From contig JAKSKX010000015.1 of NCBI GenBank assembly GCA_024401535.1, positions 1 to 64,000 of the forward strand: a stretch of DNA of 64,000 bases. Direction: 5' to 3'. The notes under the pieces were generated by a model. The model was not told the DNA's origin. It saw nothing but the letters and a program-made list of their open reading frames with translations, and searched no databases. The stretch comes from Paludibacteraceae bacterium (GTDB lineage Bacteria; Bacteroidota; Bacteroidia; Bacteroidales; Paludibacteraceae). Shown here in pieces: positions 1 to 64,000 of this stretch. The translations under genes and the position numbers were made by a program. Within the stretch, counting starts at the first letter, position 1; the number at the start of each line of letters is the position of its first letter.

Positions 1-460
1 CTGTAACAAGTATCTTGTCGAAAGGTGCCGCTTCCGGCATTCCAAGATACCCGTCTCCGAAAACATTATGCACGTTTATACCCAGCACCTTGAATATCTT
101 GCTTGTCTGGTTAAACAATGCAGACTGTCTCTCTATTGTGTGTATTTCAAGACCGAAAGCATAAAGGCAAGCTGTCTGGTACCCGCTTCCCGTACCTATC
201 TCCAGAATCTTTTCCCCACGCTTCAACTCCAGCAGCGACATCTCTCGAGCTACAGTCGAAGGCTGAGACAACGTCTGGTCTGCCAGAATAGGGATTGTTA
301 TGTCCATATAGGCACGTTCAGAATATGTCACCGGGTCGCAGAAATACTGGCGAGGGACATTACCTATAGCCTCAAGTACAGCAGAATCAAAATTGAGCGG
401 ATTTCTGCTCAGTTCCTCCACCATCTTCCTTCTTCTTGCAAAGAATTTCGGATCTTCCAT
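1..460 (-). CDS. pcm: Protein-L-isoaspartate O-methyltransferase, C-terminus beyond the window
   Basis: Repairs damaged proteins by methylating L-isoaspartyl residues with S-adenosylmethionine (family knowledge). The visible 153 codons start with MEDPKFFARRRKMVEEL, followed by a segment typical of the family (VPRQYFCDP near residue 40) and the SAM-binding glycine loop EIGTGSGYQTA near residue 85. Further on FGDGYLGMPEAAPFDKILVT matches the region around motif II. The start at 460 is the first ATG in a frame that is closed upstream. The gene lies 16 nt downstream of the YhcH-family gene on the same strand and is probably the last visible gene of that operon. The 3' end is cut by the window edge, so completeness cannot be judged. 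Confidence 0.9.
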   Translation of the reverse strand, partial: MEDPKFFARRRKMVEELSRNPLNFDSAVLEAIGNVPRQYFCDPVTYSERAYMDITIPILADQTLSQPSTVAREMSLLELKRGEKILEIGTGSGYQTACLYAFGLEIHTIERQSALFNQTSKIFKVLGINVHNVFGDGYLGMPEAAPFDKILVT

Positions 461-476
461 CTATGTATCCCAGCTA

Positions 477-917
477 TTAAATTTTAATTTTTACTACAAT
501 CTTCTTTTCTGTACCATCTCCCACTATAGGGGCATGGGCATCGTTTGGAAAGAATATCACAAAATCTTTCGGAGTCAGCCTGAAGAAGTTTTCAGGCATC
601 TCCTTGTATATGATATAGTCCTTCTCGTCATCTCTGCGAAGAACGATGTGGCAGTCCTCCCTGCTCATCACACCAACCTGTTCCTCACCAACCAAAGGAA
701 TCTGAATGTCAATATACTTGTTGTGAACCTCTGGTGTAGCCTCGCACTTTGGACGTAAAGTCGGATTGTCGATATTAATATATACGTCATCGGAAAGCAC
801 AAGACGGTGCTCCCTGCAATTCACAAGATCTATAGTCTTGATATATTCGAAGACCTCCTTAAAATGAGGATTCAACGAATAGTATTGTTCTGCGTTAGTA
901 AGTCTATCTAAAATCAT
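477..917 (-). CDS. YhcH/YjgK/YiaL family protein (EbgC/NanQ-like cupin)
   Basis: A 146-residue protein of the YhcH/YjgK/YiaL (DUF386) family, single-domain cupin folds that include the beta-galactosidase beta subunit EbgC and the sialic acid anomerase NanQ. Family marks are EVHNKYIDIQIPLVG near residues 65-79 and FFPNDAHAPIV near residue 125, which carry the conserved His and Glu residues expected to bind metal. Length is normal for the family. No sugar-catabolic genes adjoin it, so the substrate cannot be inferred; a role in sugar anomer or epimer conversion is family-level inference. It sits between a membrane protein gene (64 nt upstream) and pcm (16 nt downstream), all on the minus strand. 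Confidence 0.87.
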   Translation of the reverse strand: MILDRLTNAEQYYSLNPHFKEVFEYIKTIDLVNCREHRLVLSDDVYINIDNPTLRPKCEATPEVHNKYIDIQIPLVGEEQVGVMSREDCHIVLRRDDEKDYIIYKEMPENFFRLTPKDFVIFFPNDAHAPIVGDGTEKKIVVKIKI

Positions 918-981
918 ATATTAGCCATTTTAATAGTCTGACATAAATCACACATCTCATTTTCAAGGGAACATTATAACC

Positions 982-1458
982 CTATCCGGCAAAAGCGATT
1001 GCTCCAACATAACAGCATAAAAACGCCAACAAAGTAAGAGCTAAACGTATAGGATACTTCTTATAATGCAAGTTGGAAACCTCCCATCTATATACTACAA
1101 AAAATATCAAAGTCATCAAACCTAACATAAAGGCATATGCTATCAATATAGCCCATACGCAATGTTCCCTAAAGACGAATATAGCAAGAGCGTAATATAG
1201 AAACACTAACACGAATAAAAAGAAACGAGTAAATAATAGAACTAGAAGCAAAGACACAAATACAAATAACCTATTTTGACTCTTAGTTTTCCAGATTCCG
1301 TATTCGTTCTCTGCTATCATATTCTTTGCATCTGCATTCAATTTTCTAACATGCATGGCAAAAAAAACTATTCCACCTATGCATAATACAGCAAATGGCA
1401 GAAACCCCAAGTCTTGAGGAGACTTTATCAAGAAGGACATTAAAACATTACCGTTCAT
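982..1458 (-). CDS. Hypothetical integral membrane protein, four predicted TM segments
   Basis: I do not recognise this 158-residue protein. It contains four hydrophobic stretches: residues about 20-36, a long one about 66-93, about 100-122 and about 136-157. A basic and acidic cytoplasmic-type loop (HVRKLNADAKNMIAENEYG) follows the first. No catalytic motif is visible. It lies 29 nt downstream of the lytic transglycosylase gene on the same strand, so co-transcription with that cell-wall gene is likely. An internal ATG at 1440 (MSFLIKSP) is an alternative start. Confidence 0.6.
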   Translation of the reverse strand: MNGNVLMSFLIKSPQDLGFLPFAVLCIGGIVFFAMHVRKLNADAKNMIAENEYGIWKTKSQNRLFVFVSLLLVLLFTRFFLFVLVFLYYALAIFVFREHCVWAILIAYAFMLGLMTLIFFVVYRWEVSNLHYKKYPIRLALTLLAFLCCYVGAIAFAG

Positions 1459-1487
1459 TACTATCTGTTTTGTGAACTATCAACTAA

Positions 1488-2480
1488 TCATTCTGGCACA
1501 CACTGAATCCACTTCTCGTTATACACAGGAATCTCCTCTGCCGTCAAATTCAGTTTTTCCTTGTTTGGCACAGCGATAGTAAAGGACTTGCCCTGTCGCT
1601 TGACAAGCTTATTGTCCCTCAACCATGCATTTGAATCCTTCAACAACTGAAGTGTGATTCCGTACTGCTTTGCAAAGTCTGTAAGGTTCGGAATCGCAGT
1701 ATCTACAACAACCGGAGTAGTCTCTACGGGATAGTACAAATCTTCGCGGCTCATATAGAAACCTATTCGGCTTGGATCCTCAAGCACATACTTCGCTAAC
1801 AATATTCTATACACATATCTGTTTGTCTCCTCAGAGAACTGCATGTCAAAGAAATTGTTTGTCTGCTGAGCCTCAATCTGTCTAAGCACTCTTGCCCTGC
1901 CTGTGTTATAGGCTGCAGCCGCCAAAGTCCAGTTCTTGGTATAGGCATAGGTAGCCTTCAAATGCGCACATGCCGCGCGAGTAGCCTTCTCTATATTGTA
2001 TCTCTCGTCAACGTCGCTCGCTACAACGAGACCTAGCTCTTTGCCCACCTCTGGCATAATCTGCCACATTCCAGCAGCACCGGTAGGACTTACAGCACGC
2101 TGGTCAAGAGAACTCTCTATACAGGCAAGATACTTGAAATCATCAGGAACACCCTCTTCTCTCAAAATTTTCTCAAGAATTGGGAAGTATCTGTTAGCCC
2201 TCTTTATCATCAAAAACACATTGGAGTGATAGTAACTCATAGAGATTAACTCACGATCAAATCGCTCCTTCATGTAATAGTTCTTCAGTTCAAGCTTCTC
2301 GCCACAAAACTCTATGTTTGCTGGCTTCTTGGGAGCAATGTTTATCTGATGAGGATTTACTGCGCACACAATCTTTTGACCAAGCGGCGAATTGCCTGCG
2401 CTCTCCTCTGCAGACATACAATTACACAATCCGAGTGCCGAAACACTCAACAGTCCCAATACCTTTATATAGTTGTTCAT
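1488..2480 (-). CDS. Lytic murein transglycosylase (SLT domain, MltD-like)
   Basis: A peptidoglycan-cleaving enzyme of the SLT/GH23 fold. After an N-terminal signal-like segment (MNNYIKVLGLLSVSALGL) and about 80 residues of spacer, the SLT core runs from about residue 95 to 230. It contains ACIESSLDQRAVSPTGAAGMW, with the catalytic Glu near residue 122, then AAYNTGRARV and the C-terminal NRYVYRILLAKY signature. The tail (LTDFAKQYGITLQLLKDSNAWL) resembles a single LysM-type repeat. I chose the ATG at 2480 over 2504 because it gives a proper signal peptide. A Cys-rich LCNC at the signal end could be lipidated but does not match a standard lipobox. It follows the stress protein gene by 41 nt and precedes a membrane protein gene. 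Confidence 0.88.
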   Translation of the reverse strand: MNNYIKVLGLLSVSALGLCNCMSAEESAGNSPLGQKIVCAVNPHQINIAPKKPANIEFCGEKLELKNYYMKERFDRELISMSYYHSNVFLMIKRANRYFPILEKILREEGVPDDFKYLACIESSLDQRAVSPTGAAGMWQIMPEVGKELGLVVASDVDERYNIEKATRAACAHLKATYAYTKNWTLAAAAYNTGRARVLRQIEAQQTNNFFDMQFSEETNRYVYRILLAKYVLEDPSRIGFYMSREDLYYPVETTPVVVDTAIPNLTDFAKQYGITLQLLKDSNAWLRDNKLVKRQGKSFTIAVPNKEKLNLTAEEIPVYNEKWIQCVPE

Positions 2481-2521
2481 TTCTCTGAATTTATCTTTAG
2501 TCATCGTTCAAACATCAACAC

Positions 2522-3628
2522 TTATGCGTGGAACACGAACATGCCTAGCTTGGCGTCGTTCACCATCTTGCGTGCTATACCGTCACCCCATAGCCTAGCG
2601 ATTGCAGATCTGCGGTGAATACTCAAAGCAACGATGTTTATCTCGTTTGTCTTCAAGTATTCCTTCATTTCCTGTCCCTTGTTTCCTCTATGCAACTTTG
2701 CATACTCGACTCCCTTTACGTTGTATTTCTCTCGGAATATGCTCTTGATACCCTCAAGCTTTATTTCGCTCCATGCGTCATTCTGATCGTCCCTTGAAGC
2801 GTGTACGAAATGGACAGACTCCTTCTGGAAAGAGAGACGAGTCATCATCTTGTCAAAAGCCTGCAAGTCCTTGTCCTCGAAGTTGGTGACAAATGCAATC
2901 TTGTCAAGGCCGGCAACATCGTTAATCTCCTTGTCCTCTGGCAGCACAAAAACTGGGATAGGCGCACCCTCTGCAACTTCCGCAGAGACACTTCCAATCA
3001 TCTCGCTCTGCTTTCGTTCGCACGAGCGTGTACTCATTGCAATCAGCAAAGGCTTATAGTCCTCGGCATAGTTGATTATCTGCTCCTCCGGAACTCCCTC
3101 ATTGCTCTTGAATACGTACGGAACATTCTCAAGGACACCCTCGGTAATCATATTCTGCACCATAGCCTCGGCAATCTTCTGCTTTTCCTTTTCTGCTCTC
3201 AGCTCCTCTTCCCTCTTTTTCTGGAAATCCTCCCTGCTACCCTCAAGAAACCTGTCAAGTAAAGACTGACGGGAAGGCACCTTTGACAAGAATGTGTGGA
3301 ACAGCACAACTGTAGCCCCAAGGCTCTTCGCCCAAGAAAAGGCAAGAGGGAATATCTTGTAAGAAAACTCTTCGAAATCGTATGGGACGAGAATTGTCTT
3401 TTCAGAAACGACATTACGGCTGCCGGCATTCTTCTCTAGGTCTTCATATACTTTCAAAGCCTTGTCCAAATCCTCTTCCTTTACTCTAACTCTAACACCC
3501 ACAGAAATTGTCGGAAGAATGTGGTTAACATCCTCCGTATAGGCCTCAATTCCTTCGTTATTAAGAATATGCATCAAGTTTTGCGCCTTATCGTATGAAT
3601 GTACGGCGAGGGTAACAAACTTATCCAT
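2522..3628 (-). CDS. Universal stress protein: DUF2007-like N-terminus plus two UspA domains
   Basis: A 368-residue cytoplasmic protein. Residues 1-65 (AVHSYDKAQNLMHILNNEGI...) look like the small DUF2007 putative signal-transducing domain. A first UspA domain follows (KTILVPYDFEEFSYKIFPLA at about 78 to IPVFVLPE at about 228) with a long charged helical insert rich in Lys and Glu. A second UspA-like domain (KIAFVTNFEDKDLQAFDKMM) ends with HRRSAIARLWGDGIARKM. The nucleotide-binding G-x2-G-x9-G-S/T signature is only loosely kept, so ATP binding is uncertain. A TAnnTTTG box lies 27 nt upstream. It heads the minus-strand run through lytic transglycosylase, membrane protein, YhcH and Pcm, which suggests a stress- and envelope-linked operon. 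Confidence 0.82.
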   Translation of the reverse strand: MDKFVTLAVHSYDKAQNLMHILNNEGIEAYTEDVNHILPTISVGVRVRVKEEDLDKALKVYEDLEKNAGSRNVVSEKTILVPYDFEEFSYKIFPLAFSWAKSLGATVVLFHTFLSKVPSRQSLLDRFLEGSREDFQKKREEELRAEKEKQKIAEAMVQNMITEGVLENVPYVFKSNEGVPEEQIINYAEDYKPLLIAMSTRSCERKQSEMIGSVSAEVAEGAPIPVFVLPEDKEINDVAGLDKIAFVTNFEDKDLQAFDKMMTRLSFQKESVHFVHASRDDQNDAWSEIKLEGIKSIFREKYNVKGVEYAKLHRGNKGQEMKEYLKTNEINIVALSIHRRSAIARLWGDGIARKMVNDAKLGMFVFHA

Positions 3629-3654
3629 TGCTCACATAATTTGAATTCACTTTT

Positions 3655-3662
3655 CAAAGATA
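3655..3662 (-). promoter_or_regulatory. Predicted -7 promoter box of the stress-protein operon
   Basis: TATCTTTG on the minus strand matches the Bacteroidota housekeeping -7 consensus TAnnTTTG. It lies 27 nt upstream of the UspA-type gene. I see no clear -33 TTTG at the right distance. Confidence 0.55.
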
Positions 3663-4052
3663 AACAAATTTCGGCAAATTCGGTGTATTTGTCGCTTATT
3701 TTTTTGTACAAAGACTAAAATAGAAAACAAGGAGGTGAAATTCGCGATATTCCAATCATAGGACAATCATTGACGAGTCGCAAAAAACATATTTACTCCC
3801 GACTAAAGTCTGGAAAGAAATACAAAAAATCAGAAAGACACAAAAGCTCTCTAACACACAAAAAACATTTTACAGAACGACATCCATGCACATTGTGAAA
3901 CGCTTGTAAAAAAACAATTCCATCAACAGAAAAAAACTGACTAAAATGTAAGATTTCAAAACTCTTTCCAAATGGATTTTCATGAAATAAATGTTCTACA
4001 AAAGCATTTGGATGTATTTTGAATTCATTTTGTCGAAATTTTCACATTATCG
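3663..4052. other. Intergenic region between divergent genes, no gene seen
   Basis: About 390 bases of AT-rich sequence with many A-runs between the minus-strand stress-protein promoter and the plus-strand cellulase promoter. I see no open frame with recognisable protein, no RNA gene and no strong hairpin. Confidence 0.6.
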
Positions 4053-4084
4053 TTTGCTATATTCGTTGTGCTGGACTATATTTG
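4053..4084 (+). promoter_or_regulatory. Predicted promoter of the GH9 cellulase gene
   Basis: TTTG at 4053-4056 and TATATTTG at 4077-4084 are 20 nt apart and match the Bacteroidota -33/-7 consensus (TTTG, TAnnTTTG). The implied transcript start near 4091 leaves a leader of about 35 nt before the ATG at 4126, which supports that start over an ATG at 3991. Confidence 0.7.
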
Positions 4085-4125
4085 CATACAACTGCAATAA
4101 ACAAAAAAGGAACAACAAAAAAGAC

Positions 4126-5844
4126 ATGATTATGAATAGCAAGATAACTACTATTTTTGCTGCGGCTTTAGGTATCGGATGCTCCGCTACCGCACAAAAC
4201 CTCAGCTTTGTACACTCAAATCAGGTTGCCTACTCAGCCAATGCACCCAAGACTGCCATGGTGGTTGACTTGAACGAAAAGACTTTCGTAATCAAGGATG
4301 CAAAAACAGACATAGACGTGTATAAGGGCGAACTACCCAAGAAAAAGTTTTGGAGAGAAAGCAATGAGGATATAACTTGGGCTGACTTCTCAGACTTCAA
4401 GAAACCGGGCAGATACTACGTTAAGGTAGGAAACGACCGTACACCTTCGTTCTTCATCAAAGAAAAAGGAGCTTATGACGAGACTCTTGTCTGGAGTATC
4501 AAGGCGTTCTATCTATGGCGTGCAAGTATGCCGATAGACGGACAGCATGCTACATTCAACGGGGTGAACTACTCGCGCGAGGCAGGTCATCCGGACAATG
4601 TTGTATATCTGCACTCATCACTTGCAACTCCCGAGAGGAAGGCTGACACTGAGTTGAGCTGTCCCGGAGGCTGGTATGATGCCGGAGACTATGGCAAATA
4701 TACAGTGAATGCGGGCATTACGCTTCACTCACTCCTAACAGCATATCAACTTAACAAGCAGATGTTTGACACGCTGAACCTGAACATTCCGGAGAGTACA
4801 AACCAGACTGCCGACATCCTTGACGAATGCATGTACGAGTTGAAGTGGCTGTTGACTATGCAGGATCCAAACGACGGAGGTGTATATAACAAGATTACAA
4901 CTCTCAAATTCCCTGACATGCGTATGCCTGCCAAGGACAAGGAAGACCGCTATGTAATAGGAAAATCAACCGACTGCGCATTGGATTTCGCAGCAACTAT
5001 GGCGCTTGCATCACGAATCTATAAGGGAAATGCAGACTACCCTGACTTCAGCGAAAAAGCACTAAAGGCAGCAAAGAAAGCCTACGAGTTCGCCGAGAGA
5101 AAAGGAGAGATAGTTTTCATGAACCCTTCAGACTGCAACACAGGAGAATACTCTGCTCCAGGGCAGAGCGACGAAAAGTTCTGGGCGGCTTGCGAAATGC
5201 TGATTACAACAGGCGACGAGAAATACCTTTCAGACATCACATTGTTCCAGATATTCAACGTACCTTTCTGGGGAGATGTCAGAACTCTTGGACTTGTCTC
5301 CTTGCTAATCAACAAGGACAATCTTACAGACAAGATGGACAAGGGGGCTGTTGAAAGAAAGTATAGAGCTTTAGTTGACAACCTTTTGTCTCTTCACAAG
5401 TTCTCTCCAGGCAAGCTTCCTATCACAGACTTCTTCTGGGGAAGCAACGGACAGGTTGCCAATTCAGGCGCTCTTCTTGCTATCGGAGCAAAGGTTTTCA
5501 AACAGGACAAGTACATGGATGCGGCATACTACTGCTATGACTATCTGCTTGGAGAAAACACTACAGGATACAGCTTCCTAACAGGATTCGGAAGAATTTC
5601 TCCGAAGCACATCCATGACAGACGAAGCACATCAGACGGTATTGCAAACCCACTTCCAGGCTACCTTGTCGGAGGTCCAAACTTGAACCAGACAACAGAC
5701 TGTGGAAAAAGCAAATACCCAAGCAACAAGTACTCTGCAAGAGCATACCTTGATGATATCTGTAGCTACTCTACAAACGAGATAGCACTTAATTGGAATG
5801 CTCCTTTTGTCTTGTTAACATCATTATTAAAAGGTAACGAATAA
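4126..5844 (+). CDS. Secreted GH9 endoglucanase with N-terminal Ig-like domain
   Basis: A 572-residue exported cellulase. A signal peptide (ATTIFAAALGIGCSATAQ type, residues 1 to about 24) precedes an N-terminal Ig-like CelD_N domain (residues about 25-115, beginning SFVHSNQVAYSANAPK). The GH9 (alpha/alpha)6 catalytic domain follows. It carries the acidic motif GGWYDAGDYGKY, with the catalytic base pair of Asp near residues 185 and 188, and the C-terminal SYSTNEIALNWNAP with the acid Glu near residue 552. PLPGYLVGGPN is a further GH9 signature. No dockerin, CBM or T9SS tail is present, so the protein is probably periplasmic or loosely secreted. It acts on beta-1,4-glucan by family knowledge. 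A membrane protein gene follows after 30 nt without its own visible promoter. Confidence 0.93.
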   Translation: MIMNSKITTIFAAALGIGCSATAQNLSFVHSNQVAYSANAPKTAMVVDLNEKTFVIKDAKTDIDVYKGELPKKKFWRESNEDITWADFSDFKKPGRYYVKVGNDRTPSFFIKEKGAYDETLVWSIKAFYLWRASMPIDGQHATFNGVNYSREAGHPDNVVYLHSSLATPERKADTELSCPGGWYDAGDYGKYTVNAGITLHSLLTAYQLNKQMFDTLNLNIPESTNQTADILDECMYELKWLLTMQDPNDGGVYNKITTLKFPDMRMPAKDKEDRYVIGKSTDCALDFAATMALASRIYKGNADYPDFSEKALKAAKKAYEFAERKGEIVFMNPSDCNTGEYSAPGQSDEKFWAACEMLITTGDEKYLSDITLFQIFNVPFWGDVRTLGLVSLLINKDNLTDKMDKGAVERKYRALVDNLLSLHKFSPGKLPITDFFWGSNGQVANSGALLAIGAKVFKQDKYMDAAYYCYDYLLGENTTGYSFLTGFGRISPKHIHDRRSTSDGIANPLPGYLVGGPNLNQTTDCGKSKYPSNKYSARAYLDDICSYSTNEIALNWNAPFVLLTSLLKGNE

Positions 5845-5874
5845 AATAAATATTAAACTTAAAATTCTAGAAAA

Positions 5875-6606
5875 ATGGCACTAGTAGATTTGGTTAACGA
5901 AAACCACAAAACATTCAAAAAAGCGTTGATAGCTCTTTGGTTTTTAGCAGTAATTCTTTTTTTCGTGGATATGTTTTCATTCTTCCCAGGAATTGGAATC
6001 ACAAAAACATTCGTGTATATGGCAACTGCAATGTTATTTGGATTAGCCGGAATGTCAGCAAAAGTATTGGCAAGCAGTTCTGACGATGATTTTATGGATT
6101 ATGACAGCCCAGAGGAAATGGAATATGTATCTCCTATGACAAGAATAGTGAATCTTACATTGGGATTGGGATTATCCGTTTTGTTCGTTGGCGTTTTGTT
6201 CAAGACTATGCATTGGCCTGGAGCTAATGTAATGCTTCCTGTTGGATGCTTCTCTGCTATTGGTGGTGCATTATTGGGTTTAACAAACAAAAATACTCGC
6301 AAATTTGCAATAGCTGCAATTCTAACTGCAGTACTTTTAGGAGGAATGACATTTTCAGGACTAAGAGATGAAATCAAGTTTAGAGATTATCCTGAATTGG
6401 TTGCTGCTCAAAAGGAGTTTTACAAAAATCCTAACTCATTAGAGGCAAGAGCAAGACTTGATTACGAGGGAGAGAAATACAATCGTGGTCGCTCTGGTTT
6501 AGTTTTACCTCAAGAAATAGAAGAGGCATACCAGCAATTCTTGGCAGATCCAACAGATGCAAACTATAACAACTTCTCTTACGCAATCTTCAAATTCAGA
6601 AGATAA
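5875..6606 (+). CDS. Membrane protein with a GldL-like FKxMHWPGAN motif
   Basis: A 243-residue protein with five hydrophobic segments in the first 165 residues (about 19-37, 45-65, 92-108, 118-135, 143-160), followed by a soluble C-terminal tail of about 80 residues. The stretch LFVGVLFKTMHWPGANVMLPVG strongly resembles the transmembrane signature of GldL, the T9SS motor protein. It is however a different length and lacks the rest of GldL, and I see no gldK, gldM or gldN nearby. The same motif occurs in other Bacteroidota membrane proteins of unknown role, so I call it GldL-like only. It lies 30 nt after the cellulase gene and ends in a strong bidirectional terminator. Confidence 0.6.
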   Translation: MALVDLVNENHKTFKKALIALWFLAVILFFVDMFSFFPGIGITKTFVYMATAMLFGLAGMSAKVLASSSDDDFMDYDSPEEMEYVSPMTRIVNLTLGLGLSVLFVGVLFKTMHWPGANVMLPVGCFSAIGGALLGLTNKNTRKFAIAAILTAVLLGGMTFSGLRDEIKFRDYPELVAAQKEFYKNPNSLEARARLDYEGEKYNRGRSGLVLPQEIEEAYQQFLADPTDANYNNFSYAIFKFRR

Positions 6607-6629
6607 CATTAACGAAGTCCTTAGTCAAA

Positions 6630-6670
6630 ACAATAAGGGGATGTTCATTTGAGCATCCCCTTTATTGTTT
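6630..6670. terminator. Bidirectional rho-independent terminator
   Basis: ACAATAAGGGGATG pairs with CATCCCCTTTATTGT across a 10-nt loop, with one bulged base. T-rich sequence on both sides fits termination of both the plus-strand membrane protein gene and the convergent amidase gene. Confidence 0.85.
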
Positions 6671-6683
6671 ATATCTAGAATTA

Positions 6684-7556
6684 TTAGTCTCTAAATCTCT
6701 TTGTCAAGTCTCCAAACTCCTCGATTCTTCGGTCACGAAGGAAAGGCCAGATACGGCGCACATTCTCGCATCTCTGCATATCAACATCAACGATTACTGC
6801 TTCAGCATCAGTTGTTGAACCTTCATAAAGCAACTCTCCTTGAGGACCTGCGACAAAACTGCTTCCCCAGAACTGAATACCGCCCGTAACACCCGATGGG
6901 TCAGGCTCATAGCCAACTCTATTCACTGTAACAACAGGCAATCCGTTAGCAACAGCATGGCCGCGCTGAACAGTCATCCATGCTCCACGCTGACGCTCTT
7001 GTTCGTCTCTTGTATCTGTTGACTCATAACCGATAGCTGTTGGATAAATAAGCATATCTGCACCTTCCAACGCCATAAGTCTCGCCCCCTCTGGATACCA
7101 CTGGTCCCAGCAAACCATAAGTCCCAACTTACCGACAGATGTTTGTATTGGATGGAATCCCAAATCTCCGGGAGTAAAATAGAATTTCTCGTAATATGCC
7201 GGGTCGTCAGGAATGTGCATTTTTCTATACTTGCCTGCGAATCTGCCTTTATCCATTACTACAGCAGTGTTATGGTAAAGCCCTGCAGCACGCTTCTCGA
7301 ACAACGACAACACAAGAACGATATTCAAGTCCTTGCTCAACTGCTGGTAATACTCAGTCGATTCACCAGGAATAGTCTCAGCAAGGTCGAACATGTCCAC
7401 ATCTTCAGTCTGACAGAAATAAAGGGAGCGATGAAGCTCAGAAAGAACTACAAGTTCAGCACCCTTGTCAGCAAGCTCCTTGATTCGCGCATCTATCCTT
7501 TTCTTGTTATCAGCCAAATCAGCTGTAAAATGCTCTTGTACAATACCTACCTTCAT
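6684..7556 (-). CDS. aguB: N-carbamoylputrescine amidase (nitrilase superfamily)
   Basis: Hydrolyses N-carbamoylputrescine to putrescine, CO2 and ammonia in the agmatine route of polyamine synthesis (family knowledge). The 290-residue protein has the nitrilase Glu-Lys-Cys triad: Glu40 in VVLSELHRS, Lys112 in YRKMHIPDD and Cys149 in LGLMVCWDQWYPEGAR. The segment FYFTPGDLGFHPIQT and the ending NVRRIWPFLRDRRIEEFGDL are typical of AguB rather than of other nitrilases. I chose the ATG at 7556 because it begins directly with the conserved MKVGIVQ strand. The usual partner agmatine deiminase is not in this window. The gene converges on the preceding gene and shares its terminator. Confidence 0.9.
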   Translation of the reverse strand: MKVGIVQEHFTADLADNKKRIDARIKELADKGAELVVLSELHRSLYFCQTEDVDMFDLAETIPGESTEYYQQLSKDLNIVLVLSLFEKRAAGLYHNTAVVMDKGRFAGKYRKMHIPDDPAYYEKFYFTPGDLGFHPIQTSVGKLGLMVCWDQWYPEGARLMALEGADMLIYPTAIGYESTDTRDEQERQRGAWMTVQRGHAVANGLPVVTVNRVGYEPDPSGVTGGIQFWGSSFVAGPQGELLYEGSTTDAEAVIVDVDMQRCENVRRIWPFLRDRRIEEFGDLTKRFRD

Positions 7557-7647
7557 ATAGGAAAACAAACTTTAATAGTGCATAAAACATATTAAAATAA
7601 AAATACGCCACGCACAATTAACTATTATGCATGGCGCATTTCAAAAG

Positions 7648-8044
7648 TGGAGATGGAGGGGGTCGAACCCTCGTCCAAACATGGAACTAATATGCTTTCT
7701 ACATGCTTATCTGAGCCTTCGGTTTTCGTGTCCAAGCAAGACCCCAGCCACCAACTTGAACCTTATCCTCTTAAAATTTCGCATCTTGCCAGAGGCACAC
7801 TCGACGCTATTCCCGATATTCCTACTCCCCCTTGTTCCGTAAGCCTCAGGAAATTGGCTCGGGGAGAAGTCTTGTCTCAGCATCCTTGTGCCGAGATTAA
7901 GCTAATCTACTAATCTTCGATTAAGCAGCAAGAGCGTAGTTATTCTCGCCAGTTAAATTTTTGGTCTCAAGATTATAGTGCTAGCCACCAGCGCACTGCA
8001 TGCTTACATACCACCTCTACACGCTGTCAAAACCAGTCATCCCC
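7648..8044 (-). ncRNA. ssrA: Transfer-messenger RNA (tmRNA)
   Basis: Rescues stalled ribosomes and tags the unfinished peptide. The 5' end GGGGATG pairs with 3' CATCTCC (one G-U pair) to form the tRNA-like acceptor, and the T arm reads GAGGGTTCGACCCCCTC. The reading frame at 7950-7921 encodes GENNYALAA followed by TAA, a Bacteroidota-type proteolysis tag. The total of about 397 nt is normal for a one-piece tmRNA. The 3' CCA is not encoded. Open frames that cross this region are spurious. A TAnnTTTG box lies 26 nt upstream. Confidence 0.96.
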
Positions 8045-8069
8045 GTATCAGTGTATATGAATACTGATG

Positions 8070-8077
8070 CAAAGGTA
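8070..8077 (-). promoter_or_regulatory. Predicted -7 promoter box of tmRNA
   Basis: TACCTTTG on the minus strand, about 26 nt upstream of the mature tmRNA 5' end. The short precursor leader between them can fold into a small ATCAGT/ACTGAT hairpin, which would be removed when the 5' end is matured. Confidence 0.6.
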
Positions 8078-8236
8078 TATAAAAAAAAATGGAATAGAAC
8101 GACAAACTCAAATTTTTTGACAAAATAGATACAAAATTGGATATTTTTTGCCCGGTTCAACCATTTTACTCAACTATTGGCACTAAATAGTTTGTAATTA
8201 GAATACTTTTATATGTTCTATTCGCCAAAATGTCAC

Positions 8237-8244
8237 TATCTTTG
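8237..8244 (+). promoter_or_regulatory. Predicted -7 promoter box of proS
   Basis: TATCTTTG matches TAnnTTTG and lies 39 nt before the proS ATG. Only a weak TGTT stands at the -33 position. Confidence 0.6.
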
Positions 8245-8283
8245 CATCAATTCTATAAGAAATAAGTAAAACAGACAAATTAT

Positions 8284-9768
8284 ATGGCAAAAGAATTGAC
8301 TCCACGCGCAGAGAACTACTCGCAGTGGTACAATGATTTGGTAGTAAAGGCAGACCTTGCAGAGCAATCGCCTGTAAGAGGATGTATGGTAATCAAACCT
8401 TACGGATATGCTATTTGGGAGAAGATGCAGCACGAACTTGACACTCGTTTCAAAGAGACTGGCCACGTAAACGCATACTTTCCACTACTTATTCCTAAGT
8501 CATTCCTTTCTAGAGAGGCTGAACACGTTGAGGGTTTCGCCAAGGAGTGTGCAGTTGTAACTCACTACCGCTTGAAGACAAACGAAACTGGTGATGGCGT
8601 TGTTGTCGATCCTGAGGCAAAGCTTGAAGAGGAGCTAATCGTTCGTCCTACATCAGAAACTATCATCTGGAACACTTACAAAGGTTGGATTCACAGCTAC
8701 CGCGACCTTCCTATCCTTTGCAACCAGTGGGCTAACGTAATGCGCTGGGAGATGCGTACTCGTCCTTTCCTTCGTACTGCAGAGTTTTTGTGGCAGGAAG
8801 GTCACACAGCACATGAGACACGTGAGGAAGCAGAGGCAGAGGCACAGAAGATGCTTCACGTTTACGGAGACTTTGCAGAAAACGTAATGGCTGTTCCTGT
8901 AATCAAAGGTGTAAAGAGCGAGACTGAGCGTTTTGCCGGTGCTGTTGACACATATACTATCGAGGCTCTAATGCAAGATGGCAAGGCTCTACAGAGCGGT
9001 ACATCCCATTTCCTTGGACAGAACTTTGCAAAAGCTTTCGATGCTCAGTTCCAGAACAGAGAAGGAGGTATGGACTATGTTTGGGCTACTTCTTGGGGTG
9101 TTTCAACTCGTTTGATGGGAGCTTTGATCATGACTCACTCAGATGACAATGGTCTTGTTCTTCCTCCAAAACTAGCTCCAATTCAGGTTGTAATCGTTCC
9201 TATATTCAAGGGAGACGACCAGAAGAACGCTATCGCTGAGAAGCTAGATCCAATCATGAAAGAGTTGAAATCAAAGGGCATCACTGTCAAATATGATGAT
9301 GACTCTCAGAAGCGCCCTGGATTCAAGTTCGCTGAATACGAGTTGAAAGGTATTCCTGTTAGAATCTGTATGGGTGCAAGAGACCTAGAGAACGGCACTA
9401 TCGAGGTGGCACGTCGTGACAACTTGACTAAGGAGAGCATCAACCTAACAGATACTGTGTCATACGTAGAGAACCTTCTTGCAGATATCCAATCTAACAT
9501 GTTGAAGAAGGCTATGGACTTCCGTAACTCAAGCATCAAGACAGTTGACACTTACGAGGAGTTCAAGACTGAAATCGAGAAGGGCGGATTCATTCTTGCT
9601 CATTGGGACGGTACTGCTGAGACTGAAGCTCTTATCAAGGAGGAGACTAAGGCAACAATCCGTTGCGTTCCTTTCGACAGCTACATTGCAGGAGACAAGG
9701 AGCCGGGCAAATGTATGGTTACAGGCAAACCAAGCAAGTGCAGAGTTTTGTTTGCTCGCTCTTATTAA
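8284..9768 (+). CDS. proS: Prolyl-tRNA synthetase (archaeal/eukaryotic-type)
   Basis: Charges tRNA-Pro with proline. The 494-residue length and the start ([24 protein letters not shown]) identify the short archaeal/eukaryote-like ProRS without the bacterial editing insertion. Class II motifs are visible: motif 2 around [21 protein letters not shown] and motif 3 around [19 protein letters not shown]. The anticodon-binding domain follows ([12 protein letters not shown] onward), with a C-terminal extension ending in CRVLFARSY, usual for this type. The gene is monocistronic, with its own promoter box and a strong terminator. Confidence 0.97.
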
Positions 9769-9800
9769 CAGGCTTTATCGTAACAGATACAATAACAAAC

Positions 9801-9830
9801 AAAAAGACGAGGCATAACCTCGTCTTTTTT
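9801..9830 (+). terminator. Rho-independent terminator of proS
   Basis: AAAAAGACGAGG and CCTCGTCTTTTT form a perfect 12-bp stem with a five-base loop, followed by further T residues. Confidence 0.92.
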
Positions 9831-9844
9831 ATATATCTAAGTAT

Positions 9845-10381
9845 ATGAACATAATTATATTGTCAGGAAGCCCACGAAACGGAGGGAATACAGAACAACT
9901 GGTGGATGCTTTTGTTTCAGGAGCATCAAATCAACATAGTGTCGAAGTGATATCCATAAATGACTATCACATAAATCCCTGCATTGGATGCAACTCCTGC
10001 TTCAAAAGAGATGACAATTCATGTTTTCAGAATGACAACATGAAAACCATCTATTCCAAACTCAAAAGCGCAGATATGCTTGTCATTGCTTCTCCGGTTT
10101 ACTTTTATGGAATCAGCGCTCAATTAAAGGCAATAATCGACAGATGCCATAACCCAATCAGAAACACTTTCAACATCAAACAAACAGCTCTAATCCTTGT
10201 TGGAGCAGCTACATTGCCAGAGCTTTTCGACAGTATAATAACTCAATATGAACTTTGCCTTAAATTCTTTAACCTCAAGGATTCTGGTAGAGTTCTTGTC
10301 AGCGGCTGCAGAGACAAAAAAGATGTAGAAAAAACAGACGCTTTAAGACAAGCATACGAACTTGGAAGAAGTATCGAATAG
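9845..10381 (+). CDS. Flavodoxin-fold NAD(P)H-dependent oxidoreductase with CxxCxxC motif
   Basis: A 178-residue FMN-binding reductase of the flavodoxin/NADPH-dependent FMN reductase group. The phosphate loop SGSPRNGGNTEQL (residues about 7-19) and SPVYFYGISAQLKAIIDR (about 80-97) are diagnostic. CIGCNSCFKRDDNSC near residue 46 gives a Cys cluster like that of iron-sulfur flavoproteins, though the fourth ligand spacing differs, so a bound [4Fe-4S] cluster is uncertain. Physiological substrate is unknown. The gene starts 15 nt after the proS terminator and converges on the next gene with only 14 nt between. Confidence 0.82.
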   Translation: MNIIILSGSPRNGGNTEQLVDAFVSGASNQHSVEVISINDYHINPCIGCNSCFKRDDNSCFQNDNMKTIYSKLKSADMLVIASPVYFYGISAQLKAIIDRCHNPIRNTFNIKQTALILVGAATLPELFDSIITQYELCLKFFNLKDSGRVLVSGCRDKKDVEKTDALRQAYELGRSIE

Positions 10382-10395
10382 GAAGGCTTCTTATT

Positions 10396-12552
10396 CTACT
10401 TAATTCGCTTGTAAAAATTAACTAGCCAATTCTGTAATGGGTAAGGCTTTCCGACAAGACTTACTCCATTCTCGTCTTTTGCCCTGTAATTGACAGAACC
10501 ATTGGGAATGCCTCTTTCTGTTGAATCATCCCAATAGTTGTACAAACTTTGCCATGAGTCACTATCCCTAACATTTCCAGAACCGTTTCTTCCATATCCA
10601 GCATAGGAAATCTCTAACTTTGTGCATTCTTCCATATTTATTGAAGTCTTCAATAATATCTTATTGCCTTCTATCTTAATATCAGATAACGGCACCTCTT
10701 TATCATCAGCTAACAAAACAAAACCATAATTAGAAACGGATTCCTTTGTCCAAGTGTCAAACACTAAAGGCGCAGCTGGCACATAACAATCTATAGACAA
10801 CTCATTCTTTTGAACTGTATAGCAAAAAGGAACGATAGGCATACAATCTTCTTTGTTAATAAAAACTTGAGACAATGACTTTGCCATACTCTCTCCATAC
10901 CATCTATATCCATTCACAGACAAATGGCCACCACCATAGTCTGGCGTGAAATATGTAGGATTCAATAAAAATACGTCATCATTCTCTAAAGCGAACTCCA
11001 CTTGAGCCATATTTATGGACAACACCCTATTATTTATATAATATCCGCCAATCATATAAATGAAAAACAATGGCTTCTTAGTCTGCCCATACTCTTTCAT
11101 TATATCAGCCTGCATATCATTCTTTAGTTTAAGCAAATATGCCTTGTACTCATCTTTGCTACTGGTTGCATTTGTATTCGGTATTAATCCATTCCCTGAC
11201 AATTCAATGTAATTGTATTCTCCCTGCATAAATACAATCGCACTACAGCTAATTGTTTTGCCCTCTGACAAGGCGGCTTGGCTAGCTGACCTAAGACATT
11301 TCATGAACTCTACATCATAAAAATTAGTACCATTCGTACAATTCTTAGACAATTTTTCGATACTACGTCCTCCTTCTCCACAATTAGTGCCAACAAACTT
11401 TTGGTCTTTGTCCACTATATTGTTATATTGCTTGGCAAAAGCATGTGTCAAAGCCACTATTGGCTCTTCTCCTCCACTCGACCATGGTGCAGAAACTAAA
11501 GGATTAAAGACCAAACTACCATCGTTTCCATGGTTAATCAATGGCAAAGAACCTACCATATAACAGTTCTCAATCGAATCTGTTGTGATGACGGTACCTG
11601 CCTGCCAGCCCATTCCCAAAGATTGCCCATACAATATGACATGAGAATAGTCAGTAGTTCCTATTTCCTGATAATCTATCAGCAAATCGCTGTTATTAAA
11701 CCAAACAGACTTACAATTACCAAAGGTTCCCAATCCTATTTGAACTTTGCCTACTTTGTTATCAATAAAGGCTTCCAGATCCAGACAGTTATAAAAAGCT
11801 TTGGTTCCTATACTAACAACACTGCGAGGTATATTGAGTTTCTCTATACTTTCACAAAAAGCGAACGCTTCTTCCCCTATTCTAGCAACTCCTTCAGGTA
11901 TATTTATGCCTGCCAAATTACTGCAACCATAAAAGGCCTTGTCTTCGATACTAGTGACAGTATTAGGCAACGATACTGAAACAACTCTACAGTTTTGTGG
12001 ATTTTCTGTTGAACGTACAAAAGAATAGCTTCCTATACCTGTCACGTCATATTCCCTTCCTCCTATAGAAACTCTACCTGGAATTACAACTTCCTTCGAA
12101 TAACCTAAGTATTTAATAAGGGTCACTGTTGAATCCGATGTTACGACAAACTCTGCATTTAGCAGGAAATCCTCAAGAGGATCTGTTACATATTCGAAAG
12201 ACAATTCATCTAGAAGATCAGTCCTATAAACGAACAGCAGTGAATCCTCTGTTTTTATGTAAAGGTTAGGAATAATCTTGATTGATGAAGACAGTGTATC
12301 TGCATCAAAAGCTACAGAAGGGAACATATCATCAGCCATGACAACTTCATACCCTAAATGATTTAGGTCTTGCATCTGCCTATTAGCAATAATAGTATCC
12401 AAATTCGTATTTACAAATACTTCATGTAAAACTGAAACATCATACCTTTTCATCGAACCATCTGTTCTTTTTACAACCATATAGTTTGATGCGAACATTT
12501 TCAATATGTTCACAAACAAAAATGTGATAATAAATAGTAGCTTACTCTTCAT
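10396..12552 (-). CDS. Secreted BspA-type LRR protein fused to an SGNH/sialate acetylesterase-like domain
   Basis: A 718-residue exported protein. A signal peptide (residues 1-21) is followed by a short beta motif (YMVVKRTDGSMKRYDVSVLHEV) common at the start of Bacteroidota secreted proteins. BspA-type leucine-rich repeats (LRR_5) occupy about residues 130-285, with repeated units such as TSIEDKAFYGCSNLAGINIP. From about residue 303 an SGNH-type esterase domain follows. Its block I is ILYGQSLGMGWQ with Ser near 311, its block resembling QGE is VFMQGEYNYIE, and its catalytic His block is GGGHLSVNGYRWYGE. The SASA/CE6-like pattern suggests removal of acetyl groups from sialic acid or plant polysaccharide; the repeats probably mediate binding. 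A C-terminal beta domain of about 120 residues is unassigned. It stands alone, with no close same-strand neighbour. Confidence 0.78.
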   Translation of the reverse strand: MKSKLLFIITFLFVNILKMFASNYMVVKRTDGSMKRYDVSVLHEVFVNTNLDTIIANRQMQDLNHLGYEVVMADDMFPSVAFDADTLSSSIKIIPNLYIKTEDSLLFVYRTDLLDELSFEYVTDPLEDFLLNAEFVVTSDSTVTLIKYLGYSKEVVIPGRVSIGGREYDVTGIGSYSFVRSTENPQNCRVVSVSLPNTVTSIEDKAFYGCSNLAGINIPEGVARIGEEAFAFCESIEKLNIPRSVVSIGTKAFYNCLDLEAFIDNKVGKVQIGLGTFGNCKSVWFNNSDLLIDYQEIGTTDYSHVILYGQSLGMGWQAGTVITTDSIENCYMVGSLPLINHGNDGSLVFNPLVSAPWSSGGEEPIVALTHAFAKQYNNIVDKDQKFVGTNCGEGGRSIEKLSKNCTNGTNFYDVEFMKCLRSASQAALSEGKTISCSAIVFMQGEYNYIELSGNGLIPNTNATSSKDEYKAYLLKLKNDMQADIMKEYGQTKKPLFFIYMIGGYYINNRVLSINMAQVEFALENDDVFLLNPTYFTPDYGGGHLSVNGYRWYGESMAKSLSQVFINKEDCMPIVPFCYTVQKNELSIDCYVPAAPLVFDTWTKESVSNYGFVLLADDKEVPLSDIKIEGNKILLKTSINMEECTKLEISYAGYGRNGSGNVRDSDSWQSLYNYWDDSTERGIPNGSVNYRAKDENGVSLVGKPYPLQNWLVNFYKRIK

Positions 12553-12953
12553 TCTAGTAATAATTAAAGTAGTTTCATCCCTAATTTATATTCTATTCTT
12601 ATTACATTTCAATAACTTTTCAAACTCATCATGTCAAATTCAACCTCTTTTATCCAAAAGCCAGTTATATTCATGCAGAATTGTATCTGGTCTTTTTCTA
12701 TGTAATTTTGACACTTATAACTTGCATATTCCCTCAACAAAAGAAAAAAATTCAAGTCAAAAACTGCTGCAGCTCTTTACAACAATGAAATACAAGTTGT
12801 CGGAAAGGATACAAGATATTTGAAATTCATATTGTCTCTTGTCTAAACGAAATGTATTCTTCTATGATTATCACAACACAAAAAACTCTGTATTTGGGGA
12901 ATTATTATAAAAACTAAGTTACAAATGCTGTGAATCAAGTATTTTCAAAGACT
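12553..12953. other. Intergenic region, no gene seen
   Basis: About 400 AT-rich bases between two minus-strand genes. An open frame here on the plus strand has no recognisable features. No convincing TAnnTTTG box or terminator was found. Confidence 0.5.
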
Positions 12954-13970
12954 TTATTTAGAGTTCAACTGAACATCCAAATAAATGGGCAGATGATCGG
13001 AATAACCTTTGTACGAAAAGAAATTACCCTTGAATGACCTCTTGGGAACTTTCACACCCTTTGCATTCTTCTCCAGTATAAAGTCTTCGTAAAATATCAT
13101 CACATCTTCTGGCTTGCAATATGTACAGCTTCGCGAATCCAACATAGATGGAGAAACTATCATCTGATCCAATACACCCCACTCTCCTGCAAAATAATGA
13201 GTACCGATACTTCCACTTCCATTGTATTTGTACATCAAATTATATAGTGCTTTCGGCTCGATTTTGCCATCAAAAGCAACTGCGCCAAGTGTATCCTTTA
13301 CAGATGCGTTGTTTGGGTAGTCATTCAAGTCTCCCATAATCACAACATTTGAATTTGGATTCAAATCATAAATGGAATCGACTTTCTCACGCAACACTCT
13401 CGCAGCCTTGAACCTTCTGTGTTCCGAGACTAATTCACCACCGTATCGGCTTGGCCAATGATTTACAAACACGTGCAGTGTATCCCCGTTGGAAAGAATT
13501 CCCGTAGCAAACAGTATCTCTCGCGTTGACTTTTCCGGCACATCAACATTAAGAAACTCTGTTTTTACAAGATGAAACTCTGCACTGTCATACAGCAAAG
13601 CGACATCAATTCCTCGCTCGTCATGGCTCTCTCTATGAACGAACTTGTAATTCTGGGATGCAAGTTGCGTACGTTCAGTCAAATACCTGAGAACAAAGTC
13701 GTTCTCTATCTCAATCAGCCCAATAACAGCGGGCTTCTCCCACTCCCCTATTGCTGTCAGCACAGAAGCTATATTTCTAGTCTTTCTTTGAAACTTTTTT
13801 GAAGACCATTCTTTGTCTCCAAGCGGAGTGAATTCCATATCACTCTTACCCTCGCAGTGAACTGTGTCGAACAAGTTTTCACAATTATACGATACTATTC
13901 TGATACTCTTGGCCTCTACAACAAGAGAAAAGAAGAACGCGAATATGAAAAAGAAGAGTCTAATACTCAT
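12954..13970 (-). CDS. Secreted endonuclease/exonuclease/phosphatase-family protein
   Basis: A 338-residue exported protein with the EEP (DNase I-like) fold. A signal peptide (SIRLFFFIFAFFFSLVVEAKS) precedes RIVSYNCENLFDT, the first EEP strand with its metal-binding Asn. Then come IGLIEIEND (metal Glu), HVFVNHWPSRYGGE (catalytic His), VVIMGDLNDYPNN (Asp and Asn) and the terminal SDHLPIYLDV (Asp-His). All catalytic motifs are intact, so nuclease or phosphodiesterase activity outside the cytoplasm is likely, substrate unknown. The ATG at 13970 overlaps the end of the upstream gene by 11 nt, which indicates translational coupling; this start also gives the cleanest signal peptide. It is last in the four-gene operon 12954-17297. 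Confidence 0.87.
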   Translation of the reverse strand: MSIRLFFFIFAFFFSLVVEAKSIRIVSYNCENLFDTVHCEGKSDMEFTPLGDKEWSSKKFQRKTRNIASVLTAIGEWEKPAVIGLIEIENDFVLRYLTERTQLASQNYKFVHRESHDERGIDVALLYDSAEFHLVKTEFLNVDVPEKSTREILFATGILSNGDTLHVFVNHWPSRYGGELVSEHRRFKAARVLREKVDSIYDLNPNSNVVIMGDLNDYPNNASVKDTLGAVAFDGKIEPKALYNLMYKYNGSGSIGTHYFAGEWGVLDQMIVSPSMLDSRSCTYCKPEDVMIFYEDFILEKNAKGVKVPKRSFKGNFFSYKGYSDHLPIYLDVQLNSK

Positions 13971-15363
13971 AGGCACCTGCATCCGGATAGGAATTGTCAA
14001 TTCTGCTCTTTCCTTCAATATCAGCACTCAACTCCACTCTGTCCCTACAAAGCATAGGGTCAGCCATAGTACGAGCTACGGAAAGAGAATCAATATGAAA
14101 ATCAGCAAAATATCTACTTGCGTCTATGTTATACTTCAAATTCTCATTCCACTTGTTCTTGATATAGTATTTGTCATCGTCATCGTGAACTGTACGACAC
14201 TTCACAAGCGAATAGTAAAGTCCGAACTCAAAAGTCTCGGTCGGTAGCTGTGAAAATGGAGTGGACTCCGAGTAAAGTTCCGACTCCTTCGTTCCATAGA
14301 CAATGCTATTGTTAATCTCGACCTTCAAAGGTATGATATTCTCGTCATTCTCTCTGTCGGAAAGGGACAAAGCAGGGTGACGAACAGGACCATGATTGAA
14401 ATAGCTTGCTATAGTACAATGGTTGAACAGATAAGTACCTCCGATAAGTCTTACATTGTAAACACCTCCATTAGCAAAGAGCGAGTTGAAAGAATATACA
14501 AATGCATCCTCTATGACCAAAGCTCCATACTTGTTGTTTTGAATAGTTGTGTTACCTATGTAAAATGGCTTCTCGTTAGCTGTCGAATCTATTACAATGC
14601 CATACTCTCCACCGATAATATCTACGCCGAACAGCTCCAACTCGGGACAAGTCTTTTTGACATACACACCTTTCCACGAACCTGGAACACAAAAGTATGG
14701 AATGCTGCTTGTCATTCCATCTTGTCGGAAGTAACGCATAGAAACTCTGTTTCTGCTGCCTTCAACTTTCAAAGATCCAAATATGTCAACTTTAGCGCCG
14801 TTATGGAAAAGGAACTCCACAGAATCTCTAATTGTCAACGTAGCGCCTTCTGCAACTGTTAATGTTCCATATACCAAGTATGGATGCTCTCCGCCAAGTA
14901 CAGTATCTTTCTCTATCACCACGTCCTTCAACACATAGGGGGAAGCAGACACTCCAAACAATATAATCTTGTCTGTGTTTCCATTGTATGAAATGGCAAT
15001 CGAGTCCAAAAGAATATCACTTGCTTCTGAACTTACACACTGGACAAAAACATAAAGGCTGTCTCCGGAAAATAACTCAAGATTACTCTCTGACGTAGAA
15101 CTTTTGCCGTTTATATTTAGTTGGAATGCCTCCTCTGAACCGAGCTTCAATATCTTGTCAATACGTATATTCTCGCCAGAGTTATTGTATATCTTTATTG
15201 TTTTTGATGGAGTTATCATATCGGACAACACCCTGTCGAAATTCAATGTGTCAACAGAATATGACAAATGACAGCTGCTGTCGGAAGTAAACTCATCGTC
15301 AGTGCATGAAAAGAAAGAGACAAGCACTGAAAAACTTATTATGTAGAATAATAATCGCTTCAT
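13960..15363 (-). CDS. Beta-helix surface lipoprotein
   Basis: A 467-residue lipoprotein with a lipobox-like signal end (SVLVSFFSCTDDE). About residues 25-150 form an Ig-like module resembling the DUF1573 type (KTIKIYNNSGENIRIDKILK, then GDSLYVFVQC). The rest is a parallel beta-helix, seen in recurrent short strands with N and G turns (GALVIEDAFVYSFNSLFANGGVYNV and neighbours, TYLFNHCTIASY, VEINNSIVYG). It ends in the DAGAYEY type motif often found at the end of such beta-helix proteins. No catalytic residues can be named; binding or cleaving of polysaccharide is possible. It overlaps the nuclease gene by 11 nt and lies 5 nt after the Kelch lipoprotein gene. Confidence 0.72.
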   Translation of the reverse strand: MKRLLFYIISFSVLVSFFSCTDDEFTSDSSCHLSYSVDTLNFDRVLSDMITPSKTIKIYNNSGENIRIDKILKLGSEEAFQLNINGKSSTSESNLELFSGDSLYVFVQCVSSEASDILLDSIAISYNGNTDKIILFGVSASPYVLKDVVIEKDTVLGGEHPYLVYGTLTVAEGATLTIRDSVEFLFHNGAKVDIFGSLKVEGSRNRVSMRYFRQDGMTSSIPYFCVPGSWKGVYVKKTCPELELFGVDIIGGEYGIVIDSTANEKPFYIGNTTIQNNKYGALVIEDAFVYSFNSLFANGGVYNVRLIGGTYLFNHCTIASYFNHGPVRHPALSLSDRENDENIIPLKVEINNSIVYGTKESELYSESTPFSQLPTETFEFGLYYSLVKCRTVHDDDDKYYIKNKWNENLKYNIDASRYFADFHIDSLSVARTMADPMLCRDRVELSADIEGKSRIDNSYPDAGAYEY

Positions 15364-15368
15364 TATAA

Positions 15369-16658
15369 TTATTCAGACACTATGTATGAAAGCACAGAAC
15401 TTTGGCACTCAAACTCTGAATTCTCTCCCATACCTACGTAAAGCACATCATCTATTCTGAATCCGCACGCTTTTGCTCTAATATCTGAACCTGTAAGTCC
15501 AAGTCCAGTCCAATTTGTTCCGTCAAACCTAAAGAATTGGTCAGGAGACTCATACAAATCAGACTCTTTATAGATACCTCCGGCCAAATAAGCAGACTTT
15601 TCACCTGAAAATGCTACTGCATAGGCTACCCTAGGAGTTTCAGTCGAAACTACAGACCAAGAATCTGCATCAGAATCATAGGAATACAATGTGCTGTTGA
15701 ACTCGTTATTCTCGTTAAATCCACCGCCTACATACACTTTGCTGCCAATCTTGAACGAATACATACCTGTCAGGTTTCCGCCAATAAAGTCGTTCATCTG
15801 CTTCCAAGTGTCAGTCTCCACATCATAGCACCAAACCTCGCTTATATTCGCAAACTTGTCAGCATAACCACCAACAATATACGCTTTCTTTCCAATAAGG
15901 AACGTAGTCATTCCCGTTCTACCATAGCCTGGGAATCGAGATAACCTTGTCCACTCGTTTGTATCTGGATTATAGCTACAGCAAGTTACATTATAGAAAC
16001 TTTGTCCCATACCCAAAAAAACGTAACCTTTGCCGTCTAGAACAAACGATGTAGCCATATCAATGCCCTCTGTATAAGGGAAATCTGCAATCTGCGACCA
16101 CTCTTTGGTTTCGGTATCATACTGCCAGAAGTTCAAAGTCTTCTCGCCATTTTTCGACTTGCCCAAACCAACGTAACCTTTCTTGCCGATTGAAAATGCC
16201 ACAGAACCGCTACACTTCATTTCTGGCAAATTCGAAGTCTCCACCCAGTAGTTGCTGATTTGGAAGTCCTTGTTAATTGTAAACATTACAGGTTTTGTAG
16301 CGTAGGCACTTACCTCGTTCACGAGCTTATACTGGAAAAAATAGGACTCTCCAGCCTCAACTGGGAGATTGAACACCATTGTATCTGAAAGGTTTTTCAA
16401 GACTATGCTTTGAGTTGCAGACGAGTTCATAGATGCATCTTTTGAATACTTGAATTCCACATAGTCAACATCCGACACGGGCACATCACCTGAAATAATT
16501 GAACGGATAGTAGCCCCTTCCTCTCTGGAAAGGTCAATAATTTGTGTCTGCACACGCATTTTTGTCTGCTCAGGCACACTGTCGTCATGACAAGCTCCAA
16601 GCAGGAATGAAGCGGCAACCAATGCCACAAAATTTATTATAGAATATAATTTCTTCAT
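15369..16658 (-). CDS. Kelch-repeat lipoprotein
   Basis: A 429-residue lipoprotein (signal ending SFLLGACHDD). Residues about 30-125 form a fibronectin-like module. From about 140 onward four to five Kelch repeats build a beta-propeller; typical units are GKKAYIVGGYADKFANISEV and WCYDVETDTWKQM, with the GG doublet and spaced Tyr and Trp. Kelch propellers in Bacteroidota lipoproteins usually bind proteins or glycans. No ligand can be inferred. It lies between the outer-membrane protein gene (15 nt upstream) and the beta-helix lipoprotein gene (5 nt downstream). Confidence 0.83.
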   Translation of the reverse strand: MKKLYSIINFVALVAASFLLGACHDDSVPEQTKMRVQTQIIDLSREEGATIRSIISGDVPVSDVDYVEFKYSKDASMNSSATQSIVLKNLSDTMVFNLPVEAGESYFFQYKLVNEVSAYATKPVMFTINKDFQISNYWVETSNLPEMKCSGSVAFSIGKKGYVGLGKSKNGEKTLNFWQYDTETKEWSQIADFPYTEGIDMATSFVLDGKGYVFLGMGQSFYNVTCCSYNPDTNEWTRLSRFPGYGRTGMTTFLIGKKAYIVGGYADKFANISEVWCYDVETDTWKQMNDFIGGNLTGMYSFKIGSKVYVGGGFNENNEFNSTLYSYDSDADSWSVVSTETPRVAYAVAFSGEKSAYLAGGIYKESDLYESPDQFFRFDGTNWTGLGLTGSDIRAKACGFRIDDVLYVGMGENSEFECQSSVLSYIVSE

Positions 16659-16673
16659 TTCTCTAAATCCTAA

Positions 16674-17297
16674 TTAAAATCTCCATCCTAAACCTGCACG
16701 AAGCTCTGCACTCTTGAACTTGATTGTATTGCAACCGAGCTTTACAAGAAAGTTATTGAAATTAGCGATTACACCAAAGTCAACCTCATAGCCTTCGACT
16801 GTATTGTCATGCTCTTTCAAGTATGCGCCATCACAAGTTTCATACAGCAATCTGCGGTAGCCGTAACCACCTCCTAGGTAAGCAATTAGGTCTGGCACAA
16901 CCACATAGGTAACACCTCCGACAAGGCTTAGTCTGGAAACCTTGCTGTCTCCTGTCAGGAATGCCTTTTGTCCATTGTCTGCAACGCCATCGCTATTAAC
17001 AAACTTTGAACTCTTCTCGAAGTCGAAATTATTTACTTGAGCCGAAATATAGCCTCCGAACTGCTGCATGTACGCCAAAGTCAAACCGAAAGTAAAATCC
17101 TTATGGCTTGTAATTCCTACGCCCAATATTGGACAGAAGTGACTTCCGTTTATATCGGAAATTTCAACTATGTCGTCCTCTGAAAATGTTGTATCTGTAA
17201 CGGCCTCTCTTGAAAAATCACTTTCAGTTTCTTGGGCCACTGCCAAACCTGGCAACAGAAAAACGAGACACAACAAATATTTATATATCCTTTTCAT
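16674..17297 (-). CDS. Outer-membrane beta-barrel-like protein
   Basis: A 207-residue exported protein with a signal peptide (LLCLVFLLPGLAVAQ). Alternating hydrophobic and polar strands (VGITSHKDFTFGLTLAYMQQF, RLSLVGGVTYVVVPDLIAYL) and the C-terminal Phe (LRAGLGWRF) indicate a small outer-membrane beta-barrel of about eight strands. Function unknown. It is first in the operon with the Kelch and beta-helix lipoproteins and the secreted nuclease-fold protein, so it may anchor or export them. A TAnnTTTG box lies 25 nt upstream. Confidence 0.72.
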   Translation of the reverse strand: MKRIYKYLLCLVFLLPGLAVAQETESDFSREAVTDTTFSEDDIVEISDINGSHFCPILGVGITSHKDFTFGLTLAYMQQFGGYISAQVNNFDFEKSSKFVNSDGVADNGQKAFLTGDSKVSRLSLVGGVTYVVVPDLIAYLGGGYGYRRLLYETCDGAYLKEHDNTVEGYEVDFGVIANFNNFLVKLGCNTIKFKSAELRAGLGWRF

Positions 17298-17321
17298 TAT
17301 TTCTCACTATTTTACAACAAG

Positions 17322-17329
17322 CAAAGATA
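17322..17329 (-). promoter_or_regulatory. Predicted -7 promoter box of the envelope operon
   Basis: TATCTTTG on the minus strand, 25 nt before the outer-membrane protein gene. No clear -33 element. Confidence 0.55.
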
Positions 17330-17381
17330 ATAAAAATATGAATACGTAGCTAAAAATTAAGAGATAACACAAAAAGATGTC

Positions 17382-17885
17382 TCACTTAATTCGTATTATT
17401 TTGCCGTTTTTACATTTTTTTAATATTTTGCCCGTGTCCTTTGACGTGTCCTTTGATTTATTATATAGTTCAACAAGCTGTGAAATAACAGAATACATAC
17501 ACAACAGAAATATTATACAAAAAACTATATTAAGCCAAGTACAACTACAAGAAGCCAAAAACTCGTCTATGTATTTGCACTTGCGCATCTTTACAACATC
17601 TCCGACACTGATAAGGTTGTATTCATCTCTAACAAAACCTTCGGACTCGCATTTCTTGCCTTCGTAATAGAAATAAATGCTATAGAGAGTTCTCCTACTT
17701 CCTTTGCTCTTCTTTACATCAATAATCTCAACATCAAACTCGTCGCCTAAGTAATAGACACAAAGAGACTTAAATGGAATAAGAAAAGCATAACCCATTA
17801 CTATTACACCCAATAACAGCCAATAGAATCTGGATTCCGTCAACAACTTCTTTAATGTCGCCCATACAGTTTTGTCTCTTTCCAT
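17382..17885 (-). CDS. Small membrane protein, tandem paralogue B
   Basis: An unrecognised 167-residue protein. One membrane segment near residues 19-40 and another near 115-137 flank a small soluble beta-rich domain (DEFDVEIIDVKKSKGSRRTLY, then FYYEGKKCESEGFVRDEYNLISVGD). It ends with VVKMRKCKYIDEFLASCSC. The layout recalls DUF3592-type proteins. It is clearly homologous to the gene just upstream (17902-18360), sharing ATLKKL, DEFDVEII, EGK-C-S-G and VGDVVKMRKCK-ID-F-ASCSC in order, so the pair arose by tandem duplication. This copy has a Lys-rich C-terminal tail that the other lacks. Confidence 0.6.
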   Translation of the reverse strand: MERDKTVWATLKKLLTESRFYWLLLGVIVMGYAFLIPFKSLCVYYLGDEFDVEIIDVKKSKGSRRTLYSIYFYYEGKKCESEGFVRDEYNLISVGDVVKMRKCKYIDEFLASCSCTWLNIVFCIIFLLCMYSVISQLVELYNKSKDTSKDTGKILKKCKNGKIIRIK

Positions 17886-17901
17886 AACTTTAACTTCTTT
17901 T

Positions 17902-18360
17902 TTATAAATTAAACTCTGTATTGGAATTATAGACTATAGATACTTTAATAGTAAGATACAAGCACAAAGAAGTAAAACAAAAACCGATTAACCCAACAAG
18001 TACAAAGAAAAACATCAACCAAACACAACTGCAAGAAGCCACAAACTTATCTATAGATTTGCACTTGCGCATCTTCACAACATCGCCTACTTTAATATCT
18101 CCGTAGTTATCTCTGCCCCAACCTACAGATTGACATATCTTGCCTTCGTAATTGAAATAAATAAAATAATTTGTACTCCTTCCTCCACTCTTCTCTGTTT
18201 GAATAATCTCAACATCAAATTCGTCACAAAAAAAATAGGCTATTGGGTTTTGGATTGCATAGAGAAATACAAAACCAAAAAGGAAAGAGCTCAAAAAGAA
18301 CGAATAAAACTCGGAAGCCGAAAACAACTTCTTTAATGTCGCACCAATGTTAATTTTCAT
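17902..18360 (-). CDS. Small membrane protein, tandem paralogue A
   Basis: A 152-residue paralogue of the protein encoded at 17382-17885, with the same two membrane segments (about 19-40 and 112-137) flanking a DUF3592-like beta domain (CDEFDVEIIQTEKSGGRSTNY, then YFNYEGKICQSVGWGRDNY). The shared KVGDVVKMRKCKSIDKFVASC suggests a conserved surface. Function unknown. It starts 2 nt after the MATE transporter gene ends and lies 16 nt before its paralogue, so all three are probably co-transcribed. Confidence 0.6.
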   Translation of the reverse strand: MKINIGATLKKLFSASEFYSFFLSSFLFGFVFLYAIQNPIAYFFCDEFDVEIIQTEKSGGRSTNYFIYFNYEGKICQSVGWGRDNYGDIKVGDVVKMRKCKSIDKFVASCSCVWLMFFFVLVGLIGFCFTSLCLYLTIKVSIVYNSNTEFNL

Positions 18361-18362
18361 TT

Positions 18363-19682
18363 CTAATATCCGTATTTCGATTTAAACTTCCATACCAAGT
18401 ATAATGACATTATCATTGTCAAGGTTTCTGCTACAACAACTGCCCACCATATCGCATCCATTCCAAAAACCATTGGCAATATAATCACACAGCCGGTCTC
18501 CATAACCAATGTTCTCATGATTGAAATCAATGCTGACACCGGTCCATTATTCAATGATGTAAAGAATGAAGAAGCATAGATATTTATTCCCGTAACGATA
18601 AAGTGCAAGGAATAAAATCTGAATGCATGGACTGTCAAATCCAATAATGCTTCGTCATACCCTACAAAAATAGAAGACAATGGACGTGCAAGTATCTGCG
18701 CCAGAGCGGTCATTCCTATTCCTGTGAACACAACAATCTTCAAACTCTTCTTTAACAAGCTGTGCATCTCTGCCTTATTTTTAGCTCCGTAATGATAACT
18801 CATTATCGGTGCAGTACCTATACCATAACCAAGGAAGACAGCTGCAAAGATAAAGGCAAAATATGTCATCACTCCATAGGCAGAGACACCATTTTCTCCA
18901 ATTTCCCTTATCAACTGGTACATATAAACCATACCAACAACAGAGAGCGCTATGTTCATCACAAACTCTGACAAACCATTACTGCAAGTCTTGAATATGG
19001 CAGAAACACTAAATCTAGATTTCCTTAGCCAACCTAATCTATAGAAATAAGCCAACGGAACAAAGCCACCGACACAAAGACCTATGCTCGAAGCCCACGC
19101 GGCACCGCTTATTCCCATTCCGCAAAGACCTATAAAGACATAGTCAAGCACCATATTAGTAATGCCGGCAGCAACGGTAATCCTCATTGCCAACTTGGGT
19201 TGCTCTGCAGTAATCAACAGAGATTGAGAGTAAACTTGAAGCTCATAAGCGGGAAGAAAGAGCATCAATATACAACCATAGATAACGCAGTCCTCAACCA
19301 TATCACCTTCAGCACCCAAGAATATGGCTACATCCCTGACAAAAAAGAAACCTATGCAACCCATTACCACAGACTGAACAATCGTTGCATAAGTCAGCAG
19401 AGAAAATGTATTTATTGCCTTTTCCTTGTTTCCTTCTCCCAATATCTTTGCAACGAGTGCGCTACCTCCTGTTCCGAACATAAAACCGAAAGCACCAAGA
19501 ATAGCACAGAAAGTCCATATCAAGTTTAGAGCCGCAAAAGATGTCGTACCAGCGTAATTAGACACCATAATTCCGTCAACTATACTGTAAAGTGATGTAA
19601 AAACCATCATCAGCATTGACGGCCAAGTGAATTGCAAAAGTCTTTTATATGTAAAATGATCAGAAAGTTGTATGTCGCTCAT
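18363..19682 (-). CDS. MATE-family multidrug/sodium antiporter
   Basis: A 439-residue inner-membrane exporter of the MATE family, expected to have 12 membrane segments and to expel cationic or aromatic compounds using Na+ or H+. Family marks are FTWPSMLMMVFTSLYSIVDGIMVSNYAG near the N-terminus, GTGGSALVAKILGEGN near residue 80, and the second-half repeat FLGYGIGTAPIMSYHYGAKN. I chose the ATG at 19682 (MSDIQLSDHFTYKRLL); an upstream open stretch runs into the tRNA-Glu gene and is not coding. It follows the tRNA cluster on the same strand and may be read from the tRNA promoter. Confidence 0.92.
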   Translation of the reverse strand: MSDIQLSDHFTYKRLLQFTWPSMLMMVFTSLYSIVDGIMVSNYAGTTSFAALNLIWTFCAILGAFGFMFGTGGSALVAKILGEGNKEKAINTFSLLTYATIVQSVVMGCIGFFFVRDVAIFLGAEGDMVEDCVIYGCILMLFLPAYELQVYSQSLLITAEQPKLAMRITVAAGITNMVLDYVFIGLCGMGISGAAWASSIGLCVGGFVPLAYFYRLGWLRKSRFSVSAIFKTCSNGLSEFVMNIALSVVGMVYMYQLIREIGENGVSAYGVMTYFAFIFAAVFLGYGIGTAPIMSYHYGAKNKAEMHSLLKKSLKIVVFTGIGMTALAQILARPLSSIFVGYDEALLDLTVHAFRFYSLHFIVTGINIYASSFFTSLNNGPVSALISIMRTLVMETGCVIILPMVFGMDAIWWAVVVAETLTMIMSLYLVWKFKSKYGY

Positions 19683-19745
19683 ATGGTAAAGATACTCTAT
19701 GTCCAACTTAAAACAAAAAAGACAGATTAAACAATCCGTCTTTCG

Positions 19746-19821
19746 TGGTAGCGGATCCGGGATTTGAACCCGAGTTTCATGCGTGAGAGGCATGCATGCT
19801 AGGCCACTACATTAATCCGCC
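19746..19821 (-). tRNA. tRNA-Glu (anticodon CTC), copy 2
   Basis: The cloverleaf is complete: acceptor GGCGGAT/ATCCGCT with a G1-U72 pair, anticodon stem CATGC/GCATG with loop CTCTCAC, T arm TCGGG TTCAAAT CCCGG. ACCA is encoded at the 3' end. The sequence is identical to the copy at 19908. Confidence 0.88.
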
Positions 19822-19907
19822 AGCTGAATATTTCTTATGATTTCTAAACTCCTCGTTCCTATTGAATGAGGTCAAGTCAACCATCACTTTGTCTTATTTA
19901 TCTCACT

Positions 19908-19983
19908 TGGTAGCGGATCCGGGATTTGAACCCGAGTTTCATGCGTGAGAGGCATGCATGCTAGGCCACTACATTAATCCGCC
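19908..19983 (-). tRNA. tRNA-Glu (anticodon CTC), copy 1
   Basis: Identical in sequence to the tRNA at 19746-19821, including encoded CCA and the first flanking bases at its 5' side. The two copies are separated by 86 nt and belong to one three-tRNA transcript. Confidence 0.88.
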
Positions 19984-20008
19984 AGCTAACATTCTTGAAA
20001 ACTAATTG

Positions 20009-20082
20009 TAGCGGGAACGAGAATTGAACTCGTGACCTCCGGGTTATGAATCCGACGCTCTAACCAACTGAGCTATCCCGCC
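20009..20082 (-). tRNA. tRNA-Met (anticodon CAT, elongator type)
   Basis: GGCGGGA acceptor, D arm AGCTCAGTTGGTTAGAGC, anticodon loop TTCATAA, T arm CGAGTTCAATTCTCG. CCA is not encoded. The G1-U72 pair and lack of three G-C pairs in the anticodon stem argue against initiator tRNA. A lysidine-modified tRNA-Ile2 with CAT anticodon cannot be fully excluded by eye. Confidence 0.85.
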
Positions 20083-20110
20083 ATAACTACTTGATTTCTC
20101 AAATGCGATG

Positions 20111-20118
20111 CAAAATTA
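20111..20118 (-). promoter_or_regulatory. Predicted -7 promoter box of the tRNA cluster
   Basis: TAATTTTG on the minus strand, 29 nt upstream of tRNA-Met. A CTTG sits near the -33 position. Readthrough would also serve the MATE transporter and the paralogous membrane protein genes. Confidence 0.6.
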
Positions 20119-20141
20119 CTGCATTTAGTTTTATTATGCAA

Positions 20142-20492
20142 GAGTTTATCCAATAATTTTTCAAAAAGTTTTATAATCCACTAATTATCAAGAATATTCA
20201 AAAGGACTATATTTGCTGTTACAACTTCACCAATTATATCCAAAACAACCAAAATGGAATACTATAGCCAATTATAAAAATAAACTTCATGTCTAAAATT
20301 TCTATGCTTGAATCAAAATTTTCTAAAAACACTATAGTTTTATAGCAAGAGGAAATCTGATTTTTCAAAAAAAACGTATTAGTGTATAGCTTCAATTATC
20401 AGTGTCAAATTCTTAGACACAATGCAGCACACTCTTTTTTTGAAAAAATTTTTGCTGCTGTCTATTTCCATAGCAATCTTTACGGAAAAGAA
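20142..20492. other. AT-rich intergenic region, no gene seen
   Basis: About 350 bases of very AT-rich sequence upstream of the tRNA promoter and downstream of the TolB-like gene. No open frame of note or RNA gene is recognised. Confidence 0.55.
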
Positions 20493-20526
20493 AAGATTGA
20501 AACCCCAACTATGGGATTCCAATCTT
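20493..20526 (-). terminator. Rho-independent terminator of the TolB-like gene
   Basis: On the minus strand AAGATTGGAATCCC pairs with GGGGTTTCAATCTT over 14 bp (two G-U pairs) with a six-base loop, followed by TTTTC. Confidence 0.85.
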
Positions 20527-20557
20527 GAAAAATTCTATATGCTTTAGCTCAGCATGT

Positions 20558-21418
20558 TTACTCGACTACAACCTCGTAGCTCACGTATGCAAACTGCTTG
20601 CTGTCCGGAGACCAAGAGTTTACATTGATAGTTCCCTGGCCGCCGAACAACTCTACGATTGTCTTTGGTTCACCACCGTTTGCAGACATCATACGAAGGA
20701 CAACATTCTTGTTTGGCAAGTGTTCGTCTGGCTTCAAATCTCCCTTATGATAAGCAACAAACACCACCTTTTCTCCATCTGGAGACACATGGGGGAACCA
20801 TGAATTCAAGTCCTCGTCAAAGGTCATCTGCGTCTGCTCGCTTCCGTCAGCCTTCATTCGCCACACCTGCATTAGGCCTGTCTTTACCCAATTAAACCAT
20901 ATATATTTACCGCATGGACTGTACTCCGGGCCGTCACTCAAACCATCTTCGCCCTTGGTATGGGCAGTCTCTATGCCTGTCTCCAAATCCAAAGTATGAA
21001 CTACATGGGCGTCCCCTCTGAAAGCACAATAAGCCATCTGCTTCATGTCGGGACTCCAACCGTGCAAATAACTTGGACCTATAGGAGTAACCTCCTTAGC
21101 TTCTCCTCCCTCGAAAGGGAACACATAGATGCGGGAATTACCATCTGACGCTGTATGGTGACTGACAGCAATCTGCTTGCCATCCGAAGAAATCACATGG
21201 TCGTTGTTGCACTTCACAGCTATACCAGACTCTATTAGCAAAGGTTCACCGCTTCCATCCACATTCATTCTGTAGAGCCTTCCGTTGGAATTGAAAATTA
21301 AATACTTGCCATCGGGACTCCAGTTAGGTGCCTCAAGAAGGAACGGAAATTCCCTGACTACCCTATGGCTCGAAGTTGCCACATCGTAGATTTCGATTTT
21401 ACTTATTACCCTTTCCAT
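20558..21418 (-). CDS. TolB-like beta-propeller protein, cytoplasmic
   Basis: A 286-residue protein made of TolB/PD40-type propeller blades. Repeats include APNWSPDGKYLIFNSNGRLY, HGWSPDMKQMAYCAF, PEYSPCGKYIWFNW, PHVSPDGEKVVFVAYH and NSWSPDSKQFAYVSYE. No signal peptide is visible, unlike periplasmic TolB, and no tol-pal genes adjoin. The closest known types are the TolB-family proteins of unknown role sometimes annotated as biopolymer transporters. It begins MERVISKIEIYDV. It is transcribed alone between the dnaJ terminator and its own terminator. Confidence 0.8.
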   Translation of the reverse strand: MERVISKIEIYDVATSSHRVVREFPFLLEAPNWSPDGKYLIFNSNGRLYRMNVDGSGEPLLIESGIAVKCNNDHVISSDGKQIAVSHHTASDGNSRIYVFPFEGGEAKEVTPIGPSYLHGWSPDMKQMAYCAFRGDAHVVHTLDLETGIETAHTKGEDGLSDGPEYSPCGKYIWFNWVKTGLMQVWRMKADGSEQTQMTFDEDLNSWFPHVSPDGEKVVFVAYHKGDLKPDEHLPNKNVVLRMMSANGGEPKTIVELFGGQGTINVNSWSPDSKQFAYVSYEVVVE

Positions 21419-21451
21419 ATATTTAGTTTTTAGTTGTTTTTTGAAGCAAAT

Positions 21452-21480
21452 AAAAGCGGAGAAGAAACCTCTCCGCTTTT
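21452..21480 (-). terminator. Rho-independent terminator of grpE-dnaJ
   Basis: AAAAGCGGAGA and TCTCCGCTTTT form an 11-bp stem with a seven-base loop just downstream of the dnaJ stop codon. T-rich sequence flanks both sides. Confidence 0.88.
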
Positions 21481-21483
21481 TAT

Positions 21484-22620
21484 TTAGAAACTATTTTTGA
21501 ATTGTCTTATGCATTCGGCTCTGTCGGCATCAGTTGGCGTAAAGTTACCCCCCTTCTCCATATCCTCTAGCTGTTTCTTTTCATCCTTGGAAACTTTCGA
21601 AGGGATATGAACGCTGATAGAAACCAAGATGTCACCCACGCCATAAGAGTTTACAGAAGGAAGTCCCTTACCCTTCAATCTGAACATCTTTCCTGGCTGT
21701 GTACCTGGCTCAATCTTCACTGTGCATTTGCCATCTACAGTCGGCACCTCAATAGTTCCTCCGTTGATTGCAGTAGGAACTGAAATCAAAGCCTTGTAAA
21801 GCAAATCCTGCTCGTCACGAATCAACTCTGGATGTGGCTCTTCGTCAATAAGGACAATCAAGTCTCCGTTCTGGCCGTTTCTGCATGCGTTACCTTCACC
21901 GGAAATCTTGATTCTCATTCCGCCCTCTACACCTGCAGGAATGTCGAAAGAAACAGACTCCTTCTTCTCAACAACTCCAGTACCATTACAGCATGTACAC
22001 TTGTTAGTTATCTTTGTACCCTCTCCGTTACAGTCAGGGCAATAAGTCTGCTGGCGCATCTGTCCAAGTATAGTCTGCTTTACTCTATAGACAACACCCT
22101 TACCATTACAAGTGCCGCAAGTAGAAGACTTTCCGTCAGCGCTACCTGTACCGTTACACTTCTCACACTTAACGTCACGAGAAATATCTACGGTTTTCTT
22201 CATGCCCTTGGCAATCTGCTGCAGATTCATTTTGACACGAATACCCTTGTCCTTTCCTCTGCGAACAGTCTGACTTGAAGAAGAACCTCCGCTAAAGCCG
22301 AAGCCTCCGCCAAATATATCACCAAAATGAGAGAATATGTCCTCCATAGACATTCCTCCGCCAAAGCCTCCACCGAAGCCTCCAGCACCGCCGTTCTCGA
22401 ACGCAGCATGACCGAACTGGTCATACTTGGCACGCTTTTGCTCGTCACCAAGCACCTCGAATGCCTCAGCCGCCTCCTTGAACTTCTCCTCAGCTTCCTT
22501 GTTGTCAGGGTTCCTGTCGGGGTGATACTGAATAGCCTTCTTTCTGTAGGCTTTCTTTATTTCGTCGGCAGTTGCAGTCTTGCTGACTCCAAGCACCTCA
22601 TAATAATCTCTCTTTGCCAT
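21484..22620 (-). CDS. dnaJ: Chaperone protein DnaJ
   Basis: The J-protein co-chaperone of DnaK, a full-length type I DnaJ of 378 residues. The J domain (residues about 4-68) has the HPD motif at 33-35. A Gly/Phe-rich linker ([10 protein letters not shown]) is followed by the zinc domain with four CxxCxGxG repeats ([32 protein letters not shown]) at about 150-215. The C-terminal substrate-binding domain then follows. It lies 33 nt downstream of grpE, the usual Bacteroidota arrangement; dnaK is not in this window. Confidence 0.97.
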
Positions 22621-22653
22621 CTCTCACTGATTTTAAATTTCGAGATTTACCTA

Positions 22654-23247
22654 TTACTGACCAATAACAACTTTAGCAAAACGAACCACCTTGTCGCCAA
22701 TCATGTAGCCCTTCTGAGTACAGTCAATAATCTTGTTCTTCATGTCCTCGCTTGGCGCAGGAATGGTTGCAATAGCCTCGTGGAAATCAGTATTGAATTC
22801 CTTGCCCTCAGTCTCTATAGGCTTCATGTTGTGGTCTGCAAGGAACTTTGAGAACATAGTATAAATAAGGTTGATACCCTCCTTTACCGGTTCTATATCG
22901 GTTGCTGTCTGCACAACAGTTATTGCACGCTCAAGGTTGTCGCACATAGGAATAATATCGACAAGCACGTTCTTGCCTGCAGTCTGCAGAATTTCGCTCT
23001 TTTCCTTTATTGCATGCTTCTTGTAGTTCTCGAAGTCTGCATAAAGTCTGACATAATCATTGTGCATTGCCTTTATCTTCTCCTCCAGTTCAGCAATTTT
23101 ATCCTCTGCTGTCGGTTCCTTTGGACCATCAGTCTCCTGTTCTGTAGCCTCTGCAGTCTGAGCAGTTGCCTCTGTGTCTTGAGTGGCCTCAGTATTCTCT
23201 GCCTGCTGCTCGTTCTTTATTTCTTCTGTATTCTGATTTTCTTCCAT
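22654..23247 (-). CDS. grpE: Nucleotide exchange factor GrpE
   Basis: The nucleotide-exchange factor that releases ADP from DnaK. The ATG at 23247 gives 197 residues. An acidic Glu/Thr/Gln-rich N-terminus (about 1-55) is followed by a long coiled coil (DKIAELEEKIKAMHNDYVRL) and the signature YADFENYKKHAIKEK. The C-terminal beta domain carries NTDFHEAI and GYMIGDKVVRFAKVVI. An upstream ATG at 23352 would add 35 residues rich in Lys and Asn that do not resemble GrpE, so I prefer 23247. It is coupled with dnaJ. Confidence 0.95.
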   Translation of the reverse strand: MEENQNTEEIKNEQQAENTEATQDTEATAQTAEATEQETDGPKEPTAEDKIAELEEKIKAMHNDYVRLYADFENYKKHAIKEKSEILQTAGKNVLVDIIPMCDNLERAITVVQTATDIEPVKEGINLIYTMFSKFLADHNMKPIETEGKEFNTDFHEAIATIPAPSEDMKNKIIDCTQKGYMIGDKVVRFAKVVIGQ

Positions 23248-23371
23248 AATATCCTCTTTTACATCGTTAGTACTACTATTTTTCTTATCAAAAACCTTGC
23301 CAAAACCTTTGGTATGACAAAAAGTCTTAAACGAACTCCAAATCTGCGACATAAATACATCAAGATTGACT

Positions 23372-23605
23372 TTATGCCATCAGGCTCTCACCCAAAAAGC
23401 CGAGAACTATAGTGACTATACCAACAAGAATTGGCAACGCTATTCTCGAAAGAATGTGAATGAAAGAGCCGGCGCCAGTTCCGAAAGAGCGTTGCACAGC
23501 CTTCAGCGAAACCTCATAGACCTCGGGTTTCTTCAGCTTGATATATAGATTGTAGATTCCGAATAGAAGTATTACTATTCCAATAACAACAGTTGTAAAA
23601 TTCAT
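23372..23605 (-). CDS. Small two-TM membrane protein
   Basis: A 77-residue protein with hydrophobic segments near residues 4-23 and 54-74, joined by a basic loop (KLKKPEVYEVSLKAVQRSFG). Function unknown. It has its own promoter box 32 nt upstream and lies directly before grpE-dnaJ on the same strand, so it may be the first gene of a heat-shock-linked transcript. The coding sense is supported by the charge pattern and by that promoter box. Confidence 0.62.
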   Translation of the reverse strand: MNFTTVVIGIVILLFGIYNLYIKLKKPEVYEVSLKAVQRSFGTGAGSFIHILSRIALPILVGIVTIVLGFLGESLMA

Positions 23606-23636
23606 AGTCTTTTAGCTTACATCGATTCAACAGGTG

Positions 23637-23644
23637 CAAAGGTA
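23637..23644 (-). promoter_or_regulatory. Predicted -7 promoter box upstream of the small membrane protein and grpE-dnaJ
   Basis: TACCTTTG on the minus strand, 32 nt before the ATG. CTTG elements lie at the -33 distance. Confidence 0.6.
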
Positions 23645-23708
23645 CGAAATTTTATTTAAATTCAAGCAAGGATGCCCTAACAGGTTTGAACTTGAGCAAC
23701 AAAAAAGA

Positions 23709-23731
23709 GCAGGACTAAACACAAGTCCCGC
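23709..23731 (-). terminator. Rho-independent terminator of the DUF2059-like gene
   Basis: On the minus strand GCGGGACT pairs with AGTCCTGC (one mismatch) and is followed by a T-rich run. Confidence 0.7.
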
Positions 23732-23766
23732 CCTATTATTACGCTCTCTTGTCGAGGGCTTTTCTC

Positions 23767-24480
23767 TTAGTCTTCCACCTTGAAACGCTTGTCGTTCTTG
23801 TAGTCAATCTTGCAGCCCTTTGCGTTCAAGTACTCGCCAATGCTGTTCATCATCTTGACCATCTCCTTCTTTAGCTGTGAGTTCGGGTCTTCCTTCGCAG
23901 TCTTCATCTGGTTTGCTAGAGGACGCAACGAGGCAGTTGTTGTGTTGTCGAACTTCTTGTAAAGCGCAGTCTTCTGGAAAGTTGCGATTTTCTGTAGCTC
24001 AGCCATTGAAAGGGTTTTCCATCTGTTGTCGCCAGGGTTCTTGCCCTCCTTCAAGTCGTCCAACTGCTGACCTTTAGCAATCATCGAGAACAAGTCAGTC
24101 TCCGAGATTTCCTTCATGTACTTCTTTGCATGAGGGGTGTTATAGAAAGTCATAATCTTGTTCATGTCGGCAACAGAGAAAGAGTCAGCGAACACGATGT
24201 AAGTGCTGTCGTTAGCAAGGTACATGTCAAGCATCATCTTCTTGCCAAGTCTGTCGAACTCTGGCTTCAAGTTGTAAGTCTGCACTGTGTCGCCGCCGAA
24301 CATCATCGGTAGAAACATTGTGAATGCCTTTGACATTGTTTCCGGTAGCAGTCTTGCATCGGAGTTATTGATTAGGTTTGTAATCACCTGCTTTGTCTGC
24401 GGGTTAACCTTGGAAGTGCTCTGCGCCATAACGCCCAATGCGATGAACATCGAAGCGAAAAATGTAATTATTCTTTTCAT
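23767..24480 (-). CDS. Exported DUF2059-like protein
   Basis: A 237-residue exported protein. The signal peptide MKRIITFFASMFIALGVMAQ fixes the start at 24480 rather than further upstream. The mature part is helical and contains FADSFSVADMNKIMTFYNTP followed by HAKKYMKEI, the pattern of DUF2059 proteins (a helix with a conserved FYxTPxGKK element). A second similar unit (LSMAELQKIATFQKTALYKK) suggests an internal repeat. Role unknown. It has its own promoter box and terminator. Confidence 0.7.
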   Translation of the reverse strand: MKRIITFFASMFIALGVMAQSTSKVNPQTKQVITNLINNSDARLLPETMSKAFTMFLPMMFGGDTVQTYNLKPEFDRLGKKMMLDMYLANDSTYIVFADSFSVADMNKIMTFYNTPHAKKYMKEISETDLFSMIAKGQQLDDLKEGKNPGDNRWKTLSMAELQKIATFQKTALYKKFDNTTTASLRPLANQMKTAKEDPNSQLKKEMVKMMNSIGEYLNAKGCKIDYKNDKRFKVED

Positions 24481-24510
24481 ATCAGTTATATTTTGTTGTT
24501 TTAACTGAGG

Positions 24511-24518
24511 CAAAGTTA
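24511..24518 (-). promoter_or_regulatory. Predicted -7 promoter box of the DUF2059-like gene
   Basis: TAACTTTG on the minus strand, 31 nt upstream of the chosen ATG. Confidence 0.55.
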
Positions 24519-24644
24519 TAGTTTTAGTGAATACGAAACCCAACAAAACTAATGTATTTCGTCCAATTTTAACTATATTTAACAAACAGCCCCGCCAAAA
24601 CTAGCTTATTTTGTCGCATTTACAATAGTAGAACGCATATAAAC

Positions 24645-27600
24645 CTATTTCACGATGACTTTTTTGCCGTTGACTACATAGATTCCCTGAGGCAAATTTA
24701 CATTCACCTGCATGCCAGCCTGCATATAGAAATATTTGATTACTTTTCCGCTGATGTCGTTAATGGAGACCAATTCACCTTTGTCAAAACTTTCGACAAC
24801 TATTCCACCAGCTAAAGAATAAACAGAAATTGGCTTGCCAGATTCACAAGAGGTCAAAAGAGACCAGTCGCCTGCCAATGCCTTGACTTCTTGTCTCGAT
24901 AGAATTATCCAACGCTGTGATGTAGCCGAGTTTGTATGGTCGAACCTCGAGGCTGAGACTTTTGAGAAATAATTTGTCAGCGAAGAAGGTACATCTGAAC
25001 CATCAGCGAAAGCCATCCAGTACGACTTCATATTAAAGTCGTTTGTAGAGACGTTGCTTCGAGAACCGAGCATCTGTATTCCAAAGTTGTCATTTTCAGA
25101 CAGTTCAACTCTGCCACCGTTGGCAGACAAAGACTTCTGTGCCAACACATTATTGAATTCATATAGCTGAGTGTTTGGATTGAAGCGAATCTGCCATGCG
25201 AAGGAATTGTCGCGAAGTATTGACGACCAGTCTCCCCTTTGCAGTTCCACACTGCCTCCGTTAGATTTCAGCATACTGTAGGTGCCAGCAGATACATTAT
25301 CAGCAGAAAGTATGTAATAGTATTCGCTGTCCTCCTGAATGAATGTGTAGGCCGGCGAAGCGAAAGCGCCCTTGACCGGAGGCAGGTTGTCCTCTCCCAA
25401 AGCCTGGACTATCAGAGCATTAGCATAATAAAGCATTCTGCTTCCGTTATCCTCGTTCGCTCCGTTTATTCCGTAAGGCCAGAAATGAGTCTTGTCGCCC
25501 TTAAGGTGTGCGTCATTGCTGTTCTCGAGAAAAGCCAGTACTTGGTCTGTACGTTCGCCAAGCCAGAAGCCGGAGCTTACATTCTGCCTGTAAACATCGC
25601 TGTTGTACCATCTATCTATTGTTCCCACACCTATTGCGTGAGCCATCTCGTGCTGAATTGTTCCCGTGCGCTGATAGCTAGCGTTCGGACCAACACGCAT
25701 CCAGCCTCCGTAACTACAGTCTGCCGTTGGCGTGCTTGCGCCGTACGAGACAGTCAGGTGAAGCCCGTGAATGCTGGCTATGTTGTTCCAGTTGTCGCAG
25801 GCGTCAGCCACAGCACTGTTTATGCGTGCGTTCTCGTCTGCCGAACCTCCGTTGTTGTAGCTCCACGTCACAGTTCCCATCGGAAGCGTACAAATCTTGA
25901 TGCACTTGCCATATCCGACAGCATTCTGATTTGTCAGTGCGTACGGGCGGATGTAATAGAATGTCGCAGGCTCAAGCCCCTCAATCACATAGATATCGCC
26001 GTTATTTGCGTACGACTTTGTCGAGCGGTTGTCGGCTATAGTCGGGTTGTTGTCCTTGCTCCAGCAGAAACCCTTTTCGACAATTCCGCTTCCCGAGAAG
26101 CTTGCTCGTCCGAAAGCCAACGTAGCGCCTCGTGCATGGCGCATGTCCGTAGTCACCGAGGGAACCGGTCCTGTGGCAACGCTTGTCTTGTAGATTAGTA
26201 TGGCTTTCTTGAGCTTGTCAGCCATTTCGCTCACATCTGCGTTTGTTTGCGTCTCGTCATTATATACTTTTCTTGCCTCGCCCAAAGTTTTGAGGAAGTC
26301 AGAAGTAACATTTGGGGATTTCTCGAACTCAGCCGCCAAAGAGACCTGCTCTGCGAGGGTTGCGAACGCAAGCAAAGAGACTGATGCCGAAGCCTTTGCC
26401 CTCTGTAGTTTGCCAGCCACCGAAGCCAAAGTCTGCTCGTCAGGCGCTTTCAGCCACTTCTCGGCCTCGCTAGAAGCGTTATAGAGGTTGTTTCTCTGCG
26501 CCACATTCATTCTTGACTTCATAATTGCGTCAGCCTCCTTGACTCTTGCGGAAAGCTCGCTCGCGTAGTCCTCCATTGATGCCGCCGCATAGTAGAGCCT
26601 GAAGTTGTCAACAGCAACCCAGTTTCCTGCGCCGTTCTCGGTTGCGAAGCCCAAGCCGACATTTCCGTCTATGTTCGTGAACTGAAGCGAATATGAGCCT
26701 GTTGCCGAAACCTCTGCGTGTTTCTCTCCGGCAAAGATGTATGCGCCCGAAGGCACTGCATTGGCAGGCAGACTCTGCGCAGAAGCCTTGACAACATAGA
26801 TTCCGAGAGGCAGTTCCAATTTCTGCTGAACACTTGCGCTACCGACCGAGTTACCGCTTGGCACCCACCTTTCGGCATATTTGCTTCCGGATTTGGCCTT
26901 GAAGTCGGAGTTTGACTGAATCTGCATTCCACTCTGCTTCCACCCCTCGAAGCCGTTTTCAAAGTCCGGATTTGCGATTCTGCCGGTGAAGTCAATAGGG
27001 TTTTCCAAAGTCGAGCAGGCAAGCTTGTACTGCTCTATGGCGCTTTCAAGGGCCGACTTGGCGTTGAAGGCGTCGATGTATGATGCCGAGTTGTTTTCAA
27101 GCACAGACTTTGCACGAGAAACCTCTGACAAAAGCGTTACGGCTGCCGGATTCTGGCTTTGCGCAGTCATGCTTTCCGCACTGCCTATCGTTACCTTCAG
27201 CTCGTCCTTCATGCTCGAAGTCAGGCTTGCGTCGTTGCCCACAAGAATCAGCCTAACGAAGTCGCTCACAACCTTGGCTGTGTTGGCCGAGCCTCCCGAA
27301 ACTGCGCCTAATCCGACTTGAATCTTTCCACTTGTATTGGCAGAGACTGAAAACGAAACATTGTCAACAGTCCACGCATTCATTGCAAAAGAACTCAAGT
27401 TCGATGCACTCGCACTTCCGCCCTCGGGAATCCACGCGAGCAGACTGCGTCCGTCGGCAATGTTGCTTCCGTTATAGAAAGCCGACTGAAGCCTGTATTC
27501 GCCAACGGGCAGAGTCACTGTCTGAAAGAACTTCATCTCCTGGTCCCAACCGGTACTTAGAGCAAGGCAACCGCCCCTTGAACCGGAATAGCCGGCCGAC

Positions 27601-27866
27601 GGAACTTTTCCGTAAGTGTTGAAGGTCTTTTGCGTGCCGTATTCATAGACGCCGGTTATTGTGTAGTCAACTGAAATGTCCTTCTGCCAGCCGTGAACGG
27701 GCAGAATTTCCTGCGCCACATTTCCGCTCTCGCCCTTGCGGTAGTCGAAGAAGTCGGAATTGTCAAACCCAGCGTTCTGCAGGTAGAGTTCGGTTATGTC
27801 GATGTCCGCCCAAGCCACGGAGCCGGGTGCGAACAGAGCCAATAGTACAAGTTTGTGTGCTTTCAT
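24645..27866 (-). CDS. Large secreted putative metalloprotease with carbohydrate-binding-like modules and T9SS tail
   Basis: A 1073-residue exported protein. The layout is: signal peptide (1-20); a jelly-roll carbohydrate-binding-like module (about 24-210, ending VVSDFVRLIL); a helical FIVAR-like linker (about 215-290); a second jelly-roll module (about 295-430, ANPDFENGFEGWKQSG, ending NWVAVDNFRLYY); another helical linker (about 435-565); a fibronectin-like domain; then a catalytic-looking domain with QHEMAHAIGVG (His739, Glu740, His743), a zincin HExxHxxG motif. A beta domain and a C-terminal tail (ISVYSLAGGIVVES, ending QGIYVVNGKKVIVK) match T9SS sorting domains. It is probably a surface-attached or released peptidase targeting glycoproteins. 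Base composition in the first two thirds looks richer in G and C than its neighbours. Confidence 0.75.
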   Translation of the reverse strand: MKAHKLVLLALFAPGSVAWADIDITELYLQNAGFDNSDFFDYRKGESGNVAQEILPVHGWQKDISVDYTITGVYEYGTQKTFNTYGKVPSAGYSGSRGGCLALSTGWDQEMKFFQTVTLPVGEYRLQSAFYNGSNIADGRSLLAWIPEGGSASASNLSSFAMNAWTVDNVSFSVSANTSGKIQVGLGAVSGGSANTAKVVSDFVRLILVGNDASLTSSMKDELKVTIGSAESMTAQSQNPAAVTLLSEVSRAKSVLENNSASYIDAFNAKSALESAIEQYKLACSTLENPIDFTGRIANPDFENGFEGWKQSGMQIQSNSDFKAKSGSKYAERWVPSGNSVGSASVQQKLELPLGIYVVKASAQSLPANAVPSGAYIFAGEKHAEVSATGSYSLQFTNIDGNVGLGFATENGAGNWVAVDNFRLYYAAASMEDYASELSARVKEADAIMKSRMNVAQRNNLYNASSEAEKWLKAPDEQTLASVAGKLQRAKASASVSLLAFATLAEQVSLAAEFEKSPNVTSDFLKTLGEARKVYNDETQTNADVSEMADKLKKAILIYKTSVATGPVPSVTTDMRHARGATLAFGRASFSGSGIVEKGFCWSKDNNPTIADNRSTKSYANNGDIYVIEGLEPATFYYIRPYALTNQNAVGYGKCIKICTLPMGTVTWSYNNGGSADENARINSAVADACDNWNNIASIHGLHLTVSYGASTPTADCSYGGWMRVGPNASYQRTGTIQHEMAHAIGVGTIDRWYNSDVYRQNVSSGFWLGERTDQVLAFLENSNDAHLKGDKTHFWPYGINGANEDNGSRMLYYANALIVQALGEDNLPPVKGAFASPAYTFIQEDSEYYYILSADNVSAGTYSMLKSNGGSVELQRGDWSSILRDNSFAWQIRFNPNTQLYEFNNVLAQKSLSANGGRVELSENDNFGIQMLGSRSNVSTNDFNMKSYWMAFADGSDVPSSLTNYFSKVSASRFDHTNSATSQRWIILSRQEVKALAGDWSLLTSCESGKPISVYSLAGGIVVESFDKGELVSINDISGKVIKYFYMQAGMQVNVNLPQGIYVVNGKKVIVK

Positions 27867-27896
27867 AGATTTCTATTTATTAATGAATTGCAGTGG

Positions 27897-27904
27897 CAAA
27901 AATA
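27897..27904 (-). promoter_or_regulatory. Predicted -7 promoter box of the metalloprotease gene
   Basis: TATTTTTG on the minus strand, 30 nt before the ATG. Weak because the surroundings are AT-rich. Confidence 0.4.
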
Positions 27905-28055
27905 ATAAACTAAATTGACTTTCACCACTTTTTGGGAGATAATCGATTTCAATGCTGTTACACTGTTACGCTAGATTTCGCTAGATAGACGAGGAATAAA
28001 TTACAAATCTGAACCTAGAAAAAGCCGCTACATGCTTATGACGTTTGGAGCGTTG

Positions 28056-28372
28056 CTACGTAGTTCTATGCTGGTGCCCTCCCGACAAACACGCTTGCAC
28101 AAAAAAGGCGACCTCATCGATTAGAGTCAACGAGTTGGGAATCTTCACGCTTACGATATTCTTGCGCTCATTGAAAGCCAGCTTCTCGATTTCTGTCACC
28201 CTATAGACTTTGCCGGACAACTCCTTTTCGAAGGTATTACCACACATCGGTCGCACCTTTGAATTCAAGTCCGTCAACGCTCGCAGTCATTGTACTTGAA
28301 AAGTAGGTCACCATCTGCAAAGGCCATGCCCGAAAGCAGAGACGCACACATTGTATATATAAGTTTTCTCAT
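28056..28372 (-). pseudogene. Decayed BspA-like leucine-rich repeat protein
   Basis: The reading is split over three frames. From the ATG at 28372 a signal peptide (MRKLIYTMCASLLSGMAFA) runs on to DGDLLFKYNDCER and then a stop. A second frame continues with TASVDGLEFKGATDVW and stops. A third frame carries an LRR_5-type unit (VTEIEKLAFNERKNIVSVKI, then PNSLTLIDEVAF). Joined, these give the N-terminus of a typical BspA-like secreted protein, so at least two frameshifts and a large 3' loss have occurred. It lies beside other secreted-protein genes. Confidence 0.75.
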
Positions 28373-28557
28373 TGCCGTTTGTTTGATTGATATGCAAAGA
28401 TTTGCCATACTCTGCGATACTTCCAAATTTTCCAAGATTTTTTAATAATGCACGATTCATTAGTCATAGCCTATGGTTGATTGTGCGAAGCCAAGCTACC
28501 GTAGGATGAATAAGCAAAGGGAAAGGGCACTAGGGAACAGCGTTTGAAAACAAAAAA

Positions 28558-28585
28558 GCACAACCCACGAAAACATGAATTGTGC
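28558..28585 (-). terminator. Probable terminator of the GH3 gene
   Basis: On the minus strand GCACAA pairs with TTGTGC around a 16-base loop, followed by TTTTTTG. The stem is short, so this is a moderate call. Confidence 0.5.
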
Positions 28586-28607
28586 ATTATGAATTATGAA
28601 TTAAAAA

Positions 28608-30980
28608 CTATTTATTGCGCTTCATCATAACTATTTCTGTGCCAGGGAAGTAGCTTGTTCTCAAGTCCATGATTCTCGTTTCGCCTACAAGCTCGAAGTC
28701 CACGCTCTGGCGAATGTCTTGAGATGACGAGGCGAACTTGACAGTGAACTTGCCCGGAGCTATGTTCCAAGCCGAGTTGCTGTAGAAGCCGAACTGCTGC
28801 GGAGAGATATGGAACACGACAGTTGCTTTCTCGCCAGGCTTCAACGAAACTCGTGCAAAGCCCTGAAGCTGAATAGGTCTGATGTTTGCAGACGAGTCTG
28901 CCGGAGAGATGTAGAGCTGTACGATTTCATCTCCCTCTACAGCACCGGTGTTCTTCACATCGACCGAAAAAGCCACGTCGCCATCGTCAGTCGTCCTTGC
29001 CGAAGTCTGCCTGCTCGAAGCATCAGAATATTCAAATGAAGTGTATGAAAGACCGAAACCGAAAGGATAGGCAATTCTGCTGTCCTTTTCGACGCTTCTG
29101 TTGTAGCAGATTGGCTCTTTGATTTCCACAGCCGGGTAGCTTACAGAAAGCTTGCCGGAAGGATTTACCTTTCCATAAATGATATCAGCCACAGCGTTTC
29201 CTCCCTCTTCGCCGGGGTACCAAGCCTGAATTACAGCGGCGCACTTGTCAGCTATTTCGCTGATTACCTGCGCTCTGCCACCAAACATAACCAGAACAAC
29301 AGGCTTTCCGGTTGCGATTAGTTTCTCTACGAACTGCTGTTGTTTTCCTGGTAGCTTGAGCGTAGTTCGGTCTCTGTTCTCTCCGCATAGCATTACGTTC
29401 TCACCGACAGCGGCAACGATTACATCGCTTTCGGAAGCGAGCTTAAGCGCCTCGTCAAGGTTAGCCTCCTCTCCGGAAACCGCCTTTCTGTTCTGAATGT
29501 CTTGCATATAGGCCACTCTAGGGTCACCGCCCTGCTCTACAACAGTCTCTACGACTTCAGTCCAGTCACAGCCTCGGCTGTACTTCACTGACGAGCCTTG
29601 AGGCAGACTGCTTTCCATACCGTCCTTGAGGCTTACAATACGAGGGTGAAGATTGTCTTCGATTTCCTTCTTCCAGAAGAAGCGCATTGAGTGGTACGAA
29701 TAGTCGCCCAACATCGCCCACATTGAGTTAGCGTTCGGTCCGACAAGCGCAATCTTCTTTGGCGAAGAAAGCGGCAGAATTCCGTTGTTCTTGAGAAGCA
29801 CAACACTTTGAGTTGCAAGCTTGTATGCAGTCTCTCTGTTCTGCTTTGAGTCCCACTCTATGTGGCCGTTCTCGTAAAGCTTTGCATCCTTATCAAGAAG
29901 TCCGAGCCTTTCCTTGTGCCTAAGCACACGCTTGACAGCCTTTTCAAGAGTCTCCTGCGAAACAGCACCGGACTCGACAGCCTGCTTTAGGAACTTGTAG
30001 CTCTTGCCCTCGGGGAAATCTACATCGTTGCCGGCGTTGATGGCAAGAACAGCGCAAGCCATAGAGTCAAGCTTGTCGTCAATCTGCTCTATTGAGTTAT
30101 AGTCGGAAACCAAAAGCCCGTCAAAGCCAAGGTAGTTGCGAAGTATGTCTTCCTGAAGTTCCTTGTTAGCAACGCACTTTGCGTCTCTGAACTGATGGTA
30201 GCCGGTCATCACAACCTTACTGCCGCCAACACGAATAATAGTCTCGTGAGGAAGCAGAATCTCCTCCATAAGTTCCTTCTCGTCAGCGTTACCGCCACCG
30301 CCGTAGCCAAGGAAGTGCTTTGAGCAAGCCGCCACACCCTCTCTCAAGTCACTGCGCTGAAGCCCGACAACAAAGGCTGTTCCCATAGAAGCGGAAAGGA
30401 AAGCGTCTTCGCCGTAAGATTCCTCAAGGCGGTTGAACGAAGGTGTCCTCACAACATCGACCATAGGAGAAAGTGCCTGAGCGCCGCCAACTTTGCGAAG
30501 GTCGATGGCAGTCTCTTCGGTCTTCTGCCTTGCAAGCTGAGGGTTGAACGAGCATGCCAAGCCAATCTGCTGTGGATAAACCGTTGCCTCATAGCCGTTT
30601 ATTCCCGAAAGCACCTCCTCGTGAAGAAGTGCGGGGATACCCGAAGGCGTGTTGTTGACAAGCCATTCCTGCATCTGAGCCACCATGTCACGCAACTCGT
30701 CAGGCGTCTTTCGGTAGTTCATGGCGAACTGCGAGAAGTGGCCGACTCCGTTAGGAATCAGCCTTCTGCACTTGGCTGTGTCGAGCTTGTCGTTCTCGTC
30801 AAAGAACTGTGTCATATATATGCCATGAAGTTGGGCGATTCTTTCGTCCTGGCTCATGTGCTGGTAAATTGCATCTATTCTCTTTTCTACGTTTTCCCTG
30901 CTGTCTTTGCTTTCTCCGGACACACAACCCGAAAGCATAAATGCAGACATTCCGACAGCCATTATACCCTTTCTATACAT
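28608..30980 (-). CDS. GH3 beta-glucosidase-type lipoprotein
   Basis: A 790-residue glycoside hydrolase family 3 enzyme, expected to release terminal beta-linked glucose or xylose. The lipobox signal MYRKGIMAVGMSAFMLSGC fixes the start at 30980; the open frame further upstream crosses the divergent promoter. Domain 1 is a TIM-like barrel (about 40-370) with the KHFLGYGGG loop and the nucleophile motif GLLVSDYNSI. Domain 2 (about 400-640) holds VVLLKNNGILPLS and the GEN region with acid/base candidates. A C-terminal fibronectin III-like domain (about 690-785) has YPFGFGLSYTSFEYS. It is a likely partner of the GH9 cellulase in beta-glucan breakdown, though 22 kb away. Confidence 0.93.
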   Translation of the reverse strand: MYRKGIMAVGMSAFMLSGCVSGESKDSRENVEKRIDAIYQHMSQDERIAQLHGIYMTQFFDENDKLDTAKCRRLIPNGVGHFSQFAMNYRKTPDELRDMVAQMQEWLVNNTPSGIPALLHEEVLSGINGYEATVYPQQIGLACSFNPQLARQKTEETAIDLRKVGGAQALSPMVDVVRTPSFNRLEESYGEDAFLSASMGTAFVVGLQRSDLREGVAACSKHFLGYGGGGNADEKELMEEILLPHETIIRVGGSKVVMTGYHQFRDAKCVANKELQEDILRNYLGFDGLLVSDYNSIEQIDDKLDSMACAVLAINAGNDVDFPEGKSYKFLKQAVESGAVSQETLEKAVKRVLRHKERLGLLDKDAKLYENGHIEWDSKQNRETAYKLATQSVVLLKNNGILPLSSPKKIALVGPNANSMWAMLGDYSYHSMRFFWKKEIEDNLHPRIVSLKDGMESSLPQGSSVKYSRGCDWTEVVETVVEQGGDPRVAYMQDIQNRKAVSGEEANLDEALKLASESDVIVAAVGENVMLCGENRDRTTLKLPGKQQQFVEKLIATGKPVVLVMFGGRAQVISEIADKCAAVIQAWYPGEEGGNAVADIIYGKVNPSGKLSVSYPAVEIKEPICYNRSVEKDSRIAYPFGFGLSYTSFEYSDASSRQTSARTTDDGDVAFSVDVKNTGAVEGDEIVQLYISPADSSANIRPIQLQGFARVSLKPGEKATVVFHISPQQFGFYSNSAWNIAPGKFTVKFASSSQDIRQSVDFELVGETRIMDLRTSYFPGTEIVMMKRNK

Positions 30981-31033
30981 ATATTTGTTTTTTGAATGCT
31001 TCCAATATTCACTACAAAACGTGATTTGTTCGA

Positions 31034-31041
31034 CAAAAGTA
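31034..31041 (-). promoter_or_regulatory. Predicted -7 promoter box of the GH3 gene
   Basis: TACTTTTG on the minus strand, about 54 nt upstream of the lipoprotein start. Confidence 0.5.
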
Positions 31042-31127
31042 AGCAATAAAATTGTACAAACGAAGTGTAAGACGCAAAGATTCCGAAAAAACACAAATAA
31101 AAGTGTGTAATTAGAAAAAGTATTTGT

Positions 31128-31135
31128 TAACTTTG
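31128..31135 (+). promoter_or_regulatory. Predicted -7 promoter box of the DUF4197 gene
   Basis: TAACTTTG, 41 nt before the ATG at 31177. Confidence 0.6.
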
Positions 31136-31176
31136 CATACACAACAAAATAGTAATTGAAACTAAAATCTAATAAC

Positions 31177-32034
31177 ATGGGACTATTTGGCAACATACTG
31201 TCTATGGCTGAAAAAGCAATAAAAGACGGAACTGCGGCAGAAGTAATCAACGCAATCACAAACTCTAACAGCAAGGGCGGAGGTTTCGACATTGGCTCTG
31301 GATTAAAGGCGGCACTAAAAGTCGGCATCGAGACTGCGGCAAAGAACCTTGGCGCAGAGGACGGCTACTTGGCAGACGCGGCTGTGCGCATCGGACTACC
31401 CAAGGAGGCGATCACAACTTTCGGCGCTGTTCAGTCAATAGCAAGCAACCAGACTTTCAACAGCATGCTCAACGCTTCCGGACTTTCTATTCCGGACTCT
31501 GACACAATCATCAAGCTGTTCAACCGTGCGGCAGAGAACGCTGCGCCAAAGTCTATAGACATTTTCGTGAACGCAATATCGAACATCTCGTTCGCTGACG
31601 CAGAGAAGCTTCTGTTCGGAGAGGACAATGCAGCAACTTCATACCTTCGCACTAACACTTTCGACCAGCTTACAAATGCGTTCGTTCCTTCAATCACTGA
31701 CTCGCTTAACACGATAAAGGTGGCTAACGTGACACCTACTGACGCATGGAACACATACGCAACCTATAACAACAAGCTTGTCGAGATTCTTGACAACAAC
31801 ACTGCCAAAATGGCGCTCGAGATGGCAAGAAAGCTTGGCGTACTTTCGGACGACATATTCGAGAAGGTGAGGGGAATAAACATGGTGAATCCTAACTTGT
31901 CGGGCTACATTACAGGCGAGGCACTGAACGGACTTTTCACAAAGGTTTCCGAGAAGGAGTACGACATTCGCCACAACGCAAGCGCCCGTGTTTCAGACGT
32001 GCTACAAAACGTGTTCGGAAAATTGGACAAGTAA
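31177..32034 (+). CDS. DUF4197 family protein
   Basis: A 285-residue helical protein of the DUF4197 family, function unknown. Family marks are GLKAALKVGIETAAKNLGAEDGYLADAA-type sequence (about 46-75), LFNRAAENAAPKSIDIFVNAI (about 110-131), ISFADAEKLLFGEDNAATSY (about 134-153) and FVPSITDSL (about 167). Other members carry a signal peptide, but the N-terminus here (MGLFGNILSMAEKAIKDGTAAEV) does not look like one, so location is uncertain. It has its own promoter and a perfect 13-bp terminator, so it stands alone. Confidence 0.85.
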   Translation: MGLFGNILSMAEKAIKDGTAAEVINAITNSNSKGGGFDIGSGLKAALKVGIETAAKNLGAEDGYLADAAVRIGLPKEAITTFGAVQSIASNQTFNSMLNASGLSIPDSDTIIKLFNRAAENAAPKSIDIFVNAISNISFADAEKLLFGEDNAATSYLRTNTFDQLTNAFVPSITDSLNTIKVANVTPTDAWNTYATYNNKLVEILDNNTAKMALEMARKLGVLSDDIFEKVRGINMVNPNLSGYITGEALNGLFTKVSEKEYDIRHNASARVSDVLQNVFGKLDK

Positions 32035-32064
32035 AAACAACGTCCAATTTTTCTGCAAGACTGA

Positions 32065-32100
32065 TGAAGTCGGTTGGTTATCCAGCCGGCTTCATTTCTT
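32065..32100 (+). terminator. Rho-independent terminator of the DUF4197 gene
   Basis: TGAAGTCGGTTGG and CCAGCCGGCTTCA form a 13-bp stem (two G-U pairs) with loop TTAT, followed by TTTCTTTT. Confidence 0.92.
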
Positions 32101-32191
32101 TTCGCACAGCACTAAACGCACTCAAAATTCACCCACGAGCCAATGTATATTTTTTAGCGTCGCAACTGCCGTAAACCTCAAACTTTTTTCG

Positions 32192-32199
32192 TACCTTTG
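32192..32199 (+). promoter_or_regulatory. Predicted -7 promoter box of the amidase/golvesin gene
   Basis: TACCTTTG, 27 nt before the ATG at 32227. Confidence 0.6.
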
Positions 32200-32226
32200 C
32201 ACTGTTTTTTCAAGAAATAACAGTTC

Positions 32227-35200
32227 ATGGACGCATTTGCAAGATATATTACGCTCTTTATACTCGTCATTCTTTCCCAGTCTATGACTGCGGCGGGAAA
32301 GACTAAAATAAAACCTCGCGAGAATGTTGTGACAACTGCACTCGAAGGCACCTTCAACTACTTCAAGGAGAAGCACAAACCAAAGATAGACTACGGTCCA
32401 CTGAGAGTCGAGGAATACAACAAGAACGGGAAGAAGCTAGAAATGAACCTTTCAAAGACTTTCCTTAAAATCAACTTCAGAGAGGAGGACGTAAACGAAT
32501 TCAAAGACAGCATTGCCGCCAACCTTCCACCTCAGTATCAGCACCTTAAACCAGTAATATTGATTAACGGCGAGCCAATAGAGTCGCTTGTTCCAAACTA
32601 CTACAGAAAGGAAACAAAAAAGGATTCAGAGTCTCTACACAAAAATGCTGGAGGGAACCATAACATCGTCAGAAACCTCAGCAAGCCATACATCGCAGAA
32701 GGTGCCTTGAACGGAAAGAACTTTGCGCTTTGGGCTTCGCACGGCTACTACTTCGAGCCAAGGTACAACCAATGGGTTGTTCAGCGCCCTCGCCTTTTCC
32801 AAATCAGCGAAGACACCTACACTTTGTCGATTGTATATCCCTACCTTGTGCCTATGCTTGAAAACGCCGGCGTAAACGTATTTATGCCAAGAGAGCGAGA
32901 CATTCAGCGCAACGAGGTAATTGTCGATTATGACACCTGCAAGGAAGGCGAATACTTTGAAAGCAACGCAAGAAAGTCGAAATGGAGAAATGCCGAAATC
33001 GACTCAGAGAAAGACACAACCGGCTACGCACCCAAAAAGAAGTTCTACAGGCATTTGGACAACCCATTCAAAATGGGCTCATACAGATGCATAAAATCAA
33101 AAGTCAGTCCCAACGCCTACACAGAATGGATTCCAACAATTCCATCAACCGGCAACTATGCAGTCTATGTTTCATACAAGACTGTAGAGAACTCTGTAAA
33201 GGACGCTCACTACACAGTCGTGCATAGCGGTGGCTCTACTGAATTTGTTGTTGACCAAACGAAAATGGGCGGCACTTGGGTTTACCTTGGAAACTTCAAC
33301 TTCTCTAAGGGCAAGAACCGAACAAAAAACTGCGTGAGACTGACAAACCAAAGTTCTCGCAAGAACAACACCATAACTGCTGATGCCGTACGATTCGGAG
33401 GCGGCGACGGAGTTGTGGAACGTAGCATAGAAAAGACTAACGACCAAATGCCAGAGCCATACTTCTACACAAGTCAAAAGCCAAAATACCTAGAATGTGC
33501 CAGATATTGGCTGCAGATGGCAGGTTACCACGACTCAATCTACGCATACCTGGACAACGAATACAAGACAGACTACGTGAGCCGAGCAAGGTGGGTGAAC
33601 GACATGCTTACAACCAAGCACACACCTATAGACTTAGCCTTTGCGCTTCACACTGACGCAGGTGTGAACGACACTATGCCGATTGGAACCATGGCAATAT
33701 TCATGACCAACGACAACGGCAAGAAAATTTACAGCAACGGAATATCACGTAGGGCAAGCCGAGACCTTGCCGACCTGATAGAAACAGAAATCGTTTCGGA
33801 CATCAAACGCAACTTCTATCCAAACTGGACAAACCGAGGCTTGAGGGACGACAACTACTACGAAGCCAGAGTACCGGAAGTGCCGACTGTGCTGATTGAG
33901 CTTTTGTCGCACCAGAACTTCCTTGACATGCAGTTTGCACACGACCCTGTGTTCAGGTTCACTGTGGCTCGCTCAATATACAAGGCAATGGCAAAATATA
34001 TGGCATACGCAACAGGCGAGAAAGTTTCCATACAGCCTCTTCCGCCAAGCCATTTCGCCACATCTCTGAACGACGACAAAACAGTCAGTCTGTCTTGGAA
34101 AGCAGTCATCGACTCTACAGAGGAAAGTTCTGCGCCAAAGGCATTCATTGTTTACTCTGCTGTGGGAAACAGTGGTTTTGACAACGGAACGCGTGTCGAA
34201 AATGAAAGCGTTTCTCTGCCTATAGAGCCAGGCAAAATAATGCGCTACAAGGTTACTGCTGTGAACGACGGCGGGGAAAGCATGCCGAGTGAAATACTAA
34301 GCGCCTACCTCCACACCAAGGAAGCCGGCAGAGTGCTTATCGTAAACGGGTTCAATCGAGTTTCTGCACCCGAATTCTACAACGACTCTCTGTTCGGAGG
34401 CTTTCTTAACAAGGACGATGGCGGAGTGCCTGACATTTACGAGGCTTCAAAATGTGGAGACCAATATGACTTTGACAAAACTTCGGAATATAGGTCGAAC
34501 GACTCTCCCGGACACGGTGCAAGCGAAAGAAACATGGAGGGAACAATCATCGCAGGAAACAGCCACAACTACCCTTACGTTCACGGTGTGTCGCTAAAGC
34601 CTCTTGGCTACAGTTTTGCCTCTGCTAGTGACGAAGCGTTAGCAGACAACCATATTCTAAGAGGAAAGAACTACACGTTCGTTGATTACATCTTAGGCTT
34701 GGAGAAGCAGACTAAATGCGGAATCCAGACAAGGTACAATGTAATGAGCAACAAAACAATAGAGGTGCTGTCCGACTACTTGGAACGAGGCGGAAGGCTT
34801 TTCATTTCAGGGGCGTACATTGCATCCGAGCTATACGAAAACCAGAGCAGGGGCGGAATCGAAAAGCAATGCGTTGACTCAGTAATATGCGAAGTAAAGA
34901 CAAACTATAAGGAGGAATTCGCATCAAAGTACCTTCACTTCTCGCTTAATGCACCTTACTTGTCTGACGCATGCACGCTAAACCCTTCGATAAGAACAGA
35001 ATGTCCTTTCAAGGCTTCCTATAACTGGAATCAGGAGATTTCCCAATACCAGTACCCAGTCTATACTTTCGACGCTATAGACAAGCAGAACGGCGGCATA
35101 ATTCTGATGCGCTATCTCGAGAACGGACTTTCTGCAGTTATCGGATACAAGGGCAAGCACAGGACTTTGGTTTCCTGCATTCCTTTCGAATCAATAAGCA

Positions 35201-35253
35201 CGGAGGCCAAACGCAACGCCTTCATGAAAGCTGTTGTAAAATGGATGAAATAA
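32227..35253 (+). CDS. Secreted amidase_3-type hydrolase split by a golvesin-like domain
   Basis: A 1008-residue exported protein of the group often labelled golvesin C-terminal-like or xanthan lyase. A signal peptide (1-23) and a preliminary domain precede a catalytic domain of N-acetylmuramoyl-L-alanine amidase type. Its zinc and catalytic residues lie in LWASHGYYFEP (His172), FQISEDTYTL (Glu195), AFALHTDAGVN (His475) and PTVLIELLSHQN (Glu558). Between Glu195 and His475 a golvesin-like beta-sandwich is inserted (about 285-395, with WIPTIPSTGNYAVYVSYKTV and TADAVRFGGG). A fibronectin domain (about 605-690) and a C-terminal alpha/beta domain (about 695-1000) follow. It probably hydrolyses an amide bond in peptidoglycan or related polymer; the golvesin module likely binds glycan. 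Confidence 0.82.
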   Translation: MDAFARYITLFILVILSQSMTAAGKTKIKPRENVVTTALEGTFNYFKEKHKPKIDYGPLRVEEYNKNGKKLEMNLSKTFLKINFREEDVNEFKDSIAANLPPQYQHLKPVILINGEPIESLVPNYYRKETKKDSESLHKNAGGNHNIVRNLSKPYIAEGALNGKNFALWASHGYYFEPRYNQWVVQRPRLFQISEDTYTLSIVYPYLVPMLENAGVNVFMPRERDIQRNEVIVDYDTCKEGEYFESNARKSKWRNAEIDSEKDTTGYAPKKKFYRHLDNPFKMGSYRCIKSKVSPNAYTEWIPTIPSTGNYAVYVSYKTVENSVKDAHYTVVHSGGSTEFVVDQTKMGGTWVYLGNFNFSKGKNRTKNCVRLTNQSSRKNNTITADAVRFGGGDGVVERSIEKTNDQMPEPYFYTSQKPKYLECARYWLQMAGYHDSIYAYLDNEYKTDYVSRARWVNDMLTTKHTPIDLAFALHTDAGVNDTMPIGTMAIFMTNDNGKKIYSNGISRRASRDLADLIETEIVSDIKRNFYPNWTNRGLRDDNYYEARVPEVPTVLIELLSHQNFLDMQFAHDPVFRFTVARSIYKAMAKYMAYATGEKVSIQPLPPSHFATSLNDDKTVSLSWKAVIDSTEESSAPKAFIVYSAVGNSGFDNGTRVENESVSLPIEPGKIMRYKVTAVNDGGESMPSEILSAYLHTKEAGRVLIVNGFNRVSAPEFYNDSLFGGFLNKDDGGVPDIYEASKCGDQYDFDKTSEYRSNDSPGHGASERNMEGTIIAGNSHNYPYVHGVSLKPLGYSFASASDEALADNHILRGKNYTFVDYILGLEKQTKCGIQTRYNVMSNKTIEVLSDYLERGGRLFISGAYIASELYENQSRGGIEKQCVDSVICEVKTNYKEEFASKYLHFSLNAPYLSDACTLNPSIRTECPFKASYNWNQEISQYQYPVYTFDAIDKQNGGIILMRYLENGLSAVIGYKGKHRTLVSCIPFESISTEAKRNAFMKAVVKWMK

Positions 35254-35263
35254 TCAGTACGGG

Positions 35264-35292
35264 AAGCGGGGCAATGCCTCGCTTTTCTTTTT
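35264..35292 (+). terminator. Rho-independent terminator of the amidase/golvesin gene
   Basis: AAGCGGGGC and GCCTCGCTT form a 9-bp stem (one G-U) with loop AAT, followed by TTCTTTTTT. Confidence 0.88.
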
Positions 35293-35468
35293 TGATTTAC
35301 TGCTATAAAACACAAAAAGATAACAAATGTTGATTGCTCAAACACTTTTCTGACATTTTAGTTGCTACATAGGCATCTTTTACCTAAACTTGCATCTCAA
35401 CATTACATTTATTAGAGCTATTTCAGTTTTGATACTATCTATACTGAATATCTAACACTACAATTGCT

Positions 35469-36386
35469 ATGAAAAAACATTTTTTATCATTGTGTGCCTT
35501 CATGACGCTATTGTCAGCCAACGCACAAGACAAACTTTACGTTTATCAAAAGGACGGTAAAGTTGCAGAGTACGCTGTTTCCAATCTTGACAGCTTGAGT
35601 TTCATCGCACCTGCTTCCCAACCACAGGCAGAGCCAAAGATGTTTCTCAGGGGTTCAAATGTGTATGACTTTGACGGTCCCTGCGAATACGAATGGGTAG
35701 AGATGGGGCCTCAAGGAAGTAGCGGTGGTGTTCTTTGCTACCCCAAACAGCTTACAGAAGACCCAAGCAAAGAGATACATCCAGTTGTAATCTTTTGTCC
35801 AGGAGGCGGAGAGACACCACAGTCTCAGCCCAAAATCATCAAGCGTCTAGCCTCTATGGGATTCGTTGTATATTCTCAACCATCCTCTTGGGAAGGTGAC
35901 GGCGCTGTGAAGGCTTTCGATTGGCTTGAGCAGATGAACAACGACCCCAACGCACGCTTCTACGGAAAACTAAACATGAAGAATGTGGGAATATGTGGTC
36001 ACTCTCAAGGAGGTGCAATGGCAGAGGATTGCGCAAACAAAGACCCTCGCGTTGCCACAGTCTTCCTGATGAACAGCGGAAGCTTGAGTCATGACGGTGC
36101 AACTAACCTTACTATTCCGGTTGCATTCATGGCTGGAGAGTCAAACGATGTTGCCAATCCGAATGCAAAGGGTGACTTCAACAATCCGGCTAACAAAGCA
36201 CCTATGTGGTTAGGCATCAAGGACGGAGAAGGTCATGGATATGGGCCTTGGGGAGGAGTCTATTGCGTAATAGCATGGCTAAGATGGCATCTATGCGGCG
36301 AGGATTCTTGGAGGGACGCATTCCTAAAGCAAGGAGGAGAGTTCAACAATAACAATGGATGGGTGACTTCCATTAGAAACTGGTAA
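35469..36386 (+). CDS. Secreted alpha/beta hydrolase (PET hydrolase/cutinase-like)
   Basis: A 305-residue exported hydrolase. A signal peptide (1-20, ending LLSANA) is followed by a short beta motif (KLYVYQKDGKVAEYAVSNL) like that in the LRR/SGNH protein. The alpha/beta domain shows VVIFCPGGGETP (oxyanion region), VGICGHSQGGAMAED (nucleophile Ser in GHSQG near residue 179), an acid candidate in VAFMAGESNDVANP and the His in GEGHGYGPWGGVY. The layout resembles dienelactone hydrolase and polyester/cutinase-like enzymes. It may be a polysaccharide-linked esterase, substrate unknown. It lies in a cluster of secreted hydrolases. Confidence 0.8.
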   Translation: MKKHFLSLCAFMTLLSANAQDKLYVYQKDGKVAEYAVSNLDSLSFIAPASQPQAEPKMFLRGSNVYDFDGPCEYEWVEMGPQGSSGGVLCYPKQLTEDPSKEIHPVVIFCPGGGETPQSQPKIIKRLASMGFVVYSQPSSWEGDGAVKAFDWLEQMNNDPNARFYGKLNMKNVGICGHSQGGAMAEDCANKDPRVATVFLMNSGSLSHDGATNLTIPVAFMAGESNDVANPNAKGDFNNPANKAPMWLGIKDGEGHGYGPWGGVYCVIAWLRWHLCGEDSWRDAFLKQGGEFNNNNGWVTSIRNW

Positions 36387-36403
36387 TTACCCAATACTGC
36401 ATA

Positions 36404-36458
36404 AAAAGGGAGAGGCGGCATCAAAAATTCACATTGAAACCACCTCTCCTTATATTTT
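36404..36458. terminator. Bidirectional terminator between convergent genes
   Basis: AAAAGGGAGAGGCGG pairs imperfectly with CCACCTCTCCTT over a loop of about 22 bases, with a T-rich run on the plus side (TATATTTTTG) and on the minus side (TTTTTATG). It separates the alpha/beta hydrolase and DUF58 genes. Confidence 0.7.
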
Positions 36459-36474
36459 TGTTTCAGAACTAAAC

Positions 36475-37818
36475 CTATACAACGTGTCTTGCCTTTAGCT
36501 CAAGATACTTGTTTATCACGTTTGCGTTAAGGTCCATCGGATGAGTCAACAAAGAGAATATTCCTCTCTTGCGCAACTCCTTCACAATCTGTTTCTGCTC
36601 GAACATGAAGTTTTGGGCAACCATTTGCGTTGCATTGTCAAGAGTTGATTTAGTAGGTTGCGCCGCCATGTCGTAAATATCCTGATCAATGAAGAACACA
36701 ACCAAAACAACATGGCTCTTTGCCATCATCTGAATATAAGACAGCTGACGCTTGAGAGAGTTCAATGAGTCGAATGACGTATATATAACCATCAGACTGC
36801 GCTTGGTGATAGTCGAGCGTGTATATGACAGCAACTTCATGTAGTCACTCTGCGCAAACGACGTTTTCTCATTGTATAGAGTTTCCTGCATTTTATGAAG
36901 CACAATCATATTATGGGACGAAGGCAAATGCGATCCAATCTCGTTCTCGAATGTCAGAAGTCCTGCGTTATCCTGGTGCCTCAAAGCAACATAGGACAAC
37001 TGAAGGCTGGAATTGATGGAATAGTCAAGTAAAGTAAGTCCATTGAACGTATGCTGCATTCCTCTGCCCTTGTCAATGATAGAATAGATGTCCTGACATC
37101 TCTGGTCGGAATACTGGTTAACCATCAGCGTATGACGACGTGCAGTAGCCTTCCAGTTCATCATTCGGTAGTCGTCGCCCTGGGTATATTCTCTGATGTT
37201 CTCGAATTCACTACCATTACCCAATTTAGGGATTTTATGAGCCCCAAGCTTTTGGTCCTGATTCATAATTGAAAGGAACTCCATGTTATGAAGGAACATA
37301 TAGCTCGGAAGAACTTTACAAAGCTTTTCAGCCGGTATGACAACTTTTCTTCTTAGAAAGCCCCAAGGTCTTGCAACAAAGACACTTATATCGTAGAAAA
37401 GATACTCGCCTCTCCTTACAGGGCGCAATTTATACACAAGCTCTTTTTCTTCTCCTTTTGCCAGTTTCGTGTTCAATTCGAAATCTCTCATCTGGAATTC
37501 ATCTGGAATTCCATCCTCGATAACAACATCTACATCAAAGGCGAAAGTGTTTTTCAGCCTCAACACCACATCGTTGTCATCCCCATTGCTCAGTACATCC
37601 GACACAATTCTTTCGCACTCAATAGTTCCTCGAAGCATATACAGAAAGAATACATCCACCAATGACAAAACAAACAGAACCACAAATACAACAGTGCTCA
37701 CATTGGACAACGAGTTCCAATACGAGCTAAGGTAAGCCGTTGCTAAGCCCACCAATGCTGTCGCAACAAATCTCTTTCGCGGATAGGGATATGGAAACGA
37801 AAAGCTTTTCTTCTTCAT
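36475..37818 (-). CDS. DUF58 domain protein
   Basis: A 447-residue membrane-anchored protein. Two hydrophobic segments near residues 15-32 and 38-58 are followed by a beta-rich part and then the DUF58 signature GSEFENIREYTQGDDYRMMNWKATARR (split: GSEFENIREYTQGDD then YRMMNWKATARR). A von Willebrand A-like region follows (QDIYSIIDKGRGM onward). DUF58 proteins usually pair with MoxR ATPases and transglutaminase-like proteins; neither is in the adjacent genes here, which is unusual for the family. Function is probably assembly or regulation of envelope complexes, by family inference. Confidence 0.87.
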   Translation of the reverse strand: MKKKSFSFPYPYPRKRFVATALVGLATAYLSSYWNSLSNVSTVVFVVLFVLSLVDVFFLYMLRGTIECERIVSDVLSNGDDNDVVLRLKNTFAFDVDVVIEDGIPDEFQMRDFELNTKLAKGEEKELVYKLRPVRRGEYLFYDISVFVARPWGFLRRKVVIPAEKLCKVLPSYMFLHNMEFLSIMNQDQKLGAHKIPKLGNGSEFENIREYTQGDDYRMMNWKATARRHTLMVNQYSDQRCQDIYSIIDKGRGMQHTFNGLTLLDYSINSSLQLSYVALRHQDNAGLLTFENEIGSHLPSSHNMIVLHKMQETLYNEKTSFAQSDYMKLLSYTRSTITKRSLMVIYTSFDSLNSLKRQLSYIQMMAKSHVVLVVFFIDQDIYDMAAQPTKSTLDNATQMVAQNFMFEQKQIVKELRKRGIFSLLTHPMDLNANVINKYLELKARHVV

Positions 37819-37837
37819 ATATAATTAGTAATAAAAA

Positions 37838-37862
37838 AAGCCTCGCCTAAGCGAAGCTCTTT
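37838..37862 (-). terminator. Terminator of the ferredoxin gene
   Basis: On the minus strand AGCTTCGC pairs with GCGAGGCT around TTAG, with one mismatch, followed by TTTTTTTA. It lies between the ferredoxin stop and the DUF58 start. Confidence 0.85.
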
Positions 37863-37883
37863 AATCTGTATTGTGAGCAGATA

Positions 37884-38051
37884 TTATCCAAGAGTGATAG
37901 CCTCAGATGGACAAACACCTGCGCATGTTCCACACTCTGTACATGCATCAGCATCAATCTTATAGATATCGCCCTCAGAGATAGCTCCTACTGGGCACTC
38001 ACCTGCACATGTTCCACATGCTACACAATCCTCACCAATTACGTATGCCAT
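37884..38051 (-). CDS. 2[4Fe-4S] ferredoxin, 55 residues
   Basis: A clostridial-type bacterial ferredoxin carrying electrons between redox enzymes. The protein starts MAYVIGEDCVACGTCAGECP and ends CAGVCPSEAITLG. Two clusters are bound by CVACGTCAGECP and CTECGTCAGVCP, both complete CxxCxxCxxxCP motifs. The gene is only 168 nt, transcribed alone, with a good TAnnTTTG box, a palindrome at the expected transcript start and a terminator. It is the only copy of this type in the window; partners such as pyruvate:ferredoxin oxidoreductase are elsewhere. Confidence 0.96.
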   Translation of the reverse strand: MAYVIGEDCVACGTCAGECPVGAISEGDIYKIDADACTECGTCAGVCPSEAITLG

Positions 38052-38106
38052 AGTCGTAAGTATTAAATAATAAAAAGTTAATGTTCTAAAAAGCCTCCAA
38101 TTAAAG

Positions 38107-38126
38107 AGTCGAGATCATTCTCGACT
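38107..38126 (-). promoter_or_regulatory. 20-bp palindrome at the expected start of the ferredoxin transcript
   Basis: AGTCGAGATCATTCTCGACT is a perfect inverted repeat (8-bp arms, 4-base spacer) that begins 1 nt downstream of the -7 box. It would be either a 5'-terminal mRNA hairpin or an operator. Both readings fit the position. Confidence 0.6.
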
Positions 38127-38127
38127 G

Positions 38128-38135
38128 CAAATATA
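38128..38135 (-). promoter_or_regulatory. Predicted -7 promoter box of the ferredoxin gene
   Basis: TATATTTG on the minus strand, 76 nt upstream of the ferredoxin ATG, immediately before the palindrome. Confidence 0.65.
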
Positions 38136-38266
38136 GATATTATTTTTATCTTTCATCTATTTTTCAAACTTTTTTTACAAAAAAATATTTAAACGGGCAA
38201 ACCATGTTATTTCAATAAAAACTATCTGGGCAGGCAGACAACAAACTGCAAAAAAGTGACAAAATA

Positions 38267-38295
38267 AAAAGGACACATTTTCGTATGTGTCCTTT
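38267..38295 (-). terminator. Terminator of the lipoprotein gene at 38321
   Basis: AAAGGACACA and TGTGTCCTTT form a 10-bp stem. The minus-strand side is followed by TTTTTATTTTG. Confidence 0.88.
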
Positions 38296-38320
38296 CCTGT
38301 TTTATGATAAACTGTATGAC

Positions 38321-38848
38321 TTATTTAGTCTTATTTTTGATGGCGCGAATCTTTCCAACCATCTTGATTTGTGGATAAGGACGCACAACCATGCTATCAC
38401 CCACCATGTCAAATCGCGAACCCTTCAAGTCCACATCCAAAAGGACTTCTCCGTGTTCATCTTTCCAGTTGATTGTTCCAGACTTCAATTGATAATATTG
38501 GTAGGCAAAATTTATACTGTCTGGTAGCATCTCTCTGTAGGAAATGACACTTAGCTCTTTGATCAAGGCATGGTCACCGTTACCCTTGCCACGGAAGGCG
38601 AAATCCACATCGAACACGTGTGAAGAAACTGTGACCTCTGTAGAAACATAAGAAGTGTCATTCTCTGTGTAAACAGTAGAGGCTACCATCTGAAGTCCCT
38701 TTCGAGAAATTACAGAATCTCCTGAAATCTCCATAAAGTCATAGTTTGAATAGAGAAGTGGCTCCTCGTCCGAATCACTGCACGAAGCGGCAAATCCACT
38801 GACAAGTACTGCCACAAGAGCATAAATATAAAGTCTAAATTGTTTCAT
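38321..38848 (-). CDS. Hypothetical lipoprotein
   Basis: An unrecognised 175-residue lipoprotein. The signal ends VLVSGFAASCSDSDEE, a good lipobox with acidic residues after Cys, typical of Bacteroidota surface lipoproteins. The mature part is beta-rich and ends with KMVGKIRAIKNKTK. No catalytic motif is visible. It is transcribed alone, between the ferredoxin gene and the divergent Gmd-like gene. Confidence 0.7.
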   Translation of the reverse strand: MKQFRLYIYALVAVLVSGFAASCSDSDEEPLLYSNYDFMEISGDSVISRKGLQMVASTVYTENDTSYVSTEVTVSSHVFDVDFAFRGKGNGDHALIKELSVISYREMLPDSINFAYQYYQLKSGTINWKDEHGEVLLDVDLKGSRFDMVGDSMVVRPYPQIKMVGKIRAIKNKTK

Positions 38849-38941
38849 GTCTGAAAATTTTATAAATTCCTAAAAACATCCTATCATATCGAAAGTTTTG
38901 CAAAAATAACGAATATTTGACTATTTCAATGTTTTTTTTAA

Positions 38942-38949
38942 TAAATTTG
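38942..38949 (+). promoter_or_regulatory. Predicted -7 promoter box of the gmd-like operon
   Basis: TAAATTTG with a TTTG 22 nt upstream (38916). The implied transcript start near 38956 would make an ATG at 38960 almost leaderless, which favours the ATG at 38981. Confidence 0.6.
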
Positions 38950-38980
38950 CAATATAAATATGAGTTTAGTTAAAACAGCT

Positions 38981-40045
38981 ATGGGTAAAGTCGCATTAAT
39001 CATTGGAGTAACCGGACAGGATGGTTCGTTTCTTTCTGACCTATTGATCGAAAAAGGCTATGAAGTACACGGGGTTCTGCGCAGAGCCTCAACATTCAAC
39101 ACAGAGAGAATTGACCACATCTATTTGGACAGTTTAGTTAGAGACATGAAGCAGGAGAGACACCTCTTTCTTCATCCAGGCGACGTTACCGACTCTAGTT
39201 CAATGCTTCGAATAATACAGAGCGTTCAGCCGGACGAGATTTATAACCTTGCCGGAATGAGCAACACTCGTTTCAGTTTCCACGTTCCGGAATACACTGC
39301 CGAGGTTGACGCTCTCGGACCTATGAGGGTTCTTGAGGCAATCAGAATTCTTGGCCTTCAGGAAAAGACAAAAGTATATCAGGCATCAACCTCTGAGTTG
39401 TTCGGAGACACTCCTATTTTTCCTCAGAACGAAAACACTCCATTCAACCCTTGCAGTCCGCACGCCATAGCCAAACAGTTCGGTTTCTGCATCACAAAGA
39501 ACTATCGCGAAAGCTACAAGATCTTTGCTGTAAACGGAATCTTGTTCAACCACGAGAGTGAAAGACGTGGTGAGAACTTTGTTTCCAGAAAAATCACTTT
39601 GTCTGCGGCACGCATCGCACAGGGCAAGCAGGAGAAACTATACCTCGGAAACCTGAATGCGGAACGCGACTGGGGGTATGCAAAGGACTACGTGGAATGT
39701 ATGTGGAGAATGCTTCAGCATAACAAACCGGAGGACTTCGTAATCGCGACAGGAGTAAGCCATTCTGTCCGAGAACTTTGCAAGCTGGCTTTTGAAGAAG
39801 CTGGCATTGACTTGGAGTTCGAAGGAGACGGAATGGACGAAGTAGGTATTGACGTAAAGACCGGAAGAATACTGATCGAAGTGGACCCAATGTACTTCAG
39901 ACCTACGGACGTACAGAAGCTTGTAGGCAGTCCAATGAAGGCAAAGAATATACTTGGTTGGAATCCAGACAAAACTTCTTTCCAGCAGCTTGTTCATATC
40001 ATGGTCAAAAATGATATGGAGTTGGTCAAAAATGGAAAGAAATAA
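38981..40045 (+). CDS. Divergent GDP-mannose 4,6-dehydratase-like protein
   Basis: A 354-residue short-chain dehydrogenase closest to GDP-mannose 4,6-dehydratase (Gmd), which makes GDP-4-keto-6-deoxymannose. The NADP loop GVTGQDGSFLSDLLIEKGY, the STSELFGD element with Thr137 and Glu139, NGILFNHES, NLNAERDWGYAKDYVE and EDFVIATGV are all Gmd-like. The catalytic YxxxK, however, reads SPHAIAK: the Tyr is His161 while Lys165 is kept. Other usual invariants also differ (NLAGMSNTRFSF for the SHV region, ESERRGE for ESPRRGE). It may have changed activity. It is followed after 31 nt by manA, which would supply mannose-phosphate, so a nucleotide-sugar role remains likely. No fcl/GDP-fucose synthase is adjacent. 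Start choice rests on the promoter position. Confidence 0.8.
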   Translation: MGKVALIIGVTGQDGSFLSDLLIEKGYEVHGVLRRASTFNTERIDHIYLDSLVRDMKQERHLFLHPGDVTDSSSMLRIIQSVQPDEIYNLAGMSNTRFSFHVPEYTAEVDALGPMRVLEAIRILGLQEKTKVYQASTSELFGDTPIFPQNENTPFNPCSPHAIAKQFGFCITKNYRESYKIFAVNGILFNHESERRGENFVSRKITLSAARIAQGKQEKLYLGNLNAERDWGYAKDYVECMWRMLQHNKPEDFVIATGVSHSVRELCKLAFEEAGIDLEFEGDGMDEVGIDVKTGRILIEVDPMYFRPTDVQKLVGSPMKAKNILGWNPDKTSFQQLVHIMVKNDMELVKNGKK

Positions 40046-40076
40046 ACTAAGGTCAACACTTAAAGAGTAATACAGC

Positions 40077-41051
40077 ATGGCTCTATACCCACTCAAATTC
40101 AAACAGAACTTCCACGCCACACTCTGGGGAGGTCGTCGCCTGAGAAAATTCAAGGGCATGATACAGCAGGGTGAAATAATTGGTGAAAGCTGGGAAGTGA
40201 GCGTAGTACCGAACTATGTCTCTGAAATTTCCAACGGTGAGTTCCAAGGGAAGCTGTTGACCGACATTATTGCTGAAAATCCAGAAGGACTTCTTGGCAA
40301 AAGAATTTTAGAGAAATACGGCCAAGAATTTCCTCTGCTGATAAAGTTCATCGATGCTGAAAAGAACCTATCCATACAAGTTCATCCGGATGACAAACTG
40401 GCTAAGCAGAGACATGGATGCAACGGAAAGACAGAGATGTGGTACGTTATAGACTCGAAAGAGGATACCGAAATCATTGTGGGACTCACTGAGCAACTGA
40501 CAGAGGAAGAGTTCTCTCAAAAAATCAAAGATTTGACAATCGAAAACTGCCTCGCCCACTACAAGACAAAGAAAGGCGATGTGTTCTACCTTCCTGCCGG
40601 TCGTGTTCATGCCATAGGAGCAGGTTCCTTCATACTTGAAATTCAAGAGAATTCTGACATTACCTACCGTATATATGACTATGACAGAATAGACATCAAC
40701 GGAAGAAAAAGAGAACTGCACGTGGAACAAGCCAAGCAGGCAATAGACTATACAGTGTTCGACAACTATAAGACAGAAATTGAATACAAGGACAATGAAT
40801 CCACGACTTTGGTGGACTGCGACCATTTCTTTACTGCAATGATTGACTTGACAGCACCAAGACACATAGACATAGCCAAAGACAATGCTTTCCGAATTTT
40901 TGTCTGCATAGAGGGATTCGTATCCATAACAGACAGCAACAACAAAAAGACTTTGCTGAAACAAGGTGAAACAGTTCTTGTTCCCGCCGAAATAGAATTT
41001 GTGGAACTTATTCCAAGAGCCAACAGCAAAGTAGTAGAAATAACTGCATAA
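40077..41051 (+). CDS. manA: Mannose-6-phosphate isomerase, type I cupin
   Basis: Interconverts fructose-6-phosphate and mannose-6-phosphate, the entry to GDP-mannose. The 324-residue protein has the short bacterial form. Zinc ligands are visible in LSIQVHPDDKLAK (Gln and His, about 99-103), GKTEMWYVID (Glu about 121) and YLPAGRVHAIGAG (His about 179). EIQENSDITYRIYDYDR is the usual sugar-site segment. It lies 31 nt after the Gmd-like gene and 13 nt before a large unknown gene, so an operon is likely. Confidence 0.94.
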   Translation: MALYPLKFKQNFHATLWGGRRLRKFKGMIQQGEIIGESWEVSVVPNYVSEISNGEFQGKLLTDIIAENPEGLLGKRILEKYGQEFPLLIKFIDAEKNLSIQVHPDDKLAKQRHGCNGKTEMWYVIDSKEDTEIIVGLTEQLTEEEFSQKIKDLTIENCLAHYKTKKGDVFYLPAGRVHAIGAGSFILEIQENSDITYRIYDYDRIDINGRKRELHVEQAKQAIDYTVFDNYKTEIEYKDNESTTLVDCDHFFTAMIDLTAPRHIDIAKDNAFRIFVCIEGFVSITDSNNKKTLLKQGETVLVPAEIEFVELIPRANSKVVEITA

Positions 41052-41064
41052 GAAACAAAACAAT

Positions 41065-42801
41065 ATGGGATTATTTGATTTTTTCAAAAGAAAACAACAA
41101 CCTGAAACTAATACAAAGCAAGAAACTGAGGAAACTGCTCCTATTGAACTTCCGGATGACTATACATCAAGCATAGTAGAGAAACTACTGACAGAGCTAA
41201 ACTGCAGTTATAAAGTTCAAGAGATGCCGAAAAGAAACTGCAAGAGATACCACTTTACTTTTCAGGCATGCAACTTCTCACTTGACGCATTTGCAAAAAG
41301 CCATAGTGCAAACCTGCAGTTTCCTTACGTTGCAGTAACTCAAATAGACGAACTTGAGCTGTACAAGAAGGTCTGCATGGAAATGAACTATTACCAGAAT
41401 CCGGCAAAATTCGTGTACTATACGGACGACGCTGACGGAACTTGCTATATAAACATCAACCACTACCTTCACTTCAATCAGGAGTCGCCTTCAAACAGAG
41501 AGTACCTTGAATCTACGTTCGAGAACATGTTCCGTATGCGACACATGATGAGCAGAGAGATTGACCAGCAGAGAGACAACTTGAAATACGACAAAAGATG
41601 CGACTACCGTAAGGAAGTAGATTCTCGAATGTCATACCTTCTGCGCCAGCAGGAAGAGAACGACCAGTATTTCCCTATAAATCGCGATGCCTGGAACGAA
41701 GGTCAAACACTAATGGGGTATGTGGACTACTTCTTTGGAGTAAGAAAGAGTGACATTACATCAATCAAGATAATCAACGATTCCGAAATCACATACGCAG
41801 ACGCAGAATCCATTAAAAACGGAACTTTCACTCTTGACAAGTACAGACTTTTAGAAAGCGTTGTAGAATTTGACAAGGGAAACAAAACAGTTGTAAAGAA
41901 ATGCGACAATGCATTGATTGAAATATGCTATTCGGTAACTGCGCTTGCTGACAAATTCAAGCCTACGCCAAGTCGCAAAATCATCATATCGCTGACAGTG
42001 GAGGATGACAACGAGAACTGCATATTCGTTCGCACTACAGCTACTCATACCCCTCTACCTCCAAGCAGAAGTTCTGCTATGAGCAGCAAGAACTACGAAC
42101 CAGAGTCATACTCAGCCATTATCTGCGCAGAAAAGCGTGACAAGAGCAGCTATGACCAGGAGTTTGAATACGTTTGGAACGAAACTGCCGACATGGCAGA
42201 AAACGGCGACTTCGACAAGATGAACGAGGAGCAGAAGCTAATCTGTGCGGTAAACAACACTGATGTCGCATATCATGTATTCTGGGGAACAAAATTGATG
42301 ACAGAATGCAGGTATTACGAAGCCACTTTCTATCTGGAGAACGCTTTCAACGAACTTCAGGACAACTATGCAATGGGGGATGATCACGACAAGCGCACCA
42401 TGACTCACGTTGCATACCAGCTTGGCTTTGCATACAGCGAGTTAGGACAGCATAGACGAGCTATTTTCTATTCGGAAATAGGCTTCATTCTTGGCAAAAA
42501 ACTTTCATATACTGAATCATACATCAACTCGTTGGTAAATTCTAATGACTTCAGATGCCTGTCTATCATTGACGACCATTTGCGCCGCACCGTAGAGTAT
42601 GAACAACAGGAAGGAGAAGACAATACAGTAACTCATTTGAAGAACTTCCTTCTTCGCAGAAAGGGAACAGTTCTTATCAATCAAGGACTTTACGAGGAGG
42701 CTCACGAATACCTTACTGAACTTGCCAAAAATCCTGATTGCCTTGAGTTTGTAGAGAAGGAGCTAGCCAGACTAAAGAAACTTGAAGATTTAGACAAGTA
42801 A
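41065..42801 (+). CDS. Large protein of unknown function with C-terminal TPR-like helices
   Basis: I do not recognise this 578-residue protein. It begins with a charged linker (MGLFDFFKRKQQPE) with no signal peptide, then a mixed alpha/beta region (about 30-330) containing RYHFTFQACNFSLDAFAKS, a two-stranded motif CYININHYLHF and a long charged helix (REIDQQRDNLKYDKRCDYRK). From about 395 helical repeats of TPR type appear (ATFYLENAFNELQDNYAMG, then VAYQLGFAYSELGQHRRAIF). It lies between manA and the T9SS plug gene, overlapping the latter by one base (TAATG), so the three are translationally linked. A cytoplasmic or membrane-peripheral role in secretion or envelope assembly is inference from neighbours only. 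Confidence 0.65.
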   Translation: MGLFDFFKRKQQPETNTKQETEETAPIELPDDYTSSIVEKLLTELNCSYKVQEMPKRNCKRYHFTFQACNFSLDAFAKSHSANLQFPYVAVTQIDELELYKKVCMEMNYYQNPAKFVYYTDDADGTCYININHYLHFNQESPSNREYLESTFENMFRMRHMMSREIDQQRDNLKYDKRCDYRKEVDSRMSYLLRQQEENDQYFPINRDAWNEGQTLMGYVDYFFGVRKSDITSIKIINDSEITYADAESIKNGTFTLDKYRLLESVVEFDKGNKTVVKKCDNALIEICYSVTALADKFKPTPSRKIIISLTVEDDNENCIFVRTTATHTPLPPSRSSAMSSKNYEPESYSAIICAEKRDKSSYDQEFEYVWNETADMAENGDFDKMNEEQKLICAVNNTDVAYHVFWGTKLMTECRYYEATFYLENAFNELQDNYAMGDDHDKRTMTHVAYQLGFAYSELGQHRRAIFYSEIGFILGKKLSYTESYINSLVNSNDFRCLSIIDDHLRRTVEYEQQEGEDNTVTHLKNFLLRRKGTVLINQGLYEEAHEYLTELAKNPDCLEFVEKELARLKKLEDLDK

Positions 42802-44051
42802 TGAGAAATATAGCTTTATTTCTTTGCATATTCCTATCCCTGGTATGTAACGCCCAAACATATCAGACAGAAATTATTGGCAGAAACTATCGCACCCTAC
42901 AAGTTGGAGTTGACGGACACGATTTTTCGTTGCCGGTTATCTCTATTAATTCAGAGGACAGAATTCTTGTTTCGTTTGACGAGATGAGCCGCAATCCTCA
43001 AGACTTGGCGTACTCAATCATATACTGCAATGCAGACTGGACCAAGTCACCCATTGACAAGATAGAGTACATGGAAGGGTTTGACAACATTGACATAACT
43101 GACTTCGAATATGCAAGAAATACTACTTTCGACTACACTCATTACGAACTTACTATTCCAAACGATGAAATTAAGCTAACTCTTTCCGGAAACTACGCTG
43201 TAAAAGTGTATGACAAAGCCAATCCAGACAGTGCTCTGCTCTACGCCACATTCTCGCTTAACGAAGATATGGTACCGATGGAGGCAGAAGTCTCGTCAAG
43301 CACTTCAAGAGGTGTCAACACTAAATACCAACAGTTGAACTTGTCTCTGCTATTCTCACAGTCAGATATCGCTCCGAACACAGAGGAAATCATTACTGTC
43401 GTTCGCCAAAACAATCGCAGGGACAACGAAGTAAAGATTACAAAACCTTCATTTGTTAAGGCAGCTGACTTTGTTTACTCAGACATGCCCGAACTCGTCT
43501 TTGAAGGAGGCAACGAGTATAACAAGATAGATTTCTCGCATAGAGTAAACTATAGCGGAATGATAGACGAGATTCGTTTTGTACGTCCATACTATCATGT
43601 TACAACACGACCATCAATGTTACCCGAGTCAAAGATATATAACCACACTTTTGACGAGAACGGGAAATACAAAATATGGGAACAGGGGAAGAACTCTATG
43701 CTTGACATAGACTACTCCATCGTACATTTCATTTTCAAGGCAGAAGATCCTTGGTTGGACGGGAACCTATATGTTCAGGGTGACTTCAGCTATGGAAGGC
43801 TTGACGAAAGAAACAAGATGACGTATAATTTTGAGGCAAAAGAATACAGAGCCGACATCATTCTAAAAAACGGAGGCTACAACTATCAATACATTTTCAA
43901 ACGAATCGGAGAAACTGCAGGAGAAACTGACCGTATCAGCTATAGCCACTGGCAGACAGAAAACGAATATACAGTCTATGTCTATTATCGCAAATTCGGT
44001 AGCCAATACGACAGACTGCTGTCTGTAATAACTTTTAACTCAGCAAAATGA
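42801..44051 (+). CDS. T9SS plug protein, DUF5103 family
   Basis: A 416-residue exported protein of the DUF5103 family, which includes the plug that closes the periplasmic side of the SprA type IX secretion translocon (established for the family in Flavobacterium). A signal peptide (MRNIALFLCIFLSLVCNAQ) is followed by YQTEIIGRNYRTLQVGVDGH, ILVSFDEMSRNPQDLAYSII with YCNADW soon after, EYMEGFDNIDITDFEYARNT, and SYSHWQTENEYTVYVYYR, all typical. Its presence fits the two T9SS-tailed proteins in this window. It overlaps the preceding gene by one base. Confidence 0.9.
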   Translation: MRNIALFLCIFLSLVCNAQTYQTEIIGRNYRTLQVGVDGHDFSLPVISINSEDRILVSFDEMSRNPQDLAYSIIYCNADWTKSPIDKIEYMEGFDNIDITDFEYARNTTFDYTHYELTIPNDEIKLTLSGNYAVKVYDKANPDSALLYATFSLNEDMVPMEAEVSSSTSRGVNTKYQQLNLSLLFSQSDIAPNTEEIITVVRQNNRRDNEVKITKPSFVKAADFVYSDMPELVFEGGNEYNKIDFSHRVNYSGMIDEIRFVRPYYHVTTRPSMLPESKIYNHTFDENGKYKIWEQGKNSMLDIDYSIVHFIFKAEDPWLDGNLYVQGDFSYGRLDERNKMTYNFEAKEYRADIILKNGGYNYQYIFKRIGETAGETDRISYSHWQTENEYTVYVYYRKFGSQYDRLLSVITFNSAK

Positions 44052-44080
44052 AAGGTGGGCAAAATGCTCACCTTTTGTTT
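44051..44080. terminator. Bidirectional terminator between convergent genes
   Basis: AAAGGTGGGC pairs with GCTCACCTTT (one mismatch) across AAAAT, with T-rich sequence on the plus side. Confidence 0.75.
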
Positions 44081-44091
44081 GTCACTCATTG

Positions 44092-45057
44092 TCAAACCAA
44101 TGTCTTGAGGTCGCCTTTGTCATCGAAATAGTTTGAATACATCTGCTTTACACTTTCAGCAAACGTCTCACGGAAAGATGCCGGAGCTATCACTTCAACA
44201 CCCGGTCCATACGAAAGTAAGGCATTCACAAAGTCTTTGGATGGATTCACCTTTACCTTGACCACGTACATGTTAGGGCTTGAATAGGTCTCAACTTGAG
44301 TGTGGTGCAAAGGCCTGTTCTTGACAAACTTTATTGCATCACCAGTAAACTTCAAGGTGATTTCCATAGGTGCGCCCTCGTTTACAAAAATTCCGAAACT
44401 GTCAGAGAAATAAGTCTCGGGATTCTTGTTAAAGTCATACTTAAATTTCTTGTTTGTTAACTTTAGAGCCGTAACCTTGTCAAGAGAGAATGTCTTGAAC
44501 TTATGCTTGTTTGACTTGTTGCGAAGTTCTCCCTCTGGAAGAACCTCTCGAGCCACAAGGTACCACCTGTTCTCGAACACCTTCAAGAAGAATGGTTCCA
44601 ACAGCCTGTCAGAAGTAGATCCGTCAAACTTCTCGTAATGAACTTCAATGACTACAGAATCAACCATAGCCTTGATTATATCAACAAGGAACTTGCTTCC
44701 CGTGTCAACCTTCTGGAAAAGTATTCTGTTTCTTACCTTTGCACTATCACCATTAGCTTCCAGAGTGTTGCAAATGGTAAAATAGTCTATCGTAAACTGC
44801 TTAATCTCGTCAATATCACACTCTTCGTCAGGTATGCGATACACGTGCATTCCGGTCGTGATCTTGGTACATGTTATATTCAGTCCGAACTCCTCGCGAA
44901 TCATATCCATGTAGTTACGGAATGTACGATCCTGCAATTCTTTCCCATCATACAGACTGCTTTTGCGAAACTCCTCCTGAAGTTCCTTGAGGGTTAGGTC
45001 TGACTTCTTTAGTATGGAAATCAACCATACAGCCATTTTAACTGTTTTTGCTGCCAT
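44092..45057 (-). CDS. WYL-domain transcriptional regulator
   Basis: A 321-residue regulator. An N-terminal winged-helix-like domain (about 1-75, with LTLKELQEEFRKSSLYDGKE and RTFRNYMDMI) is followed by a WYL domain (about 135-225), with EVHYEKFDGSTSDRLLEPFF and the signature ENRWYLVARE. A C-terminal WCX-like domain follows (APMEITLKFTGDAIKFVKNR). WYL domains sense ligands such as nucleotides or single-stranded DNA and often control defence or stress genes. It has its own promoter box. No target operator was identified. Confidence 0.88.
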   Translation of the reverse strand: MAAKTVKMAVWLISILKKSDLTLKELQEEFRKSSLYDGKELQDRTFRNYMDMIREEFGLNITCTKITTGMHVYRIPDEECDIDEIKQFTIDYFTICNTLEANGDSAKVRNRILFQKVDTGSKFLVDIIKAMVDSVVIEVHYEKFDGSTSDRLLEPFFLKVFENRWYLVAREVLPEGELRNKSNKHKFKTFSLDKVTALKLTNKKFKYDFNKNPETYFSDSFGIFVNEGAPMEITLKFTGDAIKFVKNRPLHHTQVETYSSPNMYVVKVKVNPSKDFVNALLSYGPGVEVIAPASFRETFAESVKQMYSNYFDDKGDLKTLV

Positions 45058-45085
45058 ATCTTTAGGTTTTTGAATTGTTCTTTTG

Positions 45086-45093
45086 CAAATATA
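45086..45093 (-). promoter_or_regulatory. Predicted -7 promoter box of the WYL regulator
   Basis: TATATTTG on the minus strand, 28 nt before the ATG. Confidence 0.6.
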
Positions 45094-45179
45094 GAAAAGA
45101 AAATTATAAATAACTACAAAACGGAATTTTTTTTACTATTTTTTTCTTAACAGAAGGGCCATCAACTATACGAAAGAAA

Positions 45180-45204
45180 GGAGGCTTAGTTTCCTAACGC
45201 CTCC
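45180..45204 (-). terminator. Terminator of the lolA-like operon
   Basis: GGAGGC pairs with GCCTCC; the inner bases form AG/CT pairs with small bulges. The minus-strand side runs into CTTTCTTTCG. Moderate call. Confidence 0.6.
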
Positions 45205-45234
45205 AAATCTTTATAACTTTTTTGATGGATTTGA

Positions 45235-46539
45235 CTAGTTATAAACATCATAATCAAAAACAATAGGAATACCGAACAAACCTTTTTTTAGTTTTATCTC
45301 AATACTTTTACTATCCATTTGATGGCTTGATATTTCTAGGTCACGATACACATTCTCGCCATCTCTCTTGAAAATTGCATGATAAGAGTAGTAGTGGCCA
45401 TGCTTTGTCTTGTGATATCGGCTTTCTGTCGAACACGGATAAGACTCTGTAGTATAGTTTGCATGTGAACACATCTTATTATATATTAGTATCACCAAGC
45501 CGCAACAAGCAACAACTGCAGTAGTACTAAGCACAAGCTTTTTAATCAGCTTGTCACACCATACATTGTAAGGCTCACTTTTATAGTCGCATATCTTTAA
45601 GAGTTTTCTGCGTTCTGAAAATGCAATCAAAATAGAAACCAATACCGAGAACACAAAAAAAATTAAATATCCAGGGTGACCGAACTCCAAAAATGGGCTC
45701 CTGCTTTTATCAAGCATGAACATAATCACAACCGCACAACCAATCAAAACAAACCACAGCCAACCTGAGCAGCTTACTTTTCTTGGTGCATCTGAAATTT
45801 CGCCTTTCACAAAATCACTCGACTGAGATTTCTCGAAAAGCAATTCGTCCGCATCAGTAACAACCGAATAGCTCGCCAATCGCTTGACAGACGCAACATT
45901 TGCACCATCAGGGTTGATAACATAAGTCTTGATGGAAAGTTGAAGCACCTCTCCCACTTTCCATGAATTATACTCAGAGCGGGAAATAGAAGACCTGTCC
46001 GGTTCCAACCTATGGTTCAAGTAATGCACGTAATATGATGTACTGTTCTTGGAACGATGAACCGTCATTTCTGTTATTTTTGTCGTAAAAGGTACAGTCC
46101 TGTTCGGTGAAATAGATGCATCAACAGAAGCCATGACGCTAAAGTGAATCCAATTGACAATGCTGCACACAACAAGAATAAGAAAAATGGTGCAGAAAAT
46201 ACTCTTCGGAGCATCATAAGGGAAGAAAAGCTTAGGATAATATTTGCTAAGCGAAAAGTACGCAACTGCAGACAAAGGCAGACTCATCAACGATGGAAAC
46301 CTTGTCTGATACGAATACTTATTTGTGTTTGACTGTCCGTTAAACGAAAGGCAAATAGGAACAAGTCCCCACATTACTCCCAGCGCAATCCATTTCACAA
46401 AAAGGGGTAAAACAGGAACAGCCCAAACTATCCAAGGCACCAGCATTACTACAGATGACCATATACAAGCATCCTTGATTCCTTTCTCCCTTAGAAACTC
46501 TGCGTTTTCAACATTTGCTGTGAAATTATATTTCCCCAT
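45235..46539 (-). CDS. Multi-TM membrane protein with DUF3592-like soluble domain
   Basis: An unrecognised 434-residue inner-membrane protein. Hydrophobic segments lie near residues 28-65, 90-105, 115-135, 255-275, 288-305 and 335-355. A small soluble beta domain (about 145-210, with SYYVHYLNHRLEPDRSSISR, EVLQLSIKTYVI) recalls DUF3592 and the paralogues at 17.4-18.4 kb. The C-terminal soluble part is His- and Tyr-rich (HKTKHGHYYSYHAIFKRDG). It follows the LolA-like gene by 5 nt, so co-transcription is likely, but the link to lipoprotein sorting is not established. Confidence 0.62.
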   Translation of the reverse strand: MGKYNFTANVENAEFLREKGIKDACIWSSVVMLVPWIVWAVPVLPLFVKWIALGVMWGLVPICLSFNGQSNTNKYSYQTRFPSLMSLPLSAVAYFSLSKYYPKLFFPYDAPKSIFCTIFLILVVCSIVNWIHFSVMASVDASISPNRTVPFTTKITEMTVHRSKNSTSYYVHYLNHRLEPDRSSISRSEYNSWKVGEVLQLSIKTYVINPDGANVASVKRLASYSVVTDADELLFEKSQSSDFVKGEISDAPRKVSCSGWLWFVLIGCAVVIMFMLDKSRSPFLEFGHPGYLIFFVFSVLVSILIAFSERRKLLKICDYKSEPYNVWCDKLIKKLVLSTTAVVACCGLVILIYNKMCSHANYTTESYPCSTESRYHKTKHGHYYSYHAIFKRDGENVYRDLEISSHQMDSKSIEIKLKKGLFGIPIVFDYDVYN

Positions 46540-46544
46540 CGTCT

Positions 46545-47207
46545 TTATCTCAAATCTATTACCTCTACGTCTTTATGTTTAGCGGCATCGAAAACAAAAT
46601 CCGAATCTGCAAAAACAGCCTTCTTCATCTCATCGACTACCACAATAGTATTCACTCCATCCTTGCCCTGAACCAATATGCAGACAGGAAGCAAAGTTGC
46701 AGAGTCAAGCGACAATGTCACACGTGCATACTTGCTTTTTAAGTCTTCTGGAAACATATCAACAATCTCTATGTTTCCCGATTGTGTCTTGTCTGTTCCG
46801 ATGTACTTCATCTTGTACCCGTCCTTGTACGAGCGAAGTATATACAAAGGATTCAATGACTTCAACTGCTCCTTGTCGGGAGTGCTGATATTCACTTCGT
46901 TGTTGTCCTTTATGTAAACGTATTCCGTTGTTCCGTCGAAATATGTATCTACTCCGGCAACAGAAAGTTTGAACTTTTCCGCCTTCATGTCCACACTACC
47001 CTTCATCTTCTGTGACTTGTTGCTCTGGTTGTTCTTGATGTCAAGGGTGAATTTAATGGAGTATGAGTTGTTTCCATCTACAACCTTATAAGCCTTGTCG
47101 AGCAAAGACATAGCCTTGGGGTCTTTTGCATCCTGCGCAACAACGGATACCGAAGACAAAGCAAGGAAACCACCCAACACAATATTCAGTACATTTTTGA
47201 ATCTCAT
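46545..47207 (-). CDS. LolA-like outer-membrane lipoprotein carrier
   Basis: A 220-residue periplasmic protein of the LolA fold, which shuttles lipoproteins to the outer membrane. A signal peptide (ending LALSSVSVVAQ) precedes DKAYKVVDGNNSYSIKFTLD, MKGSVDMKAEKFKLSVAG and DTYFDGTTEYVYIKDNNEVN, the successive strands typical of LolA family proteins. The C-terminal loop is also LolA-like (DFVFDAAKHKDVEVIDLR). Bacteroidota genomes often hold several LolA-like proteins, so it may not be the main LolA. It has the best promoter in the window (-33 and -7 with 20-nt spacing). Confidence 0.88.
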   Translation of the reverse strand: MRFKNVLNIVLGGFLALSSVSVVAQDAKDPKAMSLLDKAYKVVDGNNSYSIKFTLDIKNNQSNKSQKMKGSVDMKAEKFKLSVAGVDTYFDGTTEYVYIKDNNEVNISTPDKEQLKSLNPLYILRSYKDGYKMKYIGTDKTQSGNIEIVDMFPEDLKSKYARVTLSLDSATLLPVCILVQGKDGVNTIVVVDEMKKAVFADSDFVFDAAKHKDVEVIDLR

Positions 47208-47232
47208 AATATCGTAAACTTTAACCTTTATG

Positions 47233-47264
47233 CAAAGTTAGTCTATTGGCAACTATACTCCAAA
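47233..47264 (-). promoter_or_regulatory. Predicted promoter of the LolA-like operon
   Basis: On the minus strand TTTG (47264-47261), 20 nt, then TAACTTTG (47240-47233). Both elements match the Bacteroidota consensus. The ATG is 25 nt downstream. Confidence 0.75.
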
Positions 47265-47291
47265 AGAAATACGTTAAAAAGAGTTAAAAAT

Positions 47292-47319
47292 AAAGGGAAA
47301 CATATAAATGCTTCCCTTA
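47292..47319 (-). terminator. Terminator of the T9SS-tailed protein gene
   Basis: AAGGGAAGCAT pairs with ATGTTTCCCTTT on the minus strand with one mismatch, followed by a T-rich stretch. Confidence 0.75.
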
Positions 47320-47347
47320 TATATTGCCTTTCAGCAGTGCTTAAGCA

Positions 47348-48412
47348 TTATTTCTTTACTACGTTCTGAGCGTATGTGCCGCCATTATAAGTGGCACGAA
47401 GCACATAGTGGCCAAGGCCAAGGTCTGAAGTCTCAAGAGTCACAGTATTTGTACCCTCCTCTACATTGAACTTTCCGAATCCCTTGATAAGCTTTCCGTT
47501 TGCATCAAGAATGTCTAGTGTTACTTCTCCTGCCTTGCTTGAAGTATAGGAAGCAACAAGTACAGACTTGAATGGATTAGGATATGCGCTTAGCTCGAAG
47601 GAAGCATCCTCAGCATCCTCGTTTGAAACCTCGTCAGTTGAACGAAGTGCATAAACAGAGCCCTCTGTCTGGTAGTATGCATACTCGCTATGTGACTGAC
47701 CGCAAGCGCAGTTGCAGTCGCTCTTGGTATCATCAACAAGCGCAATCATAACCGGATAGCGAACACCAGGAGCAAAGTACTGATAGCGGATTGTATGAAT
47801 ATCGAAATTCAAAGAGCCAAGAGGCTGCTTATAGAACTTCTCAACCTTTACACGAAGAACATTCTCGTACTTGTTTCCATCAGGAAGGATTAGTGTACCC
47901 CACGCATCAGCTGTTGTGAAGTACTGTCCCTCTATAGAGTAAACCTTGCCATCATTGTCAGTATATGAACCGTCCATTGGACCTGAAACGATGTCTCCGT
48001 AAGCGAATGGGAAAGGTAGGTCAACAATAGGCTCGTTGAACTGGATGAAAGCTCCTCCCTTACCTTTCAATCCCCAATACATCTTCTGGTTCTTGCTTAT
48101 CTCGAAATATGTGTTCTTGTCTCCTCCCTCGTTACACTCCAAAAGGTTGTTAGAAGAGCCAAGATTCAAATTACCAACCTGAACACCTGTGTTGACACCC
48201 TGGTTGATGACCATATTCTCGCTTGTCTCTGCCTTAGAGAAATCCCAAATCTGAGCGGGGCCGCTCTGACTGTTGTCTGTATATTCAAACTTTGTAAGCG
48301 TACGCTCGTCTCCTGGAATCAAGGCATTAGTGCGATATGTAACCTTAGTCTGTGCTCCTGCAATAGAGCATAGGGCTAAAGAAAGTGCGATTGTAGTAAA
48401 TAACTTCTTCAT
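47348..48412 (-). CDS. Secreted protein with T9SS sorting tail, function unknown
   Basis: A 354-residue exported protein. A signal peptide (MKKLFTTIALSLALCSIAGA) is followed by a beta-rich domain of about 240 residues without a recognised catalytic motif (SGPAQIWDFSKAETSENM, KMYWGLKGKGGAFIQF, a Cys-rich segment CNCACGQSH). The C-terminal 80 residues form a T9SS type A sorting domain: SAYPNPFKSVLVASY, GEVTLDILDANGKLIKGF and LGLGHYVLRATYNGG, ending VVKK. It is therefore probably anchored on or released from the cell surface by the type IX system. Confidence 0.8.
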   Translation of the reverse strand: MKKLFTTIALSLALCSIAGAQTKVTYRTNALIPGDERTLTKFEYTDNSQSGPAQIWDFSKAETSENMVINQGVNTGVQVGNLNLGSSNNLLECNEGGDKNTYFEISKNQKMYWGLKGKGGAFIQFNEPIVDLPFPFAYGDIVSGPMDGSYTDNDGKVYSIEGQYFTTADAWGTLILPDGNKYENVLRVKVEKFYKQPLGSLNFDIHTIRYQYFAPGVRYPVMIALVDDTKSDCNCACGQSHSEYAYYQTEGSVYALRSTDEVSNEDAEDASFELSAYPNPFKSVLVASYTSSKAGEVTLDILDANGKLIKGFGKFNVEEGTNTVTLETSDLGLGHYVLRATYNGGTYAQNVVKK

Positions 48413-48811
48413 ATCTCTTTTTTCTTTAATTTTTTCTAAAAATCCTTTAATGGCGCTAAATTACTAACTTTTTTCTAATTATCACCATATTCGGACAATT
48501 TTTAATTTTTTTTAACAGAGCAATAGAAATTGAACAGGATTGGAAAAAACATTTGTTTTTCCGATAAGTTTCTCAAGAAATTTAATCTTACAATTTACCC
48601 AAGAGAGCTGCCTTCACAGAAAAATAAGATTTCAAGTTTTCAGAAGAACTGCTGTTTGCTTTTATCACGGCAAGAAAAACATTGTCTCTGTGAACGTACA
48701 GATTCCCATTGATTTTTCAAGGCATAGGCACCTTGTCCATAATTCTATAAACAAAAATAGAGACATCATTTGATGCCTCCATTATCTATGATTAAAAAAG
48801 AAAGACCCACG
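48413..48811. other. Intergenic region with a weak hairpin, no gene seen
   Basis: About 400 AT-rich bases between two minus-strand genes. Open frames here lack any recognisable feature. A short inverted repeat at 48762-48777 (GACATCATTTGATGCC) may end the C69 peptidase transcript, but its loop is only two bases. Confidence 0.5.
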
Positions 48812-50461
48812 CTATTTCGCATTCTGATACTCGTCAGGCAGCTTGTACTTGTCGCCTGTCTCGTTTATAATCTGTCGATAGAACCAATCAGAATAACCGG
48901 GGAAAGAAATCTTTTCAGGAACACCCCAACCGTTGTCTATGAACTTGCCTTTTCTCTCTCTCTTGACACCACCGTCACAGTACTTTACAAGCAGGAACTC
49001 GCCAAGAGACTTCCATGCAGACATGGTGATATGCGACTGGTTTTCAGAATACTCCGTTAGGAAACGTGCTGCATATTCGGGACTCTTTTTGTAAAGACTC
49101 TTTGCCGCCTCCTCGACAACCTCAAGGTTATCTTCGAGCTTCTTTTCAATCTCTAGCTGCTGCTTGATAACATCAGGAGCCATCAACGAATATCTGTAGT
49201 AAACCATATTAGAGACCCAATTGAACACCCAGTAAGCTGAGTCCCAAGAGAACTTCAACTGACTTCCGTTATCGGTTGTAAAACACTTTGGAACGCTTGT
49301 AATACCGCAATACAACGGAATATAGACTGTAAATGTCGCATCGTCAACACCGTACCACAACACACCTCCAACCATATTGGGAAGATAGTTGCGCATCTGA
49401 GCCACGAAGGAAAAGGCGTTCTGAGGGCCAGCGATAGGGTTCTCGTTAAAATACTTTACACCGTCAACTTCCCACTCTCTTGGAGCGAAACGCATCTGAG
49501 AACCGAAAGGCTCGCTTCCGACTCCTTCGCTTGAATTCAAGGGAGTACCCTCGAATCTGTCTCGCATAAGCTGCTTCAAGTCATGAAGGGAAATCTTGTT
49601 TGTTGGCTTAACCCACAAAGGAAGTCTCTCGTCACTCTTTCCCATAACATAGTCCAAATACTTGTCCATATCTGGAGAAAGCTGTCTGAACACAGACCAT
49701 ACTCTAGAATCGCAAAATCTGCGAGCAGAGAAACTCATCGGGTCATAGGCATCAGAGAAACTGAATTCCTTGTTTTTCCCGTCAAAATACCCTTTCTCTC
49801 TTGCAAAGGAAATCACATCCTTGGAATACATACAGTTCTGCCTGTCGTTCATTGGAAAAGATGTAATTCTTGAGTGGTTGGCATGCGCACAGATATAGTC
49901 GTCAGGAACTCTTTGTGCAACCCACACGGCACCCTTGATGTCAGGACCCTTTCCAATCATCTCCATAATCCAAATTTGGTTGGGGTCGGCAATAGTAAAA
50001 GTTTCGCCACTACTGCAATAGCCGTACTCGCTAACCAATTCTGTCATGATTTGTATGGCCTCAACAGCATTCTTGCATCTCTGCAGAGTAATCTTTATCA
50101 AGTTTCCATAGTCAAGTATTCCACTTGTATCGACAAGTTCTGGACGACCTCCCCAAGTCGATTCCGTAATACAAACCTGATACTCGTTCATATTGCCAAG
50201 TACAGCGGCAGTCTCGGGAACTTGGTCAACCTTTCCCTGATAGCGGCGAGTGTCCCAACCGTAAATATCTATCTTTGAATACTTTGAGTGCTCCTCTCTC
50301 GGGCTAAAGTCCAACTCTCCATACAAATAGTACGAGTCTGCAGAATAAGTGCAGAGCGTAGAGCCATCCGAAGAACAACCCTTTCCTACAAGGATGTTCG
50401 TACCGCAATAAGCCGCACAAGAGTATATTATAAATGCAATTAGAAAACCAACTCGTTTCAT
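48812..50461 (-). CDS. Family C69 dipeptidase (N-terminal nucleophile)
   Basis: A 549-residue exported peptidase of family C69. The signal peptide (MKRVGFLIAFIIYSCAAY) is followed directly by CGTNILVGKGCSSDGSTL, in which the first Cys (residue 19) should become the N-terminal nucleophile after processing. VLGNMNEYQVCITESTWGG, the GETFTIADPNQIWIMEMIG segment and YICAHANHSRI are conserved in the family. I chose the ATG at 50461 because it gives the signal peptide; upstream residues overlap the M23 gene. It lies 5 nt after the M23 peptidase gene, so the two probably act in one pathway of peptide or peptidoglycan breakdown. Confidence 0.9.
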   Translation of the reverse strand: MKRVGFLIAFIIYSCAAYCGTNILVGKGCSSDGSTLCTYSADSYYLYGELDFSPREEHSKYSKIDIYGWDTRRYQGKVDQVPETAAVLGNMNEYQVCITESTWGGRPELVDTSGILDYGNLIKITLQRCKNAVEAIQIMTELVSEYGYCSSGETFTIADPNQIWIMEMIGKGPDIKGAVWVAQRVPDDYICAHANHSRITSFPMNDRQNCMYSKDVISFAREKGYFDGKNKEFSFSDAYDPMSFSARRFCDSRVWSVFRQLSPDMDKYLDYVMGKSDERLPLWVKPTNKISLHDLKQLMRDRFEGTPLNSSEGVGSEPFGSQMRFAPREWEVDGVKYFNENPIAGPQNAFSFVAQMRNYLPNMVGGVLWYGVDDATFTVYIPLYCGITSVPKCFTTDNGSQLKFSWDSAYWVFNWVSNMVYYRYSLMAPDVIKQQLEIEKKLEDNLEVVEEAAKSLYKKSPEYAARFLTEYSENQSHITMSAWKSLGEFLLVKYCDGGVKRERKGKFIDNGWGVPEKISFPGYSDWFYRQIINETGDKYKLPDEYQNAK

Positions 50462-50466
50462 GCTAA

Positions 50467-52167
50467 TTAATAGATAATATTCTTTGTATAAGTAGCCACG
50501 TTGCCACACATGTCAGTAACTGTAAAGGTAAGGACCCTTTGCTTTCCTTCTTTTTGAATACCTTCATTAGGAAGGAAGCAGTATAGCAAAGATGTCTTGG
50601 CATCATACTCGAACAACACCCACTTGCCGTCAATCTCTCCACGATAAGACTTGATTCCGCTCAATCCGTCACCCATAGACAAGACTATTGTATTTGTTGT
50701 TCTTATGTTTTTTGTTTGGCGCACACCAATGAAAGGTTTTTCAGTATCCTTCCAAATAGCATACCTGCCCAAGTTTCGTATCTTACACGTCAAATAACCA
50801 TTGTTATATGACGCATTGTAAGCACGAAGTATAGTGCCTACATTGGAAAGTTCGACAATGACATATTTGCTTTTGTCTGTGAGCGTGTCGTTCTCTATCT
50901 TGATTGTCAAGTCGCAGAAAGAGTGAAGAGGTATTCCTGCGTTACCAACAGTGTGAATACCAGAGAAATACTTTGTGCTTGGCTCATACTTGTAACCTAC
51001 CGACAAGTCTGTATATAGCGCATCCTCGGGGAACAGCATCAACAACTTGTCGTTCTCGAACATGTTTGGAATACCCGCAGTCAGTTTGTCCGCTTGGTTT
51101 GGATATGGAGTATATGGCTGCTTGTCACCGACAATTGTCATGCGAAGGACATCTTTCAATCCCATATCATCCTCTACCTCATATACAACCTCGTATTCAC
51201 GCTCCTCGTTCACATTCAATATACCGTTGTTAATGAAAGACTTCTGAATGTTAAGGGGATTGTTCTTCTCTTTAGTAAACTTCATGAAAAACTCACCTGT
51301 ATTTACCTGCTGAGCATAGTCCATAAAACTGTTTATTGCTCGAGTGTTAGCGAACAACACATCAGAGATGTTAACCTCAGTCGCCAACTTGCCATCAAAA
51401 TACAGTCTCAAAATTCGTGGAGTGTGATGGAATGGAGTGCCTGTCATAAAGTCAAAAGCCTTGACCTCGAAAGCTATTTCTCCCCAAGCCCTAACTTTTG
51501 AAGGGCCGTTCAACCTCTTCTCATTACCGACAACTTTTGTGTTGAACTTAACACTTTCCCTGCCGCTTACAACTCCTTTACCTTTTATTGCATATATCTT
51601 GGCTGCATTGATTCTTGGAGCACGGTTATCCTCAATCTTCCATACATTGTTGTACTTCAACGGATTAAGCAAATGACCTTGAGGGGAACGCAATTCAAAG
51701 TGCAAGTGAGGACCTGCACTGCTTCCCGTATTTCCGCTCCAAGCGAACTGCTCGCCTTTTTTCACCTTTATTTCACCCGGTTTTAGGTTAACTTCAACCT
51801 CATACGCTTGTTTCTCTTCCTGTGTCTGTCTCACTTTCTTGGCTATTTCACCAAGGAATCCGTTCAAATGGGCATAAAGGGAAACAGTTCCATCAGGATG
51901 GGTAATCATGACTCTTTTTCCGTAACTTCTTGATTCTACGGACACATACGAAACATAACCATCCTCGACAGCATAGATAGGAAGGTTCACCTGTCCACCT
52001 GTACGGAAATCCAATCCACCATGAAAATGGTTTCTTCTCAGTTCAAGATAGCTACCTGAAAGAGTCGTAACCTCAAGTGGTTGGACAGGATTCAAGTTCT
52101 GTGCGAATGAAAGAACTGCAAAAATAGAAGTCAAGAATAAGAAAATAAGTTTGCGAAAAGAGGCCAT
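50467..52167 (-). CDS. M23-family metallopeptidase
   Basis: A 566-residue periplasmic or surface enzyme with the LytM/M23 fold, cutting peptidoglycan cross-bridges. Signal peptide (ending AVLSFAQ). The peptidase domain is near the N-terminus: NHFHGGLDFRTGG (His49 and Asp53 as zinc ligands), then SLYAHLNGF and GPHLHFELRSPQG (His154 and His156), followed by NPLKY. A long C-terminal beta-rich region (about 180-566) without recognised domain probably positions it. All metal ligands are present. It is upstream of and nearly adjoining the C69 dipeptidase gene. Confidence 0.92.
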   Translation of the reverse strand: MASFRKLIFLFLTSIFAVLSFAQNLNPVQPLEVTTLSGSYLELRRNHFHGGLDFRTGGQVNLPIYAVEDGYVSYVSVESRSYGKRVMITHPDGTVSLYAHLNGFLGEIAKKVRQTQEEKQAYEVEVNLKPGEIKVKKGEQFAWSGNTGSSAGPHLHFELRSPQGHLLNPLKYNNVWKIEDNRAPRINAAKIYAIKGKGVVSGRESVKFNTKVVGNEKRLNGPSKVRAWGEIAFEVKAFDFMTGTPFHHTPRILRLYFDGKLATEVNISDVLFANTRAINSFMDYAQQVNTGEFFMKFTKEKNNPLNIQKSFINNGILNVNEEREYEVVYEVEDDMGLKDVLRMTIVGDKQPYTPYPNQADKLTAGIPNMFENDKLLMLFPEDALYTDLSVGYKYEPSTKYFSGIHTVGNAGIPLHSFCDLTIKIENDTLTDKSKYVIVELSNVGTILRAYNASYNNGYLTCKIRNLGRYAIWKDTEKPFIGVRQTKNIRTTNTIVLSMGDGLSGIKSYRGEIDGKWVLFEYDAKTSLLYCFLPNEGIQKEGKQRVLTFTVTDMCGNVATYTKNIIY

Positions 52168-52240
52168 TTTAGTAATTAGTAATCAATAGTTAATAATTCC
52201 GATTGTTTACCTGTTTATCTGTTTACTTTGTTTATAGTAT
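52168..52240. repeat. AT-rich intergenic repeat cluster (copy A)
   Basis: Contains AGTAATTAGTAATCAATAG followed by TTAATAATTCC and then GTTTACCTGTTTATCTGTTTA-type units. The same two unit types recur at 54.99-55.27, 56.94-57.02 and 59.03-59.07 kb next to gene ends. Confidence 0.6.
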
Positions 52241-52246
52241 ATAATA

Positions 52247-52282
52247 AAGGTGTATTCCGGAAATAATCAGGAACACACCTTG
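52247..52282 (-). terminator. Terminator of rpsP
   Basis: AAGGTGTATTCC pairs with GGAACACACCTT (one mismatch) across a 12-base loop. The minus-strand side leads into TTTATTAT. Confidence 0.75.
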
Positions 52283-52315
52283 TATTTTTGTCTCAAAGAG
52301 ACGATTCGCAAGAAA

Positions 52316-52849
52316 TTACTCTGCTGCAGGAGCCTCAGCCTCAGTCTGCTCAGCCTCAGATGCGTTAGCTGCCTCTGCTGCTGCGATAGCCTCAGCCTTC
52401 TTCTTAGCTACAGCCTCAGCCTTAGCCTTGTTGAAAGCCTGCTCAGCGCTAAGCTTAGCCTTCTTAACTGTATCAGCTGCACCCTTTAGGCTTGCCTTCT
52501 TAGCCTCAACCTTAGCGTCCTTCTCCTTCTTCCAAGCATCGAACTTCTGGTCAGCAACTGCCTCAGAGAAAGCACCCTTCTTAACACCACCAAGTAGGTG
52601 CTTCTTTAGGAAAATACCCTCACCTGAAAGGATTGTGCGAGCAGTGTCAGTTGGCTCAGCTCCGTTAAGGACCCACTGAAGAGCCTTCTCAAAGTTTAAA
52701 TCAACTGTAGCAGGGTCTGTGTTTGGATTGTATGTTCCAAGCTTCTCAATAAACTTACCATCACGTGGTGCTCTGCTATCAGCTACGACGATGTGGTAGT
52801 ACGCGTACCCCTTGCGGCCGTGTCTTTGCAATCTAATCTTAGTTGCCAT
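52316..52849 (-). CDS. rpsP: 30S ribosomal protein S16 with Ala-rich extension
   Basis: A small-subunit assembly protein. Residues 1-80 are canonical S16 ([20 protein letters not shown] and [19 protein letters not shown]). A further 95 residues form a Lys/Ala-rich then Glu/Ala-rich helix ([20 protein letters not shown], ending EAEAPAAE). Such tails occur in other Bacteroidota S16 proteins; their role is unknown. It is transcribed alone, without the usual rimM-trmD-rplS neighbours. A TAnnTTTG box lies 33 nt upstream. Confidence 0.96.
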
Positions 52850-52881
52850 TTTTTAATCTGATTTAAATTTTAATTCGGCTG

Positions 52882-52889
52882 CAAAGTTA
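52882..52889 (-). promoter_or_regulatory. Predicted -7 promoter box of rpsP
   Basis: TAACTTTG on the minus strand, 32 nt before the ATG. Confidence 0.62.
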
Positions 52890-53041
52890 GTACTTTTTAT
52901 TTAACACACAAACATTTGATATTATTTTTTCTAGCAAAAGTCATTCAAACAAGCGGTTCGGCTTCCCTCTACGCTCAAATTACCTTTTAGAGATAAAACC
53001 TTTTTCGTACGAGTAAAAATATATATTAAGGGATTTTTTTC

Positions 53042-53049
53042 TAATTTTG
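53042..53049 (+). promoter_or_regulatory. Predicted -7 promoter box of the membrane protein gene at 53074
   Basis: TAATTTTG, 24 nt before the ATG at 53074. A TTG at 53047 in the coding frame lies inside this box, so it is not the start. Confidence 0.58.
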
Positions 53050-53073
53050 CGTCCACAACAAACTATTCTTACA

Positions 53074-54342
53074 ATGGGTAAAGGCTCAAATAAAAACAGA
53101 AAGGACAATCAAAATAACGTGAGTTCACTCCGTAGTATAAATATTGACTCGCATTCATTAAATATTGACTCGCATTCATATAGTCAAGATTCAACTTTCA
53201 AAACTATCTCAAGTTCAGGATATTTCTCTGAACTGAGCGACAAGGACTTTTTATTCAAAGATGCACATTCCAAAACACGACGAATCATTGCTACCATTGT
53301 CGGGTTCATCCTGTCATTCTTAGTAATGTCCTATTGGCCACTAATATTTCCGTTATTAAAGGACACTGATTTGCCCAACCCCCTACGAATTTTAGTTAGG
53401 ATTACTTCATTGTTCGGAGGAATGTTTGGCTATATTTATTTAATAATAGGAAACAAGAGAGACAGATTTTCCCCTAATTGGAAAAACTATTTGATAGTCC
53501 CTGTATTGGGAACGATATTGTGCATATATGCTATGAACAGATTCTCTTCTCGTGGTATTGAAAGAATGATTACACCTGACGCGTTATTTCTGAACTCTGT
53601 TGTATGCACTATAATATATTACTATGTTAAAGTCCTACACACAAACACTATGGCTTGGGTGGACGACCTCTTTTCCAATAATTCATACATAAACTTTACA
53701 ACAAGAGTTATTGAAAAGCATATAAACACAGATAGAAATGCAAAATACTACAGATTCACCGTAATCAACAGCAAAATACAGAAACAGACATTCGAGATTA
53801 ATGATTATATGGACGACGCTGAAGCTTTTTACAATAAACTTTATCCAGGTACGGTGATTATGCTAAAAATAAAACAAACAATAATAAACGACACAGAACC
53901 TTTGGTCAAGGAGTTTGTAAAATTAGATAGTTTCACGGGAATAACAGATGCAGAAGGACTACAAAATTTAGAGACCAAGAATGTTGAAGACGACCAAGAG
54001 ATTGAAGATGACAATCTTGAGAAATGGGGATGCACATATATTATTGCTGCAGGAATGGCTTTTCTTTCTGCTATAATAAACAGAATCTTTTCGTCAAACG
54101 AGACGTGGTTCCAAAAACAATTCCATGAATGGAACTATGCGTACGCCATAATAGGTTTTGTAGTTGCTGCTATTTGGCTATGCATATCATTCATAAAACA
54201 AACGGCGAAGGGAAAACCTGAAAATACAAAAGTGCAGATATATCGCCTGCCTATGGATTATACCTCTGCGTGCGTATTAGTCTTTTCTGTTGGAGGAGTT
54301 ATCGTATGTCTTATTAGCGGTATAGTCAGTATTTTCGATTAA
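53074..54342 (+). CDS. Multi-TM membrane protein, DUF3592-like, with tandem heptapeptide repeat
   Basis: A 422-residue membrane protein I do not recognise. After a soluble N-terminus of about 65 residues, hydrophobic segments lie near 75-95, 105-125, 137-155, 170-190, 322-340, 355-372 and 400-420. A soluble beta domain (about 205-280, KYYRFTVINSKIQKQTFEIN and PGTVIMLKIKQTI) resembles DUF3592. The N-terminus contains a seven-residue tandem repeat NIDSHSL/NIDSHSY produced by a perfect 21-bp DNA duplication. The layout is like the 45.2 kb protein. It stands alone and converges on adk. Confidence 0.62.
   Translation: MGKGSNKNRKDNQNNVSSLRSINIDSHSLNIDSHSYSQDSTFKTISSSGYFSELSDKDFLFKDAHSKTRRIIATIVGFILSFLVMSYWPLIFPLLKDTDLPNPLRILVRITSLFGGMFGYIYLIIGNKRDRFSPNWKNYLIVPVLGTILCIYAMNRFSSRGIERMITPDALFLNSVVCTIIYYYVKVLHTNTMAWVDDLFSNNSYINFTTRVIEKHINTDRNAKYYRFTVINSKIQKQTFEINDYMDDAEAFYNKLYPGTVIMLKIKQTIINDTEPLVKEFVKLDSFTGITDAEGLQNLETKNVEDDQEIEDDNLEKWGCTYIIAAGMAFLSAIINRIFSSNETWFQKQFHEWNYAYAIIGFVVAAIWLCISFIKQTAKGKPENTKVQIYRLPMDYTSACVLVFSVGGVIVCLISGIVSIFD
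53138..53179 (+). repeat. Perfect 21-bp tandem duplication inside a coding region
   Basis: TAAATATTGACTCGCATTCAT occurs twice back to back (53138-53158 and 53159-53179). The duplication keeps the frame and adds seven residues to the protein N-terminus. Confidence 0.93.
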
Positions 54343-54363
54343 AGACAGAACTTGAACACACAA

Positions 54364-54394
54364 AAAAGGCGGGCTTCAAAAGAAACTCGCCTTT
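54364..54394. terminator. Terminator between convergent genes (membrane protein and adk)
   Basis: AAAGGCG pairs with CGCCTTT at the base of a hairpin with interior GGG/CTC pairs and a loop of about 12 bases; T-rich on both sides. Confidence 0.75.
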
Positions 54395-54419
54395 ATATTT
54401 GTACCTGTCAAAGGACTGA

Positions 54420-54992
54420 TTATGCGTTCTCGATTGCCTTCTTGATGTTAGCAAAGATAGAGTCGATAGAACCCATACCCTCGATAGATGCGTACTTACC
54501 CTCCTTGATGTAGAACTCCTTAAGTGGAAGAGTCTGACCGAAATAAGTAGCAAGACGCTTCTTAGCTGTCTCAGCGTTGTCATCAGAACGACCTGAAGTC
54601 TTACCTCTCTCGACGATTCTCTTGATTAGCTCGTCCTCCTCAACCTCAAGACCAACAACAACATTGATTTGAGTACCACGCTCCTTAAGCATCTCGTTTA
54701 GAGCCTCAGCCTGAGCGATTGTACGAGGGAAACCATCAAAGATAACACCGTTGATGTCCTTACCCTTGCTGTCAAGAGTTGAAGCAAGAATGTCGATGAT
54801 TAGGCTGTCTGGAACCAACTGACCGTTGTCCATGTATTGCTTTGCTGTCTTACCAAGCTCTGTACCGTTAGCGATATTAGCTCTCAAAACATCACCTGTA
54901 GAGATGTGTGCAAGACCAAACTCCTTGATAATTAGCTCGCTCTGAGTTCCCTTTCCTGAACCGGGAGCACCAAAAATTACTACGTTCTTCAT
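54420..54992 (-). CDS. adk: Adenylate kinase
   Basis: Interconverts AMP, ADP and ATP. The 190-residue short form lacks a zinc-binding LID. The P-loop is IFGAPGSGKGTQSELI (about 5-20). HISTGDVLRANI is the AMP-binding helix, then VIFDGFPRTIAQAEAL and the LID-type GKTSGRSDDNAETAKKRLAT. Full length for the group. A TAnnTTTG box lies 22 nt upstream. Confidence 0.97.
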   Translation of the reverse strand: MKNVVIFGAPGSGKGTQSELIIKEFGLAHISTGDVLRANIANGTELGKTAKQYMDNGQLVPDSLIIDILASTLDSKGKDINGVIFDGFPRTIAQAEALNEMLKERGTQINVVVGLEVEEDELIKRIVERGKTSGRSDDNAETAKKRLATYFGQTLPLKEFYIKEGKYASIEGMGSIDSIFANIKKAIENA

Positions 54993-55014
54993 TAGTTTCT
55001 TATTTAATATGTCG

Positions 55015-55022
55015 CAAAGGTA
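55015..55022 (-). promoter_or_regulatory. Predicted -7 promoter box of adk
   Basis: TACCTTTG on the minus strand, 22 nt before the adk ATG. Confidence 0.6.
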
Positions 55023-55030
55023 ATACTTTT

Positions 55031-55272
55031 TTAATTAATAATGCACAATGCATAATGCATAATTAACGTTATGAGTTATGCATTTTTTGTGTTTACCTGT
55101 TTATCATTTACCAAGGATTTACCTGTTTACTTGTTTACCTTGTTTACCTGAATAATAATTAATAATGCATAATGCATAATTACAGCGTTCAACAAAGCGA
55201 GTCAAACAACGTTCAACGATACGAAGTGAGTTAATTGTGAATTATGAATTATGAAACAAAGTTCGACGTTAG
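55031..55272. repeat. AT-rich intergenic repeat cluster (copy B)
   Basis: Two near-identical blocks, AATAATGCACAATGCATAAT at 55037 and AATAATGCATAATGCATAAT at 55161, lie about 125 nt apart. Between them are several TTTACCTGTTTA/TTTACCTTGTTTA units. After the second block come variants of CGTTCAAC and GAATTATGAATTATGAA. The stop of the downstream 555-residue gene lies in this repeat material. Confidence 0.7.
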
Positions 55273-56940
55273 TCAATTATGCATTTTATTCTGCATTGCC
55301 TTGACAAATTCGGACTCGTCCTTCACGGAATCGACATAATCAGCGTGGAGTTCACACATCTCAGCCCATACTTCCATCGCTTCCTCTTCGTTGCCCTGTT
55401 TCAACAGAACCTCTCCCTTATAGTCAAGAATCTGTGCATCGTCGTATGATATGATTAGTGCATCGTCAAGTGTGTCTATGACTTTGTCGCTGTCACCACC
55501 CATCTCTGCATAGGAATAGATTTTAGCAAGGTTGAACATTACCGAAGCATCGTTCACACCCTCGTTGCTTGACTCGAGAAGCTCATCAATCATTTTCTTG
55601 GCTTGGCCTTTGGTTATGCCAGTATTCACCTTGCCTTCGAAAGTCAGAAGTGCAAGAGTTGTCAATGAAGCTACATCACCCAACTCCATGGACTTCTTGT
55701 AGCAGTCTGTCATAGCCTCCTCACTTGCCCACTCGTATTTGCCTATATTCTTGAATATAAGTTCCGCAAGGAGTCTGTAGGCATCTATCAATGTGCTTTC
55801 CTTCACACCCTCCATAGTGACTAACTGCGAACACATCTTGAAGGCTTGGTCCTCGTCCTGTCCAAGTCCGAAACCACCGTTGGCAAGACAGAATGACATC
55901 ATACGTATAGCCTCGGGGTTCTTTTGGCTTGAAGCTTTGAATAAATTAGAAAGTGCCTTGTCATGGTCCTTGTTCATGTAGTAGTTCGCCAATGCAAGAT
56001 ATACCTTACCCTTCTCGACCTCAGAGAGTTCCCTGTATGACAAAGCCACCCTTGCAACATCCTCCAATACCTCTGCAGCATTCTTGTTCTGCGTTTCGTT
56101 GTACGAGTCAATGACCATCATCACTGCGTCAAGATAGCCGAGTTCGGTCACCTGCTTCAAAGACTGATATACATTGTTTCCTGCCGTATCGCTCGCTATC
56201 ATTCTCTCTGCGATGTCCATTATCGTGTCTATGTTGTCATAGAACTCGCTTGCAGGGTAACATGACAAACTTAGTCTGTAGGCGGCTATTGCAAACTTCG
56301 TGTTCTTGGGTGTTCCGAAGCCCTCCTCGTAGCACTTGCCAAGCAGGTAGTAGAGCAAATGTTCGTCAAGGAACCTGCTGTCCTGCTCCTCGTAGCTGTT
56401 GGCTATGCGAAGAAGCTCAAAGACATAGTTCTTCTCTGCCTTGGTTTCAGCCTTGTCAAACAGAAGTTCCGCATACTTTACCAAAGCCATAGGATAGCCA
56501 GACAAAGCATACTTCTTTATAGTTCGCAATCCGTTAGCCTTCTCCTCGTCAGACTCACCGTCAAGTACCATGCTTTCTGACACACGGACGATTGCATATA
56601 CACAGCCGTTCTTTACTGAGTGTTCATAGAACTCCGTAGCCTTCTCCTCGTCATTTGCCACCAATTCAAAGAGACGTGCAATAACATACTGACAGAAACC
56701 TTTCAATGGATTCTGCTTGTTCTCCTTCTCGGTCTTGACGAAACCTGCGGAAGATACACTCTTGTCAGGTTCGCCATATTTCATACAAAGGTCAAGAACT
56801 TTCTGATACTGCTTAGTCTCAATCAGTTCGTTGAGTTTTGCAAATTCTTTTGCATCAGCCTCTCCATCCTCTGTTGGATTGGTCATCTTCACGTATTCAC
56901 TCACACCTGCGTACCAACTTTTATTTTCTAGTAATTGCAT
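55273..56940 (-). CDS. Sel1/TPR-like repeat protein
   Basis: A 555-residue soluble, all-helical protein. From about residue 80 helix pairs of Sel1/TPR type recur, for example YVIARLFELVANDEEKATEF, YYLLGKCYEEGFGTPKNTKF, KGQAKKMIDELLESSNEGVN and AQILDYKGEVLLKQGNEEEA. The N-terminus (MQLLENKSWYAGVSEYVKMT) has no signal peptide. Such repeats build scaffolds for protein contacts. The final residues (NKMHN) come from intergenic repeat sequence. It is flanked by repeat clusters on both sides. Confidence 0.7.
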   Translation of the reverse strand: MQLLENKSWYAGVSEYVKMTNPTEDGEADAKEFAKLNELIETKQYQKVLDLCMKYGEPDKSVSSAGFVKTEKENKQNPLKGFCQYVIARLFELVANDEEKATEFYEHSVKNGCVYAIVRVSESMVLDGESDEEKANGLRTIKKYALSGYPMALVKYAELLFDKAETKAEKNYVFELLRIANSYEEQDSRFLDEHLLYYLLGKCYEEGFGTPKNTKFAIAAYRLSLSCYPASEFYDNIDTIMDIAERMIASDTAGNNVYQSLKQVTELGYLDAVMMVIDSYNETQNKNAAEVLEDVARVALSYRELSEVEKGKVYLALANYYMNKDHDKALSNLFKASSQKNPEAIRMMSFCLANGGFGLGQDEDQAFKMCSQLVTMEGVKESTLIDAYRLLAELIFKNIGKYEWASEEAMTDCYKKSMELGDVASLTTLALLTFEGKVNTGITKGQAKKMIDELLESSNEGVNDASVMFNLAKIYSYAEMGGDSDKVIDTLDDALIISYDDAQILDYKGEVLLKQGNEEEAMEVWAEMCELHADYVDSVKDESEFVKAMQNKMHN

Positions 56941-56944
56941 GCTA

Positions 56945-57022
56945 CCTCAATTAACAATTAATAGTTAATAATTAATAATTATGGTGTTGACCTTATTTAC
57001 CTGTTTACCACAATTATGAATT
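56945..57022. repeat. AT-rich intergenic repeat cluster (copy C)
   Basis: AATTAACAATTAATAGTTAA then TAATTAATAATTATGG, followed by TTATTTACCTGTTTACC and ACAATTATGAATTGT. Same unit types as the 52.2 and 55.0 kb clusters. Confidence 0.62.
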
Positions 57023-57024
57023 GT

Positions 57025-59031
57025 TTAGAAGTGTTTCAACACCATGCAGCTGCGGGCAGGAATGTATAGCTTCAGCCACTCTTTGCCTTCTGCAGTTCCG
57101 TTTGCATCGTACTGTGTGAAGTGCTCCTGTGTAGTATCTACCTGTCCGAAGCCACCAAACTCAGTGCTATCCGAACATAGAACCATCTTGTATTTTCCTG
57201 CAGGTGCAAGAATTCCATAGTCGGTGAAACTCTTGTACGGATGGAAGTTATATACGAAAATAAGGTCTGCCCTGCGATATGCAAGAACCTGGTCGTCACT
57301 CTTATCCCAAAGAACATTGATGTCTGTCATGTTAAACTTGCGTATGCTCTTTACGACATCGAGCATAGCCTTGTCCCAATCGCCAAGATATTTGTACTTC
57401 AAGTCCGTATCATCCACCAAATGCCATTGACGACGTGCATACTTGTAGCTCCAGCCGTTACCCTCTCTTGGGAAGTCAATCCACTCAGGGTGACCGAACT
57501 CGTTACCCATAAAGTTAAGGTATCCACCGTTGATGCTGCTGACTGTTATAAGTCTAATCATCTTGTGCAGTGCTATGGCTCTATCTACCATATAGCTGCT
57601 GTCAAATAGTCGAGACATATGCCAATACATATCTGCATCGGCAAGTCTGAACATCAGTGTCTTGTCACCCACAAGTGCCTGGTCGTGACTCTCCGCATAA
57701 CTAATAGTTTTTTCGTCGGGACGATGGTTTGTTAGCGTCCAAAGTATATGTCCCGGTTTCCACTCCTCGTCCTTGACTTCCTTAATCATCTTTATCCAGA
57801 AGTCAGGAATACCCATCGCAAGGCGATAGTCAAATCCCATACCACCGTCCTCTATCTTGGATGCCACACCCGGCATACCGCTCACCTCCTCGGCAATAGT
57901 TATCGCATCGGGGTGAACCTCGTGTATAAGTTTGTTTGCAAGAGTCAGGTAGCAGATTGCATCTCCGTCCTGGTTGCCGTTGAAATAGTTGTCATAGCTT
58001 CCAAACACGTTGCCAAGTGCGTGGTCAAGGAACAGCATAGAGCTTACTCCATCAAACCTGAAGCCATCGAACTTGAACTCATCAAGCCAATACTTGCAGT
58101 TACTTAGTAGGAAGTGCATTACCTCGTTCTTGCCATAGTTGTAGCACAAAGAGTCCCACTGATTATGCTCCCTGCGCCAACCGTCATGGAAGTACTGGTA
58201 TGGTGTTCCATCAAAAAGTCCAAGGCCCTCGACTTGATTCTTAACAGCATGAGAATGAACAATATCCATGATTACCGCCATACCCATCTCGTGAGCCTCG
58301 TCTATCAACTGCTTCAACTCATCTGGAGTTCCGAATCGTGAAGAAGGAGCGAATAGAGAAGACACGTGATAGCCAAAAGAACCATAATAAGGATGCTCCT
58401 GTATGGCCATAATCTGCACGCAGTTGTATCCGTCAGCTTTGATTCTTGGCAGCATCTTCTCTCGGAATTCGTTGTACGTAGAGACCTTCTCCTCCTCTCC
58501 GCTCATACCTATATGACACTCATATATAAGAAGTGGAGAAACCTCTGGCTTGAATTTCTTGACTTTGAATTTATACGGATTTTCCGGTGCCCATACTTGA
58601 GCAGAGAATATCTTTGTCTCCTCGTCCTGGACCACACGACGACAATAGGCAGGTATTCTCTCACCTTCGCCACCTTCCCATTTAATCTTTAACTTGTAAA
58701 GGTCTCCGTGTTTCATGGCCTTTTCAGGAAAGACACCCTCCCATACACCGTCGCCCTGCCTTGTCAGTGCATATTTCTCGCTCTCCTTCCACTTGTTGAA
58801 ATCGCCTATTATATATATATGTGTTGCATTTGGAGCCCACTCACGGAACACCCACTTCTTTGCCTGCTTGTGAAGGCCGAAATAAAGGTAGCCCGTAGCA
58901 AAGTCGGTCAATGTGCCTGACTCTTTTGTTAGTTCCCTCTCCTTGTTCTGTGCATATTTATATCGTCCGACCAAAGCCTGTTCGTATGGCTTTAGGCACG
59001 GGTCGTTAGTGATTAGTCTTAACATATCCAT
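57025..59031 (-). CDS. glgB: 1,4-alpha-glucan branching enzyme (GH13)
   Basis: Makes alpha-1,6 branches in glycogen. The 668-residue protein begins like eukaryotic-type branching enzymes (LITNDPCLKPYEQALVGRY). It has a CBM48 domain (about 55-150, FREWAPNATHIYIIGDFNKW), a GH13 barrel with PYYGSFGYHVSSLFAPSSRFG and IVHSHAVKN, nucleophile Asp in FDGFRFDGVSSMLF, acid Glu in ITIAEEVSGMP and the third Asp in YAESHDQALVG. A C-terminal all-beta domain ends the protein. All catalytic residues are present. No other glycogen gene adjoins it here. Confidence 0.96.
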   Translation of the reverse strand: MDMLRLITNDPCLKPYEQALVGRYKYAQNKERELTKESGTLTDFATGYLYFGLHKQAKKWVFREWAPNATHIYIIGDFNKWKESEKYALTRQGDGVWEGVFPEKAMKHGDLYKLKIKWEGGEGERIPAYCRRVVQDEETKIFSAQVWAPENPYKFKVKKFKPEVSPLLIYECHIGMSGEEEKVSTYNEFREKMLPRIKADGYNCVQIMAIQEHPYYGSFGYHVSSLFAPSSRFGTPDELKQLIDEAHEMGMAVIMDIVHSHAVKNQVEGLGLFDGTPYQYFHDGWRREHNQWDSLCYNYGKNEVMHFLLSNCKYWLDEFKFDGFRFDGVSSMLFLDHALGNVFGSYDNYFNGNQDGDAICYLTLANKLIHEVHPDAITIAEEVSGMPGVASKIEDGGMGFDYRLAMGIPDFWIKMIKEVKDEEWKPGHILWTLTNHRPDEKTISYAESHDQALVGDKTLMFRLADADMYWHMSRLFDSSYMVDRAIALHKMIRLITVSSINGGYLNFMGNEFGHPEWIDFPREGNGWSYKYARRQWHLVDDTDLKYKYLGDWDKAMLDVVKSIRKFNMTDINVLWDKSDDQVLAYRRADLIFVYNFHPYKSFTDYGILAPAGKYKMVLCSDSTEFGGFGQVDTTQEHFTQYDANGTAEGKEWLKLYIPARSCMVLKHF

Positions 59032-59033
59032 AG

Positions 59034-59072
59034 TAATTAATAATTAATAGTTAATGATTAATAATTATTATT
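59034..59072. repeat. AT-rich intergenic repeat (copy D)
   Basis: TAATTAATAATTAATAG then TTAATGATTAATAATTATTA, the same unit as in copies A-C, here in the leader of glgB between its promoter box and ATG. Confidence 0.6.
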
Positions 59073-59074
59073 GG

Positions 59075-59106
59075 CAAATATAAGATAGAGAAATTAAAAT
59101 AGCAAG
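59075..59106 (-). promoter_or_regulatory. Predicted promoter of glgB
   Basis: On the minus strand CTTG (59106-59103), 20 nt, then TATATTTG (59082-59075). The leader of about 40 nt consists mostly of the repeat. Confidence 0.62.
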
Positions 59107-59144
59107 TGTTGTTGAAGAAATTTGTTTCATCATAAACAACAAAA

Positions 59145-59178
59145 AATAATAGGAAGCATAAACACACTTCCTATTATT
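59145..59178 (-). terminator. Terminator of the restriction-modification operon
   Basis: AATAATAGGAAG and CTTCCTATTATT form a perfect 12-bp stem with a ten-base loop. The minus-strand side continues TTTTTTG. Confidence 0.9.
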
Positions 59179-59198
59179 TTTCTCATCTAAGCTACACA

Positions 59199-61235
59199 CT
59201 ATACATTGCGAAAGATTTCCACGAACTCATCAAATGTCTTATGCTCGCAAATACCGCCTTTCATTACCCAAACGTGCCACTCATTATTATGTTTTATCGG
59301 CAAATAAAAATAATGATCGACTTTTCTCGACACTTCTGTATAGAAATCTTTCAGTGTAGAAACTTTGTCTCTATATTCTTCACTATCTATACTCAAACTA
59401 TTAGACATATTCAAACTCTTTACCTCAAAGATGTGAATCCTATCATAAATATCTTTAAGGACAAAATCAGGATAAGAGAAGTGACGACCCGATGAATAAT
59501 ACTCATACTTAATCTCCGAATTTTCAAGAAAATTCTTACCAACAAGCAATATCTCATCTTTTCCTCCAACATTCACAACCTTTATATACTTCTTAACTTC
59601 TCTTGATAAAAGTTTATGAATCCATTCTTCCTCAGACTCCGAGTCAAACGAAAACTTATCATCAGATTTCTTACTCCAAACCCACTCGTCCAAATTTCGT
59701 TTGAAATCTGTTGGTGTATACGAAGATTCATAAGGAAAAGAGACCTCGTACACTTCACCATCACTATCTGTTGTTTTAGCTACATACTTTTGATAGTCGC
59801 AACAAGTATTGTTAATCTCTTTCTTAATCTTAGCAATGTTATTTGTGAATTTGAAAAATTTCTCTGGAGAATCAACGTAATCTTTAAAGTGCTTCCTTAC
59901 CTCTACTGTCGAGTTACTATATTCTCTATACAAATCGAATATACTTAAAGGAGACAATGTATCAACTGGAGCCAAAGACAAACTATCTATATCTACATCA
60001 TGAGTCGTATCAAAATCCATAAGTCTTGTTGTCTGAATTTTAACCTCGTTCTGTATCTCATTGTCTAATTCATCACCAAACAACATAGTAAGTTGCACGA
60101 ACTTAGGGTCTTCTTTTCTAACTCCCCATACATAAGCAGTTGAAATCAAATCTTGAGCTTCCTTACTCAAAGTTTCAAAGTCGAGCAACCTCGGATTTCT
60201 CCTAACCCTACCAACAACCTGCTCGTCCAACTGCTTGCTTTGAGAATCTCTCACTTGATAAAGCATACAAGCTCGGCGAATATCCCAACCTTCAGAAATT
60301 ACCATTTTGAAGATAATAATATCTATAGTACTATTGTCTAATTTAGCATAATACTTCCACCTGTTCATTGGTTGTTTCTTGATTCCGAGAATATCGTTGG
60401 TTTCACTCTTCTTCTCACTATCATCAAGAATAAGCATCCACTTCAAATCAGAGAAACCTAATTGGCTCAAAGTATTCTTTATCTTTTTGATCTCCTCATC
60501 AGCTTTATCTTTATTGGAAATTTGAATTATCATACAAGGATTTACTCCGATAGTATGATTCAAATAATCTTTTTTTATTTCAACAAACTTATTCAACGCA
60601 TCTTCCAAAGAATCAGATTGAGAACCATCTACCACCTTTTTTATAAGATGTGCATTTACTGCATCTATTGTAGAAATTTCAACATCTGGTATTTGCTTTT
60701 TCTTAATATCTGGAGTTGCCGAGAAGTTCACTACCTTCACGAAGAAATCATTTAATGAATCAAGATTTGAAGTATTTATATGACACTCGTCCTTTATCAC
60801 ATAAATGACTTTCCCGCTCATTCTTACAGCAATAAGGAAGTTCAACAAAGTTGCCTGCTTCATCAAAATAGACTCCTTCTTATACAAATCTCGAGGCAAG
60901 ATATAAACATTATTATCCTCTGGAATAGACAAAGCACCCTCTGTATCGTCCACACTTTTGATAAGATATGGATTTAGATTTCTAAACTTTCCTTTTGCGA
61001 TGTACCCACAAAAAGCTTCATAGTTCTGTTTTGCCAATTCTGCTTTAGACAGTGAAGAAACAATAAAGACAACATTGCTATTCACAGATAGAACTCTATC
61101 CATAAAGTCAGCCATCATGTGTGTCTTTCCCGAACCAGTAGGAGCTTTGAATGTTATTTCCTTTTGCGATGTACCTATTAGAGAGACAAGTTTATTCACC
61201 GCATCGTTTTGAAGTTGCTTTGCTTCATCTAACAT
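59199..61235 (-). CDS. Type III restriction enzyme Res-like subunit (helicase-nuclease), compact form
   Basis: A 678-residue SF2 translocase/endonuclease that would cut unmodified DNA with the Mod subunit. Motif I (Walker A) is APTGSGKT at 31-38, motif II is DECH at 149-152 (Type III/RecG-like), SAT-type FSATPD near 171 is motif III, and QVVGRVRRNP near 335 is motif VI. The C-terminal part carries a PD-(D/E)XK nuclease site: SYPDFVLKDIYD followed by HIFEVKSLN. EcoP15I-type Res subunits are about 950-1000 residues, so this one is short, but all expected motifs are present. It begins 2 nt after the mod stop and ends before a strong terminator. Confidence 0.9.
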   Translation of the reverse strand: MLDEAKQLQNDAVNKLVSLIGTSQKEITFKAPTGSGKTHMMADFMDRVLSVNSNVVFIVSSLSKAELAKQNYEAFCGYIAKGKFRNLNPYLIKSVDDTEGALSIPEDNNVYILPRDLYKKESILMKQATLLNFLIAVRMSGKVIYVIKDECHINTSNLDSLNDFFVKVVNFSATPDIKKKQIPDVEISTIDAVNAHLIKKVVDGSQSDSLEDALNKFVEIKKDYLNHTIGVNPCMIIQISNKDKADEEIKKIKNTLSQLGFSDLKWMLILDDSEKKSETNDILGIKKQPMNRWKYYAKLDNSTIDIIIFKMVISEGWDIRRACMLYQVRDSQSKQLDEQVVGRVRRNPRLLDFETLSKEAQDLISTAYVWGVRKEDPKFVQLTMLFGDELDNEIQNEVKIQTTRLMDFDTTHDVDIDSLSLAPVDTLSPLSIFDLYREYSNSTVEVRKHFKDYVDSPEKFFKFTNNIAKIKKEINNTCCDYQKYVAKTTDSDGEVYEVSFPYESSYTPTDFKRNLDEWVWSKKSDDKFSFDSESEEEWIHKLLSREVKKYIKVVNVGGKDEILLVGKNFLENSEIKYEYYSSGRHFSYPDFVLKDIYDRIHIFEVKSLNMSNSLSIDSEEYRDKVSTLKDFYTEVSRKVDHYFYLPIKHNNEWHVWVMKGGICEHKTFDEFVEIFRNV

Positions 61236-61237
61236 AC

Positions 61238-62893
61238 TCAGTCCTCCTTACTTTTCTTCAAAAACTTTGTGGTATTCTCAAAGTTCTCGCATATCCAAGC
61301 AACCTTATCTGCAAAGTTCTCAAACTTTGGCAAACCATAACATGTCTCGTCTATCTTGTCAAAAGCAGTCTCACCCTCTCTTGTTTCTGCTTGCGACACA
61401 TTCCCAATTTCATAAACATTGAGATTGTCCATGTATGGTGCGTTTTTCTGAAGCCAAGGAAAATCCTTTGTTCCATCATAGCACTCGCCACTCATTATGC
61501 GCTTCAACCTCTTTGTTGTAACATCGTATGCAATCCCATTAGGATTCTCTTTTGTCTTCTCGTTTACCTGACAAAGAATAAACTTTCTATTTCCTCCGTC
61601 TTGTCTATTCAACTCCATTACTGCATGACCTGTTGTACCAGAACCTGCAAAGAAATCGAGGATAACGGCAGAATCGTTATCCCTCATTACCATATCAATC
61701 AACTTCGAAATTAGTATTGATGGTTTAGGATTTTTAAACAAAGAACTTCCATTTATAAAAATAGTATCTAATTCCTTTTTTGCATTATCATTAGAATAAT
61801 GATTATCTATATATGACAATGAAGTAAATGCTTTAGTTGCTTCGATATTTTCAATTTCGCATTTACCATTCTTTTTTCTACAATACAAGTATGACTTTGT
61901 ATAAATTCGATTATTTTTTACTACAAAAAAGCCTTCTTTTTTCCCCCATTCTACAGCGTCCTTTGACCATCTCCAAACCCAATCCGTGACACCATGATTC
62001 CCATTTAGTCTTTCATAATGCATTTTCTCATCACTGCCAGGTACAAAAATTTGCCCATCTATTTCTATTTTATAATCCATTGACGAACTATATTGGAGAG
62101 AATTATAATCCAATGTTTGAGTAAGAGCATATCTTCCCCTTGTACTTACATACTCATCCTCATATTTGTATTTTTTCAAATCTGTTTTGTCCTCTTGACT
62201 AAATACAATTTCGGAACTCTTTATTTTTGTATATGCTAATATATAATCATTATTCTTAGCAATAGTATCAGTTGATTTTCCTCCTTTTTTTGTAATTCTA
62301 GGAACATTCATTAAAAAACCAACTTCTCCAAACACCTCATCAAACAAGCATTTTACATAGGCTTGATTCTTGTCATCTATACTACAAAATATAACACCAT
62401 CTTCACTTAACAAATGTTTTGCCAACTGCAAACGAGGATAGAGCATAGAAAGAAGATTATCACGAGTGATTGCATTGTTATAGTTTGTATTAGCAAACTC
62501 TCCCATACTATCTTTTCCATACGGTGGGTCAATGTATATCACATCAACTTTGCCCATATGAGTAATTAAAAGATTCTGTAGAGCATCATAATTATCACCG
62601 ATTATCAACTCATGCGTAGGACGAGACTCATCACTAACAAATGACAAATCCTCATTTTTCTTCTTGAACTTTATATTGTTAGAAATCTTTTCTAATCTCT
62701 TGTCAAAATGAAAACCTGTACGCTTATAGGTAGTTCCAAACGCAGCAATATTGTTCGCCTCTTCAATCGTATCTGCCTGACTTATCAATTTAATCAATAA
62801 ATCAGCATTAGCCTGCTCCAAAATTCTATCGACTACACGCTGATTGATAGTGGCAATTAAATCCTTTTTAATTTCCGCTAACCCACTAGACAT
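61238..62893 (-). CDS. Type III-like adenine-specific DNA methyltransferase (Mod)
   Basis: A 551-residue beta-class N6-adenine methyltransferase that would protect host DNA and give the restriction system its specificity. Motif IV is VIYIDPPYGKDSM (DPPY at 122-125), followed by the target-recognition region, then motif I FFAGSGTTGHAVMELN near residue 425, in the order expected for this class. The ATG at 62893 (MSSGLAEIKKDL) is preferred: the open frame further upstream uses a TTG inside the structured leader. It is followed at once by the Res gene. I see no simple-sequence tract that would make it phase-variable. Confidence 0.92.
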   Translation of the reverse strand: MSSGLAEIKKDLIATINQRVVDRILEQANADLLIKLISQADTIEEANNIAAFGTTYKRTGFHFDKRLEKISNNIKFKKKNEDLSFVSDESRPTHELIIGDNYDALQNLLITHMGKVDVIYIDPPYGKDSMGEFANTNYNNAITRDNLLSMLYPRLQLAKHLLSEDGVIFCSIDDKNQAYVKCLFDEVFGEVGFLMNVPRITKKGGKSTDTIAKNNDYILAYTKIKSSEIVFSQEDKTDLKKYKYEDEYVSTRGRYALTQTLDYNSLQYSSSMDYKIEIDGQIFVPGSDEKMHYERLNGNHGVTDWVWRWSKDAVEWGKKEGFFVVKNNRIYTKSYLYCRKKNGKCEIENIEATKAFTSLSYIDNHYSNDNAKKELDTIFINGSSLFKNPKPSILISKLIDMVMRDNDSAVILDFFAGSGTTGHAVMELNRQDGGNRKFILCQVNEKTKENPNGIAYDVTTKRLKRIMSGECYDGTKDFPWLQKNAPYMDNLNVYEIGNVSQAETREGETAFDKIDETCYGLPKFENFADKVAWICENFENTTKFLKKSKED

Positions 62894-62897
62894 ATAT

Positions 62898-63076
62898 GTT
62901 ATTTTATGCGCGTTCGCCACCACATAAAACAACACCGCCAAGCACAAGAAACGTGGACATCTCTAATCCACATTCCAAGGTGCTTGGCCTGACCTTCACA
63001 AACAGAAAAGAGAAGCCCACGAAATCGTGAGCATCCACCTTATCCCGTTTGTGAAAATTCCCTTCTGCGGCCAAGC
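62898..63076 (-). ncRNA. Candidate structured leader RNA of the type III R-M operon
   Basis: Read on the minus strand, from a predicted start near 63127 toward mod at 62893. GCTTGGCC (63076-63069) can pair with GGCCAAGC (62989-62982). TTCACAAAC (63055-63047) pairs with GTTTGTGAA (63003-62995) and encloses a GCTCACGA/TCGTGGGC hairpin. The segment GCCAAGCAC (62988-62980) can instead pair with GTGCTTGGC (62945-62937), enclosing a GTGGA/TCCAC hairpin. A last hairpin TTTTATG/CATAAAA (62928-62903) ends 5 nt before the ATG region. The first and third pairings use the same bases, so they exclude each other. No protein frame explains this sequence. I do not recognise a known RNA family. Confidence 0.6.
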
Positions 63077-63133
63077 TTTAGGAATGTTTACGAATAATAG
63101 CAAACGCTGATTAAAAAAATATTTTACTGATGG

Positions 63134-63141
63134 CAAAAGTA
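63134..63141 (-). promoter_or_regulatory. Predicted -7 promoter box of the R-M operon or leader RNA
   Basis: TACTTTTG on the minus strand, matching TAnnTTTG. It would start a transcript near 63127, about 235 nt before the mod ATG. Confidence 0.5.
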
Positions 63142-63464
63142 AACATAAGAATTTTAAAATAAAAATTTTCTCGACATTTTCAATACAATCTATCTATTTA
63201 TTCTTATGAAACAAAGCAATCTCCATTCAATCCAAAAGAAATTCTAATTTGCAATCTACAATTTGAATACCGTAAAAACAAGAAACAAATAGATATATAG
63301 AATTTTAATGAAGCAAATATTTTAATTTGATAAGTAAATAAGTTTTTTCTCGGACACTGTAAACAACATGAAAATTATGATTGTTATCTTTATGCCAAGA
63401 CAACATGAAAAGGAATTAACATTTTTCAAAAGCTTCTCTAGAATTCTTTGATTACAAAAACACG
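63142..63464. other. AT-rich intergenic region, no gene seen
   Basis: About 320 bases upstream of the R-M promoter. An open frame at 63322-63510 on the minus strand has no recognisable features and runs into the downstream terminator. Confidence 0.5.
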
Positions 63465-63502
63465 AAAAGGCCGCCAGAATGTTGTATTCTGACGACCTTT
63501 TA
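63465..63502 (-). terminator. Terminator of the TPR protein gene
   Basis: AAAGG-CG-CAGAAT pairs with ATTCTG-CG-CCTTT, 15 positions with two mismatches, loop GTTGT, followed on the minus side by TTTTCGTG. T residues follow on the plus side too. Confidence 0.7.
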
Positions 63503-63517
63503 TAATACAAAATGCAA

Positions 63518-64000
63518 TTAATTATTAATTATCAACTGATATTTGTCCTTGGCCTTCTGGCATTTCGGCATTTCGTTTAGCAGTACCTTGGCACGGCCGA
63601 ACTTCGGGTTTATGTCTATTACCTTCTTGAAGTACAGCTTTGCCGTGTCGTAGTCCTTAATGAAAAGATAGTATAGCGCGATGTCATAGTTCAAAGCGCA
63701 AGTCACCTCGTCATTCACCCTTGCCTTCTTGTCTGTAAGGTTTGAATTTTTCAACTCGTTCTCGAACACATCGACTATACCGGCGCAGGCATCAACGAAC
63801 GGCTGAGTGTTCCAGTCGCTGTTCTCCACGTGGGCAAATGCGTTCATCATCTTATCTACGGCGGCATTTATCTCGGTGTAGTCGTACTTATTTTTCTTTG
63901 TAGATTTGATTTTATAGCAATGATACTTCGACACACCACCGAAGATAAGGTATCCGTCACCAAGCAACTCAGCAGACACGGAATTAGCTGGCGGCACCAA
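63518..64000 (-). CDS. TPR-containing protein, N-terminus beyond the window
   Basis: The visible 160 residues are the C-terminus of a longer protein; the frame is still open at the right edge. A TPR unit is visible near the end (NYDIALYYLFIKDYDTAKLY, then FKKVIDINPKFGRAKVLLNEM). Upstream, a helical segment follows (TEINAAVDKMMNAFAHVENS), and the stretch SAELLGDGYLIFGGVSKYHC is beta-like. Function unknown. The last residues (LIINN) are encoded by AT-rich repeat-like sequence (AATTAATTATTAATTATC) similar to the 52-59 kb repeats. Confidence 0.7.
   Translation of the reverse strand: MVPPANSVSAELLGDGYLIFGGVSKYHCYKIKSTKKNKYDYTEINAAVDKMMNAFAHVENSDWNTQPFVDACAGIVDVFENELKNSNLTDKKARVNDEVTCALNYDIALYYLFIKDYDTAKLYFKKVIDINPKFGRAKVLLNEMPKCQKAKDKYQLIINN

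Follow-up and report, generated by a model that had tools for sequence, protein, structure and literature searches.

How is the type III restriction-modification gene pair of a Paludibacteraceae bacterium controlled, and does the strongly structured leader in front of it act as an RNA? The window analysed is a stretch of 64,000 nucleotides (GenBank assembly GCA_024401535.1, contig JAKSKX010000015.1, positions 1 to 64,000), in which an adjacent mod methyltransferase and ResIII-type subunit make up a type III system. The leader is on the minus strand at 62897-63141 and extends for about 240 nt from below a -7 box (63141-63134) to the mod start codon (ATG 62893). Control of a restriction enzyme by a leader with competing stems would, to our knowledge, be unusual. 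The folding energy of the leader was -95.5 kcal/mol compared to -61.7 +/- 4.3 kcal/mol in 200 dinucleotide shuffles (z -7.8), and none of the 200 was as good. The plus strand of the element also folds well (z -5.5), as is expected from the near-palindromes it contains, and the minus strand is preferred as the RNA strand because of the promoter box, the gene order and the position of the U-run. On the same strand further upstream, a palindrome followed by a T tract (63464-63500) lies right after the stop codon of a TPR gene and looks like the terminator of that gene.

A preliminary description, based on the letters of the window, had proposed that a central segment pairs with either of two others in mutually exclusive stems. 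All of the segments it named were located in the plus-strand sequence, namely GCCAAGCAC (62937-62945), GTGCTTGGC (62980-62988), GCTTGGCC (62982-62989), GGCCAAGC (63069-63076), TTCACAAAC (62995-63003) and GTTTGTGAA (63047-63055). In the minus-strand RNA, GGCCAAGCAC has two alternative partners, GCTTGGCC on its upstream side (8 bp) and GTGCTTGGC on its downstream side (9 bp). The features of the window copy are collected in Table 1. Along the RNA the main segments follow in the order E, S1, A5, A3, S2 and B, where E, A5, A3 and B are strands 1 to 4, S1 lies within the loop of the 1:2 pairing and S2 within the loop of the 3:4 pairing.

Table 1. Genes and leader segments of the window copy, with positions in the window. 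Paired z values compare native with swapped duplexes and are given as first set / order-wide set.
Feature	Position	Strand	Evidence
mod, type III DNA methyltransferase	61238..62893	-	551 aa from ATG 62893; Pfam N6_N4_Mtase 3e-29; PADLOC MTase_III 3.5e-71
res, type III restriction subunit	59199..61235	-	678 aa; Pfam ResIII 1e-13; PADLOC REase_III 6.7e-24
Bacteroidota-type -7 box TACTTTTG of the predicted leader promoter	63134..63141	-	sequence; TAnnTTTG enrichment across copies
Strand 1 (E) CAGCGTTTGCTATTATTCG, partner A5	63091..63109	-	E:A5 z -9.8 / -5.5
S1 ACATTCCTAAAGCTTGGCC, inside the 1:2 loop, partner S2	63069..63087	-	S1:S2 z -19.7 / -17.7
oA5, outer 5' arm of hairpin A (additional 9-bp stem of the preliminary description)	63047..63057	-	oA5:oA3 z -20.6 / -17.5
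Strand 2 (A5) GGGATAAGGTGGATGCTCACG, partner E or A3	63026..63046	-	duplex z; column scan
Strand 3 (A3) CGTGGGCTTCTCTTTTCTG, partner A5 (putative antiterminator) or B (putative terminator)	63003..63021	-	A5:A3 z -11.1 / -9.2; A3:B z -12.4 / -8.5
oA3, outer 3' arm of hairpin A	62995..63003	-	oA5:oA3 z; sequence
S2 GGCCAAGCACCTTGGAATGT, strand common to the two exclusive stems of the preliminary description	62970..62989	-	S1:S2 z; S2:S3 z -14.2 / -7.5
Strand 4 (B) GTGGATTAGAGATGTCCACG, 3' arm of putative terminator; own hairpin B5:B3 in the window lineage	62952..62971	-	A3:B z; B5:B3 z -8.5 / -2.9
U-rich tract 3' of strand 4, interrupted in the window copy (TTTCTTGT)	62944..62951	-	6 of 8 T in the window copy
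S3 TTTCTTGTGCTTGGC, partner S2	62937..62951	-	S2:S3 z
Hairpin C, directly before the mod start codon; loop GTGGCGAACGCGC complementary to GCGTTTGC of E (one G-U)	62897..62934	-	fold

The element belongs to a large RNA family for which there is no curated match in Rfam 15. When 199 related genomes were searched at the DNA level, 23 had a match (E<=0.001), including the window's own genome, and several of the matches were full length. With a covariance model built from 11 sequences (R1), 282 of the 358 genomes searched from the same family had a match (E<=0.01; these E-values are rough), and the window's own genome gave ten matches at E<=0.1, five of them at 8.3e-5 or better. With a second model, built from 75 sequences (R2), matches were found in 106 of 295 genomes of the order (E<=0.001) and in 37 of 395 genomes of the phylum (E<=1e-4). 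The exact 20-base E motif was present in at least 120 stretches of named genome contigs, and the 80 matches listed all had titles from Bacteroidota (Bacteroidales, Paludibacteraceae, Prevotellaceae, Porphyromonas and others); when R2 was run on these 80 loci, it gave 78 matches in 77 loci, two of them cut off. Most of the named records are metagenome-assembled genomes, and a Porphyromonas strain (oral taxon 278) also has a copy. The plasmid and phage collections contained no DNA match to the element of the window, and two exact matches to an 18-base E motif were found in viral contigs. In four genomes (G135, G188, G529 and G503) copies lie no more than a few hundred bases from the end of a contig, which suggests that the element or its neighbours are repeated there.

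The Rfam scan that the preliminary description had proposed found no family at the gathering score at the element, either in the window or in 20 relatives. When E-values up to 10 were admitted over 951 bases of the window, only two overlaps at chance level were seen, with SNORA75 (E 6, scoring 18 bits where the cut-off is 80) and mir-2843 (E 4), and among ten relatives E-values up to 1 gave none at the element. A survey from 2017 is said to have reported 224 candidate RNAs, and its supplementary list may hold an earlier description of the element. Among the papers listed in literature searches, no title or opening of an abstract mentioned such an element, and an earlier description is possible in the supplementary lists of PMC8040213, PMC7366714 and PMC2864571.

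Covariation was assessed from duplex energies, in that native pairs of segments, both from one copy, were compared with pairs made by exchanging segments among copies, using 2000 permutations. The first set held 41 of 75 copies (under 80% identity) and the second 27 of 28 order-wide copies; the permutations ignore relatedness, and the safeguards are the silent control pairs and the repeat in the second set. In the first set, none of the 2000 permutations was as good as the native pairing for E:A5, A5:A3, A3:B or S1:S2, and the outer stem of hairpin A, S2:S3, B5:B3 and a pairing of E with the tail (z -4.4) were likewise beyond all 2000 (Table 1). E:B was weak (z -2.2, 34 of 2000 permutations), and the control pairs E:A3 (-1.2), E:S2 (+1.3), S1:B (-0.5), S1:S3 (-0.3) and A5:B (+0.5) were without signal. 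In the order-wide set E:A5, A5:A3, A3:B, S1:S2, the outer stem and S2:S3 again gave signals (Table 1), B5:B3 was weaker (2 of 2000 permutations as good), and the control pairs E:A3 (-1.2), S1:B (-0.6), S1:S3 (+1.7) and A5:B (-0.1) again gave none. When all column pairs were scanned without a given structure, these stems occupied the top seven to nine ranks, and in alignment A6 an E:B5 stem followed in tenth place.

In the main part of S1:S2, eight of eight pairs were changed on both sides and 99.1% of cells were paired; G-U pairs were common in the pair counts. For state I (E:A5, A3:B and S1:S2) 93.5% (A4) and 91.6% (A8) of cells were paired, and for state II (A5:A3, S1:S2 and, in A4, further helices) 88.8% (A4) and 94.5% (A8), compared to 32.5-46.3% in slid control structures, though these counts lean towards the structures tested because the alignments were guided by R1 and R2. 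R1 has largely the structure of state I and was used to align the 75 copies that gave the first covariation set (A2); R2, built from A2 with the structure of state II, was used to align A4 and A8. The first-set signals of S1:S2, the outer stem and S2:S3 are free of this bias, since all three are absent from R1. As the homologues retain the pairings through compensatory change, the pairings are not due to chance. This held for both of the stems originally proposed and for the additional 9-bp stem, which is the outer stem of hairpin A. Judged by covariation, S1:S2 is a core helix with a strong signal and S2:S3 is real and weaker.

The exclusive stems S1:S2 and S2:S3 of the preliminary description are one part of a larger switch, and what appears to be its main part had escaped the list. 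Full pairing of A5 with E excludes its full pairing with A3, A3 is likewise unable to pair fully with both A5 and B, and from the sequences the main switch looks like one in which the four strands pair either as 1:2 together with 3:4 (E:A5 and A3:B) or as 2:3 (A5:A3). At least five T were found in the eight nucleotides after B in 65 of 74 (A4), 72 of 75 (A6) and 28 of 28 order-wide (A8) copies, with fewer than five in 9 of 74 and 3 of 75, and over the first five positions after the last base of B the T fraction was 0.72-1.00 in the three sets. Because this run follows strand 4 directly, A3:B together with the U-run resembles an intrinsic terminator in layout, and A5:A3 an antiterminator. The reverse assignment, with B5:B3 as terminator and A3:B as antiterminator, was dropped, as the U-run directly follows A3:B in copies without a clear B5:B3. 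In the nearest relatives, hairpin B5:B3, which is next to the U-run, might act as a terminator in state II as well.

Nested energies, in which pseudoknots are ignored, were lower for state II than for state I in 69 of the 75 copies, with a mean difference of 9.7 kcal/mol (with state I barred from upstream pairing of A3 and A3:B not forced). When the helices were enforced, the mean gap was 12.0 (sd 10.4) towards state II, and 29 in the window copy; the mean S1:S2 duplex energy from this calculation, large and positive, is an artefact and was set aside. This suggests that state I needs kinetics (the order of co-transcriptional folding), a pseudoknot or a bound factor. With its interrupted U tract and very strong hairpin A, the window copy may be tilted towards read-through. 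S3 is placed after most of the U tract and so would be present only in read-through transcripts. A lock between the 5' and 3' ends, formed by E with the loop of hairpin C, was also considered as an attractive possibility; E:tail has the signal given above, but within the 71 copies sorted to restriction-modification genes (see below) the native and swapped values were the same (-11.0 and -11.0).

On the 5' side, the -7 box TACTTTTG is present on the minus strand where the preliminary description had placed it. In 85 of 131 copies, TAnnTTTG, which we take to be the -7 consensus of Bacteroidota, was found no more than 150 nt 5' of the element, compared to a mean of 9.7 in mononucleotide shuffles and 21 on the reverse strand, and a TTG accompanied it at 18-22 nt in 48 of the 131 against three on the reverse strand. 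Many copies also have a conserved A+T-rich stretch about 20 nt 5' of E, often resembling AACATATTATTAATCATAGCG, and ACATAT was found within 60 nt in 88 of 157 copies. On the 3' side, an ATG open reading frame (ORF) of at least 100 aa began on the same strand within -40 to +250 nt of the model end in 48 of 67, 45 of 59 and 12 of 21 copies in three sets, where the mirror control gave 8, 10 and 2. The median distance of the gene start past the model end was 53, 52 and 66 nt, respectively.

The ORFs downstream were examined in several samples. The sample of best hits yielded 70 ORFs from 74 loci (four had no usable ORF), with Pfam matches to N6_Mtase (14), Eco57I (13), MmeI_Mtase (12), N6_N4_Mtase (12), ResIII (9) and DarT (1), families that overlap. 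The E-motif sample yielded 69 ORFs from 78 matches (two were cut off and seven had no ORF), with matches to N6_Mtase (19), Eco57I (16), MmeI_Mtase (12), N6_N4_Mtase (12), EcoRI_methylase (8) and C5 methylase (5). Counted by member, 41 of the 69 have a methyltransferase-type motif (37 amino-type and four C5-like, not individually checked) and six of the other 28 match MmeI_Mtase, so that approximately 47 of 69 look like restriction-modification proteins. PADLOC models MTase_I, II and III matched in both samples, and IIG was among the matches listed for the best-hit sample. Neither sample is free of bias, since the first is weighted towards relatives of the window copy and the second towards a single spelling of E, and the choice of the longest ORF favours big genes. 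Upstream neighbours were found for 66 of the 78 E-motif matches (12 were without one), and among the 65 scanned after removal of a duplicate no DNA methylase was present in the 25 most frequent of 116 families, with an ORF filter unlike the one used downstream.

More distant copies precede other genes. In the order-wide sample (26 ORFs from 28 copies) there were three N6_Mtase matches, one EcoRI_methylase, two leucine-rich repeat proteins and many N-termini that look secreted. The phylum-wide sample comprised 27 ORFs from 29 loci; ten were scanned, and four of these contained TonB-receptor plug domains (226-408 nt downstream). Another of the ten, a reverse transcriptase (L287, 106-1062, minus strand), starts 439 nt downstream of a distant copy and matches PADLOC models for reverse transcriptases of retrons and other defence systems (best 5.2e-96), which suggests that the leader may also serve defence systems other than restriction-modification. 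A regular-expression sort of 118 copies gave 71 with restriction-modification genes, 27 secreted-like and 20 other, though the sort is crude and misplaced at least one (L238, C5-methylase-like by its N-terminus, was filed as secreted). In and near the window's family the copies precede restriction-modification genes, and elsewhere surface or other genes. Many copies bear out the association with defence genes that the preliminary description had named as a test, but in many copies outside the family of the window the gene that follows encodes a secreted or outer-membrane protein. In the tail between the U-run and the start codon, an ACGC-like motif was seen in 56 of the 71 restriction-modification copies and 5 of the 27 secreted-type copies of the same crude sort, and the former may share an extra 3' module. 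At one locus (L166) a copy of the element is followed, some 30 nt further on, by a DUF805 RNA (RF03081; 1400-1468, minus strand), and a single gene is preceded there by a tandem of regulatory RNAs.

The original suggestion of a cis-acting leader with mutually exclusive stems ahead of mod is supported by covarying homologues near restriction-modification genes. We consider it probable, at roughly 0.7, that the element is a cis-acting transcription attenuator belonging to an RNA family not matched in Rfam 15. The best reading of the sequences would be a new class of attenuator or riboswitch-like RNA, and it draws directly on the pairings and their covariation, the position of the U-run, the enrichment of the promoter box and the narrow spacing between element and start codon. 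Transcription would start at the -7 box just upstream, and strands 1 to 4 would be made in order. In state I, 1:2 and 3:4 would form, S1 and S2 would meet in a loop-loop (pseudoknot) contact, and the 3:4 helix with the U-run would end transcription before the gene. In state II, 2:3 would form hairpin A with S1:S2 stacked below it, strand 4 would be left without a partner and the polymerase would read into the gene. The balance between the two may be set by a ligand or protein that stabilises the fold of S1:S2 and 1:2.

The leader might instead be a translational switch in which alternative folds expose or hide the start codon via S2:S3 and hairpin C, the U-run being incidental. The covariation of S2:S3, the narrow distance to the start codon, the position of hairpin C against the mod ATG in the window and the copies without a clean U-run (e.g. 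L034) are all consistent with this. However, the position of the U-run relative to strand 4 is very regular, holding in every order-wide copy, and in the 71 restriction-modification copies the tail folds barely better than shuffles (mean z -0.71, with 11 below -2) and E:tail lacks a native-over-swapped signal. We regard a translational switch as unlikely.

An independent trans-acting small RNA with its own promoter and terminator, upstream of genes by chance, was the alternative raised in the preliminary description. A promoter box and a terminator-like end are present, many genomes have several copies, and the tested range lacks an ATG ORF of 100 aa in 19 of 67, 14 of 59 and 9 of 21 copies. 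This alternative has lost ground and appears quite improbable, as genes on the same strand start at a median of 52-66 nt past the model end, 4.5- to 6-fold over the mirror control, the same layout is found ahead of unrelated genes, and in one instance the copy is followed by a known cis-regulatory RNA, the DUF805 RNA.

A leader-peptide attenuator of the trp type, in which the choice between 1:2 and 2:3 depends on a ribosome at strand 1, would fit the 1-2-3-4 layout typical of such attenuators. ATG ORFs of at least five codons running into E were found in 14 of 157 copies compared to 50.8 in shuffled leaders, in a test that covered ATG starts, and this depletion makes a leader peptide very unlikely. 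An element acting at the level of DNA, such as a recombination site or the end of a mobile element with palindromes that fold as single strands, would account for the strong inverted repeats, the folding of both strands, the copies near contig ends in fragmented genomes and two ORFs named by eye from their features (one resolvase-like, 942 nt downstream at L128, and one resembling a REP-associated transposase at L029), but it is hardly credible given that the U-run, promoter box and gene distance are strand-specific, that G-U pairs are common and that no transposase was found among the Pfam families of the downstream ORFs (the first 25 in both large samples and all 23 in the order-wide sample).

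Returning to the attenuator, a wider role is possible, if doubtful. The family may be a phylum-wide RNA switch that senses a general signal (e.g. a nucleotide or a sign of phage attack) via the loop-loop fold of S1:S2, so that one terminator would set the expression of many defence systems, together with surface receptors of possible use to phages, as an RNA-read regulon. If the attenuator reading is correct, restriction-modification and other defence genes in many Bacteroidota would share one RNA-based control point. As the family is large and strongly covarying, the signal can be searched for directly.

Among known systems, trp-type attenuators have 1-2-3-4 leaders with a terminator and an antiterminator. 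The element resembles them in its four ordered strands, exclusive pairings, U-run after 3:4 and gene start shortly downstream, but it shows no sign of a leader peptide (ATG ORFs are avoided), has an extra S1:S2 helix joining both loops and precedes many unrelated gene families. Some riboswitches also act by transcription termination, and like these the element has a conserved structured 5' leader, the layout of an expression platform and several copies per genome before different genes. Unlike riboswitches, it has no common metabolic pathway in the genes seen downstream and no Rfam match at curated scores, and it may be considered a candidate class of riboswitch, in which the double-loop pseudoknot would be unusual. 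The DUF805 RNA is likewise cis-regulatory, but is a separate 68-nt model that matches outside the element. The regulators of restriction-modification usually described are proteins, and the common route is control by C-proteins, which are DNA-binding regulators. If our reading is right, the element would similarly control the expression of restriction-modification genes, but as an RNA rather than a DNA-binding protein; copies are present ahead of type I, II, IIG and III methyltransferase genes.
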